DNA of 60,000 nucleotides from Thermoleophilia bacterium (GTDB lineage: Bacteria > Actinomycetota > Thermoleophilia > Miltoncostaeales > Miltoncostaeaceae), in assembly GCA_009694365.1 (NCBI GenBank), contig SHVE01000006.1, forward strand, positions 1-60,000. The letters are read 5' to 3'. A program made the translations under genes and the position numbers. The notes beneath the pieces are model-generated. The model was not told the origin of the DNA and did not search any database. It saw nothing but the letters and a program-made list of their open reading frames with translations. This document shows, in pieces, positions 1-60,000 of the stretch (position 1 is the stretch's first letter; the number at the start of each line of letters is the position of its first letter).

Positions 1-159
1 ACCGCGGGCGCCAGGAGCCAGAAGCGCATCAAGGAATCGCTCGGCATTCCAGATGCGAAGGTCCTGGTCAGCGGGGTGGACCGGCCCAACATCGTGCTGA
101 CGAGCATGAACCCTGGGGATGAGCAGGCCCGTGCAAAGATCGCGGCGCGCCGGGCTTAG
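1..159 (+). pseudogene. 3' remnant of a RecQ-type helicase
   Basis: The frame is open from the first base to a TAG at 157-159. Its 52 residues resemble the end of RecQ helicase domain 1: a TAGARSQKRIKESLGI stretch stands where RecQ has TATA..R.DI...LGL, followed by GVDRPNIV in place of the usual SFDRPNI. In intact RecQ this point is followed by the second RecA-like domain, zinc-binding and winged-helix regions. Here the frame stops about 20 residues after the DRPNI motif. The gene is therefore truncated or frameshifted, although its 5' part lies outside the window. No RecQ domain 2 is visible downstream. A different small protein sharing the motif cannot be excluded. Confidence 0.55.
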
Positions 160-189
160 CCGCCACCGCTGGGCAGTAGTGCAGCAGGA

Positions 190-219
190 CAGTCGTGCAG
201 TGAGGGGCGTGCACGACTG
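190..219. repeat. 10-bp perfect inverted repeat
   Basis: CAGTCGTGCA (190-199) and TGCACGACTG (210-219) are exact reverse complements around a 10-nt loop. It lies between the helicase remnant and the 3' end of tRNA-Thr. It could act as a terminator for either, but no T-run follows on either strand. Confidence 0.7.
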
Positions 220-312
220 ATTCCCGCACCCCATGCGGTGATCGGGCCAGCAGTGCAGTAGAGCAGGGGGGTGGTGTCCGCCCGCGTGCGCGTCATGCCC
301 CTGCGATCACCT

Positions 313-334
313 GCATGCCACTTGCATGCCACTT
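313..334. repeat. Tandem 11-bp repeat
   Basis: GCATGCCACTT occurs twice back to back (313-323 and 324-334) in the non-coding stretch 160-402. I see no gene in that stretch. Role unknown. Confidence 0.75.
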
Positions 335-402
335 TGTGGACACTTGGGGGCACTGCTGACTACACCCCAACCTCGGGAACCGCATGGCTGCGGAAAAGTG
401 AG

Positions 403-475
403 AGCCGACGAGCGGATTTGAACCGCTGACCCCTTCATTACGAGTGAAGTGCTCTACCAGCTGAGCTACGTCGGC
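403..475 (-). tRNA. tRNA-Thr (CGU)
   Basis: On the minus strand the seven-base acceptor stem GCCGACG/CGTCGGC, the D-arm (GTAGCTCAGCTGGTAGAG), the anticodon loop CTCGTAA (anticodon CGT) and the T-arm with GGTTCAAATCC are all present. Discriminator base is U. CCA is not encoded. Confidence 0.96.
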
Positions 476-937
476 GAGATGCGTACAAATAACGGGACGT
501 GTCCCATCCTCAGTGCCCGTGGAACGCTAACCCCATGAGCTGTTGGACAGTGCATGGGGAGTTGGGGTGTCCGTGGACTGGCGGAATCCTAGTCACCATC
601 TCGCGCACGGTCAGCAGAGCGTCAGTCGCGTCCGTGAATGTGCCGGTGTGGTCTCCCACCAATGAGACCGATCATCTCGTCGAGGCGGTCTGCGTAGGTT
701 GTATACCCGTGATGCCCGTGGCGGGTTTGGTCGCCGATGAGCATTTCGATCACGATTCGTCGAGCATAAGGTCCGAGCGATCGGTGGGCATCGATCGCCG
801 TGATGACGGACGTCGATGTATCGATCGTCGCGGCGCGGTGGACCAACGCCCGGACCCGATAGACAGCGGTTGGTGATCTCACGAGATCGACGGTCATTCA
901 CGGGCCGAGGGTTTCGGCCTCGACCCACGAATGGCCC
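476..937. other. Gene-poor stretch
   Basis: No recognisable gene apart from the weak 91-codon frame listed separately (622-897, minus). Overlapping frames on both strands are open, as expected from the high GC content, and none matches a family I know. Confidence 0.5.
622..897 (-). CDS. Possible small hypothetical protein
   Basis: A 91-codon frame starting with ATG at 897. The predicted protein has a plausible composition, with a hydrophobic/charged helix-like middle (residues about 30-55) and a His/Tyr-rich segment after it. I see no ribosome binding site and recognise no family. An opposing frame is also open over the same bases. It lies just downstream of the DUF6636-like gene on the same strand. 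Treat it as a candidate only. Confidence 0.25.
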   Translation of the reverse strand: MTVDLVRSPTAVYRVRALVHRAATIDTSTSVITAIDAHRSLGPYARRIVIEMLIGDQTRHGHHGYTTYADRLDEMIGLIGGRPHRHIHGRD

Positions 938-1378
938 CTACCGGCGGCCGGTGCCTACCGCGCGTTGCCGGGAGAGAGTGAACCCGTAGCCGTGGCGGCT
1001 CTGGCAGGTGAGACCGGTTGTCCGGCTGCGGCACGTGAACGGACCCCATGACCACAAGCGTCCGTAGGCGACGGTCCGAAAGCCTTTGCCGTTGGCGGGC
1101 GGCAGGGCCGTGTCGCCGTGGCAGGTCCAACGGGCCGGAGCGCCGCGTGTAAGGGTGAAAGAGTCGCCGTAGTCTTCCGCGCACACCGACGGTCGGCGTG
1201 GGGGGACGTAGCTGTGTTCACGAATGTCGCAACGGAGATGCCAAGCGGATTCGTTGGTGGCGATACATCCGATGTTCCGGCTCGGCGTCATGATTGATAC
1301 GAACGCCGCGTTGGCGGACGTCACTCCGAGCGCGATCGAGACCACGATCACGGCGAGGATGTCTGCGACACGCAGCAT
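938..1378 (-). CDS. Secreted DUF6636-like protein
   Basis: 146 aa with an N-terminal signal peptide (hydrophobic core about 5-22, likely cleavage after ANA at residues 22-24), so probably exported. The mature part has the pattern of the actinobacterial DUF6636 family: SRNIGC near the start, RCDI, PPRRPSVC, a later WTCHGDT, a YGRLWSWGPFTC segment, and GLTCQSRHGYGFTLSR near the end. At least six Cys suggest disulfides. The function of this family is not known to me. The start ATG at 1378 places the signal peptide correctly. It diverges from the membrane protein at 1453, with a 74-bp gap holding both promoters. Confidence 0.75.
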   Translation of the reverse strand: MLRVADILAVIVVSIALGVTSANAAFVSIMTPSRNIGCIATNESAWHLRCDIREHSYVPPRRPSVCAEDYGDSFTLTRGAPARWTCHGDTALPPANGKGFRTVAYGRLWSWGPFTCRSRTTGLTCQSRHGYGFTLSRQRAVGTGRR

Positions 1379-1452
1379 TCATTCACGCTACTCCGACGCG
1401 GCGACGGCCGGGGTCCCGGTTGACGGTGGACCATGGCGCTAGGGTGCCCGTC

Positions 1453-1923
1453 ATGAGTGCAGAGCGAATCGGGTTACTCGTGCACCTGCTCGGCGCCTTC
1501 GCGTTTATCGCGGGCGTGGTGGTCGCGGGTGTGGCCTACGAGACCGCACGTCGTCGGCGCGCGGCCATTGAGGTGGCTGCGGTCCTCCGCATGGCTCGGG
1601 TGGGGGCGATGATCGCGGCCGTGGGTGGTGTGGTCCTACTCGTCGCGGGGTTCTGGCTCGCCGGGCACCTAGAGATGTTCCGCACGCGATGGCTCGAACT
1701 CTCCATTCTGGCGTTCTTCCTGTCGTTCGGGTTTGGGGCTGCGGGGGGACGACGTCCGCGCCGGGCCCGGGAGTTGGCGGTGCGCATCGCCGCCGGGGAG
1801 GGGGGAGACCCTGCGGAACTTCGGCAGTTGCTCGACGACCGCCTGTCGCGGCTCGTCAACTGGATCGCCGGACTGCTGGCCCTGCTCGTTATCGTGTTGA
1901 TGGTCGTCCAGCCGGCCTTCTAA
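1453..1923 (+). CDS. DUF2269-like integral membrane protein
   Basis: 156 aa from ATG at 1453. Four hydrophobic segments are visible: about 7-27 (LLVHLLGAFAFIAGVVVAGV), 47-66, 75-95 and 133-153. A cytoplasmic Arg-rich loop (GGRRPRRARELAVRI) lies between the third and fourth. The order LLVHLLGAFAFIAG, an Arg-rich loop and a final helix fits the DUF2269 group of predicted integral membrane proteins, whose role is unknown. In-frame codons upstream of 1453 overlap the divergent neighbour's promoter, so the later ATG was chosen. It converges on holB, whose stop is only 9 bp away. Confidence 0.65.
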   Translation: MSAERIGLLVHLLGAFAFIAGVVVAGVAYETARRRRAAIEVAAVLRMARVGAMIAAVGGVVLLVAGFWLAGHLEMFRTRWLELSILAFFLSFGFGAAGGRRPRRARELAVRIAAGEGGDPAELRQLLDDRLSRLVNWIAGLLALLVIVLMVVQPAF

Positions 1924-1932
1924 GGCACGTTC

Positions 1933-3048
1933 TCAGAGTGCGAGGGCTCCGGGGGAACGGCGGGGGAGGGGAGACCCCCGACGGATCATCGCGAGGCGAT
2001 CGAGCAATCCCTCCATCCAGAGATCGGCCATCGGGTTGAGGACGAACCCGGACCGTGCGCGCTGGATCTCGCCCAGTGCGGTCTCAATCTCGACAAGACG
2101 TTCGGGGTGAGCCACGTGGCGCAGGCGATCGAGCAAATGTGCATTTCGGACCGCGGCGTCTGAACCCACCGCCACGGCGAGTGCGTCGGCGTAGACCGCC
2201 GCGGCGCCGTCGAGAACGTGCGACCAGCCCTCGGTCACGAGCCGGCGCCGCACCCGGCGCTCCTCCTCGTCCGCTTTCTTGGCCGCGGTTTTTCCACCAC
2301 GCTGCCCCTCACGCACCGTCGCCTCCTCCCTCAGACGGATCATTTCGCCGGTCGGGTGGTCGGCCGCCGCCTGTTCCATGGCGACCTGGATGTCGTGCAC
2401 AACGGCTGCGCCGCCCGGTGACGTTTCGAGCGTGGTCATTCCGAGATCGGTTCCGAGACCACGAAGGCGCCGCTCGAAGGGACCCACCTGGAGAGCCATG
2501 AGTCCATCGGCCCGGGCGCGGGCGCGGGCCGTTGCGGGGTCCTCCCCACGCGCTTCCAGTTCGGCGGCCACCACCTCCCAGCCCGGACTGCGGAAGGGGA
2601 CGAGCATGCACCGCGACCGAATGGTGGGGATGAGGTCGGTCAGGCGATCGGTGACGAGGATGACATGCGACAGCGGCGGAGGTTCCTCAAGCACCTTCAG
2701 GATGCGCTCGGCCCCCTCTTGGGGTCGCAATCGCTCGGCACCGTCAATGATCATGACCCGCCGTGCGCCCACCATGGGCCGCGCGGCGAGCGACGCCAGA
2801 ACGGGTTCCAGCTCGTCCCCGAGGCGAATGGTGGTGCCGGAGGCGCTGACGGTGGTGATGTCGAGGGACTCCTCGTCGGGGGAGTGGATGACGCCCGGGT
2901 CCACTAGGGCCCACGCCATGGCCCGCGCCGCACGCCGCTTGCCCGCGCCCCGGGGGCCGTGTAGGAGCAACTGCTGCGGTGGGGATGACCGATCGGCGCC
3001 GGCACTGAGGATGCGTTGGGCGATGGGCTGCCCGGGAACCTCCACCAT
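1933..3048 (-). CDS. holB: DNA polymerase III delta' subunit
   Basis: 371 aa AAA+ clamp-loader subunit (delta'). It helps load the beta sliding clamp with delta and gamma/tau. The N-terminus has a P-loop-like GPRGAGKRRAARAMAWAL after QLLLHG. A Walker-B-like MIIDGAERL follows at about 108-116, then GAERILKVLEEPPPLSHVILVTD, the conserved EEPP box and TIRSRC (sensor region) typical of the family. The Cys-rich zinc module seen in many delta'/gamma proteins is absent. The C-terminal half is divergent, as usual. It is coupled to tmk by a one-base TGATG overlap, a common actinobacterial and Firmicutes pairing. Confidence 0.88.
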   Translation of the reverse strand: MVEVPGQPIAQRILSAGADRSSPPQQLLLHGPRGAGKRRAARAMAWALVDPGVIHSPDEESLDITTVSASGTTIRLGDELEPVLASLAARPMVGARRVMIIDGAERLRPQEGAERILKVLEEPPPLSHVILVTDRLTDLIPTIRSRCMLVPFRSPGWEVVAAELEARGEDPATARARARADGLMALQVGPFERRLRGLGTDLGMTTLETSPGGAAVVHDIQVAMEQAAADHPTGEMIRLREEATVREGQRGGKTAAKKADEEERRVRRRLVTEGWSHVLDGAAAVYADALAVAVGSDAAVRNAHLLDRLRHVAHPERLVEIETALGEIQRARSGFVLNPMADLWMEGLLDRLAMIRRGSPLPRRSPGALAL

Positions 3049-3659
3049 CAGGTGGCGCCGATCACCGTTGCGAGGACGCGGGTGTGGACGTCGGCCAGCG
3101 CACCCGCCGCCGACACCAGATAGATCCGGTCGGGGAACCGTCGCGCCACTTCCCGGTAGCCCTCTGCCACGCTTTCCTGCAGGGCCTCGCCCTCACCCTC
3201 GATGCGGTCGACGTTCCGGTGGCCGGATCGGCGGTGTACGGCCGCTCCGGGGGCGATGTTGAGGATGATGGTCACATCGGGAAGCACGCCGGCGATTCCG
3301 GGTGCGTTCACCTCCGCCACCAAATCGATGCCGAGTCCGCGGGCGAAGCCCTGGTAGGCGAGTGAGGAGTCGAGGAAGCGATCGGCCACCACCCAAGAAC
3401 CGGCGGCGAGAGCGGGGGCGATGACATCGCACACCAGTTGGGCGCGCGCCGCCGCGAAGAGGAATGCCTCCGCCCACGGGCTCATGGCGTCCGGGCCCAG
3501 TACAACCTCCCGGATCCCCTCGCCGAGGGGCGTCCCACCAGGCTCGCGCACCGCAACCACGTCGTGGCCCCGGTCGCGCAGCGCGTCGGCGAGCATCACT
3601 GCCTGGGTGCTCTTCCCTGAGCCGTCAACGCCTTCAAGTGAGATGAACCGCCCTCTCAT
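3048..3659 (-). CDS. tmk: Thymidylate kinase
   Basis: 203 aa. Phosphorylates dTMP to dTDP with ATP, the last specific step of dTTP synthesis. Diagnostic parts: P-loop FISLEGVDGSGKSTQ (residues 5-19), the substrate loop VREPGGTPLGE, and ADRFLDSSLAYQGFARGL carrying the DR(Y/F) motif and the TMP-contacting serines. Length is normal for the family. The ATG at 3659 is preceded by GGGAG at good spacing. It is the first gene of a tmk-holB pair on the minus strand and diverges from the epimerase gene at 3943. Confidence 0.95.
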   Translation of the reverse strand: MRGRFISLEGVDGSGKSTQAVMLADALRDRGHDVVAVREPGGTPLGEGIREVVLGPDAMSPWAEAFLFAAARAQLVCDVIAPALAAGSWVVADRFLDSSLAYQGFARGLGIDLVAEVNAPGIAGVLPDVTIILNIAPGAAVHRRSGHRNVDRIEGEGEALQESVAEGYREVARRFPDRIYLVSAAGALADVHTRVLATVIGAT

Positions 3660-3942
3660 CTCGCACTCCCGAATGTCGCGAGGGCTGGGCTGGGCGCATT
3701 GACCCCGTGGGTGACAAATGTGACCGACCCCGCTCGGGCGGACTGCGGTGGAGCTCGGTGGCCGAGGTTGTGACTGGCTGCGCGTCGGACGGACGGAGCA
3801 GGTCGTGCGCCGCGTGGCCGATGGGTGGTCATCGGATCTTGCGCTCGGTCATCGACTGGGCCATGCTGCGCCCCACCCGATGGCTGGAGGAGAACACGAT
3901 GTTCGCGGGACGATGGGGCCACATGGCCCGACGAGGCTAGCA

Positions 3943-4872
3943 GTGGCGTCGCACGGGGCAGTCATCGTCACCGGTGGTGCCGGGTTCATCGGCTCCACGC
4001 TGGCGGACGCCCTCGTGGCGGCGGGCCGCGAGGTGCACGTGGTGGACACTCTGGTGACCGGCCACCGCGTAAACGTCCCCGCCGAAGCCACCTTGCACGA
4101 GGTGGACATCCGCGACGCCTCGGGAATGGCGTCGCTGGTCACCGCAACCCAGGCCACGACCATCTTCCACCTGGCCGCGCAGGCCGATGTGCGCCGTGCC
4201 CTCACCGAGCCCGCGTTTGACGCCGACGTCAACATCGGCGGCACGCTGTGCGTTCTGGAGGCCGCTCGGGTGACCTCAGCGCGGGTCGTGCTCGCTGCGA
4301 CGGGCGGGGCGGCCTACGGCGAGCACCCCGGTGTTCCGATCCCCACACCTGAGACGGTCGAGCCGCGCCCGATGTCGCACTACGGCATGAGCAAACTGTC
4401 GGCCGAGGCCTACTGCGCCCTCTACGGCCGCCTCTACGGCGTACCGACGGTCCGGCTGCGGCTCGGCAACGTGTACGGGCCGCGCCAAGACCCGCACGGC
4501 GAAGCCGGAGTGGTCGCCATTTTTTGCGGGCGCATCATCGATGGCGAGCCTCTCCCCGTGTTTGGTGATGGACTCCAGACCCGTGACTACGTGTACGTCA
4601 CCGACGTGGTGGATGCGTTCCTGCGTGCGGAGACCGCCGGAACCGACATGACCCTCAACATCGGATCGGGGCGTGAGGTGTCCGTGCTCGATCTGGCCCG
4701 AATCCTCGGTGGGGGCGACGTTATCCACGCCCCTGCGCGGCACGGAGAACTACAGCGCAGTGCTCTCGATGCATCGCGTGCGCGCGGTGTGCTCGGGTGG
4801 CAACCGGGGGTTGCGGTGGAATGCGGCTTGCCCCTCACCCTTGAGGCGCTTCGCGAGGCGCGTACGGCCTAG
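3943..4872 (+). CDS. NAD-dependent sugar-nucleotide epimerase (extended SDR)
   Basis: 309 aa Rossmann-fold enzyme of the UDP-glucose 4-epimerase type. It has the dinucleotide site VTGGAGFIG near residue 10, an Asp after beta-2 (VVDTL), FHLAAQADVRRA, ATGGAAYGE supplying the catalytic Thr, and the YxxxK pair in SHYGMSKLSAEAY. NVYGPRQDP and RDYVYVTDVV further fit the GalE/Gne group. It would interconvert UDP-hexoses or process another nucleotide sugar for envelope glycans; the substrate is not readable from sequence. The frame is open well upstream, but GTG at 3943 with GAGG seven bases before it places the Rossmann motif correctly. It converges on the PHP protein gene. Confidence 0.85.
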   Translation: MASHGAVIVTGGAGFIGSTLADALVAAGREVHVVDTLVTGHRVNVPAEATLHEVDIRDASGMASLVTATQATTIFHLAAQADVRRALTEPAFDADVNIGGTLCVLEAARVTSARVVLAATGGAAYGEHPGVPIPTPETVEPRPMSHYGMSKLSAEAYCALYGRLYGVPTVRLRLGNVYGPRQDPHGEAGVVAIFCGRIIDGEPLPVFGDGLQTRDYVYVTDVVDAFLRAETAGTDMTLNIGSGREVSVLDLARILGGGDVIHAPARHGELQRSALDASRARGVLGWQPGVAVECGLPLTLEALREARTA

Positions 4873-4956
4873 CGCGGCTCGCGATCGCGTCAAGCACGGC
4901 GGGTTCGGTGGCCACGCCCATCTTCGCGACGGGCGTACGGCTTAGTGCGGTTCGCG
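4849..4956. repeat. 35-bp imperfect direct repeat at two gene ends
   Basis: 4849-4883 and 4922-4956 align without gaps at an offset of 73 bp, with 30 of 35 bases identical. The first copy spans the TAG stop of the epimerase gene. The second spans the stop (TAA on the minus strand) of the convergent PHP protein gene. The last codons of the PHP gene are therefore the antisense of a duplicated epimerase 3' end. Confidence 0.8.
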
Positions 4957-5715
4957 GGGCATGGGCACCAGACGAGGGGCCCGGACGGCCATGCCGGAGA
5001 CGATGAGCGACGGCCCCGCGTCCACCATCCACATGACCTCAGTACGGGGACGTCTGAGCACGCGCTCTACCTGATCCACTGCGTGATCGAGCCCGGCCGT
5101 GCGGTCGGTGTGCGAGGGCGCGTCGGTGGCGATGATCGTCGCCATCCCGCCGCGCAGAAGGCCGAAGGCCGTGCGTTCCGCACGTTCCCCGTGGAGGCCG
5201 GCCAGGCTTCCGGCGGCCACCTGGATGAGAGAGCCCCGGCCCAATAGGTCGCGCAGCCGGTCGGGAGCGAGCTGAACCGACTCCGCCCATTCGGGGTGAG
5301 CGACCACGATCCCGAGCCGCCGCATGTCAAGGGAGGTCATAAGATCGTTGAGGCGGAGCGGCCAGCCGGCGTCCGGAAGCGCCGTGAGGAGCCAGCGGCC
5401 TCCGCCGCCCAGAGTGGCCTCACGGAGTAGGTCATCGCTGAGGTCGGCGATCCGGTCCATGGGGAGGAGGACGCCAGAGAGGATCTCGAGGGGAACGTCC
5501 TCCGAAATGAGCGCCTGTCTCAGATCTTCTCGGGCCCGGTCGGCCGCATCCATTTCGGCCCGGACATCCCCTGAGATTGTGACCGGGCACACCGCCGCCG
5601 TGACCCCCGAGGCGACGAGTGCCCGCGCGGCGGCCAGCGACTCCGTAATCGTGGGCGTGGACGGGTGGATACCGGGAAGCAGGTGAGCGTTGAGGTCGAG
5701 CACGGCGATGGACAC
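4942..5715 (-). CDS. CpsB/CapC-like PHP protein, metal site degenerate
   Basis: 257 aa resembling CpsB/YwqE tyrosine-protein phosphatases (PHP fold), which dephosphorylate capsule-export tyrosine kinases. The family N-terminus is DLHCHLLPG; here it is LDLNAHLLPGI, so the first metal His is Asn and only the second survives. The usual TPH ligand region reads AVCPVTISG. VVAHPEW (family AHPER) and the late TDAPSHT remain. Loss of several ligands suggests an altered or non-catalytic role. The frame runs upstream into tRNA-Ala; GTG at 5715 puts the DLNAH motif at residues 7-11, matching the family start. Its neighbour is a sugar-nucleotide epimerase, which fits polysaccharide work. Confidence 0.65.
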   Translation of the reverse strand: MSIAVLDLNAHLLPGIHPSTPTITESLAAARALVASGVTAAVCPVTISGDVRAEMDAADRAREDLRQALISEDVPLEILSGVLLPMDRIADLSDDLLREATLGGGGRWLLTALPDAGWPLRLNDLMTSLDMRRLGIVVAHPEWAESVQLAPDRLRDLLGRGSLIQVAAGSLAGLHGERAERTAFGLLRGGMATIIATDAPSHTDRTAGLDHAVDQVERVLRRPRTEVMWMVDAGPSLIVSGMAVRAPRLVPMPREPH

Positions 5716-5762
5716 TACCGGGGTGACGGCCGACGCCCCCCGCGCTACAGTGCGCGGCCGCG

Positions 5763-5835
5763 GGGGCATTAGCTCAGATGGGAGAGCGCCTGGATCGCAC
5801 CCAGGAGGTCAGCGGTTCGATTCCGCTATGCTCCA
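5763..5835 (+). tRNA. tRNA-Ala (CGC)
   Basis: Acceptor stem GGGGCAT/ATGCTCC (one G-U pair), D-arm with AGCTCAGATGGGAGAG, anticodon loop ATCGCAC (anticodon CGC), T-arm GGTTCGATTCC, discriminator A. CCA not encoded. Confidence 0.96.
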
Positions 5836-5842
5836 CTGAAAT

Positions 5843-5862
5843 CCCTGCTCACGCGGGGTTTT
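5843..5862 (+). terminator. Rho-independent terminator of tRNA-Ala
   Basis: CCCTGC (5843-5848), loop TCAC, GCGGGG (5853-5858), then TTTT. A six-pair stem with one G-U pair, eight bases after the tRNA. Confidence 0.75.
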
Positions 5863-5952
5863 CGCCGTACTTGGCAACAGCGTCCGTCTGCGGATCCGAG
5901 CCCGACGAAATATCCGATAACCGGTCCATCCGTGAAGGTGACGACAACAATC

Positions 5953-7647
5953 ATGAGCACGATTCCCGCCGATTTCCCGCCCCGCCACCGCCCGTCCGAC
6001 TACGTGGTCGCGCCGACGGCTGGCGAGGATGAGTTCATTGAGGTGGGCGTCCTGTTCGTCGGGGCCGGGCCGGCCGGGCTTGCGGGTGCCATCCGCCTGG
6101 GGCAGTTGATGGCCGAGGACGAGGCGCTCATGGAGGCCCTTGGTGAGGTCCCCATCGCGATCATCGAGAAAGGGAAGGGGCCGGGGTCGCACCTGCTCTC
6201 CGGATCGGTCATGCGGCCCGGACCATTTCGGTCGCTGTTCCCGGACGCCGCACCGGGTGAGACTCCGGGAATCTTCGGAGAGGTCCACAAGGAGTCGCTG
6301 TACCTGCTCCGCAAGGGCGGGAAGATTCCGATCCCCCCGCCGCCCGATCTGAACAACCACGGTAACTGGGTCATCTCGATCAGCCAGTTGTCGCGGTTTA
6401 TGGCCGAGAACGCCGAGGAGTACGGGGCCTACATGCTCCCCGAGACCGACGCCCAGCGGCTACTCGTTGAGGACGGCCGGGTGGTGGGCATCAAAACCGG
6501 TGACAAGGGCCGCGGGCGTGACGGTGAGGAGTTGTCGACGTTCGAGCCGGGTGTCGAGGTGCGCGCCAAGGTCACGGTCATCTGCGAGGGAACCCAAGGG
6601 CACCTCGCCGGCGTTCTGCGATCCCACTTCGACCTCGACACCGATTCGACCCAGATCTACGAGTTGGGTGTCAAGGAGGTGTGGGAGGTCCCAACCCCGC
6701 TCGACCGCGTCATCCACACCATCGGTTGGCCGCTCAAGCTTGGGTCCAAGTGGCACGAGTACGGCGGCGCGTGGCTGTACCCGATGGGCGGCAACATGGT
6801 GTCCATCGGAATGGTGGTGGGCCTCGACAGCGCCGATGCCAACATTTCGGCCCACGATCTGTTGCAGCAGGCCAAGACTCATCCCCTTTTCCGTAGGGTC
6901 CTTGAGGGCGGGCGCCGCGTGGCCTGGGGTGCCAAGACCATCCCCTCTGGAGGCATCTACGGGCTGCCCAGTCGATTCCATGTGCCGGGTGCTGTGCTCT
7001 GCGGTGATGCCGCCGGGTTTGTGAATTTGGCTGCGCTCAAGGGTGTGAGCTACGCCATGAAGAGCGGCATCATCGCCGCCGAGCAGGTCGCCGCCGCCAT
7101 CACGGCCGGGACCGCGGAGTCGACCACCGGGCTCTGGGGCTACACCACGGCCATCAAGGAGTCGGAGGTCTGGACCGACCTTTGGAGGGTGCGCAACTTC
7201 CGGCCGTCATTCCAGAAGGGCTTCATCTACGGCGGTATCGTCGGGGGCCTCAGCATGCTCACCCGCGGCCGGTTGCCGCGGTCGGTCACCATCACCGCCG
7301 ACCGGAACGAGGCAGTCATCATCGGCCCGGACCGCGGTTACCCCAAGCCGGATGGGGAGTACATCTTCGACAAGTTGTCGTCGGTGTTCCTCAGCGGTAA
7401 CAAGACCCGTGACGACCAACCCAATCACATCCGGGTGCGTACCAACGTGCCACGGGAGCTCGCCGTGGCATGGGAAAACATGTGCCCGGCCAAGGTGTAC
7501 GAGGTGGTTCCGGACTCCGAGGCCAACGGCTTCGTGGACGTCCGTGTGAACAATCCGAACTGTGTCCAGTGCGGGGCGATCACCGCCAAGGGCGGTCATC
7601 TCACTCCCCCCGAGGGCGGGAGTGGACCGGAGTACACGCTCACCTAA
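5953..7647 (+). CDS. Electron-transfer flavoprotein:quinone oxidoreductase
   Basis: 564 aa flavoprotein that passes electrons from ETF (fed by acyl-CoA and amino-acid dehydrogenases) to the membrane quinone pool. FAD site VLFVGAGPAGLAGAIRLGQL is at about 33-52; LLSGSVMRP, the quinone-site region and GVSYAMKSGIIAAEQVA follow. The C-terminal ferredoxin-like part keeps CPAKVYEV, then NCVQCGAITAKGG and PEGGSGPEY. Canonical ETF-QO has four cluster cysteines; here only Cys511, Cys537 and Cys540 are present, the CKTC position reading CGAIT. ATG at 5953 is preceded by AAGGTG; a GTG seven codons earlier is possible. No etfAB genes are nearby. Confidence 0.9.
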   Translation: MSTIPADFPPRHRPSDYVVAPTAGEDEFIEVGVLFVGAGPAGLAGAIRLGQLMAEDEALMEALGEVPIAIIEKGKGPGSHLLSGSVMRPGPFRSLFPDAAPGETPGIFGEVHKESLYLLRKGGKIPIPPPPDLNNHGNWVISISQLSRFMAENAEEYGAYMLPETDAQRLLVEDGRVVGIKTGDKGRGRDGEELSTFEPGVEVRAKVTVICEGTQGHLAGVLRSHFDLDTDSTQIYELGVKEVWEVPTPLDRVIHTIGWPLKLGSKWHEYGGAWLYPMGGNMVSIGMVVGLDSADANISAHDLLQQAKTHPLFRRVLEGGRRVAWGAKTIPSGGIYGLPSRFHVPGAVLCGDAAGFVNLAALKGVSYAMKSGIIAAEQVAAAITAGTAESTTGLWGYTTAIKESEVWTDLWRVRNFRPSFQKGFIYGGIVGGLSMLTRGRLPRSVTITADRNEAVIIGPDRGYPKPDGEYIFDKLSSVFLSGNKTRDDQPNHIRVRTNVPRELAVAWENMCPAKVYEVVPDSEANGFVDVRVNNPNCVQCGAITAKGGHLTPPEGGSGPEYTLT

Positions 7648-7691
7648 CCCGCTGGTGGGCCGGGGGCGGACCGGAGCACATGATCACCACC

Positions 7692-7708
7692 CCCGGCCAT
7701 GGGCCGGG
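7692..7708. terminator. Hairpin between convergent genes
   Basis: CCCGGCC (7692-7698), loop ATG, GGCCGGG (7702-7708). A perfect 7-bp stem in the 139-bp gap between the convergent ETF-QO and carbonic anhydrase genes. No T-run; likely a bidirectional U-poor terminator. Confidence 0.5.
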
Positions 7709-7786
7709 ACGTTTCGACCGGTTGGCACCGACCGCCGGACCGCCGTGATCACCTAAGCCGCCCGCGGGCCGGACGGATCGACCCCA

Positions 7787-8311
7787 TCACATCGTGATAT
7801 CCCTCGCCTCCGCCGCATGGCGCGCCGCGTTGGCCACATAGCGCGCGGCCTGAGCGGCCAGCCCCGCCCGCTCCTCGTCGGTCAGATCCCGACGCACCGT
7901 TGCCGGGATCCCGATCACGAGCACACCGGCGGGGATCTCCATCCCCTCCGGGACCAGTGCGTGGGCACCCACGATGCACTGATCTCCGATTACGGCGCCG
8001 TTGAGAATCGTGGCACCAATGCCCACCAGCACCTCGTCGCCGATGGTGCATCCATGCACCGTGGCGCGGTGACCGATCGTCACCCGATGGCCCACGGTGC
8101 AGGGGCGGCCCGGGTCGGCATGTATCACCGCACCGTCCTGAACGTTGGTTTCGTCGCCCACCACGATGTGCTCGACATCGCCGCGGATGACCGCCGTCGG
8201 CCACACCGAGGAGCGGCTCCCCAGTGACACCCGTCCGATCACGATCGCGGTTTCGTGGACGAACACCGCCTCGCCCATGGCGGGGCTGTCCCCGCCGAGT
8301 CCCTGGATCAC
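7787..8311 (-). CDS. Gamma-class carbonic anhydrase family protein
   Basis: 174 aa left-handed beta-helix protein with hexapeptide repeats (for example GRVSLGSRSSVWPTAVIRGD, then IVVGDETNVQDGAVIH). The three metal His of gamma-carbonic anhydrases are recognisable in VIHAD and in TIGHRATVHGC. Members hydrate CO2, but many bacterial homologues (YrdA, PaaY) are thioesterases or uncharacterised, so the reaction is not assured. GTG at 8311 has GGGAGG about eight bases upstream. It diverges from the cytochrome c gene at 8422; that gap contains a CGGGGG-TTCG-CCCCCG hairpin (8337-8352). Confidence 0.85.
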   Translation of the reverse strand: MIQGLGGDSPAMGEAVFVHETAIVIGRVSLGSRSSVWPTAVIRGDVEHIVVGDETNVQDGAVIHADPGRPCTVGHRVTIGHRATVHGCTIGDEVLVGIGATILNGAVIGDQCIVGAHALVPEGMEIPAGVLVIGIPATVRRDLTDEERAGLAAQAARYVANAARHAAEARDITM

Positions 8312-8421
8312 GTGGCAAACCTCCCGAGTTGATGAACGGGGGTTCGCCCCCGGTGTCTCCGTCGTATAGAACGATGGTAGGGTGACCAGAGGTAAAGCAT
8401 CCCTGTCGCCAAGGAGCGACC

Positions 8422-8895
8422 GTGCGTCGACGTATCACCATCGCAGCCCTTCTCTTAACCTCCGTCGGCCTCATCGGCGTCGGGGCGGGTTGTGGGTCCG
8501 GTGATTCCGCGGCATCGACACCCGCGGACGCGACCACCGTCATTAACAATGCGGTCCAGACCGACTCCGAGGGCAAGACCGTTCCCGCACCGGGAACGAC
8601 GGGCACGGGCGAGTCGGGTGGGTCGTCTGAGCCGGGCCCGGCCCCGGACGAATCGGGAGGGGCCTCCGCGGGCAACGCCGCCATCGGCAAGACTGTGTTC
8701 GAGGCCACGTGCCAGGGATGCCACACGGCCGGCGGCACAGTGGCGGGGGTCGGACCGAAACTCACTCTCTCGAAGCTCGATTCCGCGGCCATTCGGGCGC
8801 AGATAGTCGACGGCAAGGGCTTCATGCCCGGTGGGCTCGTCAGCGGGGACGATCTGGCCAACGTGGTCGCGTTCGTCGACAGCATCAAGAAGTAG
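8422..8895 (+). CDS. Membrane-anchored mono-heme cytochrome c
   Basis: 157 aa. A basic N-terminus and hydrophobic segment end at GVGAGC (Cys24), giving a likely lipoprotein, although the lipobox is not ideal. A 60-residue low-complexity Ser/Thr/Pro/Gly linker follows, then a class I cytochrome c domain with heme motif C97-Q-G-C-H101 and axial Met in FMPGG (Met135). KLTLSKLDSAAIRAQIVDGKGFMPGG and DDLANVVAFVDSI are typical of small class I domains. It should carry single electrons on the outer face of the membrane, perhaps to a terminal oxidase. GTG at 8422 follows AAGGAG. Confidence 0.88.
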   Translation: MRRRITIAALLLTSVGLIGVGAGCGSGDSAASTPADATTVINNAVQTDSEGKTVPAPGTTGTGESGGSSEPGPAPDESGGASAGNAAIGKTVFEATCQGCHTAGGTVAGVGPKLTLSKLDSAAIRAQIVDGKGFMPGGLVSGDDLANVVAFVDSIKK

Positions 8896-9140
8896 GGTCC
8901 GCCCATGGGCCGTGGAATCAAGACCGCGAATGGGAACCTCCGCACCGCTCGGCCGATCTCGGGAGAGCGTGTCATCTCCACGCCGGCTGTCTCCACCGCG
9001 TGCGTCACTCATTCGCCGCCGACGGCGACCGGTGATGGACGCGGCGTCACGGGGGTAGCGTGGGCGTTCATGATCGGCGGCGATCCCGACGCCACCGGGA
9101 CGGCTTCCGCCGCCGGCCGACCGCGTTCGGGGGTCTGAGC

Positions 9141-10406
9141 GTGCTGGACATCCGCCTCATCCGGAAGGACCCCGACTTCGTACGTGCGGCTCTGGCGAGG
9201 CGTGGTGATTCGGACGCCCTCGACGAACTCGTGGCCGTTGATGACTGCTGCCGCGGTCTGCGGCGGACGGTGGAGGACATGCGCGCCGAATCCGCCCTCA
9301 TCGCGAAGCGCATCGGTGAGGCGCGAACGGGAGGCGGTAATTCCGACGAGGCGGACGTGACCGAGGCCCGTCGACTGCGCGAGGCGACTACGACCGAGGA
9401 AGGGCGGCTGCGCACCGAGGAAAGTCGTCGTGACGAGCTCCTGCTCGCCCTGCCGAACATCGCGGATCACGCGGCGCCCGACGGTGGTGAGGACGACGCC
9501 GTGGAGGTCCGGGTGGTGGGCGAGATCCCGGTATTCCTCACCGGAGCTCGGGACCATGTCGCCATCGCCGATGGTCTTGGTGGGCTCGACTTGGAGCGGG
9601 CCGCCCGCACCTCAGGTGCGCGGTTCGCGTACATCATGGGTCCGCTCGTGCGCCTACAGATGTCGTTGGTCTCATGGGCGGTGGACCTGCTGGAGGGCGA
9701 GGGGTTCACGCCGGTCATCCCGCCGGTGCTCGTGCGAGAGTCGGCGCTCATTGGGACCGGGTTCTTCCCGAGTGATCGATCGGCGGTGTACGCGACGGCG
9801 GACGACGACCTCTTCCTCGTGGGCACCTCCGAGGTCCCCCTCGCCGCGTTGCATCAGGACGAGATCATTCCCGAGGAGGACCTTCCCCTCCGCTATGCCG
9901 GAATTTCCACGTGCTTCCGTCGCGAGGCGGGCGCGGCCGGGCGCGACACCCGTGGCATCTTCCGCGTGCACCAGTTCGACAAGGTCGAGATGTTCACGTT
10001 CACCACGCCGGAGCAAGCGGCCGATGAACACCTACGCATTCTCGGTATCGAGGAACGGATCCTGCGCGATCTGGGGATCCCCTACCGAGTGGTGGACGTC
10101 GCGGTTGGCGACCTCGGCGCGTCGGCGGCCCGTAAGTTCGACTGTGAGGCGTGGATGCCGGGGCAGGAGCGCTACCGCGAGGTCACCTCATGCTCCAACT
10201 GCACCGACTACCAGGGCCGCCGCCTCAAGTGTCGTACCAAGCGCGGTAAGGACACGGTGACGGTGAACACGCTGAACGGCACGGCGATCGCGGTGGGGCG
10301 CACCCTGATCGCACTGCTCGAGAACCACCAGCGGCCCGATGGGAGCGTGGCGATCCCGGAGTGCCTGCGGCCGTTCGGCGCGCCCGAGGAACTTACGCCC
10401 CGCTAA
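9141..10406 (+). CDS. serS: Seryl-tRNA synthetase
   Basis: 421 aa class II synthetase charging tRNA-Ser. The N-terminal helical arm (about 1-105, VLDIRLIRKDPDFVRAALARRG onward) is the coiled coil that grips the long variable arm of tRNA-Ser. Motif 2 appears in CFRREAGAAGRDTRGIFRVHQF, TSEVPLAALH is the serine-binding TxE region, and motif 3 is NGTAIAVGRTLIALLENHQ. GTG at 9141 matches the family start (LDIRLIR). The open frame upstream shows no family similarity. Two tRNA-Ser genes lie 2.2 kb downstream. The 245 bp between the cytochrome gene and serS show nothing else clear. Confidence 0.96.
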   Translation: MLDIRLIRKDPDFVRAALARRGDSDALDELVAVDDCCRGLRRTVEDMRAESALIAKRIGEARTGGGNSDEADVTEARRLREATTTEEGRLRTEESRRDELLLALPNIADHAAPDGGEDDAVEVRVVGEIPVFLTGARDHVAIADGLGGLDLERAARTSGARFAYIMGPLVRLQMSLVSWAVDLLEGEGFTPVIPPVLVRESALIGTGFFPSDRSAVYATADDDLFLVGTSEVPLAALHQDEIIPEEDLPLRYAGISTCFRREAGAAGRDTRGIFRVHQFDKVEMFTFTTPEQAADEHLRILGIEERILRDLGIPYRVVDVAVGDLGASAARKFDCEAWMPGQERYREVTSCSNCTDYQGRRLKCRTKRGKDTVTVNTLNGTAIAVGRTLIALLENHQRPDGSVAIPECLRPFGAPEELTPR

Positions 10407-10595
10407 TCCCCCGGCCGGGGAGCGCCGATGGAGTGGTCGAGTCGTGGCCTCAGCATGGGGTCACCGATGGAGTGGTAACCCGGTGACCCGATGCCCTTCA
10501 GCCCCATCGTGAGTGCTCCCGATCCGAGGTGCCCGGTGGTGACCAACCGTTGGGGGGCCACAATCGTGGGAATCGGTGGACGCCCGAGACGTTGT
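10407..10595. terminator. Convergent gap with hairpin
   Basis: GGGTCACCG (10458-10466) and CGGTGACCC (10481-10489) form a perfect 9-bp inverted repeat with a 14-nt loop, between convergent serS and the monooxygenase gene. A 13-bp direct repeat CCGATGGAGTGGT (10425-10437, 10464-10476) overlaps it. Probably a bidirectional terminator. Confidence 0.5.
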
Positions 10596-11630
10596 CTACG
10601 AGGACGGGTCTCGGGGCGGCCACGCCTCACCCGGGCCCGGTTCGATCTGGTCCGCCATGAGGATCCGCACGCGGCCCGGATCCATCGCCTCATACGGGCG
10701 CACCACCGGAGCGCGCCAGAGCACGAACGACCGGCAGGCGGCGTCGGCATCCGTTCGGTTTTGTGCGATGGCCTCGCTCAGGGCGTGGGCATCGCCGAGC
10801 CCGATGCCCGAGGAGATACCGGTTTCGGGTCCAAAGAAGTGCGCCGAGTCGCCGATGAGGACCACCCCGGGCGCCCACCACTCCGGTGTGGTGAGCAACC
10901 CGGGCTCGCTATAGCGCACGCTGTCGATGGACTCAAGCGCCTCGACGCCCAGACGGCAGGCCGGAAGGAGGCGGGTCCACATCGACTTGAGAGCATCCAG
11001 GCCCGGGGCGAGAGCGGCCGACTCGCCGACCTTGTCGCAGGAGCGCCAGCCCGCGGAGCCCTCCGGCCACGACAGCACGCCGACGTGCCCACCGTCCGAC
11101 ATGTAGGCCATAGCGAAGGAGGTCTCCGAGGGGGTGGCGCTCATCCACGACAGGGCGGCCTCGGGAAGGGGGTCGAACGTGGCGGCCATTCCCGCCATCT
11201 CGCGGACGCGGGACTTCACCCCGTCGCAGGCGACCACTAGGTCACAATCGATGGTTCGACTGCCCTCCGGGCCCTCCACCACCACGCCCGTAACTCGACC
11301 TGAATCGTCGACAACAAGGTCCGTCACCGAGTGCTCGTACTCCACCGGGAGCCCATCGGCGAGGGCGTTGATGACCTTGCCCACCTCCACGCACACCGCC
11401 ACCGCACTGTTGCCGGGGAGCGGGGCGATCTCGCGGCCCATGGGCCACACCGCCTGAAGGACGCCCACCTCCTTGAGCGGCTCGTAGCCCTGAAAGCCGA
11501 GCATGTAGCCGCGCGGGATGTACGTCCCCGCCGCCATCCGTTCGATGATCGTCGGTTCGAAACCACGTACCCGGAGAAGCTTCCCGAGCGTCAGACCGAC
11601 CATACCTCCACCTGCGATGACGATTCTCAT
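10596..11630 (-). CDS. FAD-dependent monooxygenase
   Basis: 344 aa of the PHBH-like group A flavin hydroxylases. The GxGxxG-type FAD motif is MRIVIAGGGMVGLTLGKLL at the N-terminus. A DG fingerprint is seen in DLVVACDGVKSRVREMAG, and the GD motif in VVLIGDSAHFFGPETGISSGIGLGDAHALSEAI. These enzymes use NAD(P)H and O2 to hydroxylate or epoxidise aromatic and polycyclic substrates. The substrate cannot be told from sequence. ATG at 11630 is the only start that places the FAD motif at the very N-terminus. It follows the methyltransferase gene on the same strand with a 10-bp gap, which suggests a two-gene unit. Confidence 0.82.
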   Translation of the reverse strand: MRIVIAGGGMVGLTLGKLLRVRGFEPTIIERMAAGTYIPRGYMLGFQGYEPLKEVGVLQAVWPMGREIAPLPGNSAVAVCVEVGKVINALADGLPVEYEHSVTDLVVDDSGRVTGVVVEGPEGSRTIDCDLVVACDGVKSRVREMAGMAATFDPLPEAALSWMSATPSETSFAMAYMSDGGHVGVLSWPEGSAGWRSCDKVGESAALAPGLDALKSMWTRLLPACRLGVEALESIDSVRYSEPGLLTTPEWWAPGVVLIGDSAHFFGPETGISSGIGLGDAHALSEAIAQNRTDADAACRSFVLWRAPVVRPYEAMDPGRVRILMADQIEPGPGEAWPPRDPSS

Positions 11631-11640
11631 GCGACGGATT

Positions 11641-12402
11641 CTACCGCGAGACGATGTAGGTGAGGTTGATCTCCCGGCCCGTCGTCGAGCCATCGCCAAG
11701 CCATCCCTCCATCACCGCGACGAGGGTCACTCCGCTCTCGCACAGGCGCTCCTCCACCACCGCGCGCGGCACCCCGGTCATCCTGATGGGGTCGAGTCCG
11801 AGGCGCTCATACAGAACCCGGGCGGGTACCCCGAGGCGCCGGAGAAGCCCGTATGCGCGCCGGCGCCACTGAACGCGTTGCCGGAGCGGCAGGGACGCCG
11901 GGATCTGGATGACCAGAGCCCCGCCTGGGGCGAGGATCCGAGCCATCTCCGCCACGTACGACAGAATTACGGCACGTCGCGGGAGATGCTGGAGCACGAT
12001 GAACGACAGCACGAGATCAAACGCGCCGTCGGGGAATGCACCCAGATTCCCCGTTGTGTCCACATGCCACTGGCACCCCGGTCGATCGGCATTTATCTGC
12101 ACCGCACGCTCGATCATGGTCGCGCTGATGTCCACCCCGACCGCCTCATCGAACCGCGTGGAGAGCGCCCGTGTCATGCGTCCGACGCCGCAGCCCAACT
12201 CGAAGGATGCGTGGCGGGAGTGGGGGAGACCGAACTCATCACACACCTCCACCACCCGCGCGACGTCCGCTTCGCCCGTGGCGAGAAACCGCGTGAGATC
12301 CCACTCGCCATGCTTTGCGTCGTCGGCGCTGAGGATGGCCCACAGCGGATCCATCTCGCCGAGGGCCTCCCAATCATCCCGGTGCCGGGCAAGGTCATCC
12401 AC
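11641..12402 (-). CDS. SAM-dependent class I methyltransferase
   Basis: 253 aa. Motif I is FELGCGVGRMTRAL, followed by VGVDISATMIERA (acidic loop binding the SAM ribose), a DLVLSFIVLQHLP motif and LAPGGALVIQIP (motif post III). This is the usual Rossmann methyltransferase of the methyltransf_11 type. The N-terminal 60 residues contain DDWEALGEMDPLWAILSADDAKHGEWD, a start often seen in actinobacterial methyltransferases beside glycan or natural-product genes. The substrate is unknown. It is transcribed into the flavin monooxygenase gene 10 bp downstream. Its upstream side carries the tRNA-Ser fragment and hairpin array. Confidence 0.82.
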   Translation of the reverse strand: MDDLARHRDDWEALGEMDPLWAILSADDAKHGEWDLTRFLATGEADVARVVEVCDEFGLPHSRHASFELGCGVGRMTRALSTRFDEAVGVDISATMIERAVQINADRPGCQWHVDTTGNLGAFPDGAFDLVLSFIVLQHLPRRAVILSYVAEMARILAPGGALVIQIPASLPLRQRVQWRRRAYGLLRRLGVPARVLYERLGLDPIRMTGVPRAVVEERLCESGVTLVAVMEGWLGDGSTTGREINLTYIVSR

Positions 12403-12432
12403 GGGGGCACTCTAACGGTGGCCTCACGAGGG

Positions 12433-12480
12433 GGAGGGGGTGGGATATGAACCCCTGATGCCCCCTACGACGGATAACGG
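12433..12480 (-). pseudogene. Truncated copy of the tRNA-Ser 3' end
   Basis: These 48 bases align without gaps to 12629-12676, the 3' half of the intact tRNA-Ser(UGA), with 39 of 48 identical. The copy covers the 3' acceptor strand, T-arm, variable arm and the 3' side of the anticodon stem, then similarity stops. The T-loop reads TTCATAT instead of TTCAAAT, and two T-stem pairs are broken, so it is not functional. A short direct repeat of a tRNA 3' end is the usual scar of tRNA-targeted integration. Confidence 0.75.
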
Positions 12481-12482
12481 GA

Positions 12483-12624
12483 CCCCCGGTGCCGGACATC
12501 TAACATTTGTTTCGTGTCAGTCACCGGGGGCAACGACGCCACCTATGGCATGTCGGTCCCGTGACGTCACCGACATGACCGCCCCCCACGGGATCCCGCC
12601 ATCAGAGGGGGATCCCGTGGGGGG
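12483..12624. repeat. Array of three hairpins
   Basis: Three perfect inverted repeats in a row. First, CCCCCGGTG (12483-12491) with CACCGGGGG (12522-12530); inside, a 3x3 internal loop and a GACA/TGTC stem. Second, CATGTCGGT (12549-12557) with ACCGACATG (12569-12577), enclosing the palindrome GTGACGTCAC. Third, a 16-bp arm 12582-12597 with its exact complement 12609-12624 and an 11-nt loop. The third begins three bases past the tRNA-Ser(UGA) 3' end on the minus strand and may terminate it. The other two are unexplained. Confidence 0.8.
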
Positions 12625-12627
12625 GAG

Positions 12628-12716
12628 CGGAGGGGGTGGGATTTGAACCCACGGTCCGCCTTACGACAGACAACGGTTTTCAAGACCGTCGCATTCGACC
12701 GCTCTGCCACCCCTCC
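12628..12716 (-). tRNA. tRNA-Ser (UGA)
   Basis: Acceptor stem GGAGGGG/CCCCTCC, long class II variable arm, anticodon loop CTTGAAA (anticodon TGA), T-arm GGGTTCAAATCCC, discriminator G (a SerRS identity base). 89 nt, CCA not encoded. Divergent from tRNA-Ser(GCU), 44 bp away. Confidence 0.96.
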
Positions 12717-12760
12717 GGGCGGGACGATACCCGTACGAGGAAGCGACTACGATCCCGCGC

Positions 12761-12850
12761 GGAGAGGTGCCTGAGTGGTCGAAAGGGGCCGCCTGCTAAG
12801 CGGTTAACCGGGGTCAACCCGGTTCGAGGGTTCAAATCCCTTCCTCTCCG
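12761..12850 (+). tRNA. tRNA-Ser (GCU)
   Basis: Acceptor stem GGAGAGG/CCTCTCC, D-arm TGGTCGAAAGGGG, anticodon loop CTGCTAA (anticodon GCT), long variable arm, T-arm GGGTTCAAATCCC, discriminator G. 90 nt, CCA not encoded. Confidence 0.96.
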
Positions 12851-12854
12851 TCTT

Positions 12855-12891
12855 CGCGGCGCGCGGCCCGGGCACCGGGCGGCGCGCCGCG
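12855..12891 (+). terminator. GC-rich hairpin after tRNA-Ser(GCU)
   Basis: GCGGCGCGC (12856-12864) pairs with GCGCGCCGC (12882-12890), extended by one C-G pair. Inside it, GCCCGG/CCGGGC adds a second stem. It starts five bases after the tRNA. No T-run, so a U-poor terminator. Confidence 0.6.
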
Positions 12892-13020
12892 TGCGTGTCT
12901 GCCGAGCCCTCGTCTAGCATTGCGCCACCTCGTGAACACCGAAACCCCTGCATATCCATCTCACCTCGTTGACGCCACCGCCGGCAACGAGGATGCACCG
13001 CCTCCAGATACGGGAGCCCG

Positions 13021-14364
13021 GTGAACACCGGGCTCCAAGTGGTCCTTCTCTTCGCACTCGTCCTTTGGACGGCCTTCTTTGTGGCCGCCGAATACGCGTT
13101 CGTCGCGTCCCGGCCTACCCGCATGCGAGAACTTGCCGAGCAGGGCAATCGACGTGCGACGAGGGTCCTTGCCGTGCAGCAGAACCCCACCCGGTTCATC
13201 TCGTCCGTCCAAGTCGCCATCACCTTCAGCGGCCTCGCGATCGGTGCCGTGGGCGAACCGGCGGTACGTCGCCTCGTGGGGGATCTCATCGACCCCCTCG
13301 GACCCCTGTTGAGCACCGGCCTCGTCACCGTACTCAGTGTCATTATCGGATTCGTCATCATCATCGCGATCACCGTGGTCCTTGGGGAAATCGTCCCGAA
13401 ATCCCTTGCGCTCGCGCACACGGAGGCGATCGCCCTCGCCGTTGTCCGCCCCGTCGGACTCTTCACGTCGCTCATCCATCCGTTCGTGTGGATGCTGGAG
13501 CGTCTCGCGGCACTCACACTCCGGATCTTCGGTCTCCGCGGCGACATCCGCCTCGGTCGGGGGCACTCGGAGGAGGAGATCAAAATGATCCTCGCCGCCT
13601 CGTTCGAGGAGGGCGTATTGCAAGCCGAGGAGTCGGAGATGCTCTCACGGGTGTTCGACTTCGCTGACACCGAGGCCCGTCAGGTGATGGTGCCCCGCCC
13701 GGATGTTGTCGGCCTCCCACTGTCGGCCTCCGTTGCCGAGGCCGCCGCCATCGCGGAAACCCACCCGTACACGCGGTACCCGGTGTACGGGGACGACCTT
13801 GACGACATCCGGGGGGTCGTTCACATCCGGCAGCTCTTCGAGGCTGCCCGTGCTGGGGACAACGACAAGTGGGTCCGCGATCTGGTGCGCCCGGTGGACC
13901 GGGTCCCGGAGACGAAGAACCTGGACGACCTGCTGCGCGACTTCCGCCGCTCGCAGAGCCATCTCGCAGTGGTTGTGGACGAATACGGGTCACTGGCGGG
14001 CGTCGTGACCCTTGAGGACCTCGTGGAGGAGGTGATGGGGGAGATCGACGACGAATTCGACACCCCGACCCTTGACATCGTTCACACCGATGGAGGGCAC
14101 GCCCTTGTCGCGGGCTCGGTGTCCCTTGAGGACTTCAACGAGCGGTTTGGTACCAACATCGATGACGAGGATGTCAACACGGTCGCCGGTGCCGTGCTCC
14201 ACGCCATGGGGCGCGTTCCCGAGGTGGGTGACCAAGCGACCGCCGGTGACGTGGCGTTCACCGTGGTTGAGATGGACGGATCGCGCATCGTGCGGGTGCG
14301 CGCCATCATCGGACGAAGCATCCTCGATGCCCCGGATCCGCCGAGAGGCGCAGCCGACGGCTGA
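13021..14364 (+). CDS. CNNM/CorC (hemolysin-family) membrane protein
   Basis: 447 aa. Residues about 1-150 form the DUF21 (CNNM) transmembrane domain with several hydrophobic helices (for example LVTVLSVIIGFVIIIAITVV) and the signature LGEIVPKSLAL. A pair of CBS domains follows from about 215 to 335 (start RQVMVPRPDVV, then LAVVVDEYGSLAGVVTLEDL). A CorC_HlyC domain (about 350-430, ending near VRVRAII) completes the usual order. Members are linked to magnesium, cobalt and sodium homeostasis rather than to haemolysis. GTG at 13021 is preceded by GGGAG. It sits between tRNA-Ser and tRNA-Arg on the same strand. Confidence 0.92.
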   Translation: MNTGLQVVLLFALVLWTAFFVAAEYAFVASRPTRMRELAEQGNRRATRVLAVQQNPTRFISSVQVAITFSGLAIGAVGEPAVRRLVGDLIDPLGPLLSTGLVTVLSVIIGFVIIIAITVVLGEIVPKSLALAHTEAIALAVVRPVGLFTSLIHPFVWMLERLAALTLRIFGLRGDIRLGRGHSEEEIKMILAASFEEGVLQAEESEMLSRVFDFADTEARQVMVPRPDVVGLPLSASVAEAAAIAETHPYTRYPVYGDDLDDIRGVVHIRQLFEAARAGDNDKWVRDLVRPVDRVPETKNLDDLLRDFRRSQSHLAVVVDEYGSLAGVVTLEDLVEEVMGEIDDEFDTPTLDIVHTDGGHALVAGSVSLEDFNERFGTNIDDEDVNTVAGAVLHAMGRVPEVGDQATAGDVAFTVVEMDGSRIVRVRAIIGRSILDAPDPPRGAADG

Positions 14365-14413
14365 CGCCCGGTCGGCCCGGTGGCCTCTGGTACCGTGCCG
14401 TCCGCAATACAAC

Positions 14414-14487
14414 GCGCCAGTAGCTCAGTCGGATAGAGCGTCGGTCTACGAAACCGAAGGTCACAGGTTCGAATCCTGTCTGGCGCA
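14414..14487 (+). tRNA. tRNA-Arg (ACG)
   Basis: Acceptor stem GCGCCAG/CTGGCGC, D-arm AGCTCAGTCGGATAGAG, anticodon loop CTACGAA (anticodon ACG, whose A is normally edited to inosine by TadA), T-arm GGTTCGAATCC, discriminator A. 74 nt. Confidence 0.96.
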
Positions 14488-14546
14488 TCGCCTCGACGCG
14501 GACCCCGGCATCGCCCCGGGTGGGCCACCCGTTGTACCCTCAATCA

Positions 14547-15320
14547 ATGGCACTGCGTCTACGAGGTGCACTCGCTCTGCTCGTCGCCCTCGTCGTTGCG
14601 GCCGGGGCATACGCGGCCCCCACCATCGCCTGGACAGTGGTCGCGAGCCGACCTCACGATCCGACCGCCTTCACGCAAGGACTCGTCTCGTGGGGAGGGG
14701 TGATCCTCGAGAGCACCGGGCTGAATGGCGCCTCGTCGGTACGTCGGGTGAACCCCCGTACCGGGCGCGTCACCCGTATCCGACGGATGGCCAACGACCG
14801 TTTCGGTGAGGGGCTCACGGTGCTGCGCGGACGTGCCGTGCAACTCACCTGGTTGGACCACGTCATAACGACCTACGCACCCACAACGCTCCGGCCACTC
14901 TCCACGGTGCCGTACCCGTTCGAAGGGTGGGGCCTCACAACGAACGGGCGGCACCTCATCGCAAGTGACGGCACCTCCCGCCTCCGCTGGCTCAATCCCG
15001 GGACGATGGCGGTCGTGCGGGTTGTCGACGTTCATGACGGCCCTCAGTTGGTGCCACGTCTCAACGAGTTAGAACTCATCACGGGGGTGCTCTGGGCCAA
15101 CGTCTGGAAGAATGACCGAATCGCCCTGATCGACCCCACGTCCGGAGCCGTTCGGGCATGGCTCAACTTGGCCGCCCTCCGAAAACGCCTCGGGGTTGCC
15201 GGGGACGCCCTCAACGGCATCGCCCAAGATCCCGTCACCCGTCTTCCCATCGTCACGGGGAAGTACTGGGACCGGATGTTCGTGATCCGGCTCACCGAAC
15301 CCATCCCGCCCGCTGCCTGA
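14547..15320 (+). CDS. Glutaminyl-peptide cyclotransferase (beta-propeller type)
   Basis: 257 aa, exported. A signal peptide covers about 1-23 (MALRLRGALALLVALVVAAG then AYA-A). The mature part matches the plant/bacterial glutaminyl cyclase family: RPHDPTAFTQGLV at its start, ESTGLNGASSVRRV, FGEGLTVL, QLTWLDHVITTY, YPFEGWGLTTNG, DGTSRLRWL, LNELELI, WANVWKNDRIALID and NGIAQDP. These enzymes convert N-terminal Gln to pyroglutamate and are five-bladed propellers. ATG at 14547 gives a clean signal peptide. It lies 59 bp after tRNA-Arg and converges on the ABC permease gene. Confidence 0.88.
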   Translation: MALRLRGALALLVALVVAAGAYAAPTIAWTVVASRPHDPTAFTQGLVSWGGVILESTGLNGASSVRRVNPRTGRVTRIRRMANDRFGEGLTVLRGRAVQLTWLDHVITTYAPTTLRPLSTVPYPFEGWGLTTNGRHLIASDGTSRLRWLNPGTMAVVRVVDVHDGPQLVPRLNELELITGVLWANVWKNDRIALIDPTSGAVRAWLNLAALRKRLGVAGDALNGIAQDPVTRLPIVTGKYWDRMFVIRLTEPIPPAA

Positions 15321-15434
15321 CCGGGGTCAGCTGACGACCCCGTGGAACCGGGGCGGGATTCGCTCGGTCTCGTGTGGGGGGTCAAGGCGTAAGTGGGCCG
15401 CCAGAGTCACCCAGGACCGCCCCGCCGAGTCGGT

Positions 15435-16208
15435 CTAACCGGTCCGGCGCCGGTACCGCCGGGTGGCGAGCGGGATCATCACCACGACGATACCGATCAT
15501 CCAGACGAGCGACAGCCACACGGAATGGCCCACCGGCTGGTCGAGGCAGAGCGCGCGCACCGCGTTGACCACGATCGTGAAGGGCTGGTTGTCCGCGAAG
15601 GCTTGGAGCCACCCCGGCATTGAGTCCGTGGGCACGAACGCGGAACTCGCGAAGGTGAGTGGGAAAAGCCAGATGAACCCCGCCGACTGCACGGCCTCCA
15701 CCGTCTTCATGCTGAGAGCGATCACGACGCCGATCCACGAGAACGCGAACGAGGTGAGGAGGAGGAGGACCAGCGCCAGACCGAGCGCCGGGATTGAACC
15801 GTCGGGCCGGAAGCCTACGAACACCCCGACGATGAGCATGACGCCGATAACCCCGACATTGCGGAGCAGATCGGACACTGTGCGTCCCACCAGCACGGAC
15901 GATCGCGCCATCGGCAGGGAGCGGAAGCGGTCGATGAGCCCGCGCTGCAGGTCCTCGGCGAGCCCGATCCCGCTGGCCACCGCTCCGAAGGCCACCGTCT
16001 GCGCGAAGATGCCGGGCAGCAGGTAGTTGACGTAACTCTCGCCTGGGGTGTCGATTGCCCCGCCGAACACATACCGGAAGAGCAGGACGAACAGCACCGG
16101 CTGGATGAGGGCGAAGATCACCACCTCGGGGATGCGCGGCAGCTGGATGAGCTGCCGCCAGACGATGACGCCTGAGTCCATCAGGGCGCGGCGCATCCCG
16201 GTCATCAC
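15435..16208 (-). CDS. ABC exporter permease (DrrB type)
   Basis: 257 aa ABC-2 type permease with six predicted helices (for example VVIFALIQPVLFVLLFRYVF and LALVLLLLTSFAFSWIGVVI). It has the family signature of an amphipathic segment GIGLAEDLQRGLIDRFRSLPM and NQPFTIVVNAVRALCLDQP near the end. It pairs with the adjacent ATPase as a DrrAB-like exporter for drugs, lipids or secondary metabolites; the cargo is unknown. The start is GTG at 16208, overlapping the ATPase stop as GTGA. An ATG immediately after (16205) is equally possible. The 115 bp after the stop show nothing. Confidence 0.88.
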   Translation of the reverse strand: MMTGMRRALMDSGVIVWRQLIQLPRIPEVVIFALIQPVLFVLLFRYVFGGAIDTPGESYVNYLLPGIFAQTVAFGAVASGIGLAEDLQRGLIDRFRSLPMARSSVLVGRTVSDLLRNVGVIGVMLIVGVFVGFRPDGSIPALGLALVLLLLTSFAFSWIGVVIALSMKTVEAVQSAGFIWLFPLTFASSAFVPTDSMPGWLQAFADNQPFTIVVNAVRALCLDQPVGHSVWLSLVWMIGIVVVMIPLATRRYRRRTG

Positions 16209-17191
16209 GGGGCCACGTCCTCGGTGTCTTGGTCGACTGCGGGATGACCGGTGATGGCGAGGAAGACCTCGTCAAGCGTTGGGCGATGGAGACCCATTCC
16301 GTCGGTGGGAATACCGGCCTCCGCGATGGCGTGGGCCACACGGGCGAGCACATGAGCGCCGTCCTCCACCGCCACGCTGATTCGCCGCCGGTCGGCATCC
16401 ACGTGGGGCTCGTCGGCGGCCTCACGGGCGACGATGAGCCGTGCGCGCTCCACGTCAGCGGGGTTCACCACCGCGAGTTCGAGACTCTCATCACCCACCC
16501 GCGCCTTGAGCTCGGCGGGCGTACCGGCGGCGATCACACGGCCGTGGTCGATCACGGCCAGACGCCGCGCCAACCGGTCGGCCTCCTCGAGGTACTGGGT
16601 GGTCAGAAGAACCGTGGTGCCGTCATCCACAAGGTCCTGGATGACGGCCCACATGGTAAGTCGGCTTCGGGGATCGAGCCCGGTCGTTGGTTCATCCAGG
16701 AACAGGATCGGCGGACGCGCCATGAGGCTCGCCGCGAGGTCCAGCCGTCGGCGCATGCCCCCCGAATAGCCCTTGGACGGTCGATCGGCCGCCTCCACGA
16801 GGTCGAACTGCTCGAGCAGTTCCGCCGCTCGCGACCGTGCGTCCCTGCTCGAGAGTCGGGACAGGCGACCGAACATCCGTAAGTTCTCCCGCCCCGTTAG
16901 GTAGTCGTCCACCGCTGCGGACTGACCGGTGAGGCCAATCCGCTCCCGCACCTGATTGGCGTGGGTCAGCACGTTGATGCCATCCACCCATGCGTTGCCC
17001 GAGTCAGGCCGGATGAGGGTGGCGAGGATACGCACGGTCGTGCTCTTGCCCGACCCGTTCGGCCCGAGGAGGCCGAAGACGGTGCCCCGGGGAACGTCGA
17101 GGTCCACACCCTGCAGTGCGAGGGTCTTCCCGAAGCATTTCCGGACGCCCTCCACGTAGACGGCCGAGGACGCGTGCGAGAAGTCGGGCAC
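16205..17191 (-). CDS. ABC exporter ATPase (DrrA type)
   Basis: 328 aa. Walker A GLLGPNGSGKSTTVRIL, Q-loop IGLTGQSAAVDDYLTGRENL, ABC signature GYSGGMRRRLDLAASLM, Walker B PPILFLDEPTTGLDP and H-loop TVLLTTQYLEEADRL are all intact. The TGQ..AVD..LT.REN segment and the roughly 90-residue C-terminal extension (after AELKARVGDESLELAV) are features of the daunorubicin-resistance DrrA subfamily. It energises the permease encoded directly downstream. The start at 17191 gives a short leader before YVEGVRKCFGKT. It diverges from the small gene at 17290. Confidence 0.93.
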   Translation of the reverse strand: MPDFSHASSAVYVEGVRKCFGKTLALQGVDLDVPRGTVFGLLGPNGSGKSTTVRILATLIRPDSGNAWVDGINVLTHANQVRERIGLTGQSAAVDDYLTGRENLRMFGRLSRLSSRDARSRAAELLEQFDLVEAADRPSKGYSGGMRRRLDLAASLMARPPILFLDEPTTGLDPRSRLTMWAVIQDLVDDGTTVLLTTQYLEEADRLARRLAVIDHGRVIAAGTPAELKARVGDESLELAVVNPADVERARLIVAREAADEPHVDADRRRISVAVEDGAHVLARVAHAIAEAGIPTDGMGLHRPTLDEVFLAITGHPAVDQDTEDVAP

Positions 17192-17289
17192 CCACCCACG
17201 GTATCAGCCGTTTCCCGACCGCCATTCGACTGCGGCGCACTGACCGCACTCGGGCCTGATTCCCGACGGTCCGGCCTAGATTCCGCGGA

Positions 17290-17646
17290 ATGCTGGACTC
17301 GCAGCCAATGCTCGATCTCGATCCGACCCTTTTGGAGGATGCCCGCGCGACGGTCGCCTTGGCACTCTGGTGCGCTGCCGGACGGCTCGCTCGCACCTCG
17401 GCAATCGAGGACGCGCTTGGACTCGCCTGCCTCGGAGATGCCGCCGATGGCCTCGGGGCACCGGGGGAACCTGGAACCCGCTGGCCCACCGCAGACCTCG
17501 AGGGCGCGATCCGGGAAGCAGGTCGCCGGGTCATCGCGGAAGCCGCTCAGCACACGGGTGACCCGTCCGAGCGGGCGCAGTGGTGGGACGACCAGTCGGC
17601 CCGTGCCGAACGGCTCGTTGCCGCACTTGTACACCGGACGGACTAG
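17290..17646 (+). CDS. Hypothetical protein
   Basis: 118 aa, no family recognised. Predicted mostly helical, soluble and acidic, with two amphipathic helices (ATVALALWCAAGRLARTSAIEDALGL region and a later Ala/Glu-rich segment around RAQWWDDQSARAERLVAALV). No signal peptide or membrane segment. No clear ribosome binding site precedes ATG at 17290; ATG at 17308 is an alternative start. It diverges from the ABC exporter operon. Codon usage is like that of its neighbours, which supports a real gene. Confidence 0.5.
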   Translation: MLDSQPMLDLDPTLLEDARATVALALWCAAGRLARTSAIEDALGLACLGDAADGLGAPGEPGTRWPTADLEGAIREAGRRVIAEAAQHTGDPSERAQWWDDQSARAERLVAALVHRTD

Positions 17647-18193
17647 GCAGGGACGGCAGCACCCGGCCCTTGCCATCCGTGCGGGCCACGGGGACATACG
17701 CGGGGCCGCCACGATCGAGGCCGGCCACCCGCACACGTAGGTGATTGAGCTGCCCTCACCGCGCCATGGCCGGCCAGGGAAATTTCCGAACCTGACCTGC
17801 CCGTTGGGATCTCGATCCCGATCACATTGTGCGGAACCGGCGAACGATCTCTACGAGCTGTATCTCGACGGCCAACCGTGGGGGGGTACGTGGTCGGGGT
17901 GAGGTGGAGCAGCCCGACCACCTGGGGGGAGCGACCCCACCCTCCGTGCCACTGGACCGTCACGAGGTGGCCAGACCCCTCTTCACACCGATTGCGGCGG
18001 TGTGAGTAACCGGCACCTCGTGGACGGACACATTCGCTCTGACGACCGTGCGTTTCGAGTGGACGGAGACATCCGGAAGGGAATCCCCCCGTGGCTTCGA
18101 ACCTAAGGGCGCGCGGGCCGGGTGCTACCGCGGACGTACCGGCCCTACGCGGCCCGGACGGCCGAGAATGACCGAACTTCAGACGCTGGGGGG
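17647..18193. other. 547-bp stretch without a gene
   Basis: No coding frame here is convincing. It contains the nested inverted repeat listed separately (17961-18022) and a near-direct repeat (GTGGACGGACACAT at about 18020, GTGGACGGAGACAT at about 18058). Both flanking genes end at or near it (17646 on plus, 18194 on minus), so it is a convergent intergenic region. Confidence 0.55.
17961..18022. repeat. Nested inverted repeats
   Basis: Outer arms CACGAGGTG (17961-17969) and CACCTCGTG (18014-18022) are exact complements. Inside them CACACCG (17984-17990) pairs with CGGTGTG (17998-18004) around a 7-nt loop. The element could fold as a two-level stem on either strand. Confidence 0.7.
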
Positions 18194-19138
18194 TTACGGG
18201 GCCAGTGCGTCGGGCCCGAGGTGATCACGGCCATGGGGGGCGATCAGGTTCGGACCGTTCGAGGTGGGGATGATGCCGCCGGGATTGAGCAGTCGGTGGG
18301 TCAGGTAGTAGTGCCGCTTGATGTCGTCGAGCGAGATGGTGTTCATAACCCCGGGGATCTGCGCCACGTCCCGGAGGAACCCGAGTAGGGGAGGGGAGTC
18401 GGCAATCAGCCGCCGATTGCACCGGAAGTGGGTGTGGTACACCGGGTCAAACCGCACGAGGGTGGTGAACAGCCGGATATCGGCCTCAGTGAACCGGTTT
18501 CCCACGAGCCACCGCGTGTGCTCCAGCACCGACTCGACATGCGACAGACCCTCCTCCAGATCAGCCGCGGCCGAGTCGTACGCAGTCTGGGACCCGGCGA
18601 AACCCGCGCGATAGACGCAATCGTTGATGTGGTGGTACAGGAGCTCGTTCATCCGGTCGATTTCATCGACGAGTTCGACCGGGCGCAGGATGGGACGGCC
18701 GGCCGCGTGAGATGCGAATCCGGATTCAAGAATCCGCAGGATGTCCTCAGACTCGTTGTTCACGATCCGCCCCGTCCGGCGATCCCAGAGCACTGGCACG
18801 CTCACGCGACCGGTCCAGTCCGGATCGGTGGCGGCGTACGCCTCGCGGAGGTAGTGGAACCCGTTGACCGGGTCCGGGTCCCGCGTGAACGCCCACCCTT
18901 GATCATCGCGGATGGGATCCACCACCGTCATTCCGACCACACCGGTGAGTCCTTTGATCTCACGGGCGATGATGACCCGATGGGCCCACGGACAGGCGAG
19001 GGAGACGTACAGGTGGTACCGACCGATCGCCAGGTCGGTGCCGTGATCCTGTGTGATGGTGCCCCGGTACGCGGACGGCTGCCGGACGAACCGCCCGGAA
19101 CCGTCAGTCTCATCGGGGAACTGCGCCGGACGACTCAT
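18194..19138 (-). CDS. Glutathionyl-hydroquinone reductase-like GST (YqjG/Xi class)
   Basis: 314 aa of the Xi-class glutathione transferase family (ECM4/YqjG/PcpF). The N-terminal block RFVRQPSAYRG and YVSLACPWAHRVIIAREIKGL contain the catalytic Cys in the CPWAHR motif. SVPVLWDRRTGRIVNNESEDILRIL is the glutathione-binding SNEE-type region. The C-terminal helical domain has GFAGSQTAYDSA and RWLVGNRFTEADIRLFTTLVRFDPVYHTHFRCN, nearly invariant in the family. These enzymes reductively remove glutathione from glutathionyl-hydroquinones. In an actinomycetote the thiol may be mycothiol rather than glutathione. It probably shares a transcript with the gene 30 bp upstream. Confidence 0.92.
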   Translation of the reverse strand: MSRPAQFPDETDGSGRFVRQPSAYRGTITQDHGTDLAIGRYHLYVSLACPWAHRVIIAREIKGLTGVVGMTVVDPIRDDQGWAFTRDPDPVNGFHYLREAYAATDPDWTGRVSVPVLWDRRTGRIVNNESEDILRILESGFASHAAGRPILRPVELVDEIDRMNELLYHHINDCVYRAGFAGSQTAYDSAAADLEEGLSHVESVLEHTRWLVGNRFTEADIRLFTTLVRFDPVYHTHFRCNRRLIADSPPLLGFLRDVAQIPGVMNTISLDDIKRHYYLTHRLLNPGGIIPTSNGPNLIAPHGRDHLGPDALAP

Positions 19139-19168
19139 GGCGAAGGCACCGTGGGGAGGCGGTCGTCC

Positions 19169-19597
19169 TCAGGCGGTGAGGACGCCGGAACTGCGGTCCT
19201 GCTGGGCCGTCTCAAGGAACCGGTGGGACGGGCAGAAGTCCGACGCCGTGACCGGAACCCGCTGGCAGGCCTTGCCCTTGCGGTTGGTGGCACGGCACCG
19301 CAGGAGATCAGCACTGCCGCGCTCGGCGATCTCTTTGTCGAGGTACTCGAGGGCCGCGACCATGTGCGCGTCGATGATGTCGTAGACCAGAAGCTGACGC
19401 GAAACGGGGAACAGCGAACGAACGTCACCGAACAGGCTGGCCGCAGGCCGCGCGAACCGGCGATGGTCGCGGGCGAGACGCTCGACGGTACGTTCGCACG
19501 CCGCGAGAAGGAGTCGCTGACCCACTTCGGGACGCACCTGATTCTGCAAACGGTGGGGGGTGAGATCCCTATAAATGGCGCGTGAAAAACGGTACAT
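19169..19597 (-). CDS. Conserved hypothetical protein with Cys/His C-terminus
   Basis: 142 aa, function unknown. The start MYRFSRAIYRDL is distinctive and I believe it recurs in actinobacterial genomes of this kind; that is memory, not a search. Residues about 25-60 form Arg-rich helices (LLLAACERTVERLARDHRRFAR). A second part, LFPVSRQLLVYDIIDAHMVAALEYLDKEI, looks helical. The C-terminus has C-RATNRKGKA-C and FCPSHRF, a possible three-Cys/one-His metal site. It lies 30 bp upstream of the YqjG-like gene on the same strand, so a redox link is possible but unproven. Confidence 0.65.
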   Translation of the reverse strand: MYRFSRAIYRDLTPHRLQNQVRPEVGQRLLLAACERTVERLARDHRRFARPAASLFGDVRSLFPVSRQLLVYDIIDAHMVAALEYLDKEIAERGSADLLRCRATNRKGKACQRVPVTASDFCPSHRFLETAQQDRSSGVLTA

Positions 19598-19969
19598 GAG
19601 GCGTTCCCCGGAACCTAGTCTATGAATATCGACCCATTATTCAAGCACCGTGTCCAACTGCTGTCAAGGTTTCCTGACACCAAATAACCCCGCAGAGAGC
19701 GCACATCTGCCGCCCGGGCACCGCCGACACCCGGCCCGTTGGCGCTACTCCGCCGCGGCACCGGGGGGATCGGAGGATGTCGGTGTTGCGGGCGGTAGGG
19801 GCTCAGACCCGCAGAGGCGGCAGTAGCGTCGACCCGTGACCCCGTCAACACGGACCTGGGGGCAGGTGTCGGGGTTATCCCACAGGCATGACAGGGCGCT
19901 CATCACCATCGTGCGATTGTGTCAGAGCCGATGACCGGCGTGCCGCTCCCGGGGTGACAGACTGGACGT
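19598..19969. other. 372-bp intergenic region
   Basis: Divergent region between the hypothetical gene at 19169-19597 and the S4 protein gene, so it should hold two promoters. The first 90 bases are less GC-rich (TATGAATATCGACCCATTAT at 19620). A small imperfect stem, TGTCAAGG..TCCTGACA, lies at about 19666-19683. I see no RNA gene. Confidence 0.5.
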
Positions 19970-20371
19970 ATGGCTCCGCGCGGTGACGGGATACGTCTTG
20001 ACAAGTGGCTCTGGGCCGCACGGTTCTTTAAGACCCGGTCGTTGGCAACGGAGGCTGTCAACGGCGGGCGCGTTCACGTGAACGACGCCCGCGTCAAGGC
20101 GTCCCGCGACATCCGGTTGGATGACACCGTGCAGATCACCCGTCCCGGGAGTCCCCCGGTCACGGTCATTGTGTGCGGGATCTCCGCAACGCGGGGTCCG
20201 GCGACGGTCGCCGAGGGTCTCTACCGGGAGACCGAGGAGAGCCACGAAGCCGGTGAACGCGCCCGGGAGATACGGCGGATGACCTCCGCACCCCCGGGAG
20301 CACATCTCGCGGGCCGCCCCACCAAGCGCGACCGGCGTCGGTTTGACGACTCCCGAGGTCGCGGAGGGTGA
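19970..20371 (+). CDS. S4-domain RNA-binding protein (Hsp15-like)
   Basis: 133 aa. The first 60 residues are an S4 domain: RLDKWLWAARFFKTRSLATEA is the family-defining helix of Hsp15/HslR, followed by NGGRVHVNDARVKASRDIRLDD. HslR binds 50S subunits carrying stranded peptidyl-tRNA and recycles them. Actinobacterial homologues are often simply called S4 proteins, so the exact role is inferred. The C-terminal tail is basic and low-complexity (GRPTKRDRRRFDDSRGRGG), suited to RNA binding. The gene stands alone, and the 248 bp after it show no clear gene. Confidence 0.88.
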   Translation: MAPRGDGIRLDKWLWAARFFKTRSLATEAVNGGRVHVNDARVKASRDIRLDDTVQITRPGSPPVTVIVCGISATRGPATVAEGLYRETEESHEAGERAREIRRMTSAPPGAHLAGRPTKRDRRRFDDSRGRGG

Positions 20372-20619
20372 CCGTGATCGAGCGGGGAGCCGGCGCACCG
20401 ATGTGGTGGGGGTCCCCCCCAGCGACCCCTCGAATGCACCCGTCGCAGTGGGGCCAAGCGAATCCGTCGATCTCAGGTAGCGCCTGACCACCCACTCGCT
20501 ACGCGAGACACCACTTCTAGCGAGGTGACATCCGCGGGCCCCACTCCCGACGGAAATGACTGTTATGCACGTTTCACATCTCGGTTGGCGGGCGTCGGGT
20601 GATCGCCACCACCCCACAG

Positions 20620-21579
20620 CTACATCTGTGTGGGTTGCGGTGCTGTCGCGTAGGCGGGCAGCGAAGCACGGACGGCGTCCCGGTCGACGATGAAGCCACC
20701 CGCTTCCTCGAGCGCCCCGATCCGCTTGCTCATTGCCGGATGCGTCTGGAACAGACCGCCGAGGGAACCGAAGAGGCCTTTCCCCTTCACCAGGGGCGAT
20801 TCCACGTACAAATGGGCCGTCGCACGCGCAACGTGTCGGATCTGACGGGTGTCCACGTCGAGCACGACCAACGCACGGGCCATCCCCTCGGGGTCCCCCG
20901 TGATCTCCGCCGCGGTCGCGTCCGCGAGAAACTCCCGGCGCCGCGACAATGCCATCTGCATCATCACCGCACCGATCGGGGCCAGCACCAGCGCGATCAC
21001 CACGCCGATGAGGGCAAAGGGGTTCTGGTTGTCACGTCCCCCCCCGAAGAACAACACACGCAGGAGCATGTCCGAAAGGAGCAGCAGCAGTCCGGCGAGC
21101 ACCGCCGCGAGCGCCATCACCCGGATGTCGCGATTGCGCACGTGGGCGATCTCGTGGGCCATCACCGCACGAAGTTCGCGCGGGCCCATGATGTCAATCA
21201 GGCCCGTCGTGGCCGCCACGTATGCGTGCTTCGGGTCCCGGCCGGCGGCGAAGGCGTTCGGGGCGGGATCCTGAATGACGTAAACCTTCGGAGTCACCGG
21301 GAGCCCTGCGCCCACCGCGGCGGCCTCCACGGCCTGCCACAGCTCCGGGTGTTGGTCGCGCGTGATCGGATGGGCACCTGCCAGCGATGCGACCACCCGC
21401 CCGCCCGCGAACCACATGATGACTCCGTAAATCACCATACCGACGCCGATGGCAATTACCAGCGACAATTCGAGCGCGAGGGCGCAGGCACCCACCACGA
21501 CAGCGATGAGGACGGCGAACAGCAGGAACAGGACGAGCGTGCGCCAGCGATTCGACCGAATCTGTTGCTGAAGCGTCAC
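20620..21579 (-). CDS. htpX: HtpX-like M48 membrane metalloprotease
   Basis: 319 aa. Two N-terminal membrane segments (about 13-33 and 39-57) precede the catalytic domain. The zinc motif H142-E-I-A-H146 lies in VMAHEIAHVRNRD; two more hydrophobic stretches follow (about 152-172 and 187-205). SRRREFLADATAAEITG supplies the third ligand Glu. NPFALIG, VKGKGLFGSLGGLFQTHPAMSKRI completes the family pattern. HtpX degrades misfolded membrane proteins. It starts with GTG at 21579, directly abutting the TAG of lemA, so the two are translated together. LemA-HtpX pairing is common in bacteria. Confidence 0.93.
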   Translation of the reverse strand: MTLQQQIRSNRWRTLVLFLLFAVLIAVVVGACALALELSLVIAIGVGMVIYGVIMWFAGGRVVASLAGAHPITRDQHPELWQAVEAAAVGAGLPVTPKVYVIQDPAPNAFAAGRDPKHAYVAATTGLIDIMGPRELRAVMAHEIAHVRNRDIRVMALAAVLAGLLLLLSDMLLRVLFFGGGRDNQNPFALIGVVIALVLAPIGAVMMQMALSRRREFLADATAAEITGDPEGMARALVVLDVDTRQIRHVARATAHLYVESPLVKGKGLFGSLGGLFQTHPAMSKRIGALEEAGGFIVDRDAVRASLPAYATAPQPTQM

Positions 21580-22158
21580 CTAGGCGGTGAAGGACACCTG
21601 GGGCGCCGCGCGGACGACGTCGTCGTCCTCTTCGAAGAACTCCGCCAGAGCGAAGTCGCCGAAATTCGCGACGACGTTCGTTGGCACGGTCTCCTGCGTG
21701 GCGTTGTACTTCCCCACCGTGGCGTTGTAGTAGCGACGCGCCGCGGCCAGCATCTCCTCGACCGTTGCCAACTCTGTCTGCAGTTGGAGGTAGTTCTGGG
21801 ATGCCTTGAGGTCCGGGTAGTTTTCGGCCACCGCGAACAGACCGCCGAGAGCACGGGCCAGTGCGTTGTTCGCCTGCCCCGAGTCCGCCGGTCCGTGAGC
21901 CGAGATAGCGTCGGTACGGGCCTTGGTGACGGCCTCCAACACACCGCGCTCATGCGCGGCGTAGCCCTTGACGGTCTCCACGAGGTTCGGAATCAGGTCG
22001 TAGCGACGACGCAACTGAACGTCGATGTTTGCCCATCCCTGCTGAGTCTCCACGCGAAGGCGGACCAAGCGGTTGTAGAGCCCCACGGCCCACACGACAA
22101 GCAGCACGATGACCGCGATGATGATCAGGATTGTCCACATGGGGATCCATTGTGTCAT
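21580..22158 (-). CDS. lemA: LemA family protein
   Basis: 192 aa. One N-terminal transmembrane helix (WTILIIIAVIVLLVVWAVGL), then the LemA domain: YNRLVRLRVETQQGWANIDVQ, LRRRYDLIPNLVETVKGYA, LFAVAENYPDLKASQNYLQLQ and RRYYNATVGKYN, all nearly invariant. LemA proteins present a helical bundle outside the membrane; their function is unclear. ATG at 22158 is taken as start; ATG at 22140, just before the helix, is possible. The stop abuts the start of htpX. Confidence 0.92.
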   Translation of the reverse strand: MTQWIPMWTILIIIAVIVLLVVWAVGLYNRLVRLRVETQQGWANIDVQLRRRYDLIPNLVETVKGYAAHERGVLEAVTKARTDAISAHGPADSGQANNALARALGGLFAVAENYPDLKASQNYLQLQTELATVEEMLAAARRYYNATVGKYNATQETVPTNVVANFGDFALAEFFEEDDDVVRAAPQVSFTA

Positions 22159-22185
22159 GCCCCACGGCGGGCGCCGCGCCAACGG

Positions 22186-22998
22186 TCAGGCCGGAACTAT
22201 GCGGGCACCATTCGGGTCGCCATCGGCACACAGTTCACGTAATGCGGCGGCGATCTCATTGACCCGCCGGCCGGCCACGTCGTAGGTGGCCACTCCCTGC
22301 ACCTCCCGTACGATACGCGTCTCCACGACGGTCGAGATGACGATGGCACCATCGGCGGAGGCGAGATCGGAGAGCGTTCGCGCCCCAATCACAAGCGGCG
22401 TCACCTCCGCGATGAGGCGCCGGGTGATCGAGTCGAGCACTCCCGACGCGAGCGGCGGGGCGACCAGGTCTTCCCCTTCGATCCAGACGAAGCTGGCCAC
22501 GGGACATTCCAGCACCTCGTTCGAATCGGCCTCCACGAACAGCGCGGTGTCGGCACCGGCCTCGGTGGCCCGCCGAGCCGCGTTCATGTTGGCGGCGTAG
22601 CTCAAGGTCTTCGCACCGATGAGAAGCGGGGTGACCCGGTGCTCAACCGGATGCACCACCCACCCTTCGGGCGCCTCTGGGAACAGGGCCTCCTCCCGCA
22701 GAATCCGATGACCACCGCGGGTCAGGATGACCCGCAGGCCGCAGTCACCCCTCGTCGTGATCGCCGCGATCGCCTCGATCTCCCGCCGGATGAGGGCACG
22801 GTCAAACGGCAACCGCACCTGATCGGCCGACTTCTCCATTCGGTCCAGATGGGCCTCGAGGGTGCGCGGTCGGTGGCCATAGAGCCTCAGTCCCTCAAAC
22901 ACGCCGTCTCCGCGCACCACACCGTCGTCGAGCGGGATCATCGCAGTCACGCCGTCCGGCACCACTGCGCCGTCGATCATCACACGGGTATCAGTCAT
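22186..22998 (-). CDS. PLP aminotransferase class IV
   Basis: 270 aa fold-type IV PLP enzyme (branched-chain aminotransferase, D-amino-acid aminotransferase and aminodeoxychorismate lyase group). Visible blocks: MIPLDDGVVRGDGVFEGLRLYG, HLDRMEKSADQVRLP, and the lysine region GAKTLSYAANMNAARRATEAGADTALF with PLP-binding Lys. ECPVASFVWIEG and SGVLDSITRRLI follow. GVVRGDGVFEG with a following helix recalls PabC and BCAT; I cannot choose between them. ATG at 22998 gives the standard start MTDTRVMIDG. No ribosome binding site is seen, so translation may be leaderless. It precedes lemA by 27 bp. Confidence 0.85.
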   Translation of the reverse strand: MTDTRVMIDGAVVPDGVTAMIPLDDGVVRGDGVFEGLRLYGHRPRTLEAHLDRMEKSADQVRLPFDRALIRREIEAIAAITTRGDCGLRVILTRGGHRILREEALFPEAPEGWVVHPVEHRVTPLLIGAKTLSYAANMNAARRATEAGADTALFVEADSNEVLECPVASFVWIEGEDLVAPPLASGVLDSITRRLIAEVTPLVIGARTLSDLASADGAIVISTVVETRIVREVQGVATYDVAGRRVNEIAAALRELCADGDPNGARIVPA

Positions 22999-23462
22999 AA
23001 GGTGATTCTGCCGGATCGCACCGAACCCCGTGGCTCCTGCGGTCCCGCCTCGCCGACGCTTTCCTGATTTCGTGCCCACGGCACAACCGCCGTCGTTCAT
23101 TCGCCACCGCGCACGCCCGACTGCCCGATCGTCTCCAATCCGGGTGGTTCCCTACCGTCCGGTGCGGGCACCCGGGGCTCATCGATCACCCCCTCCCCCA
23201 TCATGAGCCCGATCACAGCGTTCCGGTCTCCGCCAATCACTCCCACCGATCGGGGGTGCCACAGACATCGTGGTCTCTCGTGGAGTGGCAACCCGGGCCC
23301 GGTAATCCGGCCCCGTCACCCGTTTCTACCCGCCCGATCTCCCATGGGCTCGGGATTCCACCCGACGGCCGTGGATAGCACGGTTTCAGGTCCCACTCGT
23401 CCGAAGCGGGACTGACATAACCGGCCACCGGGGGACCCAGGTCGACCGTCGTGCCGATGCGT
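22999..23462. other. 464-bp stretch without a convincing gene
   Basis: Short overlapping frames only, none with a recognised family. GTGCCAC (about 23254) and GTGGCAAC (about 23285) could pair around a 23-nt loop. It probably contains the promoter of the aminotransferase-lemA-htpX unit. Confidence 0.45.
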
Positions 23463-23891
23463 CTAGAGCGAATCCCTCAGGGCGTCAGTATTTGCCGCCG
23501 GGAGGACGATTCCAAGCCGTGACCAGTCCCCGCGGTTTCCCCCCGAGCGAAAGTCGGCCAGCCCCGCCGCCCGCGCGTCATCATCGGGGTACATCATCAC
23601 CAAAGCCGTGGGACGGCGTTCCATGCCGGCCGTGCGCTCCGCGTCGAGGCCGATCGTGATCTCTATCTCGACGACGATCGGGGCAGTGATGGACGCGATG
23701 ACGACGGTCCCGTCTCCACGCCGTTCCACCCGGGCGGTGCCCTTTGTCCCGGCCTCATTGGCCCACAGGGCAGCGAGCGCGGGGTGGGCATCGGGTGCAA
23801 TGCGTCCGTGAACCAACGCGGGCGATTCCGGACGCCTCATGAGGATGATGTCCGGATTTTCGAGAGCCAAGGTGATGACATCGTCGCTCAT
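23463..23891 (-). CDS. Hypothetical protein
   Basis: 142 aa, family not recognised. The predicted fold is mixed alpha/beta: VITLALENPDIILMRRPESPA at the start, a GTARVERRGDGTVVIASITAP beta-rich middle, IVVEIEITIGL, then a Pro/Asp-rich TALVMMYPDDDARAAGLADF. No signal peptide or membrane helix. ATG at 23891 is preferred over a start six codons earlier because that one crowds the divergent gene. It faces the gene at 23932 across about 40 bp, so the two may share a regulatory region. Confidence 0.5.
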   Translation of the reverse strand: MSDDVITLALENPDIILMRRPESPALVHGRIAPDAHPALAALWANEAGTKGTARVERRGDGTVVIASITAPIVVEIEITIGLDAERTAGMERRPTALVMMYPDDDARAAGLADFRSGGNRGDWSRLGIVLPAANTDALRDSL

Positions 23892-23931
23892 GGTCCGGAC
23901 TGTAGACACCGCCCGGGGCTAACGTAGACGC

Positions 23932-24879
23932 GTGCCTTCCGACCCCGACGACATCCCGGGGCTCGAGCGCATCCTTGGCCATCCGGTCGACGTCGCGCTG
24001 CGACCACTCGCCGAGGGAGGCCCCGTGGTTGCCGTCTCGCGCACGGGTGACCCCGTTCGCATCCGCGCGGCATGGGTGGGATCGACGGGTGATGTGCTCG
24101 CGCGGGTGGGGTGCCCGCCGGGCATCCCGTCTGCCGTCCGCCCCATCATCGCGGCAATCGTCGACGTTTCCGCCGACGGAGTGTCCGATCACCTCCTCCT
24201 TGGCCGCGTCGCTCGGGGGATTGCCGGCGTCCGGGTGACCATCGCCGACCCCGACCCCATTGACCTCCCCGTACACGCGAGCGGAATTCTTGCGGCGCGC
24301 GTACCCCGGATCCCCCACCTCATCGCGCTCGATGCGCTCACGGCGAACGGTGAATCCGTTGGTCGCCTCATGCGTACTGGGCTCTCCGAGATGAGCATGG
24401 TGGCCGGGCGAATGGAGGGTCGCCTGGGATCGGGGCATGGCATGGCCGCAGGGTTCGGAGCCGGAGATACGGTGGCCGATCTTCCCACGGCGGAGATGGA
24501 GGCGGGATATGGCGCCCGTCTTCCCCAGTGGTTGCCGCATGGAGTCGATCTGACCAGCATTCGCGTTGAGCCGGAGGCGGCGTACCCGTTCGCCCCTCCC
24601 AGAATCGTCCTCGCGTGGACCACGGCGGATGACACCGCACGGGTGCTCCTGCGCCAGTGTCCTGGGCCGCTTGCCATTCCCGAAACCCCCGACGCGCGCG
24701 GTCGTGCGGTGATGATTGGTGACGCTCATGGTGTGATGCGCGCGAGGGACATGGCATTCCTCGTCTGGGAGGCCGACGAACGGGGTTTCGGTATCCAGGT
24801 GTGGGGAACCCGTGATCCCGAGGCCGATGCCCTGCGGATTGCCACGTCGATCCCGGTAACCGCACCCGGTATCCCGTAG
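23932..24879 (+). CDS. Hypothetical protein
   Basis: 315 aa, no confident family. It is soluble, without a signal peptide or a clear membrane helix. The N-terminal half (to about 150) contains VRIRAAWVGSTGDVLARVGCPPGIPSAVRPIIAAIVDVSADGVSD-like mixed sequence. The C-terminal half contains LPQWLPHGVDLTSIRVEPEA, PRIVLAWTT and DMAFLVWEADERGFGIQVWG, a pattern reminiscent of DUF4367-type beta domains but too weak to call. GTG at 23932 has no ribosome binding site, so translation may be leaderless. It diverges from the hypothetical gene on the minus strand and is followed after 11 bp by the frameshifted stress-protein gene. Confidence 0.55.
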   Translation: MPSDPDDIPGLERILGHPVDVALRPLAEGGPVVAVSRTGDPVRIRAAWVGSTGDVLARVGCPPGIPSAVRPIIAAIVDVSADGVSDHLLLGRVARGIAGVRVTIADPDPIDLPVHASGILAARVPRIPHLIALDALTANGESVGRLMRTGLSEMSMVAGRMEGRLGSGHGMAAGFGAGDTVADLPTAEMEAGYGARLPQWLPHGVDLTSIRVEPEAAYPFAPPRIVLAWTTADDTARVLLRQCPGPLAIPETPDARGRAVMIGDAHGVMRARDMAFLVWEADERGFGIQVWGTRDPEADALRIATSIPVTAPGIP

Positions 24880-24890
24880 CGGCACGGGAA

Positions 24891-25312
24891 ATGACTGCGC
24901 TATACGCGCACCTCATCGGCGAGGTCGACGGGTCCAGCGGCGGCGGCGCGGCACTCGCCCCCGCCCTCCGCATGAGCGCCCGAACTGAGAGCCGCATAAT
25001 CCTCGCCCACATCGTGAACTCCCCGGGTATCGCGTCCACCGGATCCCCCGTGGAGATCATCGGCGACGACCCGGACACGACCCGCGAGTGGATGGAGCGC
25101 ACTTTCGCTCCCGGTGCGGACGGACTGCTGTTCGTGGGAGACCCGTCCACCGTCATCTCCGATTGGGCACGGATTCTGAGGTCGACCTCCTCATCGCCAA
25201 CCCCCACTGCGGGCGGGTGAAACGGCTGCTCCTGAACAGTTTCGTCCCGCCCATCATCTCCCCCACGCCGTATGCGTTCATGCAGGTTCACCCAGTTGGA
25301 GAATCCGGGTAG
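24891..25312 (+). pseudogene. Frameshifted universal-stress-like gene
   Basis: The first frame (24891 to about 25176) encodes MTALYAHLIGEVDGSSGGGA, ALRMSARTESRIILAHIV and GADGLLFVGDPSTVISDWAR, the alpha/beta pattern of UspA proteins. It then leaves frame. The other frame from about 25177 to 25312 continues as DSEVDLLIANPHCGRVKRLL and SFVPPIISPTPY, the expected Usp ending. Inserting one G in the GG of GCACGGATTCTG (about 25177-25178) joins both parts into an intact protein of about 140 residues. This is either a genuine single-base deletion or a homopolymer sequencing error. Confidence 0.65.
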
Positions 25313-25365
25313 GAGCGGGCGCCCCGTCGTCGAAAGGGACACCGGACCCACAACCCGGAGGACTC

Positions 25366-25728
25366 ATGCCCGTCCACGCCCTCCCCGCCTCCGTGCGGGT
25401 ACACATGCTCAGCCCACTGAGCTTCAACGACGCACAGGAGATCGGCGACCGCATCAAGTCCGGGTCATCCGTGTTCATGGACATGCGCGCCGTTGATCGC
25501 GATCTCGAAACACGCCTGCGCGACTTCCTGAACGGCCTCACGTCCGCGCTCGGTGGCGCGGTCACCGATGTCGCCCACGGCATCATCCTCGTGGCGCCAC
25601 AGGGGGTCAGTGTCTCGGGCGAACCCCGTGACGAGGCCACCAACCGCGCCAATCCGTCGCGACCGGTGTACTCCTACGACGCCATGGATGCCGACGTGAC
25701 CCCCATCTTCCGGAGCGTCTCGGCCTGA
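25366..25728 (+). CDS. Second SepF-like protein
   Basis: 120 aa. Residues about 14-85 match the SepF (DUF552) core: PLSFNDAQEIGDRIKSGSSV, VDRDLETRLRDFLNGLTSAL and ITLVAP-like IILVAPQGVSVS align directly with PRSFNDAQQIADKFKG, ELAKRLIDFASGLTYAL and LLTPRNVEVS of the canonical SepF at 44846-45406. SepF tethers FtsZ to the membrane and polymerises. This copy lacks the N-terminal amphipathic membrane-anchor helix and linker, so it may modulate the main SepF or bind another partner. It is followed by the DCC protein gene with a 4-nt overlap. Confidence 0.82.
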   Translation: MPVHALPASVRVHMLSPLSFNDAQEIGDRIKSGSSVFMDMRAVDRDLETRLRDFLNGLTSALGGAVTDVAHGIILVAPQGVSVSGEPRDEATNRANPSRPVYSYDAMDADVTPIFRSVSA

Positions 25729-26090
25729 CAACCCCCCTGCGACCCCTCGTCATTCTGTACGACGGGGATTGCAGGTTCTGCCGTGCCGGTGCGCATCTCG
25801 CCCGGTGGGCCGCACGGCCACCGGGCGTCGCTGTTCTCCCCTTCGACGACTCCCGCGCCATAGCGGTTCTGGCCGCCCTCCCCGACTCGGCACGACATGC
25901 GTCGCTCCATGCCCTCGACGGTCGTCGACTCGTCTCCGCAACCGACGCGTTCCGACTCGCCCTCACACGCATGCGATTCGGGGGGATCCTCATCGGCCTC
26001 GGCGCGCACCGCATCTACCCTTGGATGGTGCGTAACCGACACTGGATCGGGCGCCTGCTCCCCGATCTCCCGAGGCCGCCCGTTCGCTAG
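25725..26090 (+). CDS. DCC-family thiol-disulfide oxidoreductase (DUF393), CTG start
   Basis: 121 aa. The N-terminus has the family motif YDGDCRFCRAGAHLARW with D-x-x-C-x-x-C (Cys16, Cys19), typical of DUF393/DCC thioredoxin-like proteins. Later SARHASLHALDGRRLVSATDAF and HRIYPWMVRNRHWIGRLLP fit the family. The frame is open from a TGA at 25629 to the TAG at 26088, and no ATG, GTG or TTG lies between that TGA and the motif. CTG at 25725 overlaps the SepF-like stop as CTGA and has GGAG upstream, so it is the best start. CTG 25737 and ATT 25752 are alternatives. The end overlaps the ferritin gene by 4 bp. Confidence 0.75.
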   Translation: MTTPLRPLVILYDGDCRFCRAGAHLARWAARPPGVAVLPFDDSRAIAVLAALPDSARHASLHALDGRRLVSATDAFRLALTRMRFGGILIGLGAHRIYPWMVRNRHWIGRLLPDLPRPPVR

Positions 26091-26587
26091 GCGGGTGCCC
26101 CCGGTCGCCGTCGCACGATGTAGTCCTCCACGAGGAGCAGGTTGGCGGAGCCCGCGCGGGTGACGACCTGCTGGAGTTCGGTCATCGTGGCGACCTCCTC
26201 CACCTGCTCAGTGACAAACCACTGAAGGAACGCCTCGGTCGCGGTGTCCCGGTGATCGCGTGCGAGGTGAACCAGCTCGTCGATCCAGGCGGTGATCTGC
26301 GTCTCTTGGGCGAGGGCGGCCCCGACGACGGCCTCCGCGTCGGTGAATGCGCCCGTCGGAGCGTCTTGCGCCTGAATCGACACGGGACCGCCCGTGTCGA
26401 GGACGTACCGGTAGAACTTCATCGCGTGGGTGTGCTCTTCCGCCGCCTGACGAGCGAAGAACCCGGCGAGTTCCGGGAGCCCGTCATCGTCGAACCAGGC
26501 CGCCATGGCGAGGTACTGGAAGTGAGCGGAGAACTCCCGCCCCATGTGGGTGCAGAGCGCGTGCCGAACGGTGTCGTCGGGAGTCAT
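26087..26587 (-). CDS. Non-heme ferritin
   Basis: 166 aa four-helix-bundle iron-storage protein. The ferroxidase ligands are recognisable: Glu in MGREFSAHFQYLAMAAWF, Glu and His in RQAAEEHTHAMKFYRYV, Glu in AALAQETQITAWIDEL, and EQVEEVATM. Length and order match bacterial FtnA. It oxidises Fe(II) and stores it as a mineral core. The gene converges with, and overlaps by 4 bp, the DCC oxidoreductase gene. The upstream side (26588-26660) holds its promoter. Confidence 0.93.
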   Translation of the reverse strand: MTPDDTVRHALCTHMGREFSAHFQYLAMAAWFDDDGLPELAGFFARQAAEEHTHAMKFYRYVLDTGGPVSIQAQDAPTGAFTDAEAVVGAALAQETQITAWIDELVHLARDHRDTATEAFLQWFVTEQVEEVATMTELQQVVTRAGSANLLLVEDYIVRRRPGAPA

Positions 26588-26660
26588 CGGTGGCCTTTGG
26601 TCTCTCGGTGTCGAACGCTGTCAGTCTAAGCCCGTCGCTGATCCACCGCCACCCCACCAG

Positions 26661-26918
26661 TCATCGGCGGGTCTCCGCATCCGAATCCTCAGACAACCGG
26701 AGCCGTCGGGCACGTTCGGTGCGCGTCGCACTCACGATCACGCCGGTCGCAATGAGGCCCCAGAAGATGGCGTACATGAGACCACGCCCGACAGGCTGGT
26801 TGAGTAGAGCGATGTGAGCGATCCACAGTCCGGCTACGGAGACGATAAACGCCACCGCCACCTGGACTCCCACGTGCAGGTCCTCCCAGCGAACAATGAG
26901 TGAGGGGCGTCTGTTCAC
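26661..26918 (-). CDS. Small two-helix membrane protein
   Basis: 85 aa, unknown function. Two hydrophobic segments, about 16-38 (VGVQVAVAFIVSVAGLWIAH) and 45-65 (GLMYAIFWGLIATGVIVSA), flanked by Arg-rich ends, suggest a helical hairpin with both termini inside. The C-terminal tail is charged. It sits between ferritin and the divergent carboxypeptidase gene (36 bp away). Confidence 0.6.
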   Translation of the reverse strand: MNRRPSLIVRWEDLHVGVQVAVAFIVSVAGLWIAHIALLNQPVGRGLMYAIFWGLIATGVIVSATRTERARRLRLSEDSDAETRR

Positions 26919-26954
26919 CGGCCCAAGGTTACGTGGTCGGGCTACCGTCCCACC

Positions 26955-28433
26955 ATGGACACCGATCGATCATGGGACGAAGCGATCGCCTGGATGGGCA
27001 CCCTCGTGGACCTCGATGGCGCCGCCGCCGTCCTCGAGTGGGATCGGGAGACCATCATGCCCCGGGGCGCCGCGGAGACCCGTGGTTCTCAGATGGCCAC
27101 CCTCGCAGGCCTGCGGCACCGGCACCTGCTTGACCCTGCCGTTGGGGACCATCTCGACTCCCTCCTGCAGTCCGATGATGACGTACGGGCCACGTGCGCG
27201 CGTCGGGCCATCCGGGAGCGCGACCTCGCGTCCCGCCTGCCCGAGGATCTGGTGCGGGCGATGGCCGAGGCATCGTCGCGGAGCGTGGCCATCTGGTCGG
27301 AGGCCCGTCCCGCCGGGGATGTGGCCGCTTGGATCGAGGGGATTCGCCCCCTCGTCGCTCTCACGCGGGAGCAGGCCAGTTGCCTTGCCGACGGGGGCGA
27401 TCCCTACGACGCGTTGATCGATCTCTACGAGCCGGACACCACCTACGCGATGCTCGCCCCGGTCATGAACGATCTTGCACAACGGGTCTCCCCGCTCGTG
27501 GACGCATGGGACGGGCGCGGCGGCGCGGCTCTCCCCCTGGGCCCTTGGGACGATTCGGCCCAGATGGCATTCGCGGTCGGGCTTGCCGGCCGGATCGGGT
27601 TCGATTCCCGTTGCGGGCTCATCGGCCGGACGGCGCACCCCGTCACGATGGGCCTCGGCCCGGGTGATACGCGGCTCTCCACACGTGTGAGCATCACCGA
27701 CCCCCTCTCATCGATCATGGCACTCCTCCACGAGGGCGGGCACGCCCTGTATGACCAAGGGATCCCCGAGGTCTATAGCCGTACGATCGTGGGCGCGGCC
27801 CCCTCGCTCGGTGCCCACGAGAGCCAGTCGCGCTTCTGGGAGAACCACGTGGGGCGCTCTCCGGCCTTTTGGGAGGCCATCGCCCCCGACCTCGCCCGAG
27901 CATTCCCCGACGCGGCTCGGGGTCTCGGCCCCGACGCCTACATCCGGGCGCTCAACCGCGTCCGTCGCCAAGCCCTCCGGGTGGAGAGCGACGAGGTGAC
28001 GTACGACCTGCACATCGTCCTGCGCGCCCGGATCGAGCATGCCCTCATGTGTGAGGGCATGGAAGTGGACGATCTCCCGGCGGCATTCGACGACGGCCTC
28101 CGCGACCTCGTGGGCGTCTCCCCCGCCACCCCGGCGGAGGGGGCCATGCAGGACATCCACTGGGCGGCTGGCATCATCGGCTACTTCCCCACCTACACCC
28201 TAGGAAATCTCTACGCGGCCTCCCTCGCTCTCACGTTCACCGAGGTGGTAGGGCCCATCGATGACGTCCTCCGGACGGACGGCCCGGCCCCGTGCCTTGC
28301 GTTCCTCCGAGACCGAGTGCATCGCCACGGCCACCTCCATTCGACACCCGACCTCATGCGCCAGGCAACCGGCCGAGACCTCACGGCCGATCCGTTCATC
28401 GCCCACCTTGAGCAGACCTACGCCGCGGCGTAG
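26955..28433 (+). CDS. M32-family carboxypeptidase
   Basis: 492 aa thermostable carboxypeptidase (Taq type). It removes C-terminal residues from peptides, usually as a cytoplasmic dimer. The zinc motif is HEGGH within MALLHEGGHALYDQG at about residues 258-262. GAHESQSRFWENHVGRS supplies the third ligand Glu with the family's HES-Q box. The N-terminal LEWDRETIMPRGAAETRG, VRVESDEVTYDLHIVLRARIE and DIHWAAGIIGYFPTYTLGN segments are diagnostic. ATG at 26955 gives the family start. It converges on apt with 9 bp between the stops. Confidence 0.95.
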   Translation: MDTDRSWDEAIAWMGTLVDLDGAAAVLEWDRETIMPRGAAETRGSQMATLAGLRHRHLLDPAVGDHLDSLLQSDDDVRATCARRAIRERDLASRLPEDLVRAMAEASSRSVAIWSEARPAGDVAAWIEGIRPLVALTREQASCLADGGDPYDALIDLYEPDTTYAMLAPVMNDLAQRVSPLVDAWDGRGGAALPLGPWDDSAQMAFAVGLAGRIGFDSRCGLIGRTAHPVTMGLGPGDTRLSTRVSITDPLSSIMALLHEGGHALYDQGIPEVYSRTIVGAAPSLGAHESQSRFWENHVGRSPAFWEAIAPDLARAFPDAARGLGPDAYIRALNRVRRQALRVESDEVTYDLHIVLRARIEHALMCEGMEVDDLPAAFDDGLRDLVGVSPATPAEGAMQDIHWAAGIIGYFPTYTLGNLYAASLALTFTEVVGPIDDVLRTDGPAPCLAFLRDRVHRHGHLHSTPDLMRQATGRDLTADPFIAHLEQTYAAA

Positions 28434-28442
28434 GTGCCGTGG

Positions 28443-28985
28443 TCAGTCCTCCGCGACTGACTCGTTGTCGTACGCGACGAGCGACAGGAGCTCATACCCG
28501 GCGAGGCGTTCACGACCGGCGAGGCCGGTGAGCTCCACCACCACCGCGATGCCGGCCACGACGCCCCCGAGGGCCTCGACGAGATGCGCCGTGGCCGCAA
28601 GCGTTCCACCCGTCGCGAGCAGGTCGTCGTGAATCAGCACGCGTTGGCCGGGCCGGATGGCGTCGTGGTGAATCTCGAGCACGTCGGTTCCGTATTCCAG
28701 CGCGTACTCGCGGCGCACCACCTGGAACGGCAGTTTCCCCGGCTTCCGCGCGCAGGCGATTCCCACGCCGAGGGCGTGTGCGATCGCGCCGCCGAGGATG
28801 AATCCGCGGGCCTCCGCGGCCGCCACGACATCCACCCGGAGATCCCGCGCCCAGCCGACGATCCGGTCCACGCACGCCCCGAGGCAGGCGGGGTCCTCGA
28901 GCAACGGCATGATGTCGTAGAAGAGGATTCCCGGCATGGGGTGGTGCGGAATACGGCGGATGGAACGATCCAGATCGGTGGTCAC
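28443..28985 (-). CDS. apt: Adenine phosphoribosyltransferase
   Basis: 180 aa. Salvages adenine with PRPP to give AMP. N-terminal SIRRIPHHPMPGILFYDIMPLL, then AAEARGFILGGAIAHALG, ARKPGKLPF and the PRPP-binding motif VLIHDDLLATGGTLAATAHLV are the standard Apt blocks. GTG at 28985 overlaps the MerR gene stop as GTGA. The frame is open far upstream, but only this start gives the family N-terminus. It is the last gene of the pgsA-FHA-merR-apt string. APRT with these partners is unusual but may simply reflect operon packing. Confidence 0.93.
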   Translation of the reverse strand: MTTDLDRSIRRIPHHPMPGILFYDIMPLLEDPACLGACVDRIVGWARDLRVDVVAAAEARGFILGGAIAHALGVGIACARKPGKLPFQVVRREYALEYGTDVLEIHHDAIRPGQRVLIHDDLLATGGTLAATAHLVEALGGVVAGIAVVVELTGLAGRERLAGYELLSLVAYDNESVAED

Positions 28986-29734
28986 GATTTCTCCGGGTGG
29001 GACTGACCGATGGACGTGACGACCCTCCGCAACTCCTGCACCAGCATCAAATGACGCACGTGCGACGCAAGGGCTGCGACGGACTTGAGGGCTTCCATCG
29101 ACTCGTTGCGGCGATCGGGGTTCGGCGATCGGAGACCCGTGGAGAGAACCTGCTCGAGGAGCCCCGCCTCCCGCTCCGCAGCTACTCGGAGAGTGCGCAG
29201 ATGACGTGGTTCGAGGCCGTACGCCCGCAACTCCACCGCGGCCGTGATCACCTCCCGGTCGCTCTCGTCGAACCAATCCGTTCCGCTCACGAGGCCGTAC
29301 TGCCCGAGGGCCTTCACGAGGGCACGGTCGGCACCCGAGGCGGCAAGCACCTCCTCGATGTCGTAGGTGCGCCCGGGGTCATTCGAGCCGAGGTTCTCCC
29401 GCTTAATCAGGCGCGACTGCTTCGCGAGGCCCACGGTGCCCACGTGCCCGGAGTCCAGTTCCTCGCGGATCACCTTCAGCGGCAGGAACTCGTCGCGTTG
29501 TAACCGGAGGACGGTGCGAAGACGCTCCACATCCCGGGGCCCGTAGAGCCGGTAACCGCCGCTCGTTCGGCGGGGGGTTACGAGGTTACGGTCCTCGAGG
29601 TATCGGAGTTTTGAGATGGAGATGTCCGCAAACTCAGCCCTGAGCGCGTCGCAAACCGCCCCGATCGTGAGCCCGGGCGCACCGGCGGCGTCGTTCGGGC
29701 CGATCAACTCGGTCTGGATCCCGGCGCCCCTCAC
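28982..29734 (-). CDS. MerR-family regulator (FtsR-like)
   Basis: 250 aa. The N-terminal winged helix (about 20-90) reads LTIGAVCDALRAEFADISIS then KLRYLEDRNLVTPRRTSGGYRLYGPRDVERL, the MerR DNA-binding signature. The remainder lacks a Cys metal site and is largely helical, like actinobacterial FtsR/Rv1828 proteins. In mycobacteria this regulator sits beside GarA, and in Corynebacterium FtsR activates ftsZ; a similar division or metabolism role here is inference. GTG at 29734 overlaps the FHA gene stop as GTGA. Confidence 0.85.
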   Translation of the reverse strand: MRGAGIQTELIGPNDAAGAPGLTIGAVCDALRAEFADISISKLRYLEDRNLVTPRRTSGGYRLYGPRDVERLRTVLRLQRDEFLPLKVIREELDSGHVGTVGLAKQSRLIKRENLGSNDPGRTYDIEEVLAASGADRALVKALGQYGLVSGTDWFDESDREVITAAVELRAYGLEPRHLRTLRVAAEREAGLLEQVLSTGLRSPNPDRRNESMEALKSVAALASHVRHLMLVQELRRVVTSIGQSHPEKS

Positions 29735-30186
29735 GCGATGAAGACCAGCCGGAACTTGCCCACCTGCACCTCGTCACGGTCGGCGAGGATCTCCGGGGCC
29801 ACGATGAGACGTCGGTTCACGTAGGTCCCGTTGGTGCTGCCGTCGTCCACGAGCACGAACCCCTCGACGCCCTCACGAACTTCGGCGTGAAGGCGCGACA
29901 CCGTGATGTCGTCCAGAAAGATGTCGCACCCGGGCGATCGCCCAACGGTGGTAACCGGCTTGGTGAGTGGAAAGACCTCCCCAATCCCGCCACCCGGCAG
30001 CCGGGCCGCAAGCGCCGGGCCCAGATTTCGTACCGATCCGGCGGCCGCCGTCCCCGTCGTGACCAGCGTGTCCAGGCGCCCGGTGGTCTCGGTTGACCGC
30101 CCGACATCCGGAATGCTCGCGCCGCAGTGGCCGCAGAAGCGATCCCCGTCCGGGCGGTCCGCGGCGCAGCTGGGGCAGGTCACCAT
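29731..30186 (-). CDS. Zinc-ribbon FHA-domain protein (GarA-like)
   Basis: 151 aa. An N-terminal zinc ribbon (Cys4, Cys7 in VTCPSC; Cys18, Cys21 in FCGHC) precedes a linker and an FHA domain (about 75-145) with TVGRSPGCDIFLDD, SRLHAEV and DDGSTNGTYVN. The FHA fold binds phosphothreonine peptides. In the linker, STETTGR (Glu33-Thr34-Thr35) recalls the ETT phosphorylation motif of GarA, which switches GarA between FHA self-binding and enzyme binding. A link to Ser/Thr kinase control of metabolism is therefore inferred. Same order as mycobacterial garA-Rv1828, downstream of a pgsA gene. Confidence 0.88.
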   Translation of the reverse strand: MVTCPSCAADRPDGDRFCGHCGASIPDVGRSTETTGRLDTLVTTGTAAAGSVRNLGPALAARLPGGGIGEVFPLTKPVTTVGRSPGCDIFLDDITVSRLHAEVREGVEGFVLVDDGSTNGTYVNRRLIVAPEILADRDEVQVGKFRLVFIA

Positions 30187-30289
30187 GTGACACGGTCCCG
30201 CGTAGTCATCAGCACGCCCACGGTCACTCCCGGTCGAGGACCCGGCATCGTAGTCTCGTCAGCCGTAACCCTCAACCCGGGCTTGAGCC

Positions 30290-30841
30290 CTAAACCGTGT
30301 CGCGCCCCACCGCGCGGATACGACGGGCTCCGATCACTGCGTAGTGGATGCCGGTGAAAACTGACAGACCCACCGCACACCAGAAAACAGTGTCCACCAA
30401 AGCCCCGGTGAATCCCAGACCCACCGCGACGATGGCCATGTTGAGCCCCGATGACACCTTTCCCGGGACATCGATGTCCATCCTTACCCCACGCTGGGCG
30501 AGCCACAGGAACGCACCGATCGCGACGGCATCGCGAATCAGGATGATGGACGGCCCGGGCCACGGGAAACGGCTTATGAGGAGGAGACCGATGAGGCCCA
30601 CGGCCATGAGGAGGCGGTCGGCGAGGGGATCGAGAATCCGCCCGAGGGGCGTGCGTGCGTCGAGCAGGGCCGCGAGCCGACCATCGATGAGGTCCGTGAT
30701 GGCCAAGGCCCCGAAGACGATGGCAACGGGCAGGCTCGGACCGTCTGCGGTAACACACATCCACACGAGGACGGGGAGCCCCAAGAGGCGACCGATTGTG
30801 ATGGCGTTCGGCAGCCACGTGAGCCGCCGAGTGGTGCTCAC
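30290..30841 (-). CDS. CDP-alcohol phosphatidyltransferase (PgsA-like)
   Basis: 183 aa integral membrane enzyme with about five or six helices. The family motif DG-x2-AR-x8-G-x3-D-x3-D appears at residues 53-75 as DGRLAALLDARTPLGRILDPLAD; the canonical Arg is Ala58, while the two Asp, Gly67, Asp71 and Asp75 remain. The reaction would join CDP-diacylglycerol and glycerol-3-phosphate (PgsA) or another alcohol such as inositol. LPNAITIGRLLGLPVLVWM at the N-terminus is PgsA-like. It is downstream of proS and tRNA-Pro. The 103 bp to the FHA gene show nothing else. Confidence 0.8.
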   Translation of the reverse strand: MSTTRRLTWLPNAITIGRLLGLPVLVWMCVTADGPSLPVAIVFGALAITDLIDGRLAALLDARTPLGRILDPLADRLLMAVGLIGLLLISRFPWPGPSIILIRDAVAIGAFLWLAQRGVRMDIDVPGKVSSGLNMAIVAVGLGFTGALVDTVFWCAVGLSVFTGIHYAVIGARRIRAVGRDTV

Positions 30842-30856
30842 CGATACTCCGGAAAA

Positions 30857-30930
30857 TCGGGGCGAGAGGATTTGAACCTCCGACCGCCCGGCCCCCAGCC
30901 GGGTGCGCTACCAGACTGCGCCACACCCCG
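30857..30930 (-). tRNA. tRNA-Pro (GGG)
   Basis: Acceptor stem CGGGGTG/CGCCCCG (one U-G pair), D-arm TGGCGCAGTCTGGTAGCGC, anticodon loop CTGGGGG (anticodon GGG), T-arm GGTTCAAATCC, discriminator A. 74 nt. It lies 35 bp after proS on the same strand, so it is likely cut from the proS transcript. Confidence 0.96.
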
Positions 30931-30965
30931 ATGCGATCGCGAGCATACCACGGGCGTCACGACCG

Positions 30966-32720
30966 TCAGACGCCGGCGAGGGAGCGCCAGAGCGCGAGGA
31001 TTGCCTCGGGGGCGCCCTCGAGCGGCACCTCCATCCGCGCTGAATCGCGGCGCATCGTTACCTCCAGCGGGCCATTCGGAAGGGTCCTCTTTCCCACGGT
31101 CACCCGCAACGGGCACCCTAGGAGATCCGCTTCCACGAACTTCTGCCCAGGGGAGGGCCCCACACGGTCATCAAGCAGCACCTCGAGGCCGAGATCTGAC
31201 AACGACTCAAACAGGTCCGTCGCGTAGTCCGTTTGGTCAGTTCCCGGTGCGCCGATCGCCACGATGTGAACATCGAACGGTGCGATCCCCGTGGGCCAGA
31301 CAATTCCGAGGTCGTCGTGCCCCTGCTCGATCGCGGCCATTGCGACGCGGGCCGGACCTATCCCGTACGAACCCATGACGATGACCTGCTCGTGGCCGTC
31401 GCGGTCCAAATATCGAGCCCCCAGCGGCGCCGAATACTTGGTGCCGAGCTTGAAGATGTTGCCGATCTCGATGACCGGGACCAGTTCGATCGGCCCGCCG
31501 CCGTTCACCGCATCCTCTCCGACGAGCACGGTCCGGATGTCGGCGGTCACGGCCGTGAAATCGCGCCCGAGTACCACCCCTCTCAGGTGGAACCCGTCCC
31601 GGTTGGCCCCCGTGACGTAGTGGCCGGTTGCCAGCGTCACGTCGGCGACGATCCGTACCCCGTCCCCCACTCCAACGGGGCCGAGCGAGCCGGGGTCCGC
31701 ACCGAAGTGCGCGCGGATCTCGTCGGGGTTCGCGGGGCGGTGCTCACCGATGATGTGGGCGATCTTCTTTTCATGCACCTGATGCTCACCCCGCACGATG
31801 GCGAGCACGGGGCCGTCGTCGGTCATCAGGACCACGCTCTTAGCGAGGGTGGCGGCTGGCTGGCCGGTGAACGCCGCGAGCTCCTCGATAGTTCCGATCC
31901 CGGGGGTTGCGAACTCCTCGGGGCCATCCGGCGTCGGCCCGAAGTCCGGTTCCCGTGCGACGGAGACCGCGAGTTCCACGTTGGCCGCGTAACGGCCGTC
32001 CGGCGTCCGGGCCACGACGTCCTCCCCGGCGGGGCTCGGGGCCATGTACTCGTGGGCTCCGGTTCCGCCCATCATCCCCACGTCGCTCTGCACGCGGTAC
32101 CACGTGAGGCCACACCGATCGAAGATCCGTGCGTAGGCATCCGAGTGGGCGGCGTACGACATCTCGAGGCCCGCCTCGTCCACGTCGAACGAGTACGAAT
32201 CCTTCATCGTGAACTCGCGCATGCGGAGCATTCCGCTCTTGGGTCGCGGTTCGTCGCGCACCTTGGTTTGGATCTGGTACCAGGACTGCGGGAGGTCACG
32301 GTACGAGCGGATCTCCCGCGCCGCATGCCAGGTGACGATCTCCTCATGGGTCATCCCCAGCACCATCTTGCGACCCGATCGGTCCTCCAGCCGGAACTGC
32401 TCGGGAAGTCCGTAGCGACCGGTCGTCTCCCAGATCTCCGCCGGGTGCAGAACCGGCATGAGCATCTCCTGGGCGCCGATGCGGTCCATCTCCTCTCGGA
32501 TGATCGCTTCGACCCGTGCGATGACCCGAAGACCGATGGGAGTGACCGTATACAGACCCGCCGCGAGTTGCCGTACGAGCCCTGCGCGGACCGAAAGCTT
32601 GTGGCTGATCGCCTCCGCATCGGCCGGATCATCCCTCACCGTTGGCCACAAACGACCCTCGAGCCTCAACGACCCCTTATACGGCGACGCCGGCATACGC
32701 CACGTCCCATCACCACTCAT
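30966..32720 (-). CDS. proS: Prolyl-tRNA synthetase (bacterial type with editing domain)
   Basis: 584 aa class II synthetase. [26 protein letters not shown] is the usual opening after a short leader, [38 protein letters not shown] contains motif 1, and [27 protein letters not shown] is motif 2. The inserted YbaK-like editing domain spans roughly 220-390 ([20 protein letters not shown]). Motif 3 is [14 protein letters not shown]. It charges tRNA-Pro and hydrolyses Ala-tRNA-Pro. ATG at 32720 overlaps the ispG stop as ATGA. The cognate tRNA-Pro follows directly. Confidence 0.96.
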
Positions 32721-33970
32721 GCCGGTCCTCCGACGTACTCGTAGCGTTGTTCCACGTATCTCTCCACCATCGCAATAAAGTCTTCGGCAAGTGTCGGCCC
32801 CTCGAGGGTGGTGACCTTCACACCATCGACGTACACGGGGGCACGGGGCTCCTCGCCCGTTCCCGGCAGGCTGATGCCGATGTCCGCCGCACGGCTCTCG
32901 CCGGGGCCGTTGACAATGCACCCCATGACCGCCACGTGCAGGTCCATCACCCCGGGACGCTCGATGCGCCACGTCAGCATGCGGTCGTCGAGGTGTTCTT
33001 GGATCGTCTGCGCGAGGTGCTGGAATACGCTTGAGGTCGTACGGCCGCATCCCGGACACGCCGTCACGTCGGGCCGGAACGACCGCAGTCCGAGGCTCTG
33101 AAGGATGTCGCGGCAGGCGTGCACCTCGACCGTGCGATCCCCACCGGGCTCCGGTGTCAAGCTCGCCCGGATGGTGTCACCGATACCGGCCTCCAGCAGA
33201 ACGGACAGCGCCGCCGTGGTGGCGATGATCCCCTTCGCCCCCATCCCCGCCTCGGTGAGCCCGAGGTGCAGGGGAAGGTCGGAACGGTCGGCGAGCGACC
33301 GATACACCGCCACCATATCCGGCAAGCGACTGACCTTGCACGACATCACAATCATGTCGTGCGCCAGCCCGATCTCTTCGGCGGCCTCGGCGGATGACAG
33401 CGCGCTCATCACCATCGCCTCGCGCAGCACCCCGCCGCCCGACAACGGATCTTGGCGCCGGGCGTTCTCCTCCATCAGGCGGTCCATCAACTCGGGGTCG
33501 AGCGATCCCGCGTTGACCCCGATGCGCACGGGGCGCTCGTGGTCGATGGCGGCCTGGATCATCGTTGTGAAGTTACGGTCGTGCCGGGCCCCGCGTCCCA
33601 CGTTTCCCGGATTGATGCGGAACTTGGCCAGCGCCTGAGCCGTATCGGGGAACTCCTGGAGGAGGGTGTGGCCGTTGTAGTGGAAGTCGCCCACGAGGGG
33701 CACGGCGACGCCGTGGATATCACGGAGGCGTGCAACGATTTCCGGCACCGTTGCGGCCGCCTCCCGCGTGTTGACCGTGATGCGAACGATCTCCGACCCG
33801 GCCGCGGCGAGTTCGGCCACCTGACGCGCGGTGGCCACCGCGTCCGTGGTATCGGTGTTGGTCATCGACTGGACGACCACGGGCTCTCCCCCGCCGATGG
33901 GCACGCCGCCCACGAGGCACCGGGCAGTCACTCGTCGGGGCGTCTCCACGACGGGTGAGTCTAGCGGCAC
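32717..33970 (-). CDS. ispG: 4-hydroxy-3-methylbut-2-enyl diphosphate synthase
   Basis: 417 aa iron-sulfur enzyme of the MEP isoprenoid pathway, converting MEcPP to HMBPP. The TIM-barrel part has [24 protein letters not shown] and [13 protein letters not shown]. The cluster cysteines are in ACPGCGRTT and [36 protein letters not shown] is nearly invariant. GTG at 33970 is taken as start. The stop overlaps proS, so this gene, dxr and uppS keep isoprenoid and lipid-carrier supply in the translation operon. Confidence 0.96.
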
Positions 33971-33979
33971 AGTCCGGGA

Positions 33980-35068
33980 CTACTTCAGTGTGAAGCCGCC
34001 GTCGGCGAGCTTGCCAATGTCGTTCTGCAGGGCGAACACGAACACGATCAGGATGACCGCCCAGCCGAGCATGGCGGACCGCTCGTACACCCGGGTGCTG
34101 ATCGGGGATCCCTTCACCCGCTCGATGAGGGCGAACAGGATGTGTCCGCCGTCCAGCGGGAAAATGGGGAGCAGGTTGAAGATCGCGAGCACGAGGCTAA
34201 TGAGCCCGACGAACCGCAGGATCTCCATCAGGCCACCCGACGCCACCTCGTTGTAGACGGCGCCGATCGCGACGACCGATCCCACTTGGTCCCGTGCCTC
34301 GGAACTCGTGAACAACTGCCCGATACCCTTGGCGTTTTCCTCGATGAGGAACCACACATACCGCCCGGCTGTCGTGACGCCCCCCACCGCACCCGCGGAC
34401 TCACGTGGTCCGGCGGTCACTCGGAACTGCACGCCGAGGCGACCGACCGGCACCCCGTCCGCCCCCTCCTCCGCGCGAAGAACCACCGATCGCGTCCGTT
34501 CCGTACCGGCGTGCTGAAACGTCACCCGCACCGACGCACCGGGGCTCTCCATGAGTTCGGTACGGGCCCCCTCGATGCCCCCCGCGCCGTCCGTGGTTAC
34601 CCCGTTGACCGCGAGGATCCGGTCACCCGGCACGATTCCAAGGGCCGCGGCGGGACTTCCGCCCGTCACCTTGTCGATCTCGGCCGACGCCTGGAAGGTG
34701 GGTACTCCGATCCAAAAGTAAAGCGTGAAGCAGAGGACTGCGACGAGAAGGTTGACGAGTGGACCGGCGGCGATCGTTGCCACCTTTTTCCAGGTCGCTG
34801 CCGCGTAGTAGGTGCGCGGGACCACATCCGCGGGCAGATCCTCATCCCGGGTCATTCCAGTGATCTTCACGTATCCGCCGAGCGGAAGCCACCCAACTCC
34901 GTACTCCGTCTCACCCCGGGTGAACTTCAGCACGGGGCGCCCGAAGAAGATCGAGAAACGCTCCACACGCATCCCGCACCATTTGGCCACCAGGAGGTGC
35001 CCGGCCTCGTGCACAAGGATCAGGACCATGAGGATGAGCACGAACTGGACGATGTTCCCGCCGAGCAT
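33980..35068 (-). CDS. rseP: Site-2 metalloprotease RseP
   Basis: 362 aa membrane protease of the S2P family, cutting inside membrane-anchored anti-sigma factors and signal peptides. HEAGH (residues 20-24, in LVHEAGHLLVAKWCG) and the distal LDGGH motif (NLLPIFPLDGGHILF) are the zinc site. A single PDZ domain spans about 115-190 (SPAAALGIVPGDRILAVNGV). Four membrane segments are visible. ATG at 35068 overlaps the dxr stop by one base (TGATG). dxr-rseP-ispG is the conserved order in many actinomycetes. Confidence 0.93.
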   Translation of the reverse strand: MLGGNIVQFVLILMVLILVHEAGHLLVAKWCGMRVERFSIFFGRPVLKFTRGETEYGVGWLPLGGYVKITGMTRDEDLPADVVPRTYYAAATWKKVATIAAGPLVNLLVAVLCFTLYFWIGVPTFQASAEIDKVTGGSPAAALGIVPGDRILAVNGVTTDGAGGIEGARTELMESPGASVRVTFQHAGTERTRSVVLRAEEGADGVPVGRLGVQFRVTAGPRESAGAVGGVTTAGRYVWFLIEENAKGIGQLFTSSEARDQVGSVVAIGAVYNEVASGGLMEILRFVGLISLVLAIFNLLPIFPLDGGHILFALIERVKGSPISTRVYERSAMLGWAVILIVFVFALQNDIGKLADGGFTLK

Positions 35069-36171
35069 CAGGCAGCCACGACCACGCCGGTCGCCATTGC
35101 TCGCGCCGCCGAATCGGCTTCCATCACGGCGCCGAGCGAGTCGGCCGGGGTTACCGGCACCGCACCCAAGACGTGCGCGACGATGGCGGGGATGTCCATG
35201 AACCCGGCGCGGCCGTCCAGAAATGCCGCCACGGCGATCTCGTTGGCCGCGTTCAGCACCGTTGGGGCCGTGCCCCCGGTGATGCCCGCCTGACGGGCAA
35301 GACCGAGGCACGGAAATGCCACGTCATCCGGCTGCTCAAACGTCAGGGAAAGGCCCTCGAGGGGCATCGGGGGGCGTACCGGCGGCGGCGCTGGCCAGCG
35401 CAGCGCATGAGCGATGGGAACCCGCATATCTGGGGACCCCATGTGCGTGAGAAGACTGCCGTCATCGAGGCGGATCATCGCGTGGACCGTCGATTGCGGG
35501 TGCACCACCACCTCCACCCGGTCATACGAAAAACCGAACAAGTGGTGGGCCTCGATCACCTCAAGACCTTTGTTCATGAGGGTGGCCGAGTCGATCGAGA
35601 TTTTCGCCCCCATCGTCCAGGTGGGATGGGCCAGAGCGTCCGACACCGTGACCCGGGCGAGTTCATCCGCACACCGCCCCCGGAACGGACCGCCCGATGC
35701 CGTAAGAATGACCGACTGAACGCGCGTGGGATCCACCCCCGCGAGCAACTGGAAGAGCGCCGAGTGCTCACTGTCCACTGGCAGCAGAAGCGCCCCGGTA
35801 CGTTCCCGTACGGCGGCAACCAAAATTCCCCCCGCCACGAGGCTCTCTTTGTTGGCAAGAGCCACATCGATACCGCGCTCAAGCGCGGCGAGCGTCGGCG
35901 GGAGGCCCGCTGCGCCCACGAGGGCGTTGAGCACAATGTCGGGTGCGGAGCGGTCCATGAGCTCGCCGAAATCGGGAGTGTGGTCCACGGTTCCGCCGCC
36001 GACGGCGGCCGCGGTGAACTTGATGCCACGCGCCGCGGCTTGCCCCGCCATTTCGGCCACCCGGGTGCCGCACGCGAGACCGACGCACTCACAATCGTCC
36101 GCCCCGTCCACTACATCGAGGGCCTGGACGCCGATGGACCCGGTGGACCCGAGAATGAGCACCCGCTTCAC
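35068..36171 (-). CDS. dxr: 1-deoxy-D-xylulose-5-phosphate reductoisomerase
   Basis: 367 aa. Converts DXP to MEP with NADPH, the committed MEP-pathway step. MKRVLILGSTGSIGVQALDV is the NADPH site, ANKESLVAGG and PVDSEHSALFQLL supply the metal and substrate residues, and ASGGPFRG, TWTMGAKISIDSATLMNKGLE and PQSTVHAMIRLDDGSLL are signature blocks. The length is normal, although the C-terminal domain is short. It overlaps the M42 peptidase stop as ATGA. Confidence 0.96.
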   Translation of the reverse strand: MKRVLILGSTGSIGVQALDVVDGADDCECVGLACGTRVAEMAGQAAARGIKFTAAAVGGGTVDHTPDFGELMDRSAPDIVLNALVGAAGLPPTLAALERGIDVALANKESLVAGGILVAAVRERTGALLLPVDSEHSALFQLLAGVDPTRVQSVILTASGGPFRGRCADELARVTVSDALAHPTWTMGAKISIDSATLMNKGLEVIEAHHLFGFSYDRVEVVVHPQSTVHAMIRLDDGSLLTHMGSPDMRVPIAHALRWPAPPPVRPPMPLEGLSLTFEQPDDVAFPCLGLARQAGITGGTAPTVLNAANEIAVAAFLDGRAGFMDIPAIVAHVLGAVPVTPADSLGAVMEADSAARAMATGVVVAA

Positions 36172-37268
36172 GTCGTCGAAGGTATCACCGTCGGCGGGCG
36201 CTCCCCCAGAGGTCGGTCGGCCCCGCCGAGGAGGTCCTCGGCGGTCTCGCAGAACGCAACCACGAGGTCCGTTGATGCGACCAGATCACCCGGGTGACAC
36301 GTCTCGACCACCTGGTGGACGTAACGCGTGGGGATGGACACACCGCCGGCGAGCGCACCGTGTCCGCCGAGTTGCAACTCCCGCGTATCGGTTGCACCCC
36401 GGGTCATGACCTCGATCTGATGGGGGATTCCGCGGTCGTCCGCGATCTGCGTGAGGTGCTCCACAACCACACGGGGGACGATGACCCCCGCGTCGTACGC
36501 CTTGATGGCCGCTCCGCCGCCGACCGTGGTGATTCGCTCGTGAGGGAGGGCCCCCGGTGCGTCATTGGCGAGCGTGATGTCGATGGCGAGGCCGATGTCC
36601 GGGCGCAGGCGCTGGGCCGCGATCCGCGCTCCGCGCAACCCCACTTCCTCCTGCGTCGTGGCCACGGCCAGGACTTCGCAGTGGTGGGCCGACAACTGGC
36701 GCATCGCCTCGATCATCACGTAGAGCCCCGCGCGGTTGTCGAGGCTCTTGCAGGTGACGAGGTCACCGAGCCGGGCCATCGTGCGTTCGCGGGTGACCGG
36801 GTCCCCCGGGCGCACGAGCTCCCGGACGCGATCGACCGGAAGGCCCACATCGATGGAGAAATCCTCGAGCGCGGGGAGCCGTGCCCGTTCGTCGTCGCTC
36901 AGGATGTGGACGGGTTTTGTGCCCATGACACCGAGCAGGTCCTCGCGGCCGTGAACGATCACGCGCTGGGCCACAAGGGTCTTGGGGTCGAAGCCCCCGA
37001 GTGCGACCACCCGGATGAACCCTCGGTCATCCACATGGCTCACAAGGAAGCCCAGTTCGTCCATGTGGGCCGCAAGCACAAGCCTCGGGCCTCCCCCACC
37101 CCGTCGCACCGCCACAACGCTTCCCAGGGGATCGATTGAGATCTCATCCACATACGGGGTGAGTTCGCGAACGACGAGGTCGCGGATGCGCTCTTCACGG
37201 CCCGGGGCGCCCGGCGTCTCGCACAGGCGGGTGAGCAGGTCCAAGTCCACCGACCGGGTTCCGCTCAC
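36168..37268 (-). CDS. M42-family aminopeptidase
   Basis: 366 aa dinuclear metallopeptidase of the glutamyl aminopeptidase/FrvX/tetrahedral TET group. Metal ligands are visible: LVLAAHMDELGFLV (His), SLDNRAGLYVMIEA (bridging Asp), TTQEEVGLRGARI (catalytic Glu and ligand Glu), AIDITLANDAPG (Asp) and TRYVHQVVET (His). It may trim peptides N-terminally in the cytosol. GTG at 37268 overlaps the cdsA stop as GTGA and matches the pattern at neighbouring junctions; ATG at 37280 is possible. A peptidase between cdsA and dxr is unusual. Confidence 0.85.
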   Translation of the reverse strand: MSGTRSVDLDLLTRLCETPGAPGREERIRDLVVRELTPYVDEISIDPLGSVVAVRRGGGGPRLVLAAHMDELGFLVSHVDDRGFIRVVALGGFDPKTLVAQRVIVHGREDLLGVMGTKPVHILSDDERARLPALEDFSIDVGLPVDRVRELVRPGDPVTRERTMARLGDLVTCKSLDNRAGLYVMIEAMRQLSAHHCEVLAVATTQEEVGLRGARIAAQRLRPDIGLAIDITLANDAPGALPHERITTVGGGAAIKAYDAGVIVPRVVVEHLTQIADDRGIPHQIEVMTRGATDTRELQLGGHGALAGGVSIPTRYVHQVVETCHPGDLVASTDLVVAFCETAEDLLGGADRPLGERPPTVIPSTT

Positions 37269-38053
37269 AGCACCATCCACACGATGAGGACGTAGCCGGT
37301 CAGACTCGCGAAGAACAGCGAGTCGAAACGGTCGAGCACCCCCCCGTGGCCGCGAAGGATCGTGCCCGAGTCCTTCACCCCGAGGTCGCGCTTGATCATC
37401 GACTCGAACAGGTCACCGAGGTACGCACTGAGACAGACGACGACGCCGATGACCACTGACTGCCACCACGCGATCCAGTCCATGGAGAGACCTGCCACCC
37501 ACACGCCCGCGGTTCCGACCACAACGCCACCGATGAACCCCTCCCACGTCTTGTTGGGCGAGATCCGGGGAGCGATCGGGGTTCGTCCAACCGCCATCCC
37601 GCAGAGGTACGAGGCCGTGTCGAATACCCACACCCCCACAAGCACGAGAATGACCCCTCCGACGCCGTCGGGGAGGTCCCGGGTAAGGACGAGAACACCC
37701 GCCGGCAGTGCGATGTACATCCCTCCCATCAGGATCAGCCCGACACGGGTGGTCACCGCTTCACCGGGACGACGCGTGAGTGCCGCGATCGCGGCCATCA
37801 CAAGACCAGCGCCCAGTGCCGTCAGGAGCCCCCGCTCCGCCGGCGTCACCCACAAGGAAAGGGCGACCGCGAGGACCGCCGTCGCATACCCGGCCCCCTG
37901 CAGCCCGCGGGGGGTCCCCGTGATCGCGTAGAACTCCCGAAGGGCGACGAGCGCCACCGCGAGGACGAACACGCCGAACACCGCCCCCCCGAGCCAGAGG
38001 GCCAGAACGATCACGGCGATCCCGGGGATCGCCACGGCAAGGCGACTCATCAT
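37265..38053 (-). CDS. cdsA: Phosphatidate cytidylyltransferase
   Basis: 262 aa polytopic membrane enzyme making CDP-diacylglycerol from phosphatidic acid and CTP, the precursor for PgsA-type enzymes such as the one 7 kb downstream. About seven or eight hydrophobic helices. The C-terminal signature reads SAYLGDLFESMIKRDLGVKDSGTILRGHGGVLDRFDSLFF, preceded by APRISPNKTWEGFIGGV; both hold the metal-binding Asp residues. ATG at 38053 overlaps the uppS stop as ATGA; ATG at 38050 is equivalent. Confidence 0.95.
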   Translation of the reverse strand: MMSRLAVAIPGIAVIVLALWLGGAVFGVFVLAVALVALREFYAITGTPRGLQGAGYATAVLAVALSLWVTPAERGLLTALGAGLVMAAIAALTRRPGEAVTTRVGLILMGGMYIALPAGVLVLTRDLPDGVGGVILVLVGVWVFDTASYLCGMAVGRTPIAPRISPNKTWEGFIGGVVVGTAGVWVAGLSMDWIAWWQSVVIGVVVCLSAYLGDLFESMIKRDLGVKDSGTILRGHGGVLDRFDSLFFASLTGYVLIVWMVL

Positions 38054-38808
38054 CGCGCGCCGAACCTCCGGGACCGGGCCGTGTACTCGTCGATCGCCGC
38101 TGCCAGATCGGCCGGCCCGAAATCGGGCCACATGCGCTCAGAGAACACGAGCTCCGCATACGCCCCTTGCCAGAGCAGGAAATTCGACAGGCGCTGCTCA
38201 CCGCTGGTACGAATGATCAGCTCCGGATCCCGCAGGTCGGGGGCGTACAGGTACCGCCCGAACTCCGCGTCGGGGGTGTCCGGCCCCGCCTCGGTAACGA
38301 ACCGCCGTGCCGCGTCGACGATCTCGGCGCGGCCGCCGTAGTTCATCGCGATGAACAGACGCATCCGGTCGTTGTCGGCGGTTCTGGCCTCAGCACCTGC
38401 GATCTTGGCGAGGAGGCCGGCGTCGAGGCCGTCCAACCGCCCGATGAACCGGATCGAAACGCCCTCGGCATCGAGATCGGGCACCTCCCGATCGATGAGG
38501 TCAGAGAACAGAACCATGAGGTCATCAACCTCGTCCCGGGGCCGTGACCAGTTCTCCGTGGAAAACGAGAAGACCGTGAGGTCCCGGACCCCCAAATCCC
38601 CCGCGGCCCGGACTACACGACGAAGGGCCTTCGCCCCCGCCCGATGACCAGCCGCAATCGGAAGATGACGTTCACGCGCCCATCGCCCGTTGCCATCCAT
38701 GATGATGGCCACCGACTCCGGGACGCCCACACGGGGCGCCTCGGGCTCGGGGCTGCGGCGGACGCCGAGCACGGCGCGGGCGGCGCGGATACGGGACAGG
38801 AGTGCCAT
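38050..38808 (-). CDS. uppS: Undecaprenyl diphosphate synthase (cis-prenyltransferase)
   Basis: 252 aa. Builds the long-chain polyprenyl diphosphate carrier for peptidoglycan. The family motifs are intact: VAIIMDGNGRWARERHLP (catalytic Asp and Arg), GHRAGAKALRRVVRAA, VFSFSTENWSRP, AMNYGGRAEIVDAA, DPELIIRTSGEQRLSNFLLWQ and AELVFSERMWPDF. The 25-residue N-terminal extension is common. ATG at 38808. It is 36 bp after frr. Confidence 0.95.
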   Translation of the reverse strand: MALLSRIRAARAVLGVRRSPEPEAPRVGVPESVAIIMDGNGRWARERHLPIAAGHRAGAKALRRVVRAAGDLGVRDLTVFSFSTENWSRPRDEVDDLMVLFSDLIDREVPDLDAEGVSIRFIGRLDGLDAGLLAKIAGAEARTADNDRMRLFIAMNYGGRAEIVDAARRFVTEAGPDTPDAEFGRYLYAPDLRDPELIIRTSGEQRLSNFLLWQGAYAELVFSERMWPDFGPADLAAAIDEYTARSRRFGAR

Positions 38809-38844
38809 TGCGGCGAACGAATGAAAGAGTACGACGGGGGGCCG

Positions 38845-39399
38845 TCATACCTCCATGATCTCGGCCTCCTTGCGGGCGAGCATCTCGTCTACAGCCCGGA
38901 CCTCGGCGTCGGTGAGCTTCTGCACCTCGTCCTGGGCACGGCCAAGATCGTTCTTGGAGACCTCCCCATCCTTCTCGGCCCGCTTCATTTCGTTGAGCAC
39001 ATCCCGGCGGACATTGCGCACGGCGACACGGGAGTCCTCCGCGAGACGGTGGGCCACCTTGACCAGCTCCTTGCGGCGCTCCTCGGTAAGTTGCGGGAGC
39101 GGCAGCCGGATGATGTTCCCGTCGTTGCTCGGTGTCAGACCGAGGTTCGATTCCAGAAGCGCACGTTCCACGTCGCCGAGAATCGTCCTGTCGAACGGCT
39201 GCACGGTGATCAGGCGGGCCTCGGGGGCGTGGATCGTGGCCAACTGGGCGAGGGGCGTGGAGGCGCCGTACGCGACCACGGTGATGCGGTCGAGCAGTGC
39301 CGTGCTTGCCCTCCCCGTACGGAGCGCGGAGAACTCACTCTGAAGGTTCTTGACCGCCCCCTCCATGCGACGGCCTGCGTCCTCGATTCGCTCTTTCAT
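38845..39399 (-). CDS. frr: Ribosome recycling factor
   Basis: 184 aa. Splits the post-termination 70S complex with EF-G. The three-helix bundle carries [20 protein letters not shown], then [47 protein letters not shown] and a C-terminal helix ending in [17 protein letters not shown] at 39399 follows GGGGAGGAGC, a strong ribosome binding site, and overlaps the pyrH stop as ATGA. Confidence 0.97.
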
Positions 39400-40148
39400 A
39401 CTGCTCCTCCCCCTCCGGCGTCCACCGGACTGCCCACGATCGTCCCTACGTGCTCGCCATCGAGAATACGGGTCAGATTCGCCTCGTTTTCCATGTTGAA
39501 CACGACGAGCGGTAGGTCGTTGTCCATGCACAGCGTGAGCGCAGTTGTGTCCATCACCTTGAGGCCCCGCTCGATCGCCTCCATGTGTGTAATCCGGGGG
39601 ATCAGGGTGGCCGAGGGGTCTTCCTTCGGGTCGGCCGTCATCACACCGTCCACGCCGTTCTTGGCCATGAGGATGCACGCGGCACCGATCTCGAGAGCCC
39701 GGAGGGCCGCGGTAGTGTCGGTGGTGAAGAACGGGTTGCCCGTACCGGCGGCGAAGATCACCACGCGCTTCTTCTCGAGGTGTCGAATCGCCCGGCGACG
39801 GATGTAGGGCTCGGCCACCTCCTGCATGGCAATTGCCGACTGGATCCGCGTGGTGACCCCGATCTTCTCGAGTGCGTCCTGGATCGCCAGCGCGTTCAGC
39901 ATCGTGGCGATCATGCCCATGTAGTCGGCAGTGGCGCGATCCATGCCGCTCGCCGCACCCATCACCCCACGGAAGATGTTGCCGGCCCCGACGACGATGG
40001 CGACCTCGACGTCACGATCCGTTGCGCCCTTCACCACACGGGCGACAGCGGAGACCCGATCCGGGTCGATGCCGTACCCGGTGTCGCCCATGAGGCCCTC
40101 TCCCGATATCTTGAGGACCACCCGTGCCCAGACGGGGGGGGTGGTCAC
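39396..40148 (-). CDS. pyrH: UMP kinase
   Basis: 250 aa amino-acid-kinase-fold enzyme, UMP to [24 protein letters not shown] at the start, [64 protein letters not shown] and [20 protein letters not shown] are the UMP kinase blocks. GTG at 40148 is the only start close to the conserved N-terminus. It follows tsf by 31 bp, the usual rpsB-tsf-pyrH-frr order. Confidence 0.96.
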
Positions 40149-40179
40149 CCCGTCCGTTCCCGGGCCACCCGACTCGCTG

Positions 40180-40788
40180 CTACTCGCCAAGCCGGAAGAC
40201 CGTAAACCGCCGGATGGTGATGTTCTCACCGAGCTCCGAGGAGGCCTCGGCCCGCAGTTCCTCCATCGTGCGCTGACGCTTTTCCGTGGCATCACGGAAG
40301 AACGGCTGGTCGAGGAGACAGATCTCACTCAAGTGCTTGGCGAGCCGTCCCTCCACGATTTTCGCGCGGGTCTGTTCGGGCTTGTCCATGGCCTGCTCGG
40401 CGTAGATCTCGCGCTCCCGTTCCTTGTAGGCCTCGGGGACGTCGTCCGACGACACATGAATCGGGTGCATGGCTGCCACGTTGAGCGCCACGTCGTGGGC
40501 GAACTGCTGGAACCGGTCGGTGCGGGCGACGAAGTCTGTTTCACAGTTGACCTCAACGAGGACACCGAGACGCCCGCCCTGATGGATGTAACTGGTGACG
40601 GTCCCTTCGTTGGCATCCCGACCCGCGCGCTTCTGCGCCGCCGCACGACCATGCTTGCGCAAGATGGTGACGGCCTCCTCGAGGTCTCCGCCGGTCTCCA
40701 AGAGTGCCTGCTTACAGTCCATCATCCCCGCGCCGGTCTTCTCGCGAAGCTCCTTCACGAGGGCGGCGGGAATGGCGACGGTACTCAC
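40180..40788 (-). CDS. tsf: Elongation factor Ts (short form)
   Basis: 202 aa, the short class of EF-Ts. It exchanges GDP on EF-Tu. The N-terminal UBA-like part has [35 protein letters not shown], and the core has [35 protein letters not shown]-type [11 protein letters not shown] follows. One of the two core subdomains found in E. coli EF-Ts is missing, as in many Gram-positive lineages. GTG at 40788 overlaps the rpsB stop as GTGA. Confidence 0.96.
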
Positions 40789-41888
40789 TCGGCCACCTCG
40801 TCCCCGGCGGCCTCGTCGGCACCGACCTCGGCAGCGTCAGCAGCGGGCTCGTCGATTACAACCTCAGCAACCTCTGCGACCTGGGTGACGATCGTGGTCT
40901 CGATGACGGTGGTGGTCTCCATGACCGCAGCCTCGATGACGACAGCGGGGTCGTCGCTTACGGCCTCAGCGACCTGAGCGACCGTGGTGGTCTCGATGAC
41001 GGTGGTGGTCTCGATGGCCGTGGCCTCGATAACCACAGCGGGCTCGTCGATTACGACGTCGGTGATCTGGGTGACGGTGTCGACGGATGGGGTGCTTCCG
41101 GCGGCCGCGCGGGCCTGGTCGCGTGCGAGGCGTGCGGCGTCGGGGTCACCGGCTGCCTGAGCGGCCACTGCGGCCGTACGGGCCTCCTCGTATCCACCCT
41201 GCGGGTCGAGACCCTTGCCCTCGCGGATGCCATCGGCGATAACCGACAGGATCAGAGAGCAGGACCGGATGGCGTCGTCATTTCCGGGGATGATGTAACT
41301 GGCCTCATCCGGGTCACAGTCGGTATCCACGAGCCCGACCACCGGAATGCCGAGCCGGTTCGCTTCGCGCACGCCGATGGCTTCCTTCTTAAGGTCCACA
41401 ATCACGACGGCGTCCGGACGACGCTGCATCTCGGCAACACCGCCCAGGTTGGCCTCAAGCCGAACGAGCTCCGACTCCGCGGCAAGGCGCTCACGCGTGG
41501 GCAGCAGTTCCAGCTGGCCGCCGATCTTCTGGGCACGAAGTTCGTGAAGGCGCCGGATGCGCTGACTGATGGTGTTCCAGTTGGTGAGCAATCCGCCGAG
41601 CCAGCGGTGCGAGACGTAGGGCATGCCGGCCCGAATGGCCTGCTCACGGACAGAGTCCTGGCACTGCTTCTTGGTGCCGACGAACATCACGGTGCCGCCC
41701 CGCTCGGACACGTTCTTCGCGAAAGTGTGGGCTCGCTCGAGAAGTTCGAGCGTCTGGTCGAGGTCGATAATGTAGATGCCGCTGCGCTCCCCGAAGATGA
41801 ATCGCTTCATCTTCGGATTCCAGCGACGTGTCTGGTGGCCGAAATGGATCCCGGACTCCAGAAGTTGCTTCATAGTGACGATGGACAC
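40785..41888 (-). CDS. rpsB: 30S ribosomal protein S2 with repeat-rich tail
   Basis: 367 aa, much longer than the usual 230-270. The core (1-235) is standard: [92 protein letters not shown] linker rich in Ala/Asp (236-277) leads to an acidic Val/Glu/Thr tail made of two near-identical 32-33-residue units and a partial third. GTG at 41888 follows GAGGAGG. The upstream 143 bp contain the promoter of the rpsB-to-apt string. Confidence 0.93.
40863..41057 (-). repeat. Tandem repeat in the rpsB tail
   Basis: Encodes S2 residues 278-342. Unit 1 (278-309) starts [20 protein letters not shown] and unit 2 (310-342) starts [20 protein letters not shown] partial third unit ([12 protein letters not shown]) follows from residue 343. 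The DNA shows GGTGGTCTCGATGACGGTGG-type runs repeated on the plus strand, so the length may be prone to slippage. Confidence 0.85.
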
Positions 41889-42031
41889 GCGTCACGCCTC
41901 CTCATTCGGTTGTGATCGGATTCCCGATGGAGACCGGGGGAACCGGCGGAACCGGTCACCACCCCACGGCCAGACCCATCGGGGTCGGTGTTGTCGAGGG
42001 TCGAGTCCGGAATCGGACCCAAGTGGGAATA

Positions 42032-42967
42032 CTAGCCTGCCTGGGCCGCTCGGGCACGCGCAGCGATCAGCGCCGACTCGAGGTCCAACGGAAGGGGGCT
42101 CGTGAACTCCATCACCTCACCGGTCCCGGGATGCGGAACCCGCAGGGAATACGCGTGCAGAAATTGGCGACCGAGCCCGTAGTCGTTCCGCTGTCGCCCG
42201 TACACCGGATCCCCGAAGACGGGGTGCCCCGCGGCCTCGAGGTGCACGCGGACCTGATGGGTACGCCCGGTCTCAAGCCGCGCCTCCACGAGGGCGAGGG
42301 CCCCGATTTCCTCGAGACGCCGGAAGTGCGTGACGGCGGCGCGCCCACCCACGGTGAGTACAGCCTGACGGGTGCGTCGCCGTGGATCGCGGCCGACGGG
42401 ACGGTCTACGGTCAGGGCGACCGGAAACGGTCCATGGACCAGAGCGAGGTAGCGCCGATCGATCTCCCGGTCGCGCATCATCCGCCCAAGCCGCCGATGC
42501 GCCCGATCGTTCCGCGCGACGATCAGCAACCCCGACGTATCCCGGTCGAGCCGATGCACGATGCCAGGGCGTTCCGGATCGTCCCCGCCCGCAATGCCAC
42601 CCCCGAGAAGCGCATGGACGACGGTCCCCTCCGCGTGGCCACGTGAGGGATGCGTCACCATTCCCGCAGGCTTGTCCACGACAATCAGGTCGTCGTCGGA
42701 AAACACGACCGGGATCGCGATCGCCTCGCTGCGGAGTTGACCCGGAGGTGGTCGTTTCGGTCCCAGTGAGACCTCAATCAGGTCGCCCACGGCCAGTTGC
42801 TGCCGCTTCGCCATTACCTGCCCGTTGACCGTAACCTTCCCCCGCTCGATCAGGCGCTGGGCCTTGGCGCGGCTCTCAACCTCTGCCGAACCGGCGAGAA
42901 CGGTGTCCAAACGACGCCCGGCGTCATCCGATGTCACCTCCCGTCGCATGATCCGGTCCTCAGTCAT
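42032..42967 (-). CDS. rluD: RluA-family 23S rRNA pseudouridine synthase (RluD-like)
   Basis: 311 aa. An N-terminal S4 domain (RLDTVLAGSAEVESRAKAQRLIERGKVTVNG) is followed by the RluA catalytic domain with IVVDKPAGMVTHPSRGH, the active-site GIVHRLDRDTSGLLIVAR (catalytic Asp), RRYLALVHG and GRTHQVRVHLEAAGHPVFGDPVYG. It probably modifies uridines in 23S rRNA helix 69, by analogy with RluD. The start overlaps lspA by 8 nt. The 143 bp between it and rpsB form the boundary between two operons. Confidence 0.92.
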   Translation of the reverse strand: MTEDRIMRREVTSDDAGRRLDTVLAGSAEVESRAKAQRLIERGKVTVNGQVMAKRQQLAVGDLIEVSLGPKRPPPGQLRSEAIAIPVVFSDDDLIVVDKPAGMVTHPSRGHAEGTVVHALLGGGIAGGDDPERPGIVHRLDRDTSGLLIVARNDRAHRRLGRMMRDREIDRRYLALVHGPFPVALTVDRPVGRDPRRRTRQAVLTVGGRAAVTHFRRLEEIGALALVEARLETGRTHQVRVHLEAAGHPVFGDPVYGRQRNDYGLGRQFLHAYSLRVPHPGTGEVMEFTSPLPLDLESALIAARARAAQAG

Positions 42968-43481
42968 CGGACCCCGAGCGGATGACGGCCACCACCAACA
43001 GAAGCGCCCCGGCGGTCACGGCGATGTCCGCCACATTGAACGGTGGCCAGGCACCGATCGCGATGAAGTCGGTGACCCCCTCGCGGGTGACGCGATCGAT
43101 GAGATTCCCGACGCTGCCGCCAAGCAGCAGTCCCCCGCCGATCGGAACCAAGCGGTGCTGCCCACCGAATCCCACCAACGCCACCGCAACGATGGCGACG
43201 GCGACCAGCGTGAGGACCGAAATGACCCCGGTGCTCCCCGAAAACAGACTGAACGCGATCCCCGTGTTGACCGTATGGACAATGTCCACACCAGGTACCA
43301 GCGGGATGACCGCTCCCGGACCAACCTGCGTACGGATGATCACCTTCACGATCTGGTCCACCACCCCGACACCGCCGGCAATGAGCACCATGAGGAGGAG
43401 GCGCTGGCCCATCTCGCGGCGCAGACGGCGGGAGATGGCATCCGGCAGCGCTTCGCGAAGGGATCGTCCGGAGCTGCTCAT
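42960..43481 (-). CDS. lspA: Lipoprotein signal peptidase
   Basis: 173 aa with four membrane helices. It cleaves the signal peptide of prolipoproteins after lipidation. Active-site blocks are VNTGIAFSLFSGS, GGSVGNLIDRVTREGVTDFI (first catalytic Asp) and WPPFNVADIAVTAGALLL (second catalytic Asp). The N-terminal 25 residues before the first helix are a charged extension. The cytochrome c at 8422 is a likely substrate type. ATG at 43481 overlaps the DUF167 stop as ATGA. Confidence 0.94.
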   Translation of the reverse strand: MSSSGRSLREALPDAISRRLRREMGQRLLLMVLIAGGVGVVDQIVKVIIRTQVGPGAVIPLVPGVDIVHTVNTGIAFSLFSGSTGVISVLTLVAVAIVAVALVGFGGQHRLVPIGGGLLLGGSVGNLIDRVTREGVTDFIAIGAWPPFNVADIAVTAGALLLVVAVIRSGSDD

Positions 43482-43795
43482 GCGATGTCCTCGGCAAGAC
43501 GGGCAAGCCTAGCCTCGATGCGTTCCGCCGGGCCATCGATCTCGATGAGCTTTCGCGCGCCCGTGGACCCCCGACGTAGACGAACCGCAGACGCCCGGAC
43601 CCCGGCACAGTCTGCGAGGTACGCACACAGTGCGGCGTTGGACGCTCCCTTGTGGGGCGCGGCGGCGATGTGGATACGTACGGCACCATCCTGCACACCC
43701 ACGGCCGCAGTCTGACGGGACCGCGGCACGGCCTTCACCGCCACAACCACACCCCCGTCGCGTCGCGTCACCCACTCCGGCGTCGCTGCGGTCAG
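43478..43795 (-). CDS. DUF167 (YggU-like) protein, possible CTG start
   Basis: 105 aa from CTG at 43795, or 97 aa from GTG at 43771. The DUF167 core is clear: VAVKAVPRSRQTAAVG, GAVRIHIAAAPHKGASNAALCAYLAD and SAVRLRRGSTGARKLIEIDG. Homologues have a Trp just before the first beta strand; the matching TPEWVTRRDGG is complete only if translation starts upstream of 43771. CTG 43795 overlaps the YggT stop as CTGA and has GGAGG four bases before it. Function of the family is unknown. It lies between yggT and lspA. Confidence 0.8.
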   Translation of the reverse strand: MTAATPEWVTRRDGGVVVAVKAVPRSRQTAAVGVQDGAVRIHIAAAPHKGASNAALCAYLADCAGVRASAVRLRRGSTGARKLIEIDGPAERIEARLARLAEDIA

Positions 43796-44064
43796 AGGAC
43801 CTCCAGCACCCGAACGGCGGCGGCGTTGGCCACATAGAGGACGATGATCGCGACGATCGGGGACAAGTCGGTCATCCCTACCGTGAGCACCACGCGCCGA
43901 AACGGCCGCAAATACCACTCCGTGCTCTGGTGGAAAAAACGCCAGAGGGCCGAGGTCACCCGACCGACCGGTGGACTCGGCACCCACGACAACACGATCC
44001 TGCCCAGAATGGTCACGAGAAACACCGCGCACAGGGCGTTTACGTAAGCGATGACGACGTTCAT
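43792..44064 (-). CDS. YggT-family membrane protein
   Basis: 90 aa with two membrane helices (about 2-22 NVVIAYVNALCAVFLVTILG and 66-86). The motif YLRPFRRVV between them and the preceding RIVLSWVPSPPVGRV are typical of YggT (YlmG). Homologues near sepF take part in membrane and nucleoid organisation during division; in chloroplasts YlmG acts with SepF-like functions. It follows proC by 6 bp. Confidence 0.9.
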   Translation of the reverse strand: MNVVIAYVNALCAVFLVTILGRIVLSWVPSPPVGRVTSALWRFFHQSTEWYLRPFRRVVLTVGMTDLSPIVAIIVLYVANAAAVRVLEVL

Positions 44065-44070
44065 GCGCGC

Positions 44071-44841
44071 CTAGAGTTCTGCGCTGCGGGCGGCTGCGGC
44101 CCGGACGGCGTCCCCGAGGGTCCGTGCCACCCCGGCATCCTCAAGGACCTTGATCCCGGCGGCGGTCGTCCCCCCCGGCGATGTCACACGAGCTTGAAGC
44201 GCCGCGGGGTCCCCGCCCCCGGCGAGGAGTGAGGCGGTCCCGGCGAGTACGCCCTGCACCATGGTGCGCGCGTCGCAGCGCTCGAGACCCGCATCCACCC
44301 CGGAATCTTCCAGAGCTCGGGCGAGGTAGGCGACGAACCCCGGACCGCTACCTCCGATCGCCGTTGCCACGCCGAAGAGTCCCTCGTCCAACACCACGAC
44401 CGCTCCGAGGGGCTGAAGGAGCGTACGTATCCGTTGCTCGGACGCGGCGTCGAGCCCCGTGCTGGCCATGGCGACCACCCCCAACCCGTCGGCCACGGCG
44501 AGGTTGGGCATGAGCCGCACGACGGCATGCTCCGGGACAACTGCGCGGAGGCGCGTGAGAGTCCATCCGGCCGCCACCGACACGAGAACCGCGCCCCGCC
44601 GCATCCGAGGCGCAACCCCCGCCAGGACCGCCTCCAGATCGTCGGGCTTGACCGCCATCACCACGATGTCGCACACGGCGGCATCTCCCGCGGTCACGCC
44701 GTGGAGTGCCGCCACCTCCGCGGCGCGGCCGGGCAACTGGTCCTCAACGACGACCCGTGCGTGCTGCGCGAGACCGGCAGCCATTGCGCCGCCCATCGCG
44801 CCCACGCCCACGACGCCAATGGCGGGGGCAGGGTCGATCAT
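44071..44841 (-). CDS. proC: Pyrroline-5-carboxylate reductase
   Basis: 256 aa. Last step of proline synthesis, reducing P5C with NAD(P)H. IGVVGVGAMGGAMAAGL is the Rossmann motif, VVMAVKPDDLEAVL and VVRLMPNLAVADGLGVVAM follow. The C-terminal dimerisation domain has GGSGPGFVAYLARALEDSGVDAGL and RVTSPGGTTAAGIKVLEDAGV, the ProC signature. ATG at 44841 places the Rossmann motif correctly. proC between sepF and yggT is also seen in other bacteria. Confidence 0.93.
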   Translation of the reverse strand: MIDPAPAIGVVGVGAMGGAMAAGLAQHARVVVEDQLPGRAAEVAALHGVTAGDAAVCDIVVMAVKPDDLEAVLAGVAPRMRRGAVLVSVAAGWTLTRLRAVVPEHAVVRLMPNLAVADGLGVVAMASTGLDAASEQRIRTLLQPLGAVVVLDEGLFGVATAIGGSGPGFVAYLARALEDSGVDAGLERCDARTMVQGVLAGTASLLAGGGDPAALQARVTSPGGTTAAGIKVLEDAGVARTLGDAVRAAAARSAEL

Positions 44842-44845
44842 CGCG

Positions 44846-45406
44846 TCAGGACTGGTTGTAGAAACCCTTTTCGAGAATGCGCGCCCGCTCCTCGGCCGAC
44901 ACCTCGACGTTCCTCGGGGTGAGGAGAAACACCTTGTCGGCGATACGGGACATGCCCCCGTCGAGGGCGTATGTGAGACCACTCGCAAAATCGATCAGGC
45001 GCTTGGCCAACTCGGCATCCGCCGACTGCAGGTTGAGGATCACGGGTACCGTGCCCTTGAACTTGTCGGCGATCTGCTGGGCGTCATTGAAACTCCGGGG
45101 GACGATCAGATTGACCTCACCGCCCCGACTCGACCGGGGCGACGCGACCGCGCGAACACCGCGCGACGGAGACGGCACACCGGGATCCGAGTAGATATCG
45201 TCGAAATCACCCGATCGTGCCGCCGGAGAGCGTCGCGGCTCCCGGTCCCGACCCGACTGACGGTCACCGCGGTGCGACCGGTCGGAGTCACGGACGTGTG
45301 TCGACGGTTCGGGATCACCGTCGTCGTACTCGTCGTATTCGTCGTAGTCGTTCTCGGCCATACCGAAGTACGCGAGGGTCTTGTGGAAGTAATCGCTGAT
45401 CGCCAT
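44846..45406 (-). CDS. sepF: Cell division protein SepF
   Basis: 186 aa. Residues 1-14 (MAISDYFHKTLAYFG) form the amphipathic membrane-targeting helix. An acidic, Arg-rich linker (17-95, with EYDEYDDGDPEPS) follows. The SepF core spans about 100-175: VNLIVPRSFNDAQQIADKFKG, VPVILNLQSADAELAKRLIDF, SGLTYALDGGMSRIADKVFLLTP. SepF polymerises, binds the FtsZ C-terminus and tethers it. ATG at 45406 directly follows the yggS TAG. ftsZ itself is not in the window. Confidence 0.95.
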   Translation of the reverse strand: MAISDYFHKTLAYFGMAENDYDEYDEYDDGDPEPSTHVRDSDRSHRGDRQSGRDREPRRSPAARSGDFDDIYSDPGVPSPSRGVRAVASPRSSRGGEVNLIVPRSFNDAQQIADKFKGTVPVILNLQSADAELAKRLIDFASGLTYALDGGMSRIADKVFLLTPRNVEVSAEERARILEKGFYNQS

Positions 45407-46105
45407 CTACGGCTGCTCCATCCGGGTTCGATTGACGATTCCCCGTCCGATACGCACCATTGTAGCGCCCTCCTCCACGGCGACGACGGCATCCTGCGAT
45501 GTCCCCATCGACAAGTCGGTCAGATCGTGCTCCGGACCCCAGTCACGGGCGAGCCTGTCCCTCGCCTCCCGCATCAACCGGAACCACGGACGCGAGGCCT
45601 CAGAATCGGTTGCGAGGGGCGGTAGGCCCATCAGTCCGCCAACGACAATCCCGACCCGGGACGCCCTCGCGACAGCCGCATCCAACTCCGCAAACGCGAA
45701 GCCGCCCTTGCCCGCCTCTCCCGCCGGATTGACCTGGAGCAGCACGCGGGTGGGGGCCTCGGCCCTCCGTCCGATCTCGTCGATGAGGTCCATCCGGTCC
45801 ACCGAGTGGATCAGCCGTACCAATGGAAGGACATCCTTCACCTTTCGCCGCTGCAGGTGCCCGATGAAATCGAAGACGACCGAATCGCCAAGTACTCGCA
45901 CCTTCGCCTCGAGATCCTGAAGCCGGTTCTCCCCGATCACGCGCACGCCGGCGTGAGGGAGCACAGATGCGTCCTCCGCGTCCACGTACTTCCCGGCCAC
46001 CACGATCAACGCGGAACCCGGGGGACGACCGGATCGGACGCACGCCGCATCAAGCATCGCGGTGGTTTCCTCAATCGCGGCGAGCAGACTACGAAGGTCG
46101 ATCAT
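45407..46105 (-). CDS. yggS: YggS-family PLP homeostasis protein
   Basis: 232 aa alanine-racemase-fold protein that binds PLP through Lys39 in SALIVVAGKYVDAED and affects PLP and amino-acid balance. Blocks IGENRLQDLEAKV, FDFIGHLQRRKVKDVLPLVRLIHSVDRMDLIDEI, VLLQVNPAGEAGKGGF and SMGTSQDAVVAVEEGATMVRIGR match the family. ATG at 46105 overlaps the pgeF stop as ATGA. Its place between pgeF and sepF is conserved in Gram-positive division clusters. Confidence 0.94.
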   Translation of the reverse strand: MIDLRSLLAAIEETTAMLDAACVRSGRPPGSALIVVAGKYVDAEDASVLPHAGVRVIGENRLQDLEAKVRVLGDSVVFDFIGHLQRRKVKDVLPLVRLIHSVDRMDLIDEIGRRAEAPTRVLLQVNPAGEAGKGGFAFAELDAAVARASRVGIVVGGLMGLPPLATDSEASRPWFRLMREARDRLARDWGPEHDLTDLSMGTSQDAVVAVEEGATMVRIGRGIVNRTRMEQP

Positions 46106-46842
46106 GCGGATCCATGGTCGTCGACGATCCAGATGAAGCCGCCCTGCCGCCCGGCATCGGCGCCGTCACGGCGGTACGAGAAGAAGCGCTCAGAATCGCA
46201 CGAGGTACAGGCCACCGATCGGGTCACCGACCCGATCGGTACCCCGGCGGCGATGACGGCCCGTTCGGCTGCGAGGCCTAGGTCCACGGCGTCTACGATG
46301 ACGACATCAGACCCGAACCGTGACGCGAACCGCGAACGGAGGTCACCGTCCACGCGGTAGCAACACGGGCCGATCCCGGGGCCGATGGCCACGTGCACAT
46401 CCCGCATGCTCCCACCGAGGGATGCGAGTGTCGTATCGATGACACCTCCGACGATCCCCCGCCACCCGGCGTGCGCCGCGGCGACACGGGTGCCATTCGA
46501 ACGCCACGCCAGCACGGGGAGGCAGTCCGCGCCGAGCGCGACGAGCGCGACACCCGGGGCGGTTGTCGTCGCGGCATCCGCCTCACGCAGTCCACTCGCC
46601 GCGCCGAAGAACGCGCCCCGACCGCCCTCCGGGCCGACCTCCACCACTTGGACGCCATGGACCTGTCGCAGGACAACGGCGCGCCACGGGTCGAACCCGA
46701 CCTCCCGAGCGATGCCATTACGTGCCGCACGGACCGCGCCACCAGTCGCCGGGCCCTGTCCGAGATCGAACTGCCGTGTCGAGAAGCACGCGCGCACCCG
46801 ATCCGTACCGGTGACGATCTCGATGACCCCCGACCCCGTCAG
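46102..46842 (-). CDS. pgeF: PgeF-family laccase-domain protein, possible CTG start
   Basis: 246 aa if started at CTG 46842, 231 aa from GTG 46797. PgeF (YfiH) hydrolyses misincorporated L-Ser from the peptidoglycan precursor UDP-MurNAc-tripeptide; homologues also have purine nucleosidase activity. RQVHGVQVVEVGPEGG, ALGADCLPVLAWRSNGTRVAAAHAGWRGIVGGV and IGPGIGPCCYRV carry the metal-binding Cys/His residues. CTG 46842 overlaps the cca TGA as CTGA, has GGGAG upstream and keeps the usual residues before CFSTR. GTG 46797 starts almost at the conserved core. Confidence 0.9.
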   Translation of the reverse strand: MTGSGVIEIVTGTDRVRACFSTRQFDLGQGPATGGAVRAARNGIAREVGFDPWRAVVLRQVHGVQVVEVGPEGGRGAFFGAASGLREADAATTTAPGVALVALGADCLPVLAWRSNGTRVAAAHAGWRGIVGGVIDTTLASLGGSMRDVHVAIGPGIGPCCYRVDGDLRSRFASRFGSDVVIVDAVDLGLAAERAVIAAGVPIGSVTRSVACTSCDSERFFSYRRDGADAGRQGGFIWIVDDHGSA

Positions 46843-48047
46843 CCGGGCTCCCGGACGGCCGCGAGCGCGAGCGCCAGTTCTTCGTCGCGTCCCGTCACCG
46901 CGCCATCGAGCATCGCACCACGTACCCGCGCAAGGGCGCGCCCGATACCAGGACCCGGGGATACCCCGGAGGCCACCAGATCGGTGCCGGTGACATGGGG
47001 CACGGCGTCCCGCCACTCCGTCCACCACCGCGCAACCACCTCGGCACCGGCGACGAGTGCCCCCACCTGCGTGGCCACGGGCCGATTCCGGAGGGCCGCG
47101 TCGATGAGGGAGGGACGTTCGCCCGACGGAAGATCGGGACCGAGCGCAAGACCGACACGCACCTCATCCGCCACACCCTTCGACCAGGCGGGAAGGCACG
47201 ACGCCGTAATCGCGTCGGCGCGTACCCCGAGTCCGAGGCGCATCGCCCACACTGGCGGTGACGGGGCCGCCGGACGGCTGAGCGCGACCATGAGCGCAAC
47301 AAGACGATCGTCCCGCGCAGGGTCGGGGTCGGGCCACCCGAGACCGATGGCGGCGCCGAGCGCGAGGGCGCCCGGGGCGGAGACCTCGCCGAGCAACCGG
47401 ATGACCTCCTCGGCCACTCGGGGCACTGCGAGATCCACCGCGCCGGCTGCCGACCGCGCTTCCACAGCGGTATCGGAATCCATGCGGAAACCCAGGCGGG
47501 CGGAATACCGCAGCGCCCGCACCACACGACTCGGATCCTCGTCGAAGGCACCCGATCGAACCAGACGGATACACCCGGCGGCGATGTCAGCGATTCCGTC
47601 AAACGGGTCGAGGAGATCACCCGCCCGGGGTCCGTGGAGGCCGAACGCCAACGCGTTGATCGTGAAGTCGCGCCGTGCGAGATCGTCCGAAAGGGAGCCC
47701 GGTGCCACGTCGGGCAGTGCCCCCGGCGCGCGGTAGGTCTCACGGCGGGCAGACACGAGATCGATGTGGCGTCCGTGGGGAAGGTCGATCCGGGCCGTGC
47801 GGAACCGATTGTGGACCATCACCCGCCCTCCCAGCGCACGGCCCATCGCCGTGGCCACCTGGGTGGCATCACCCTCAACCACAAGGTCGATGTCCGGCCC
47901 GGGAGGGAGACCCATCACGGCATCCCGCACCGCCCCGCCCACAAGCCACGTGGGGGGTGAGTGGACGGGGAGTACCGCGCGTGCCCGCATCGCGTCCCGA
48001 GCAACCCGGGCACGTACCGAGGTAGGATCCTCGTCATGACCGATCAT
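46839..48047 (-). CDS. cca: CCA-adding enzyme / tRNA nucleotidyltransferase
   Basis: 402 aa class II nucleotidyltransferase. WLVGGAVRDAVMGLPPGPDIDLVVEGD contains the GG motif and catalytic DxD; DDLARRDFTINALAF, DPFDGIADIAAGCIRLV and EDPSRVVRALRYSARLGFRMD follow in order. It should rebuild the 3' CCA, which none of the six tRNA genes here encodes. ATG at 48047 overlaps the start of the divergent small gene by 12 bp; ATG at 47990, before PTWLVGGAVRD, avoids that overlap. It is read into pgeF. Confidence 0.9.
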   Translation of the reverse strand: MIGHDEDPTSVRARVARDAMRARAVLPVHSPPTWLVGGAVRDAVMGLPPGPDIDLVVEGDATQVATAMGRALGGRVMVHNRFRTARIDLPHGRHIDLVSARRETYRAPGALPDVAPGSLSDDLARRDFTINALAFGLHGPRAGDLLDPFDGIADIAAGCIRLVRSGAFDEDPSRVVRALRYSARLGFRMDSDTAVEARSAAGAVDLAVPRVAEEVIRLLGEVSAPGALALGAAIGLGWPDPDPARDDRLVALMVALSRPAAPSPPVWAMRLGLGVRADAITASCLPAWSKGVADEVRVGLALGPDLPSGERPSLIDAALRNRPVATQVGALVAGAEVVARWWTEWRDAVPHVTGTDLVASGVSPGPGIGRALARVRGAMLDGAVTGRDEELALALAAVREPG

Positions 48048-48287
48048 CTGTCCGGTGGCCTCCGCGCTCTGGCCCCCATCGCCCTCGACGGCCTCACCGA
48101 GGCCCTGGTTCGGTGGGAGGGTTCATCTCTCACGGAACTCCGCGACGCGTCCGACGCGATCCATACCGAGGTGCGCCGGTGGGCAGCCGACTCGGCCAAT
48201 GCGTCCCGACCCATCGCCGCGTGTCCCGTCCACCTCGACCGCATCGCGGTCGGAGTTCTCCTGGAACGCCGCTTCTTCACGGAGTGA
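48036..48287 (+). CDS. Small hypothetical protein
   Basis: 83 aa, unknown. Predicted as a helical soluble protein (GGLRALAPIALDGLTEALVRW, ELRDASDAIHTEVRRWAADS, then a Cys-containing CPVHLDRIAVGVLLERRFF). ATG at 48036 has AGGA about nine bases upstream. It is the only plus-strand gene between 28.4 and 57 kb. It starts inside the annotated 5' end of divergent cca and converges on ridA with a 7-bp gap. Confidence 0.5.
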   Translation: MTDHLSGGLRALAPIALDGLTEALVRWEGSSLTELRDASDAIHTEVRRWAADSANASRPIAACPVHLDRIAVGVLLERRFFTE

Positions 48288-48294
48288 CACAGGC

Positions 48295-48699
48295 TCACGG
48301 GGTCACGTGTGCGATGACGGCAACCGCCTCGATCTCCACTCGGCAACTCGCCGGGAGCGCGACGACCCCGATGGTGGCGCGAGCGGGCCGCGCGTCACCG
48401 AACATCGCGGCGTAGACCTCGTTCATCGCGGAGAAGTCCCCCGCCAGGTCGGTGAGGAACACCGTGGTCTTCACCACGTCGGCGAGCGATCCACCGGCCG
48501 CGACGAGGATCGCCTGGATGTGTTCGAGGCATACCTGGGTCTGCCCCGCGGCGTCGGGGGCCGCAATCGCGCCGGTCACCGGATCGAGCGGTACCTGGCC
48601 CGACACCCACACTGTCTCCCCGCCGTGTGCCGCCACGGCCTGGCTGTACGGAGCGCCGGCCACAGGCGCCGGCGCATAGTCGGTTCTAATGATTCTCAT
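48295..48699 (-). CDS. ridA: RidA-family deaminase
   Basis: 134 aa YjgF/RidA protein. It hydrolyses reactive enamine/imine intermediates released by PLP enzymes. APAPVAGAPYSQAV, VWVSGQVPLDPVTG, DVVKTTVFLTDLAGDFSAMNEVYA and the catalytic Arg in LPASCRVEIEAVA are present. ATG at 48699 follows AGGTAGGAG. It closes the his cluster, where removal of imines is plausible, though its physiological substrate is unknown. Confidence 0.93.
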   Translation of the reverse strand: MRIIRTDYAPAPVAGAPYSQAVAAHGGETVWVSGQVPLDPVTGAIAAPDAAGQTQVCLEHIQAILVAAGGSLADVVKTTVFLTDLAGDFSAMNEVYAAMFGDARPARATIGVVALPASCRVEIEAVAVIAHVTP

Positions 48700-48707
48700 G
48701 ACCACTC

Positions 48708-49463
48708 CTACCTCCTTACGAGGACCCCATCACGCGCCATTGCTGCCTTCACCTCGCTGATGGAGTACACCTGATCGTGGAACACCGATGCCGCCAGCAC
48801 GGCGTCCGCGTGCCCCCGCGTCACGGCCTCAGCGAAATGGTCAAGGGTTCCCGCACCACCGGACGCGATGACGGGGACGTTCGTGGCCGCGGCGATGGCC
48901 GCGAGGAGCTCGCAGTCGAATCCGTCCTTCGTGCCGTCGCGGTCCATGCTCGTCACGAGGAGTTCACCGGCACCCCGGCGCGTGGCCTCCGCGGCCCACT
49001 CCACCGCCTCCCGCCCGGTCGGGTGACGTCCGCCGGCGAGGAAGACCTCCCACCCCGAACCATCATCCCGCCGCTTCGCATCAATGGCCACGACGATGCA
49101 CTGGTCACCAAACCGCAGCGCCGCCCGCTCGATCAGATCGGGGTCCCGGACGGCGGCCGAGTTGAGCGAGACCTTGTCGGCACCGGCCGCCAGCACCGCG
49201 CGGATGTCGTCCTCGCTCCGAAGACCCCCACCGATCGTGAACGGGATGAACACCTCCTCGGCCGTACGCTCGACGAGGTGGATCATCGTGTCGCGTTCCT
49301 CGTGGGTAGCCGTGATGTCGAGGAACACGATCTCGTCCGCGCCATCCCGGTCATAGCGGGCGGCAAGTTCCACCGGGTCCCCGGCATCCCGCAACCCGAC
49401 GAAGTTGACCCCCTTTACGACGCGACCGCGATCGACGTCTAGGCAGGGAATCACGCGGATCAT
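48708..49463 (-). CDS. hisF: Imidazole glycerol phosphate synthase, cyclase subunit
   Basis: 251 aa TIM barrel. With HisH it forms ImGP and AICAR from PRFAR and glutamine. [71 protein letters not shown] and [12 protein letters not shown] carry the catalytic Asp residues. ATG at 49463 overlaps the hisA stop as ATGA. The next gene is ridA, not hisI. Confidence 0.97.
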
Positions 49464-50200
49464 CGATCGGTCGCCGCGAGGGTGGCGATGGCATCGGAGA
49501 CACCGAAGCGGCCCTCGTAAAGGGCACGTCCGACGATGACCCCTCGGATGTTGGGAAGGCGAAGCTCAGCGATCGCGGTGAGATCGTCGAGGGACGAGAT
49601 CCCTCCCGACGCGAGGATCGTCAGGGGCGGCGCAGCCTGCGACACCCTGCGCAAAGCCTCAAGATTGGGTCCTGCGAGGGTTCCGTCCCGCCCGATGTCC
49701 GTGTAGAGCAGATGGCGCACGCCCGTGCGGACAAGGTCGGCGGCCACGTCCACGGCGGTCCGGTCGGACATGTGCGTCCACCCGTGGGTGGCAACCATCC
49801 CGTCACGGGCGTCGAGCGCCACCACGAGACGGTCGCCGAGTCTCCCGGTGGCCCACGCGAGGAACTCCTCGTCCTCGATCACGGCGGTGCCGACGACAAG
49901 ACGATCGACCCCGGTCGCGATGCCCGTCTCAACCGCCGCGCGGTCGCGCAACCCGCCACCCAGTTGGACCATGCCCGGGAACGTGGCGGCGAGCTGGGCG
50001 ATGATGGGGGCGTGCACCGGGTTCCCGGTCTGCGCTCCGTCGAGGTCAACGACATGAAGACACGTGGCCCCCTCGCGGGCGAACGTGCGCGCCTGGGCAA
50101 CCGGGTCCTCGTTGAACACGGTGGACCTCTCGAAATCGCCCTGCACCAGCCGCACTGCCGCGCCGTCCCGCAGGTCGATCGCGGGATAGACCTCAATCAT
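49460..50200 (-). CDS. hisA: ProFAR isomerase
   Basis: 246 aa TIM barrel of the HisA/HisF pair, opening the ribose of ProFAR to [54 protein letters not shown] and [16 protein letters not shown] are the standard blocks with the two catalytic Asp. In Actinomycetia the homologue PriA also acts as TrpF; nothing here decides that, and trpF is not in the window. ATG at 50200 overlaps the hisH stop as ATGA. Confidence 0.95.
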
Positions 50201-50853
50201 GCTGCCACCGCCCGGCCGGAACGCACGCCATCAAGCCAATGCCCTAGGAGCGACAAGCCTGCGGTGCTCGACTTCTCGGGGTGGAACTGCAGTCCCATCA
50301 CGCATCCGTGCCCCGCGGCGGCGGCAAATCGGGTTCCGTGCACCGCCGTTCCGAGGACGTCGGCCGCGCTCGCGGGCTCGCACACGTAGGAGTGGACGAA
50401 GTAGTACGTGCGGGATCCCGCCGCACCCCCGACCGGCGCGAGCATCGCGCCATCTCTCCAGGTCACCTCACTCCAGCCGATGTGCGGAACCTTCATGTCC
50501 GTTCGCAGACGCCGCACCCGCCCTTTGAGGATACCGAGGCCTGGAACGCCCGGACTCTCCTCGCTGTCCTCGAACAGAACCTGGAGACCCAGGCAGATTC
50601 CGAGCACGGGTACCCCCGCACCTGCGGCTTCACGGAGCATGCCGGCAAAGCCGCCGCTCTCGAGGCGCTCCATGGCGGCCCCGAACCGCCCGACACCGGG
50701 CAGCACGATCGCGTCCGCGCCGGCGGCCTCCTCGGGGCGCGTCGCGATTCGTACACGCGCCCCGAGGCGCTCAAGCGCCTTTCCGGCACTCCGAAGGTTG
50801 CTCATCTCGAAATCCAGCAGGGCGACCATCGGCCCGGACCGATCCGGACTCAC
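50197..50853 (-). CDS. hisH: Imidazole glycerol phosphate synthase, glutaminase subunit
   Basis: 218 aa class I glutamine amidotransferase. LLDFEMSNLRSAGKALERLG at the start, IVLPGVGRFGAAM, the nucleophile Cys in VLGICLGLQVLFEDSEES, and the His-Glu pair in GLQFHPEKSSTAG. It supplies ammonia to HisF. GTG at 50853 overlaps the hisB stop as GTGA; Met9 is a second option. Confidence 0.96.
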   Translation of the reverse strand: MSPDRSGPMVALLDFEMSNLRSAGKALERLGARVRIATRPEEAAGADAIVLPGVGRFGAAMERLESGGFAGMLREAAGAGVPVLGICLGLQVLFEDSEESPGVPGLGILKGRVRRLRTDMKVPHIGWSEVTWRDGAMLAPVGGAAGSRTYYFVHSYVCEPASAADVLGTAVHGTRFAAAAGHGCVMGLQFHPEKSSTAGLSLLGHWLDGVRSGRAVAA

Positions 50854-51437
50854 AGACGACCTTTGCTGGACGGGACGCCGCCCACGCGATAGTTGATGGC
50901 CACGGATGCAGAAAGCGCCCTGGCCACTCCCTTAAAAACACCCTCGATGACGTGGTGCGGGCCTCCCGCCGCCAGTACCCGGACGTGCAGCGTCATACGC
51001 GACGCGTTGACCATCCCGCGCAGGAACTCCGCCACGAGATCGGTCTCGAATCCACCGATCACCGTCGCGGGGAGCGAAGCATCGAAGGCGAGGAAAGGTC
51101 GTCCGGACAGGTCCATCGCCACCTGCACGAGAACCTCGTCCATCGGCACGAGTGCACTTCCGTACCGTTCCACGCCGCTCCGGTCCCCCAGGGCGAAGTC
51201 GAGGGCCTCGCCGAAAGCGATACCGACATCCTCCACGGTGTGGTGGCTGCCGGTTGCGAGGTCACCGCGTGCGGTGACGGAGATGTCCACGAGAGAGTGG
51301 CGGGCCAACAGCACCAGCATGTGGTCGAAGAACCCCACGCCGGTCGTCGCGTCGGCGACACCGGTCCCGTCGAGGTCAATCCGCACCTCAACATCTGTCT
51401 CTCCCGTCGTACGACGGACTGTTGCGGTCCTGCTCAT
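50850..51437 (-). CDS. hisB: Imidazoleglycerol-phosphate dehydratase
   Basis: 195 aa monofunctional IGPD. Two His-rich metal sites, ATGSHHTVEDVGIAFGEAL and AGGPHHVIEGVFKGVARAL, plus TGVGFFDHMLVLLARHS, identify it. No phosphatase domain is fused, unlike E. coli HisB. ATG at 51437 overlaps the hisD stop as ATGA. Confidence 0.97.
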   Translation of the reverse strand: MSRTATVRRTTGETDVEVRIDLDGTGVADATTGVGFFDHMLVLLARHSLVDISVTARGDLATGSHHTVEDVGIAFGEALDFALGDRSGVERYGSALVPMDEVLVQVAMDLSGRPFLAFDASLPATVIGGFETDLVAEFLRGMVNASRMTLHVRVLAAGGPHHVIEGVFKGVARALSASVAINYRVGGVPSSKGRL

Positions 51438-52693
51438 CGTGACGTCCTGATCTCGGCCGATCGGCGGTGTTCGGGAAACCCTTCCGCATCCGCGAGAGCG
51501 GAGACGTACGGGGCAAGTTGGTCAACGGCCCCCTGTGGGATGTCCACGACTGCCATACGGCGCATGTACGTTGTGGGTCCGACAGCCGACGCGTGACGTG
51601 CAGCGCCCCCTGTCGGAAGGATGTGGTTGGAGCCGGCGACGTAGTCGCCGAACGCGGTCGCGCCGAGCGGCCCGAGGAATACGCACCCCGCCCGCCGGAT
51701 CTGTGGCGCGATGGCCTCGGCATCGGTGAGTGCGAGTTGCAGGTGCTCCGGCGCAAATGCCTCGGCGAGGGCGATGGCGTCCTCCTGCGACGAGCAGTCG
51801 ACAAGGGTGATTGTACCCACGGGAGGGCTCTGGTTGGACAGGGCGATCGCGATTGCGTCGTTCACGGCCGAATCCCACGCCACGCAGACGGCGGATGAAT
51901 CGGCACCGTGCTCGGCCTGCGCCAGAAGATCGGCGGCGATTGCCGCGGGGTTGACCGAGATGTCGGCCACGACCAGGAGCTCGCTGGGACCGGCGATGGA
52001 GTCGATTCCGACGATGCCGAATACCTGCCGCTTTGCCTCCTGAACCCACGGGTTGCCCGGACCCGTAATGACGTCCACGGGCCGGATCGTCTCAGTGCCA
52101 TACGCCATGGCCCCGATGGCCGCCGCCCCGCCGGCCGCAACAACCTCGGTCACCCCAAGAATTCCCGCGGCGGCGAGAACGACCGCATCCGGGGTTCCGT
52201 GGGGCCCTGCGGGCGTGGCCACGACAATCCGGTCCACCCCGGCCACCTGCGCGGGCACGACACCCATGATGAGGCTCGACGGGTACGCCGCCCGCCCCCC
52301 GGGGACGTAGACGCCGGCGGCTCCGACGGGCATGACTCTCACGCGTACGGACTGCCCAGGCGCGAGGACCACCTCCGAGCCGGTGGGCAGTCCCGCCTCG
52401 GCCACTGCCCGGACCTGCGCGGCGGAGAACGTGATCGCATCACGCAACGAGGGGGACAGCGCGTGCATGGCCGCTTGGATGACGTCATCCGGGACATACG
52501 GTGACGGACCCGCAAAATCCGGGCATTCGAACCGCCGGGTCGCCTCGATCACGGCGGAATCGCCGCGCTCGCGTACGTCCGCCAGTGTCCTCATGACATC
52601 CGCAACGGGGCCGTCCACCGCGGAGGGCCGGAACGTGGGCGCCAAGACCGTGGCCTGCCCCGTGGGCATGCGCAGGCGTCGGATCTCACTCAC
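51434..52693 (-). CDS. hisD: Histidinol dehydrogenase
   Basis: 419 aa zinc enzyme, oxidising histidinol to histidine in two NAD steps. VYVPGGRAAYPSSLIMGVVPAQVAGV, VITGPGNPWVQEAKRQVFG, GIDSIAGPSELLVVADIS, LLAQAEHGADSSAV (zinc His), FAPEHLQLAL and GSNHILPTGGAARHASAVG are all present. GTG at 52693 overlaps the hisG stop as GTGA; the long upstream open frame is antisense noise over hisG. Confidence 0.97.
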   Translation of the reverse strand: MSEIRRLRMPTGQATVLAPTFRPSAVDGPVADVMRTLADVRERGDSAVIEATRRFECPDFAGPSPYVPDDVIQAAMHALSPSLRDAITFSAAQVRAVAEAGLPTGSEVVLAPGQSVRVRVMPVGAAGVYVPGGRAAYPSSLIMGVVPAQVAGVDRIVVATPAGPHGTPDAVVLAAAGILGVTEVVAAGGAAAIGAMAYGTETIRPVDVITGPGNPWVQEAKRQVFGIVGIDSIAGPSELLVVADISVNPAAIAADLLAQAEHGADSSAVCVAWDSAVNDAIAIALSNQSPPVGTITLVDCSSQEDAIALAEAFAPEHLQLALTDAEAIAPQIRRAGCVFLGPLGATAFGDYVAGSNHILPTGGAARHASAVGPTTYMRRMAVVDIPQGAVDQLAPYVSALADAEGFPEHRRSAEIRTSR

Positions 52694-53325
52694 CGCGTGA
52701 CCTCCTCGAACCTCCGCATAAGATCGTCGATGACGGACGGGTGAAGTTTGTGACTCACCCGGTTTGCGATGAGCCGTGCCGTGGATTCGAAGATCGTCTC
52801 TCTCTCCACGAGGCCGTTCTCCCGGAGCGTACGTCCGGTCGCAACGAGGTCCACGATGCCATCGGCGAGACCCACGAGAGGGGCCAACTCCACCGACCCG
52901 TTGACCTTGACGATCTCGGCGTTTCGACCGGTGGCGGCGAAGAAGCGCTCGGCGCACGTGACGTACTTTGTCGCCACCCGAACGACGCCGAAGCGTTCCA
53001 TGACCTCGGCGGTCGAATCCGCTCCCTCGGCGGTGCACCATGCCATGCGGCACTTCCCGAAACCGAGGTCGGCCAGTTCGTACACGTCGGGCTGACGCTC
53101 AAGCAGAACGTCCCGCCCCACGATGCCGAGGTCGGCCGCACCACTTTCCACGTACGTGGGGACGTCACTCGGGCGCGTCGTGATGTAGGTGGGGCCACCC
53201 GGGACCGTGATGATGAGACGGCGCCCCGCATCCCGCAGAGGATCCACGGGCAGGCCGACGGCCTCGAGCACCGCAATCGCATCCTCAAAGAGCGCGCCGA
53301 GGGGGACACAGATCTTCAGTTCCAC
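52690..53325 (-). CDS. hisG: ATP phosphoribosyltransferase, short form
   Basis: 211 aa, lacking the C-terminal regulatory domain of long HisG (about 290 aa). It starts histidine synthesis from ATP and PRPP. VPTYVESGAADLGIVGRDVL, VYELADLGFGKCRMAW, VATKYVTCAERFF and GLADGIVDLVATGRTLRENGL are the family blocks. Short HisG needs HisZ, encoded immediately upstream. GTG at 53325 follows GAGGAGGG and overlaps the hisZ end by 10 nt. Confidence 0.96.
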   Translation of the reverse strand: MELKICVPLGALFEDAIAVLEAVGLPVDPLRDAGRRLIITVPGGPTYITTRPSDVPTYVESGAADLGIVGRDVLLERQPDVYELADLGFGKCRMAWCTAEGADSTAEVMERFGVVRVATKYVTCAERFFAATGRNAEIVKVNGSVELAPLVGLADGIVDLVATGRTLRENGLVERETIFESTARLIANRVSHKLHPSVIDDLMRRFEEVTR

Positions 53326-54533
53326 GGACCCTCCTCGAGGAGGACCACACGTGTGCGGGAACCCAGAATCAGATCGTCCACGTTCCACGCGCCATCGACG
53401 TGGCGCGCGACGAACCGACGGTCGTCCATGCGGGCAAGGCCCTCGGGATCGGGGTGCCCGGCGGGCACCGCCACCACACACACACCAGTACGCCGCAGCG
53501 ATGCGGCCGCGTCCACCGCATCATCGTCTCCGCCGACGACAACCACTCCCACCGGTGGGGTCGGGCGGTAACGCCCCACCGCGTGGTGGAGAAGGTCAAG
53601 GATCACCGCCACGCCCACGGCGGGACGTGAGCGCCCGAACCGCGCGGCAAGACCGTCGTAGCGACCGCCCACCGCGACCGGCACGGCAACGCCGCCGGCG
53701 TACGCCTCAATGACGATTCCCGAGTAGTACGACCAGTCACGCACGACGCCGAGGTCGATCATCGGCGGGGCCACACCCTGGGCCTCGATGAGTGCGAGGG
53801 TCCGGCGGATCCGATCCGTTTCCGATGCCGTGTCGGGGGCCGCGGCGGCAATCCGGTCGAGCACCTCCGTACCGCCCCGCAAGACCGGGAGTGCCTCGAG
53901 CAGCAACCCGATGTCACCACCCACGTCGAGTGAAGCGCACACGTTGCGCCAATCCACGATGCTCCGACCACGAAGTGCCCCCCACAGGGCAACCCGGTCG
54001 TCCTCGGTCACCTCCGCGGCGGACAGGATGGCCTCCACGAGAGCAACCGAACCGATCGCAATGCGTACATCGGCAAGGCCCGTGGCGGCGAGGCCGGCCG
54101 ACAGCGCCGCGATGACTTCGGCATCGTCTCCGGGGCCACCATCACCCACGAGTTCGATCCCGGTCTGGCGTTGCTCCGCGCTCTCGGCGGTGCCGTGGGC
54201 CGGCGGCCGGATGACCCGCGCGGTATACGTCACACGCACCGGGCCGGGGTGGTCGGCCATGCGGGTTGCGATGAGCCGTGCGATGGGGATCGTGAGGTCG
54301 GGGCGCAAGACCAGCACACGCCCGTCATCGTCGAACAGGCGATACGCCCGGCCCACGCCCTCCTCCTCCGCGCGCGCCAATACGTCCGCGAACTCGATCA
54401 GCGGTGTCATCACCTCGCGATAGCCGAACGCGCTGAAGGTGGCCCCCAGCGCGGAGCGGAGAGCACCGAGCTCCATCGCCTCGACCGGGAGTACGTCACG
54501 CACCCCGACCGGAAGTGGTACCGGATCGGTCAT
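53316..54533 (-). CDS. hisZ: ATP phosphoribosyltransferase regulatory subunit
   Basis: 405 aa class II synthetase-like paralogue. It has the HisRS-type start (GVRDVLPVEAMELGALRSALGATFSAFGYREVMTPLIEF) and motif-2-like RVTYTARVIRPP...RQTGIELVG. VAVGGRYDGLAARFGRSRPAVGVAVILD is the family C-terminal block. It lacks the complete HisRS motif 2 and histidine A loop, and it sits beside short hisG, so HisZ is preferred over HisRS. The last 85 residues form a Rossmann-like anticodon-domain remnant. It is the allosteric His sensor of the HisG octamer. It starts two bases after murA. Confidence 0.9.
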   Translation of the reverse strand: MTDPVPLPVGVRDVLPVEAMELGALRSALGATFSAFGYREVMTPLIEFADVLARAEEEGVGRAYRLFDDDGRVLVLRPDLTIPIARLIATRMADHPGPVRVTYTARVIRPPAHGTAESAEQRQTGIELVGDGGPGDDAEVIAALSAGLAATGLADVRIAIGSVALVEAILSAAEVTEDDRVALWGALRGRSIVDWRNVCASLDVGGDIGLLLEALPVLRGGTEVLDRIAAAAPDTASETDRIRRTLALIEAQGVAPPMIDLGVVRDWSYYSGIVIEAYAGGVAVPVAVGGRYDGLAARFGRSRPAVGVAVILDLLHHAVGRYRPTPPVGVVVVGGDDDAVDAAASLRRTGVCVVAVPAGHPDPEGLARMDDRRFVARHVDGAWNVDDLILGSRTRVVLLEEGPWN

Positions 54534-54535
54534 CG

Positions 54536-55825
54536 TCAGTCGTCCACCCGTTCGATGTGGGCACCGACGGCCCGGAGGCGCTCATCAATGCGCTCGTACC
54601 CGCGATCGATCTGCCCGATGTTCCCGATCGTTGTGGTTCCTTTCGCAGCGAGACCGGCGATGAGCATGGCCATCCCGGCACGGATATCGGGACTGTCCAC
54701 TCGCTCACCATAGAGCTGAGCGGGTCCGCTCACGACCGCCCGGTGCGGATCACACAGAATGATTCGGGCACCCATGGCGACGAGCTTGTCGACGAAGAAC
54801 AGCCGGTTCTCGAACATCTTCTCGAAGATCATGACCTCACCGTGCGCCTGCGTGGCCACGGCGGTAGCGATGGATGTGAGATCGGCCGGGAACGCGGGCC
54901 AAGGTCCGGAATCGATCTTGGGAATCGCCCCGCCCTCGTCCGACACGATCACGAGCGACTGATCCGGCGGAACCCGCAACGATCCGTCGTCCTGCCACTC
55001 CACGCGTATCCCGAGGCGCTCGAATCCGAGGAGGATCATGCGCAGGTCCGATGGGCGGGCCTCCGAGATGACGAGGTCGGAACCGGTAATCGCCGCGAGG
55101 CCGATGAACGAGGCGATCTCGATGTAGTCCGGTCCCACTCGGTATCGACCCCCACCCAAGCGCTCGACGCCATCGACGATGAGTCGGTTCGTGCCGATAC
55201 CGTCGATCTGCGCGCCGAGCGTGACGAGGAAGTTCGCAAGGTCTTGGACGTGCGGCTCGCACGCCGCGTTCAGAATCGTGGTGCGGCCCTCGGCGAGCAC
55301 GGCTGCCATGAGGATGTTCTCGGTCGCCGTGACGGACGCCTCGTCGAGAAATATCTCGCACCCGGTCAGGCGGTCCTGTTGCATGACGTACGACCGACCC
55401 TGCATCTCCACGGATGCCCCGAGCGCCCGGAACCCCATAACGTGGGTGTCGATGCGCCGGCGGCCGATGAAGTCGCCTCCGGGCATGGGGATGTCCACCC
55501 GCCCCTCCCGCGCGAGCAGGGGGCCCGCGAACAGCACGGATGCACGGAGGCGGCGGCACAGATCCGGGTCGAGGGTTGTGGTCCGAATGCGGTCGGCGCG
55601 GAACGCAAGCGCACCGTCGGGCTCCTCCCGCACCGACACCCCGATGTCGTCCAGAATCGCGATCATCGCGTGGACGTCGTGAATGTCCGGGACATTCACG
55701 AGGATGACCTCCTCATCGGTGAGGAGGGTGGCGGCGAGGATGGGCAGGGCTGCGTTCTTGTTACCCGTGGGGGTAACCGTCCCCGCCAGCGCGTGCCCGC
55801 CCTGGATCACGAACTGCTGGCTCAC
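54536..55825 (-). CDS. murA: UDP-GlcNAc 1-carboxyvinyltransferase with Asp in place of catalytic Cys
   Basis: 429 aa, first committed step of peptidoglycan synthesis (UDP-GlcNAc plus PEP). LAGTVTPTGNKNAALPILAATLLTDEEVILVNVPDIHDV is the family start; RASVLFAGPLLAREG, GGDFIGRRRIDTHV, TATENILMAAVLAEG and SDLRMILLGFERLG follow. The active-site loop normally reads GGCxIGxRPxDxH; here it is GGDFIGRR with Asp118 instead of Cys. Mycobacterial MurA has the same change and is insensitive to fosfomycin. GTG at 55825 is the start. It is the first gene before the his cluster. Confidence 0.94.
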   Translation of the reverse strand: MSQQFVIQGGHALAGTVTPTGNKNAALPILAATLLTDEEVILVNVPDIHDVHAMIAILDDIGVSVREEPDGALAFRADRIRTTTLDPDLCRRLRASVLFAGPLLAREGRVDIPMPGGDFIGRRRIDTHVMGFRALGASVEMQGRSYVMQQDRLTGCEIFLDEASVTATENILMAAVLAEGRTTILNAACEPHVQDLANFLVTLGAQIDGIGTNRLIVDGVERLGGGRYRVGPDYIEIASFIGLAAITGSDLVISEARPSDLRMILLGFERLGIRVEWQDDGSLRVPPDQSLVIVSDEGGAIPKIDSGPWPAFPADLTSIATAVATQAHGEVMIFEKMFENRLFFVDKLVAMGARIILCDPHRAVVSGPAQLYGERVDSPDIRAGMAMLIAGLAAKGTTTIGNIGQIDRGYERIDERLRAVGAHIERVDD

Positions 55826-55836
55826 AACTCGGCACG

Positions 55837-57012
55837 CTAACACGCCGTGAGTTCGGCCAAACCTTCCCCAAGCCGGTCGATGTCCCCGGCGTTCGTAAAG
55901 AACCCACATGAGGCCCGGAGTGACCCCGGTGCGGGGAGGGGACGAATGATCACCCCGCGGGCCGACAGGAAACGGGCGACCTCCTCCGCACCGTGCCCTC
56001 GCACGGAGAACGCCACCAGACCCGATGCCGATTCCACGGGAAGCGCGAGGACAACGTCGGGCACGTTCGAGAGGACCTCCCGGCACGCGGCGGCCGCGGC
56101 ACGCGTTCCCATCTGCACGCGGTCCCATCCGAGGGACTCAAGCCATCCGAGCGATGCCGTCCAGCCCGCGAGAAGGATCTCGGGGAATGTCGACGCCTCG
56201 TACCGGCGTGCACCCGGATACACGCGGAGCGATCCGTCCCATCCGTGTGCTTCTCCCGTCTCGTACCCGCTCACCGTCACGGTGATGCGCTCCCGTGCCT
56301 CGGGCGACACCCATAGCGCACCAAGGCCCTCGGGGCCGAGGAGCCACTTCTGGGCGGGAAGCGCGTAGGCATCCGCGCCGAGGGCCGCCGGGTTACTCGC
56401 CACCGCGCCCGCCGCCTGGGCACCATCCACCAGGGTCATCGCCCCAACCGCTCGTGCGGCCTCGGACGCACCCGGGACGTCCAAGACGGCACCCGTCAAC
56501 CACGACACGTGCGACAGGCACACCAACCGAGTGCGCGCGGTGCACGCCCGCGACACGAGCTCTCCCAGCGGACCGGACCCATCCCCCGCATCGACCACCC
56601 GCACCGTGGCACCTGCCCGGGCCGCAGCGAACGCGACCGGAACCGCAAGCCCTGGGTGCTCCATGTTGGTCATCACGATGTTGTCGCCTCGGCGCAGCCC
56701 CACGCCCGAGATCACCACGTTCATGGCGTGGGTCGAACTCTGGGCGATCGCCACATTGCCGCTGACCGAACCCAGCGCCCGCGCGACGGCCGCCCGGGCC
56801 GCCGCCTGCCGCTCCCGCCCAGCGTCCACGGCGGTCGCGCTCATCCGGCCGCGAGTGGACTGCTCCGCGATCATGTCCCGCATGGCCTCGGTGGCCACAT
56901 CGGGGAGAGGCCCGGCACCACCGGAGTTGAGGTAGGCCTCGGCCGCTAGCGCGGGCAATCGCGCGCGCACCGCACCCCGACCGGCATCCCACCGCCCACT
57001 CCGTCCCAACAT
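55837..57012 (-). CDS. Class V PLP aminotransferase (cysteine desulfurase/epimerase-like)
   Basis: 391 aa. Fold-type I PLP enzyme of the NifS/SufS/isopenicillin N epimerase group. Opening AEAYLNSGGAGPLPDVATEAM, STHAMNVVISGV, VMTNMEHPGLAVPVA, LVCLSHVSWLTGAVLD, TLVDGAQAAGAV and the PLP Lys in ALPAQKWLLGPEGLGALWV are clear. The C-terminal RASCGFFTNAGDIDRLGEGL fits the epimerase-like branch. No SufS-type active-site Cys loop is evident. ATG at 57012 follows GGGAGGAC. It leads the minus-strand unit with murA and his genes, 11 bp upstream of murA. Confidence 0.85.
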   Translation of the reverse strand: MLGRSGRWDAGRGAVRARLPALAAEAYLNSGGAGPLPDVATEAMRDMIAEQSTRGRMSATAVDAGRERQAAARAAVARALGSVSGNVAIAQSSTHAMNVVISGVGLRRGDNIVMTNMEHPGLAVPVAFAAARAGATVRVVDAGDGSGPLGELVSRACTARTRLVCLSHVSWLTGAVLDVPGASEAARAVGAMTLVDGAQAAGAVASNPAALGADAYALPAQKWLLGPEGLGALWVSPEARERITVTVSGYETGEAHGWDGSLRVYPGARRYEASTFPEILLAGWTASLGWLESLGWDRVQMGTRAAAAACREVLSNVPDVVLALPVESASGLVAFSVRGHGAEEVARFLSARGVIIRPLPAPGSLRASCGFFTNAGDIDRLGEGLAELTAC

Positions 57013-57140
57013 GACCTCAGGTCCTCCCCTTAGGCGCCCAACGGCGACGCCCGGACACGACATCGCCGACGGCCGCCTCGATCCGGATCGCATCCACCGC
57101 CCCGGATCGCACCAAACCCTCCGGGAATGAATACTCCGCA

Positions 57141-57211
57141 ACATCATCCGGCAGGATGATGTTGGCCCACACGGTGTCAGACACCGGAACGCCACACGGT
57201 GTCTGACACCG
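57141..57211. repeat. Cluster of perfect inverted repeats
   Basis: A 9-bp hairpin ACATCATCC/GGATGATGT (57141-57149, 57154-57162) is followed by two 15-bp near-palindromes, CGGTGTCAGACACCG (57172-57186) and CGGTGTCTGACACCG (57197-57211). These two are also exact reverse complements of each other. The four GGTGTC half-sites lie 129 to 199 bp upstream of the aminotransferase ATG. It may be an operator, a REP-like element or a terminator. Confidence 0.75.
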
Positions 57212-58470
57212 TGGGAATCGTCCCGCGCGTCCACGGCACCGGTAGGGAGCATCACGTGATGGATCGCATCCGCCGTCCCGGTTCTGGAAAACCGGGGGAC
57301 CGGGGGGCCGAACCATTCCCCGCGGGGGATCCGTCCCCAGCCAACTGCCATCCCGTTCCCACCGAACTCCCCGTGCATCCGGAAGGACATCGGTCGGTCG
57401 TACCCTGACGCGACGCATCAACCGCCGCGTCGGAGGAACTACGGTGACGATGGACCCACGTACCCGGGCAACCGGACCGCCGCCGATCGTCTGGATGCAG
57501 GCACACCCGCCCTCGTGGTGGTATGCCACACGGACTGCGACCGCAGACCTGACATCGGTGAGACCGATGGCTGGTATCACGGCCGGGCGCACCACGCCGA
57601 CAATCACGCGGTCCCATACGGGCGGGGTTGGCGGTGTCACGGCCGAATCGTACGGCCCGACCGGGCCAGCGAGATCAGACCGGAACGACGAAAGGGTTTC
57701 CACATCACGCCGGAAGGGTAAGGACAACCACGAGCGACGCCACACTCGGGCAACTCTCTCCGGTGCAGTACGGGACGGTCACCCCCACCACCGACCACCA
57801 TCAGGAAGAGCAATCTGCGTAATCAATCCCTGTCCACGGAAGTCAATGAACGTGTTCTCGACCATGGCGCGGCATGGTAGTCAGACGGGTGCACCAGCGA
57901 CGCGAACGACCGAGTGCCTGACACCCGGTCGTTCCACACGCCGAGGCGTATGTCAATGGCGGATAGGGAGGCGTTCGGCAACGGGCCGATCGGATCCTTC
58001 GGGGGCATCGAGCGGCTCGGGGCCGTCATCCCGGTCCAGATCGGTGATCACGATTCGATCCTCTGGGTTGAGGTACCACACTGACAGCGGCACGGATGGA
58101 GTTCGAAAGATCGTCTCAAGGGGTTATGGCAGCCCCTTTCCGGCCATCTTGATGACCGTTCATCCGTACCGCCAGCGTCTCCCGGGTGCGGTGATTCATG
58201 CCGACACTCCGGCACGCCGTCGAATTCGTGAGCCCCTGTGCGGCAGACCGGGAAACTGCTCACGCTGCCCCGCCCGCGTATTGGGCCGACGAACTCCATC
58301 TCCCCGCTGCAGCACGTCCATCGCACCCCCCGCTCCACCGCGGGGTTGCGACGTTCGTGGGAATCCGCCTGATGGGTGGGGCACCCCACGAGCGCCCGGC
58401 TCGCTCACTCAGTCCCGTGCGCCCCCGATTTCAAGGCGCCCGGGGAGCCCCTCCGCGTGGGCCCGGGACC
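57212..58470. other. 1.26-kb stretch without a recognisable gene
   Basis: Long open frames exist on both strands but none shows a family motif, signal peptide or ribosome binding site I trust. GTGCCTGACACC at about 57914 is close to the GGTGTC palindromes at 57172-57211. The composition is slightly less GC-rich between 57700 and 58150 than in the flanking genes. It may hold decayed genes. Confidence 0.5.
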
Positions 58471-58806
58471 CTCACAGTGACGTTTGGGTCGGCGACCTCC
58501 CTCACCTGCACCACCGGCGCCCACGCGGCGGGAGCGGTGGACGTGGTGGTGACAAACCCCGACACCAAGGCGGCAACCGCCTCCGGCACCTTCACCTACG
58601 TTGCCGCGCCCACGATTATCTCAGCCAGCCCCACCGTTGGCTCCATCGCCGGCAGCACCGTGCTCACCATCACCGGTACGGGGTTCGTGAGTGGTTCCAC
58701 GGTGAGCGTGGGCGGAGTGTCCTGTACCTCGGTGACCGTGGCATCCCTGACCTCCCTCACCTGCGCCACCGGCGCCCACGGGGCGGGAGTGGTGGATATC
58801 GTGCCC
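58471..58806 (+). pseudogene. Fragment of an IPT/TIG-repeat protein
   Basis: Encodes the end of one IPT/TIG domain (LTCTTGAHAAGAVDVVVTNP, then GTFTYVAAP) and most of a second (ISASPTVGSIAGSTVLTITG, FVSGSTVSVGGVSCTSVTV, SLTCATGAHGAGVVDIV). TIG domains occur in large secreted or cell-surface proteins. GACCTCCCTCACCTGC recurs at 58494 and 58749, a 255-bp (85-residue) period. Similarity begins in mid-domain and breaks off after VVDIV, with no start, signal peptide or natural end. It lies directly downstream of the rRNA operon. Confidence 0.7.
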
Positions 58807-58902
58807 CGCACCGGACGATCTCCCGGGGGCTCACTCAGCAATCGTTCCGTCATTGGCGGGTCGAACTCGGACGGAGGGAACGCGGAGAAGCCACCGGAAC
58901 GA

Positions 58903-58932
58903 CGAAGGGCCGCTCGTGACAGCGGCCCTTCG
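58903..58932 (-). terminator. rRNA operon terminator
   Basis: CGAAGGGCCGCT (58903-58914) and AGCGGCCCTTCG (58921-58932) form a perfect 12-bp stem with a 6-nt loop, 11 bp past the 3' end of 5S rRNA on the minus strand. The bases after it (TCGTTCC) are only weakly T-rich. Confidence 0.85.
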
Positions 58933-58943
58933 ATGTAATGAAT

Positions 58944-59059
58944 CCCGGCGGCGACCTACTCTCCCGCGAACGTGAGTCCGGAGTACCATCGGCGCTGAGG
59001 GGCTTAACTGCTCTGTTCGGAATGGGAAGAGGTGTCTCCCCCTCGCAGTAACCACCGGG
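58944..59059 (-). rRNA. 5S ribosomal RNA
   Basis: On the minus strand the 116-nt sequence starts CCCGGTGGTTACTGCGAGGG and ends GGTCGCCGCCGGG, which pair. The conserved CCCATTCCGAACAGAGCAGT and GCGCCGATGGTACT blocks are present. Confidence 0.95.
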
Positions 59060-59109
59060 AAGTGTTGAGGGTGAACCCTCAAAACTGCACAGCGACGTAG
59101 GTGTATTTC

Positions 59110-60000
<891 letters not shown>

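Follow-up and report, generated by a model that had tools for sequence, protein, structure and literature searches.

A degenerate copy of the 3′ half of tRNA-Ser(UGA) lies close to the intact gene in a 60,000-nucleotide stretch of a Thermoleophilia bacterium (contig SHVE01000006.1; hereafter the window), and its presence raises the question of which process duplicated only this part of a tRNA. A sequence-only reading of the locus had treated the two repeats and the DNA between them, ascribed to three perfect inverted repeats, as one composite, with integration sites (attL/attR), single-strand transposon ends, a minimal or MITE-like mobile element and a structured RNA among its candidate explanations. 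To place the arrangement in context we compared it with the remainder of its own genome and with 19 congener genomes, all of them available as fragmented assemblies.

A Degenerate tRNA-Ser(UGA) 3′ Half Lies Downstream of the Intact Gene

The 48-bp direct repeat first noted from the letters is real: 12433-12480 and 12629-12676 are identical at 39 of 48 positions with a start-to-start distance of 196 bp, far above chance, the best scores of this 48-mer against twenty Markov-random sequences of 60 kb being 25-28/48. In a survey of 32 own tRNAs the next-best 3′-half copies reach 32/48 (tRNA-Met) and 28/48, and the other tRNA-Ser genes considered as a source both fall below UGA and were rejected (CGA, 34/48; GGA, 28/48). 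Read along the minus strand, the tRNA is followed by a hairpin at 12624-12582, a second at 12577-12549, a third at 12530-12483, the fragment at 12480-12433 and the DNA upstream of a methyltransferase gene whose start is at 12402 (Table 1). The fragment starts within the anticodon stem (tRNA position 41), and with both its variable and its T stem broken it is not part of a functional tRNA. An exact-pattern search returned no viral contig with either 3′ half.

The variable stem further differs between the two copies by a matched pair, which in the numbering of the 48-mer is G6/C23 in the intact gene and A6/T23 in the fragment, the latter state being common to tRNA-Ser(CGA) of three other genera. 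Such a paired change is unlikely to arise by simple decay of today's tRNA and points either to different sources for the two halves, as expected from integration, or to an alteration of the intact gene after duplication.

Table 1. Features of the tRNA-Ser(UGA) locus in the window, and tRNA 3′-end repeats in congeners
Feature	Position	Strand	Basis
Methyltransferase gene, conserved flank marker; its upstream region contains the fragment	11641..12402	-	Pfam PF08241
Degenerate tRNA-Ser 3′-half copy (tRNA positions 41-88), probably a displaced att fragment	12433..12480	-	39/48 identical
Two-armed REPIN-like palindrome of a dispersed family	12480..12531	.	Copies elsewhere in genome
Imperfect hairpin with 9-bp outer arms CATGTCGGT/ACCGACATG, single copy	12549..12577	.	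Inverted-repeat analysis
GC-rich hairpin adjoining the tRNA-Ser 3′ end, perfect 16-bp arms, probable terminator	12582..12624	-	Fold energy, congener position
Intact tRNA-Ser(UGA) gene	12627..12716	-	ARAGORN; Rfam RF00005, 61.7 bits
Divergent tRNA-Ser(GCU) gene, conserved neighbor	12760..12852	+	ARAGORN; same order in congeners
tRNA-Thr gene 3′ half and perfect copy	L203 (G019:C55) 617-668, 1836-1887		
Three tRNA-Thr(CGU) 3′ fragments, ~4 kb apart	L241 (G012:C86) 142-195, 4034-4087, 8058-8111		
Two tRNA-Asp(GUC) 3′ fragments, 4.9 kb apart	L240 (G012:C76) 4188-4259, 9118-9189		

The Three Hairpins of the Interval Are Separate Things

Only one of the inverted repeats described as perfect proves to be so, namely that beside the tRNA, whose 16-bp arms (12582-12597 and 12609-12624) pair throughout; the other two are 78% (12483-12505/12508-12530) and 86% complementary (12549-12562/12564-12577), each with outer arms perfect over 9 bp. 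The three are moreover separate things, a probable terminator, a dispersed palindrome and a single-copy hairpin, and the composite is not one element; the proposal that all three together make up single-strand transposon ends finds no support.

The hairpin adjoining the tRNA is probably the ordinary terminator of tRNA-Ser(UGA). The 60 nt downstream of the gene have a minimum free energy of -44.0 kcal/mol vs. a median of -20.9 for 32 own tRNAs, among whose downstream regions this stretch is one of the most stable. GC-rich hairpins also stand just 3′ of tRNA-Ser(UGA) in the inspected congeners, each of unrelated sequence, and this conservation of position and structure but not of sequence fits a terminator. 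As a terminator consensus scan detected no U tract after the 12582-12624 stem, we infer termination by the hairpin only. For the middle hairpin (12549-12577) no similar copy turned up elsewhere in the genome; a 19-bp match to it in congeners falls inside a short-chain-dehydrogenase-like gene and was set aside as probably due to chance.

The palindrome farthest from the tRNA, whose outer arm directly adjoins the fragment on its inner side (tRNA position 40/41), belongs to a dispersed palindromic family with inverted doublets, the pattern by which REPIN and REP elements are recognized, and since the genome holds no Y1 transposase (the cognate RAYT) we call the family REPIN-like only. Copies are found in the same genome at G000:C3:26004 and at C1:38335, the latter a near-perfect version (GACCCTCGGTGTCTGACACTTAACATTTGTTAAGTGTCAGACACCGAGGGTC), with a half copy at C14:188. 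The core motif GGTGYCNGACAC gives 160/170 matches in this genome vs. 35/42 for a reversed control pattern, and the exact odd palindrome GGTGTCWGACACC is abundant in the species and nearly absent from the genus, with 22 copies here, none in 18 of the 19 congeners and two in the remaining one (G018). In a distant genome, G048, GGTGTCWGACACC occurs 32 times and the core motif flanks a Y1 transposase gene on both sides. Within the window GGTGTCWGACACC also has a copy at 57173-57210, and some copies of the wider motif extend into TTAACAATT.

Congeners Carry the Same Locus without the Fragment

The methyltransferase gene, tRNA-Ser(UGA) and tRNA-Ser(GCU) stand together without the fragment in four congeners (G005, G008, G011 and G014). 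The best spliced alignment to G011 omits 12434-12584, which keeps the terminator hairpin beside the intact tRNA and leaves none after the fragment; in the other congeners the position of the splice is less sharp. Given the missing fragment and the G011 splice, the most likely interpretation of these alignments is that ~150 bp, fragment included, were gained in this lineage, and the tRNA-Ser fragment is species-specific. In two further congeners, G018 and G019, the stretch separating tRNA-Ser from the methyltransferase gene is longer by some 0.8-1 kb, and no tRNA-Ser fragment was found in it; in G019 a pentapeptide-repeat-like gene lies there (L203 14240-15130), and the gap is thus variable in the genus.

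tRNA 3′ Fragments Elsewhere in the Genome and Genus

In a scan for 3′-half copies within 400-500 bp of 49 tRNA entries from the window's genome (a few of them repeated) and 71 from congeners, tRNA-Ser and, less strongly, tRNA-Met(CAU) stood out as the two outliers, each in the window's own genome, with upstream and reverse-strand controls at background level. The decayed tRNA-Met copy, which spans the anticodon to the 3′ end some 167-203 bp downstream of its gene (G000:C5:97723-97796, L169), has a local score of 20 against a null of 9.5 ± 1.5 and overlaps a thioesterase-like reading frame at its upstream end; taken alone, this case is weak.

Far better preserved duplications are present in the congeners (Table 1). 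In G019 a perfect 52-bp copy of tRNA-Thr(CGU), from tRNA position 27 to the 3′ end plus 4 nt, lies 1219 bp away from its counterpart with one small lipoprotein-like reading frame in between, and the pair looks like a fresh 1.2-kb insertion. In G012 the units between tRNA-Thr fragments carry, judging from translations, multicopper-oxidase-like, pentapeptide-repeat and lipoprotein-like reading frames, with no integrase match on that contig, and the tRNA-Asp fragments are each followed by a hairpin of their own and shortly preceded by a truncated integrase. All of these fresh fragments run from the anticodon arm or loop (positions 27-34) to the 3′ end. We also observe that beside the XerC/XerD-like pair most congeners encode a tyrosine recombinase of ~200 aa (e.g., G019:C63:3589-4059 and G014:C7:8232-8699), which was not found in the window's genome. 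One could imagine that tRNA genes of this lineage serve as loading sites for short, integrase-free cassettes bounded by anticodon-to-3′-end fragments and mobilized in trans by an enzyme such as this recombinase, with the window holding the smallest relic, but we regard this scheme as unlikely.

Origin of the Fragment

In light of these results we consider it probable that an island integrated into tRNA-Ser(UGA), displaced its 3′ end to 12433-12480 and has since been nearly all deleted. The earlier attL/attR idea is thus the best supported of those put forward, if the repeats are taken to mark an old scar rather than a minimal mobile element. The duplicated part is a 3′-end fragment of the same tRNA, running from the anticodon arm, downstream and in the same orientation, which is the signature by which Islander recognizes tRNA-gene islands (PMC4383910); it is absent from relatives with the same neighbor genes and conserved flanks, it has fresh equivalents in the genus and a weaker parallel at tRNA-Met in its own genome, and it comes with no 5′-half remnant, all of which support a scar, as does the A6/T23 pair. 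Several observations count against it: a displaced native 3′ end should have kept its native terminator, and in the best G011 splice none follows the fragment; the fragment starts later than the fresh ones of the congeners; and no integrase or island gene lies within the 196 bp, the 150 bp between the repeats being devoid of genes, and the only two PF00589 genes in the genome form an adjacent pair resembling XerC/XerD; we therefore do not file the locus as an intact island, for which an integrase would be needed, as it is not for a scar.

From this we infer an integration event, a recombinase, a lost island and the following order. A mobile island would have integrated into the 3′ half of tRNA-Ser(UGA), its own 3′ half completing the present tRNA and the old one being pushed downstream. 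Later deletions would then have taken nearly all of the island while the displaced fragment decayed, the REPIN-like palindrome ending up against the fragment's inner end and the tRNA-adjacent hairpin presumably acting as terminator of tRNA-Ser.

A possible though clearly less probable origin is tandem duplication of the whole tRNA-Ser(UGA) gene, with the second copy cut at position 40/41 by the REPIN-like palindrome and its 5′ half subsequently lost. It would account for the coincidence of the fragment's end with the start of the palindrome's outer arm, for the absence of an integrase from the interval and for the best G011 splice, in which the terminator stays beside the intact gene, the outcome expected of a tandem copy. 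The missing 5′ half is, however, untraceable beyond the palindrome in 12531-12582 (p = 0.72), and a full-length pseudo-tRNA spanning the palindrome was rejected on the same absence of 5′-half signal. Moreover, among ~120 tRNA entries only two have a clear fragment within 400-500 bp, in each case a 3′ half that starts at the anticodon arm, and both belong to this one genome; the genus also harbors genuine tRNA-directed fragment arrays. These points speak against tandem duplication.

It is very unlikely that the interval is transcribed together with the tRNA as a structured RNA, or that it acts as a conserved leader regulating the methyltransferase gene. Its minus strand does fold more stably than its shuffles (z = -4.9), but this stability is due to the three separable hairpins; the interval is missing from congeners, and no Rfam family comes near its gathering score there, so that the proposed single RNA of all three hairpins is unsupported and the candidate, having neither Rfam match nor orthologues, was dropped. 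Least credible of all, despite its terminal direct repeats and internal inverted repeats, is the whole 200-bp unit as a MITE-like or minimal mobile element: MITEs occur in multiple copies with shared ends, whereas a search of the genome and the 19 congeners shows the unit once in the former and never in the latter, with only its 52-bp palindrome recurring, and a single composite mobile element likewise lacks a second copy.

Implications and Relation to Known Systems

The probable integration scar adds one modest case to a known process, and for the window itself its consequence is small. It does illustrate that the attachment scar of an island can remain legible after far-reaching erosion, at a size under the 2-kb limit of island finders, and it suggests tRNA-directed gene insertions in small-genome Thermoleophilia. 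The fragment-bounded arrays of the congeners merit more attention than the scar in the window.

Islands in tRNA genes have been mapped by Islander from an intact tDNA and a displaced 3′ fragment, downstream, in the same orientation and often starting at the anticodon (PMC4383910). The locus in the window shares the downstream position, the orientation and a start near the anticodon, but differs from those islands (>2 kb) in its 196-bp spacing, the absence of an integrase and the degeneracy of its fragment, and would not pass the length and integrase filters of Islander. Integration also yields the partial tRNA copies, probably including that of the window, that van der Gulik et al. (2023, PMC9897764) expect to be pervasive among prokaryotes, although their archaeal examples still hold 9-23 kb of inserted DNA and the window does not. 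The palindrome against the fragment likewise has known counterparts in the REPINs and REP elements associated with RAYT transposases (PMC3116915, PMC3733652), with which it shares an inverted doublet of a dispersed, hairpin-forming palindrome; it differs in having no recognized GTAG or CGTC tag and in residing in a genome without a Y1 transposase.

Arrays of RNA-gene 3′-end repeats are known from the ssrA islands of Dehalococcoides (PMC3146451), which use a serine recombinase, and from an additive island with tRNA-Lys end repeats in freshwater Methylophilaceae (PMC10872708). Compared with such arrays the window has a single eroded fragment only. The tRNA-Thr and tRNA-Asp arrays of G012 resemble them in that several 3′-end repeats delimit successive insertions; their Dehalococcoides and Methylophilaceae counterparts have shorter repeats (20 bp) and carry other genes.
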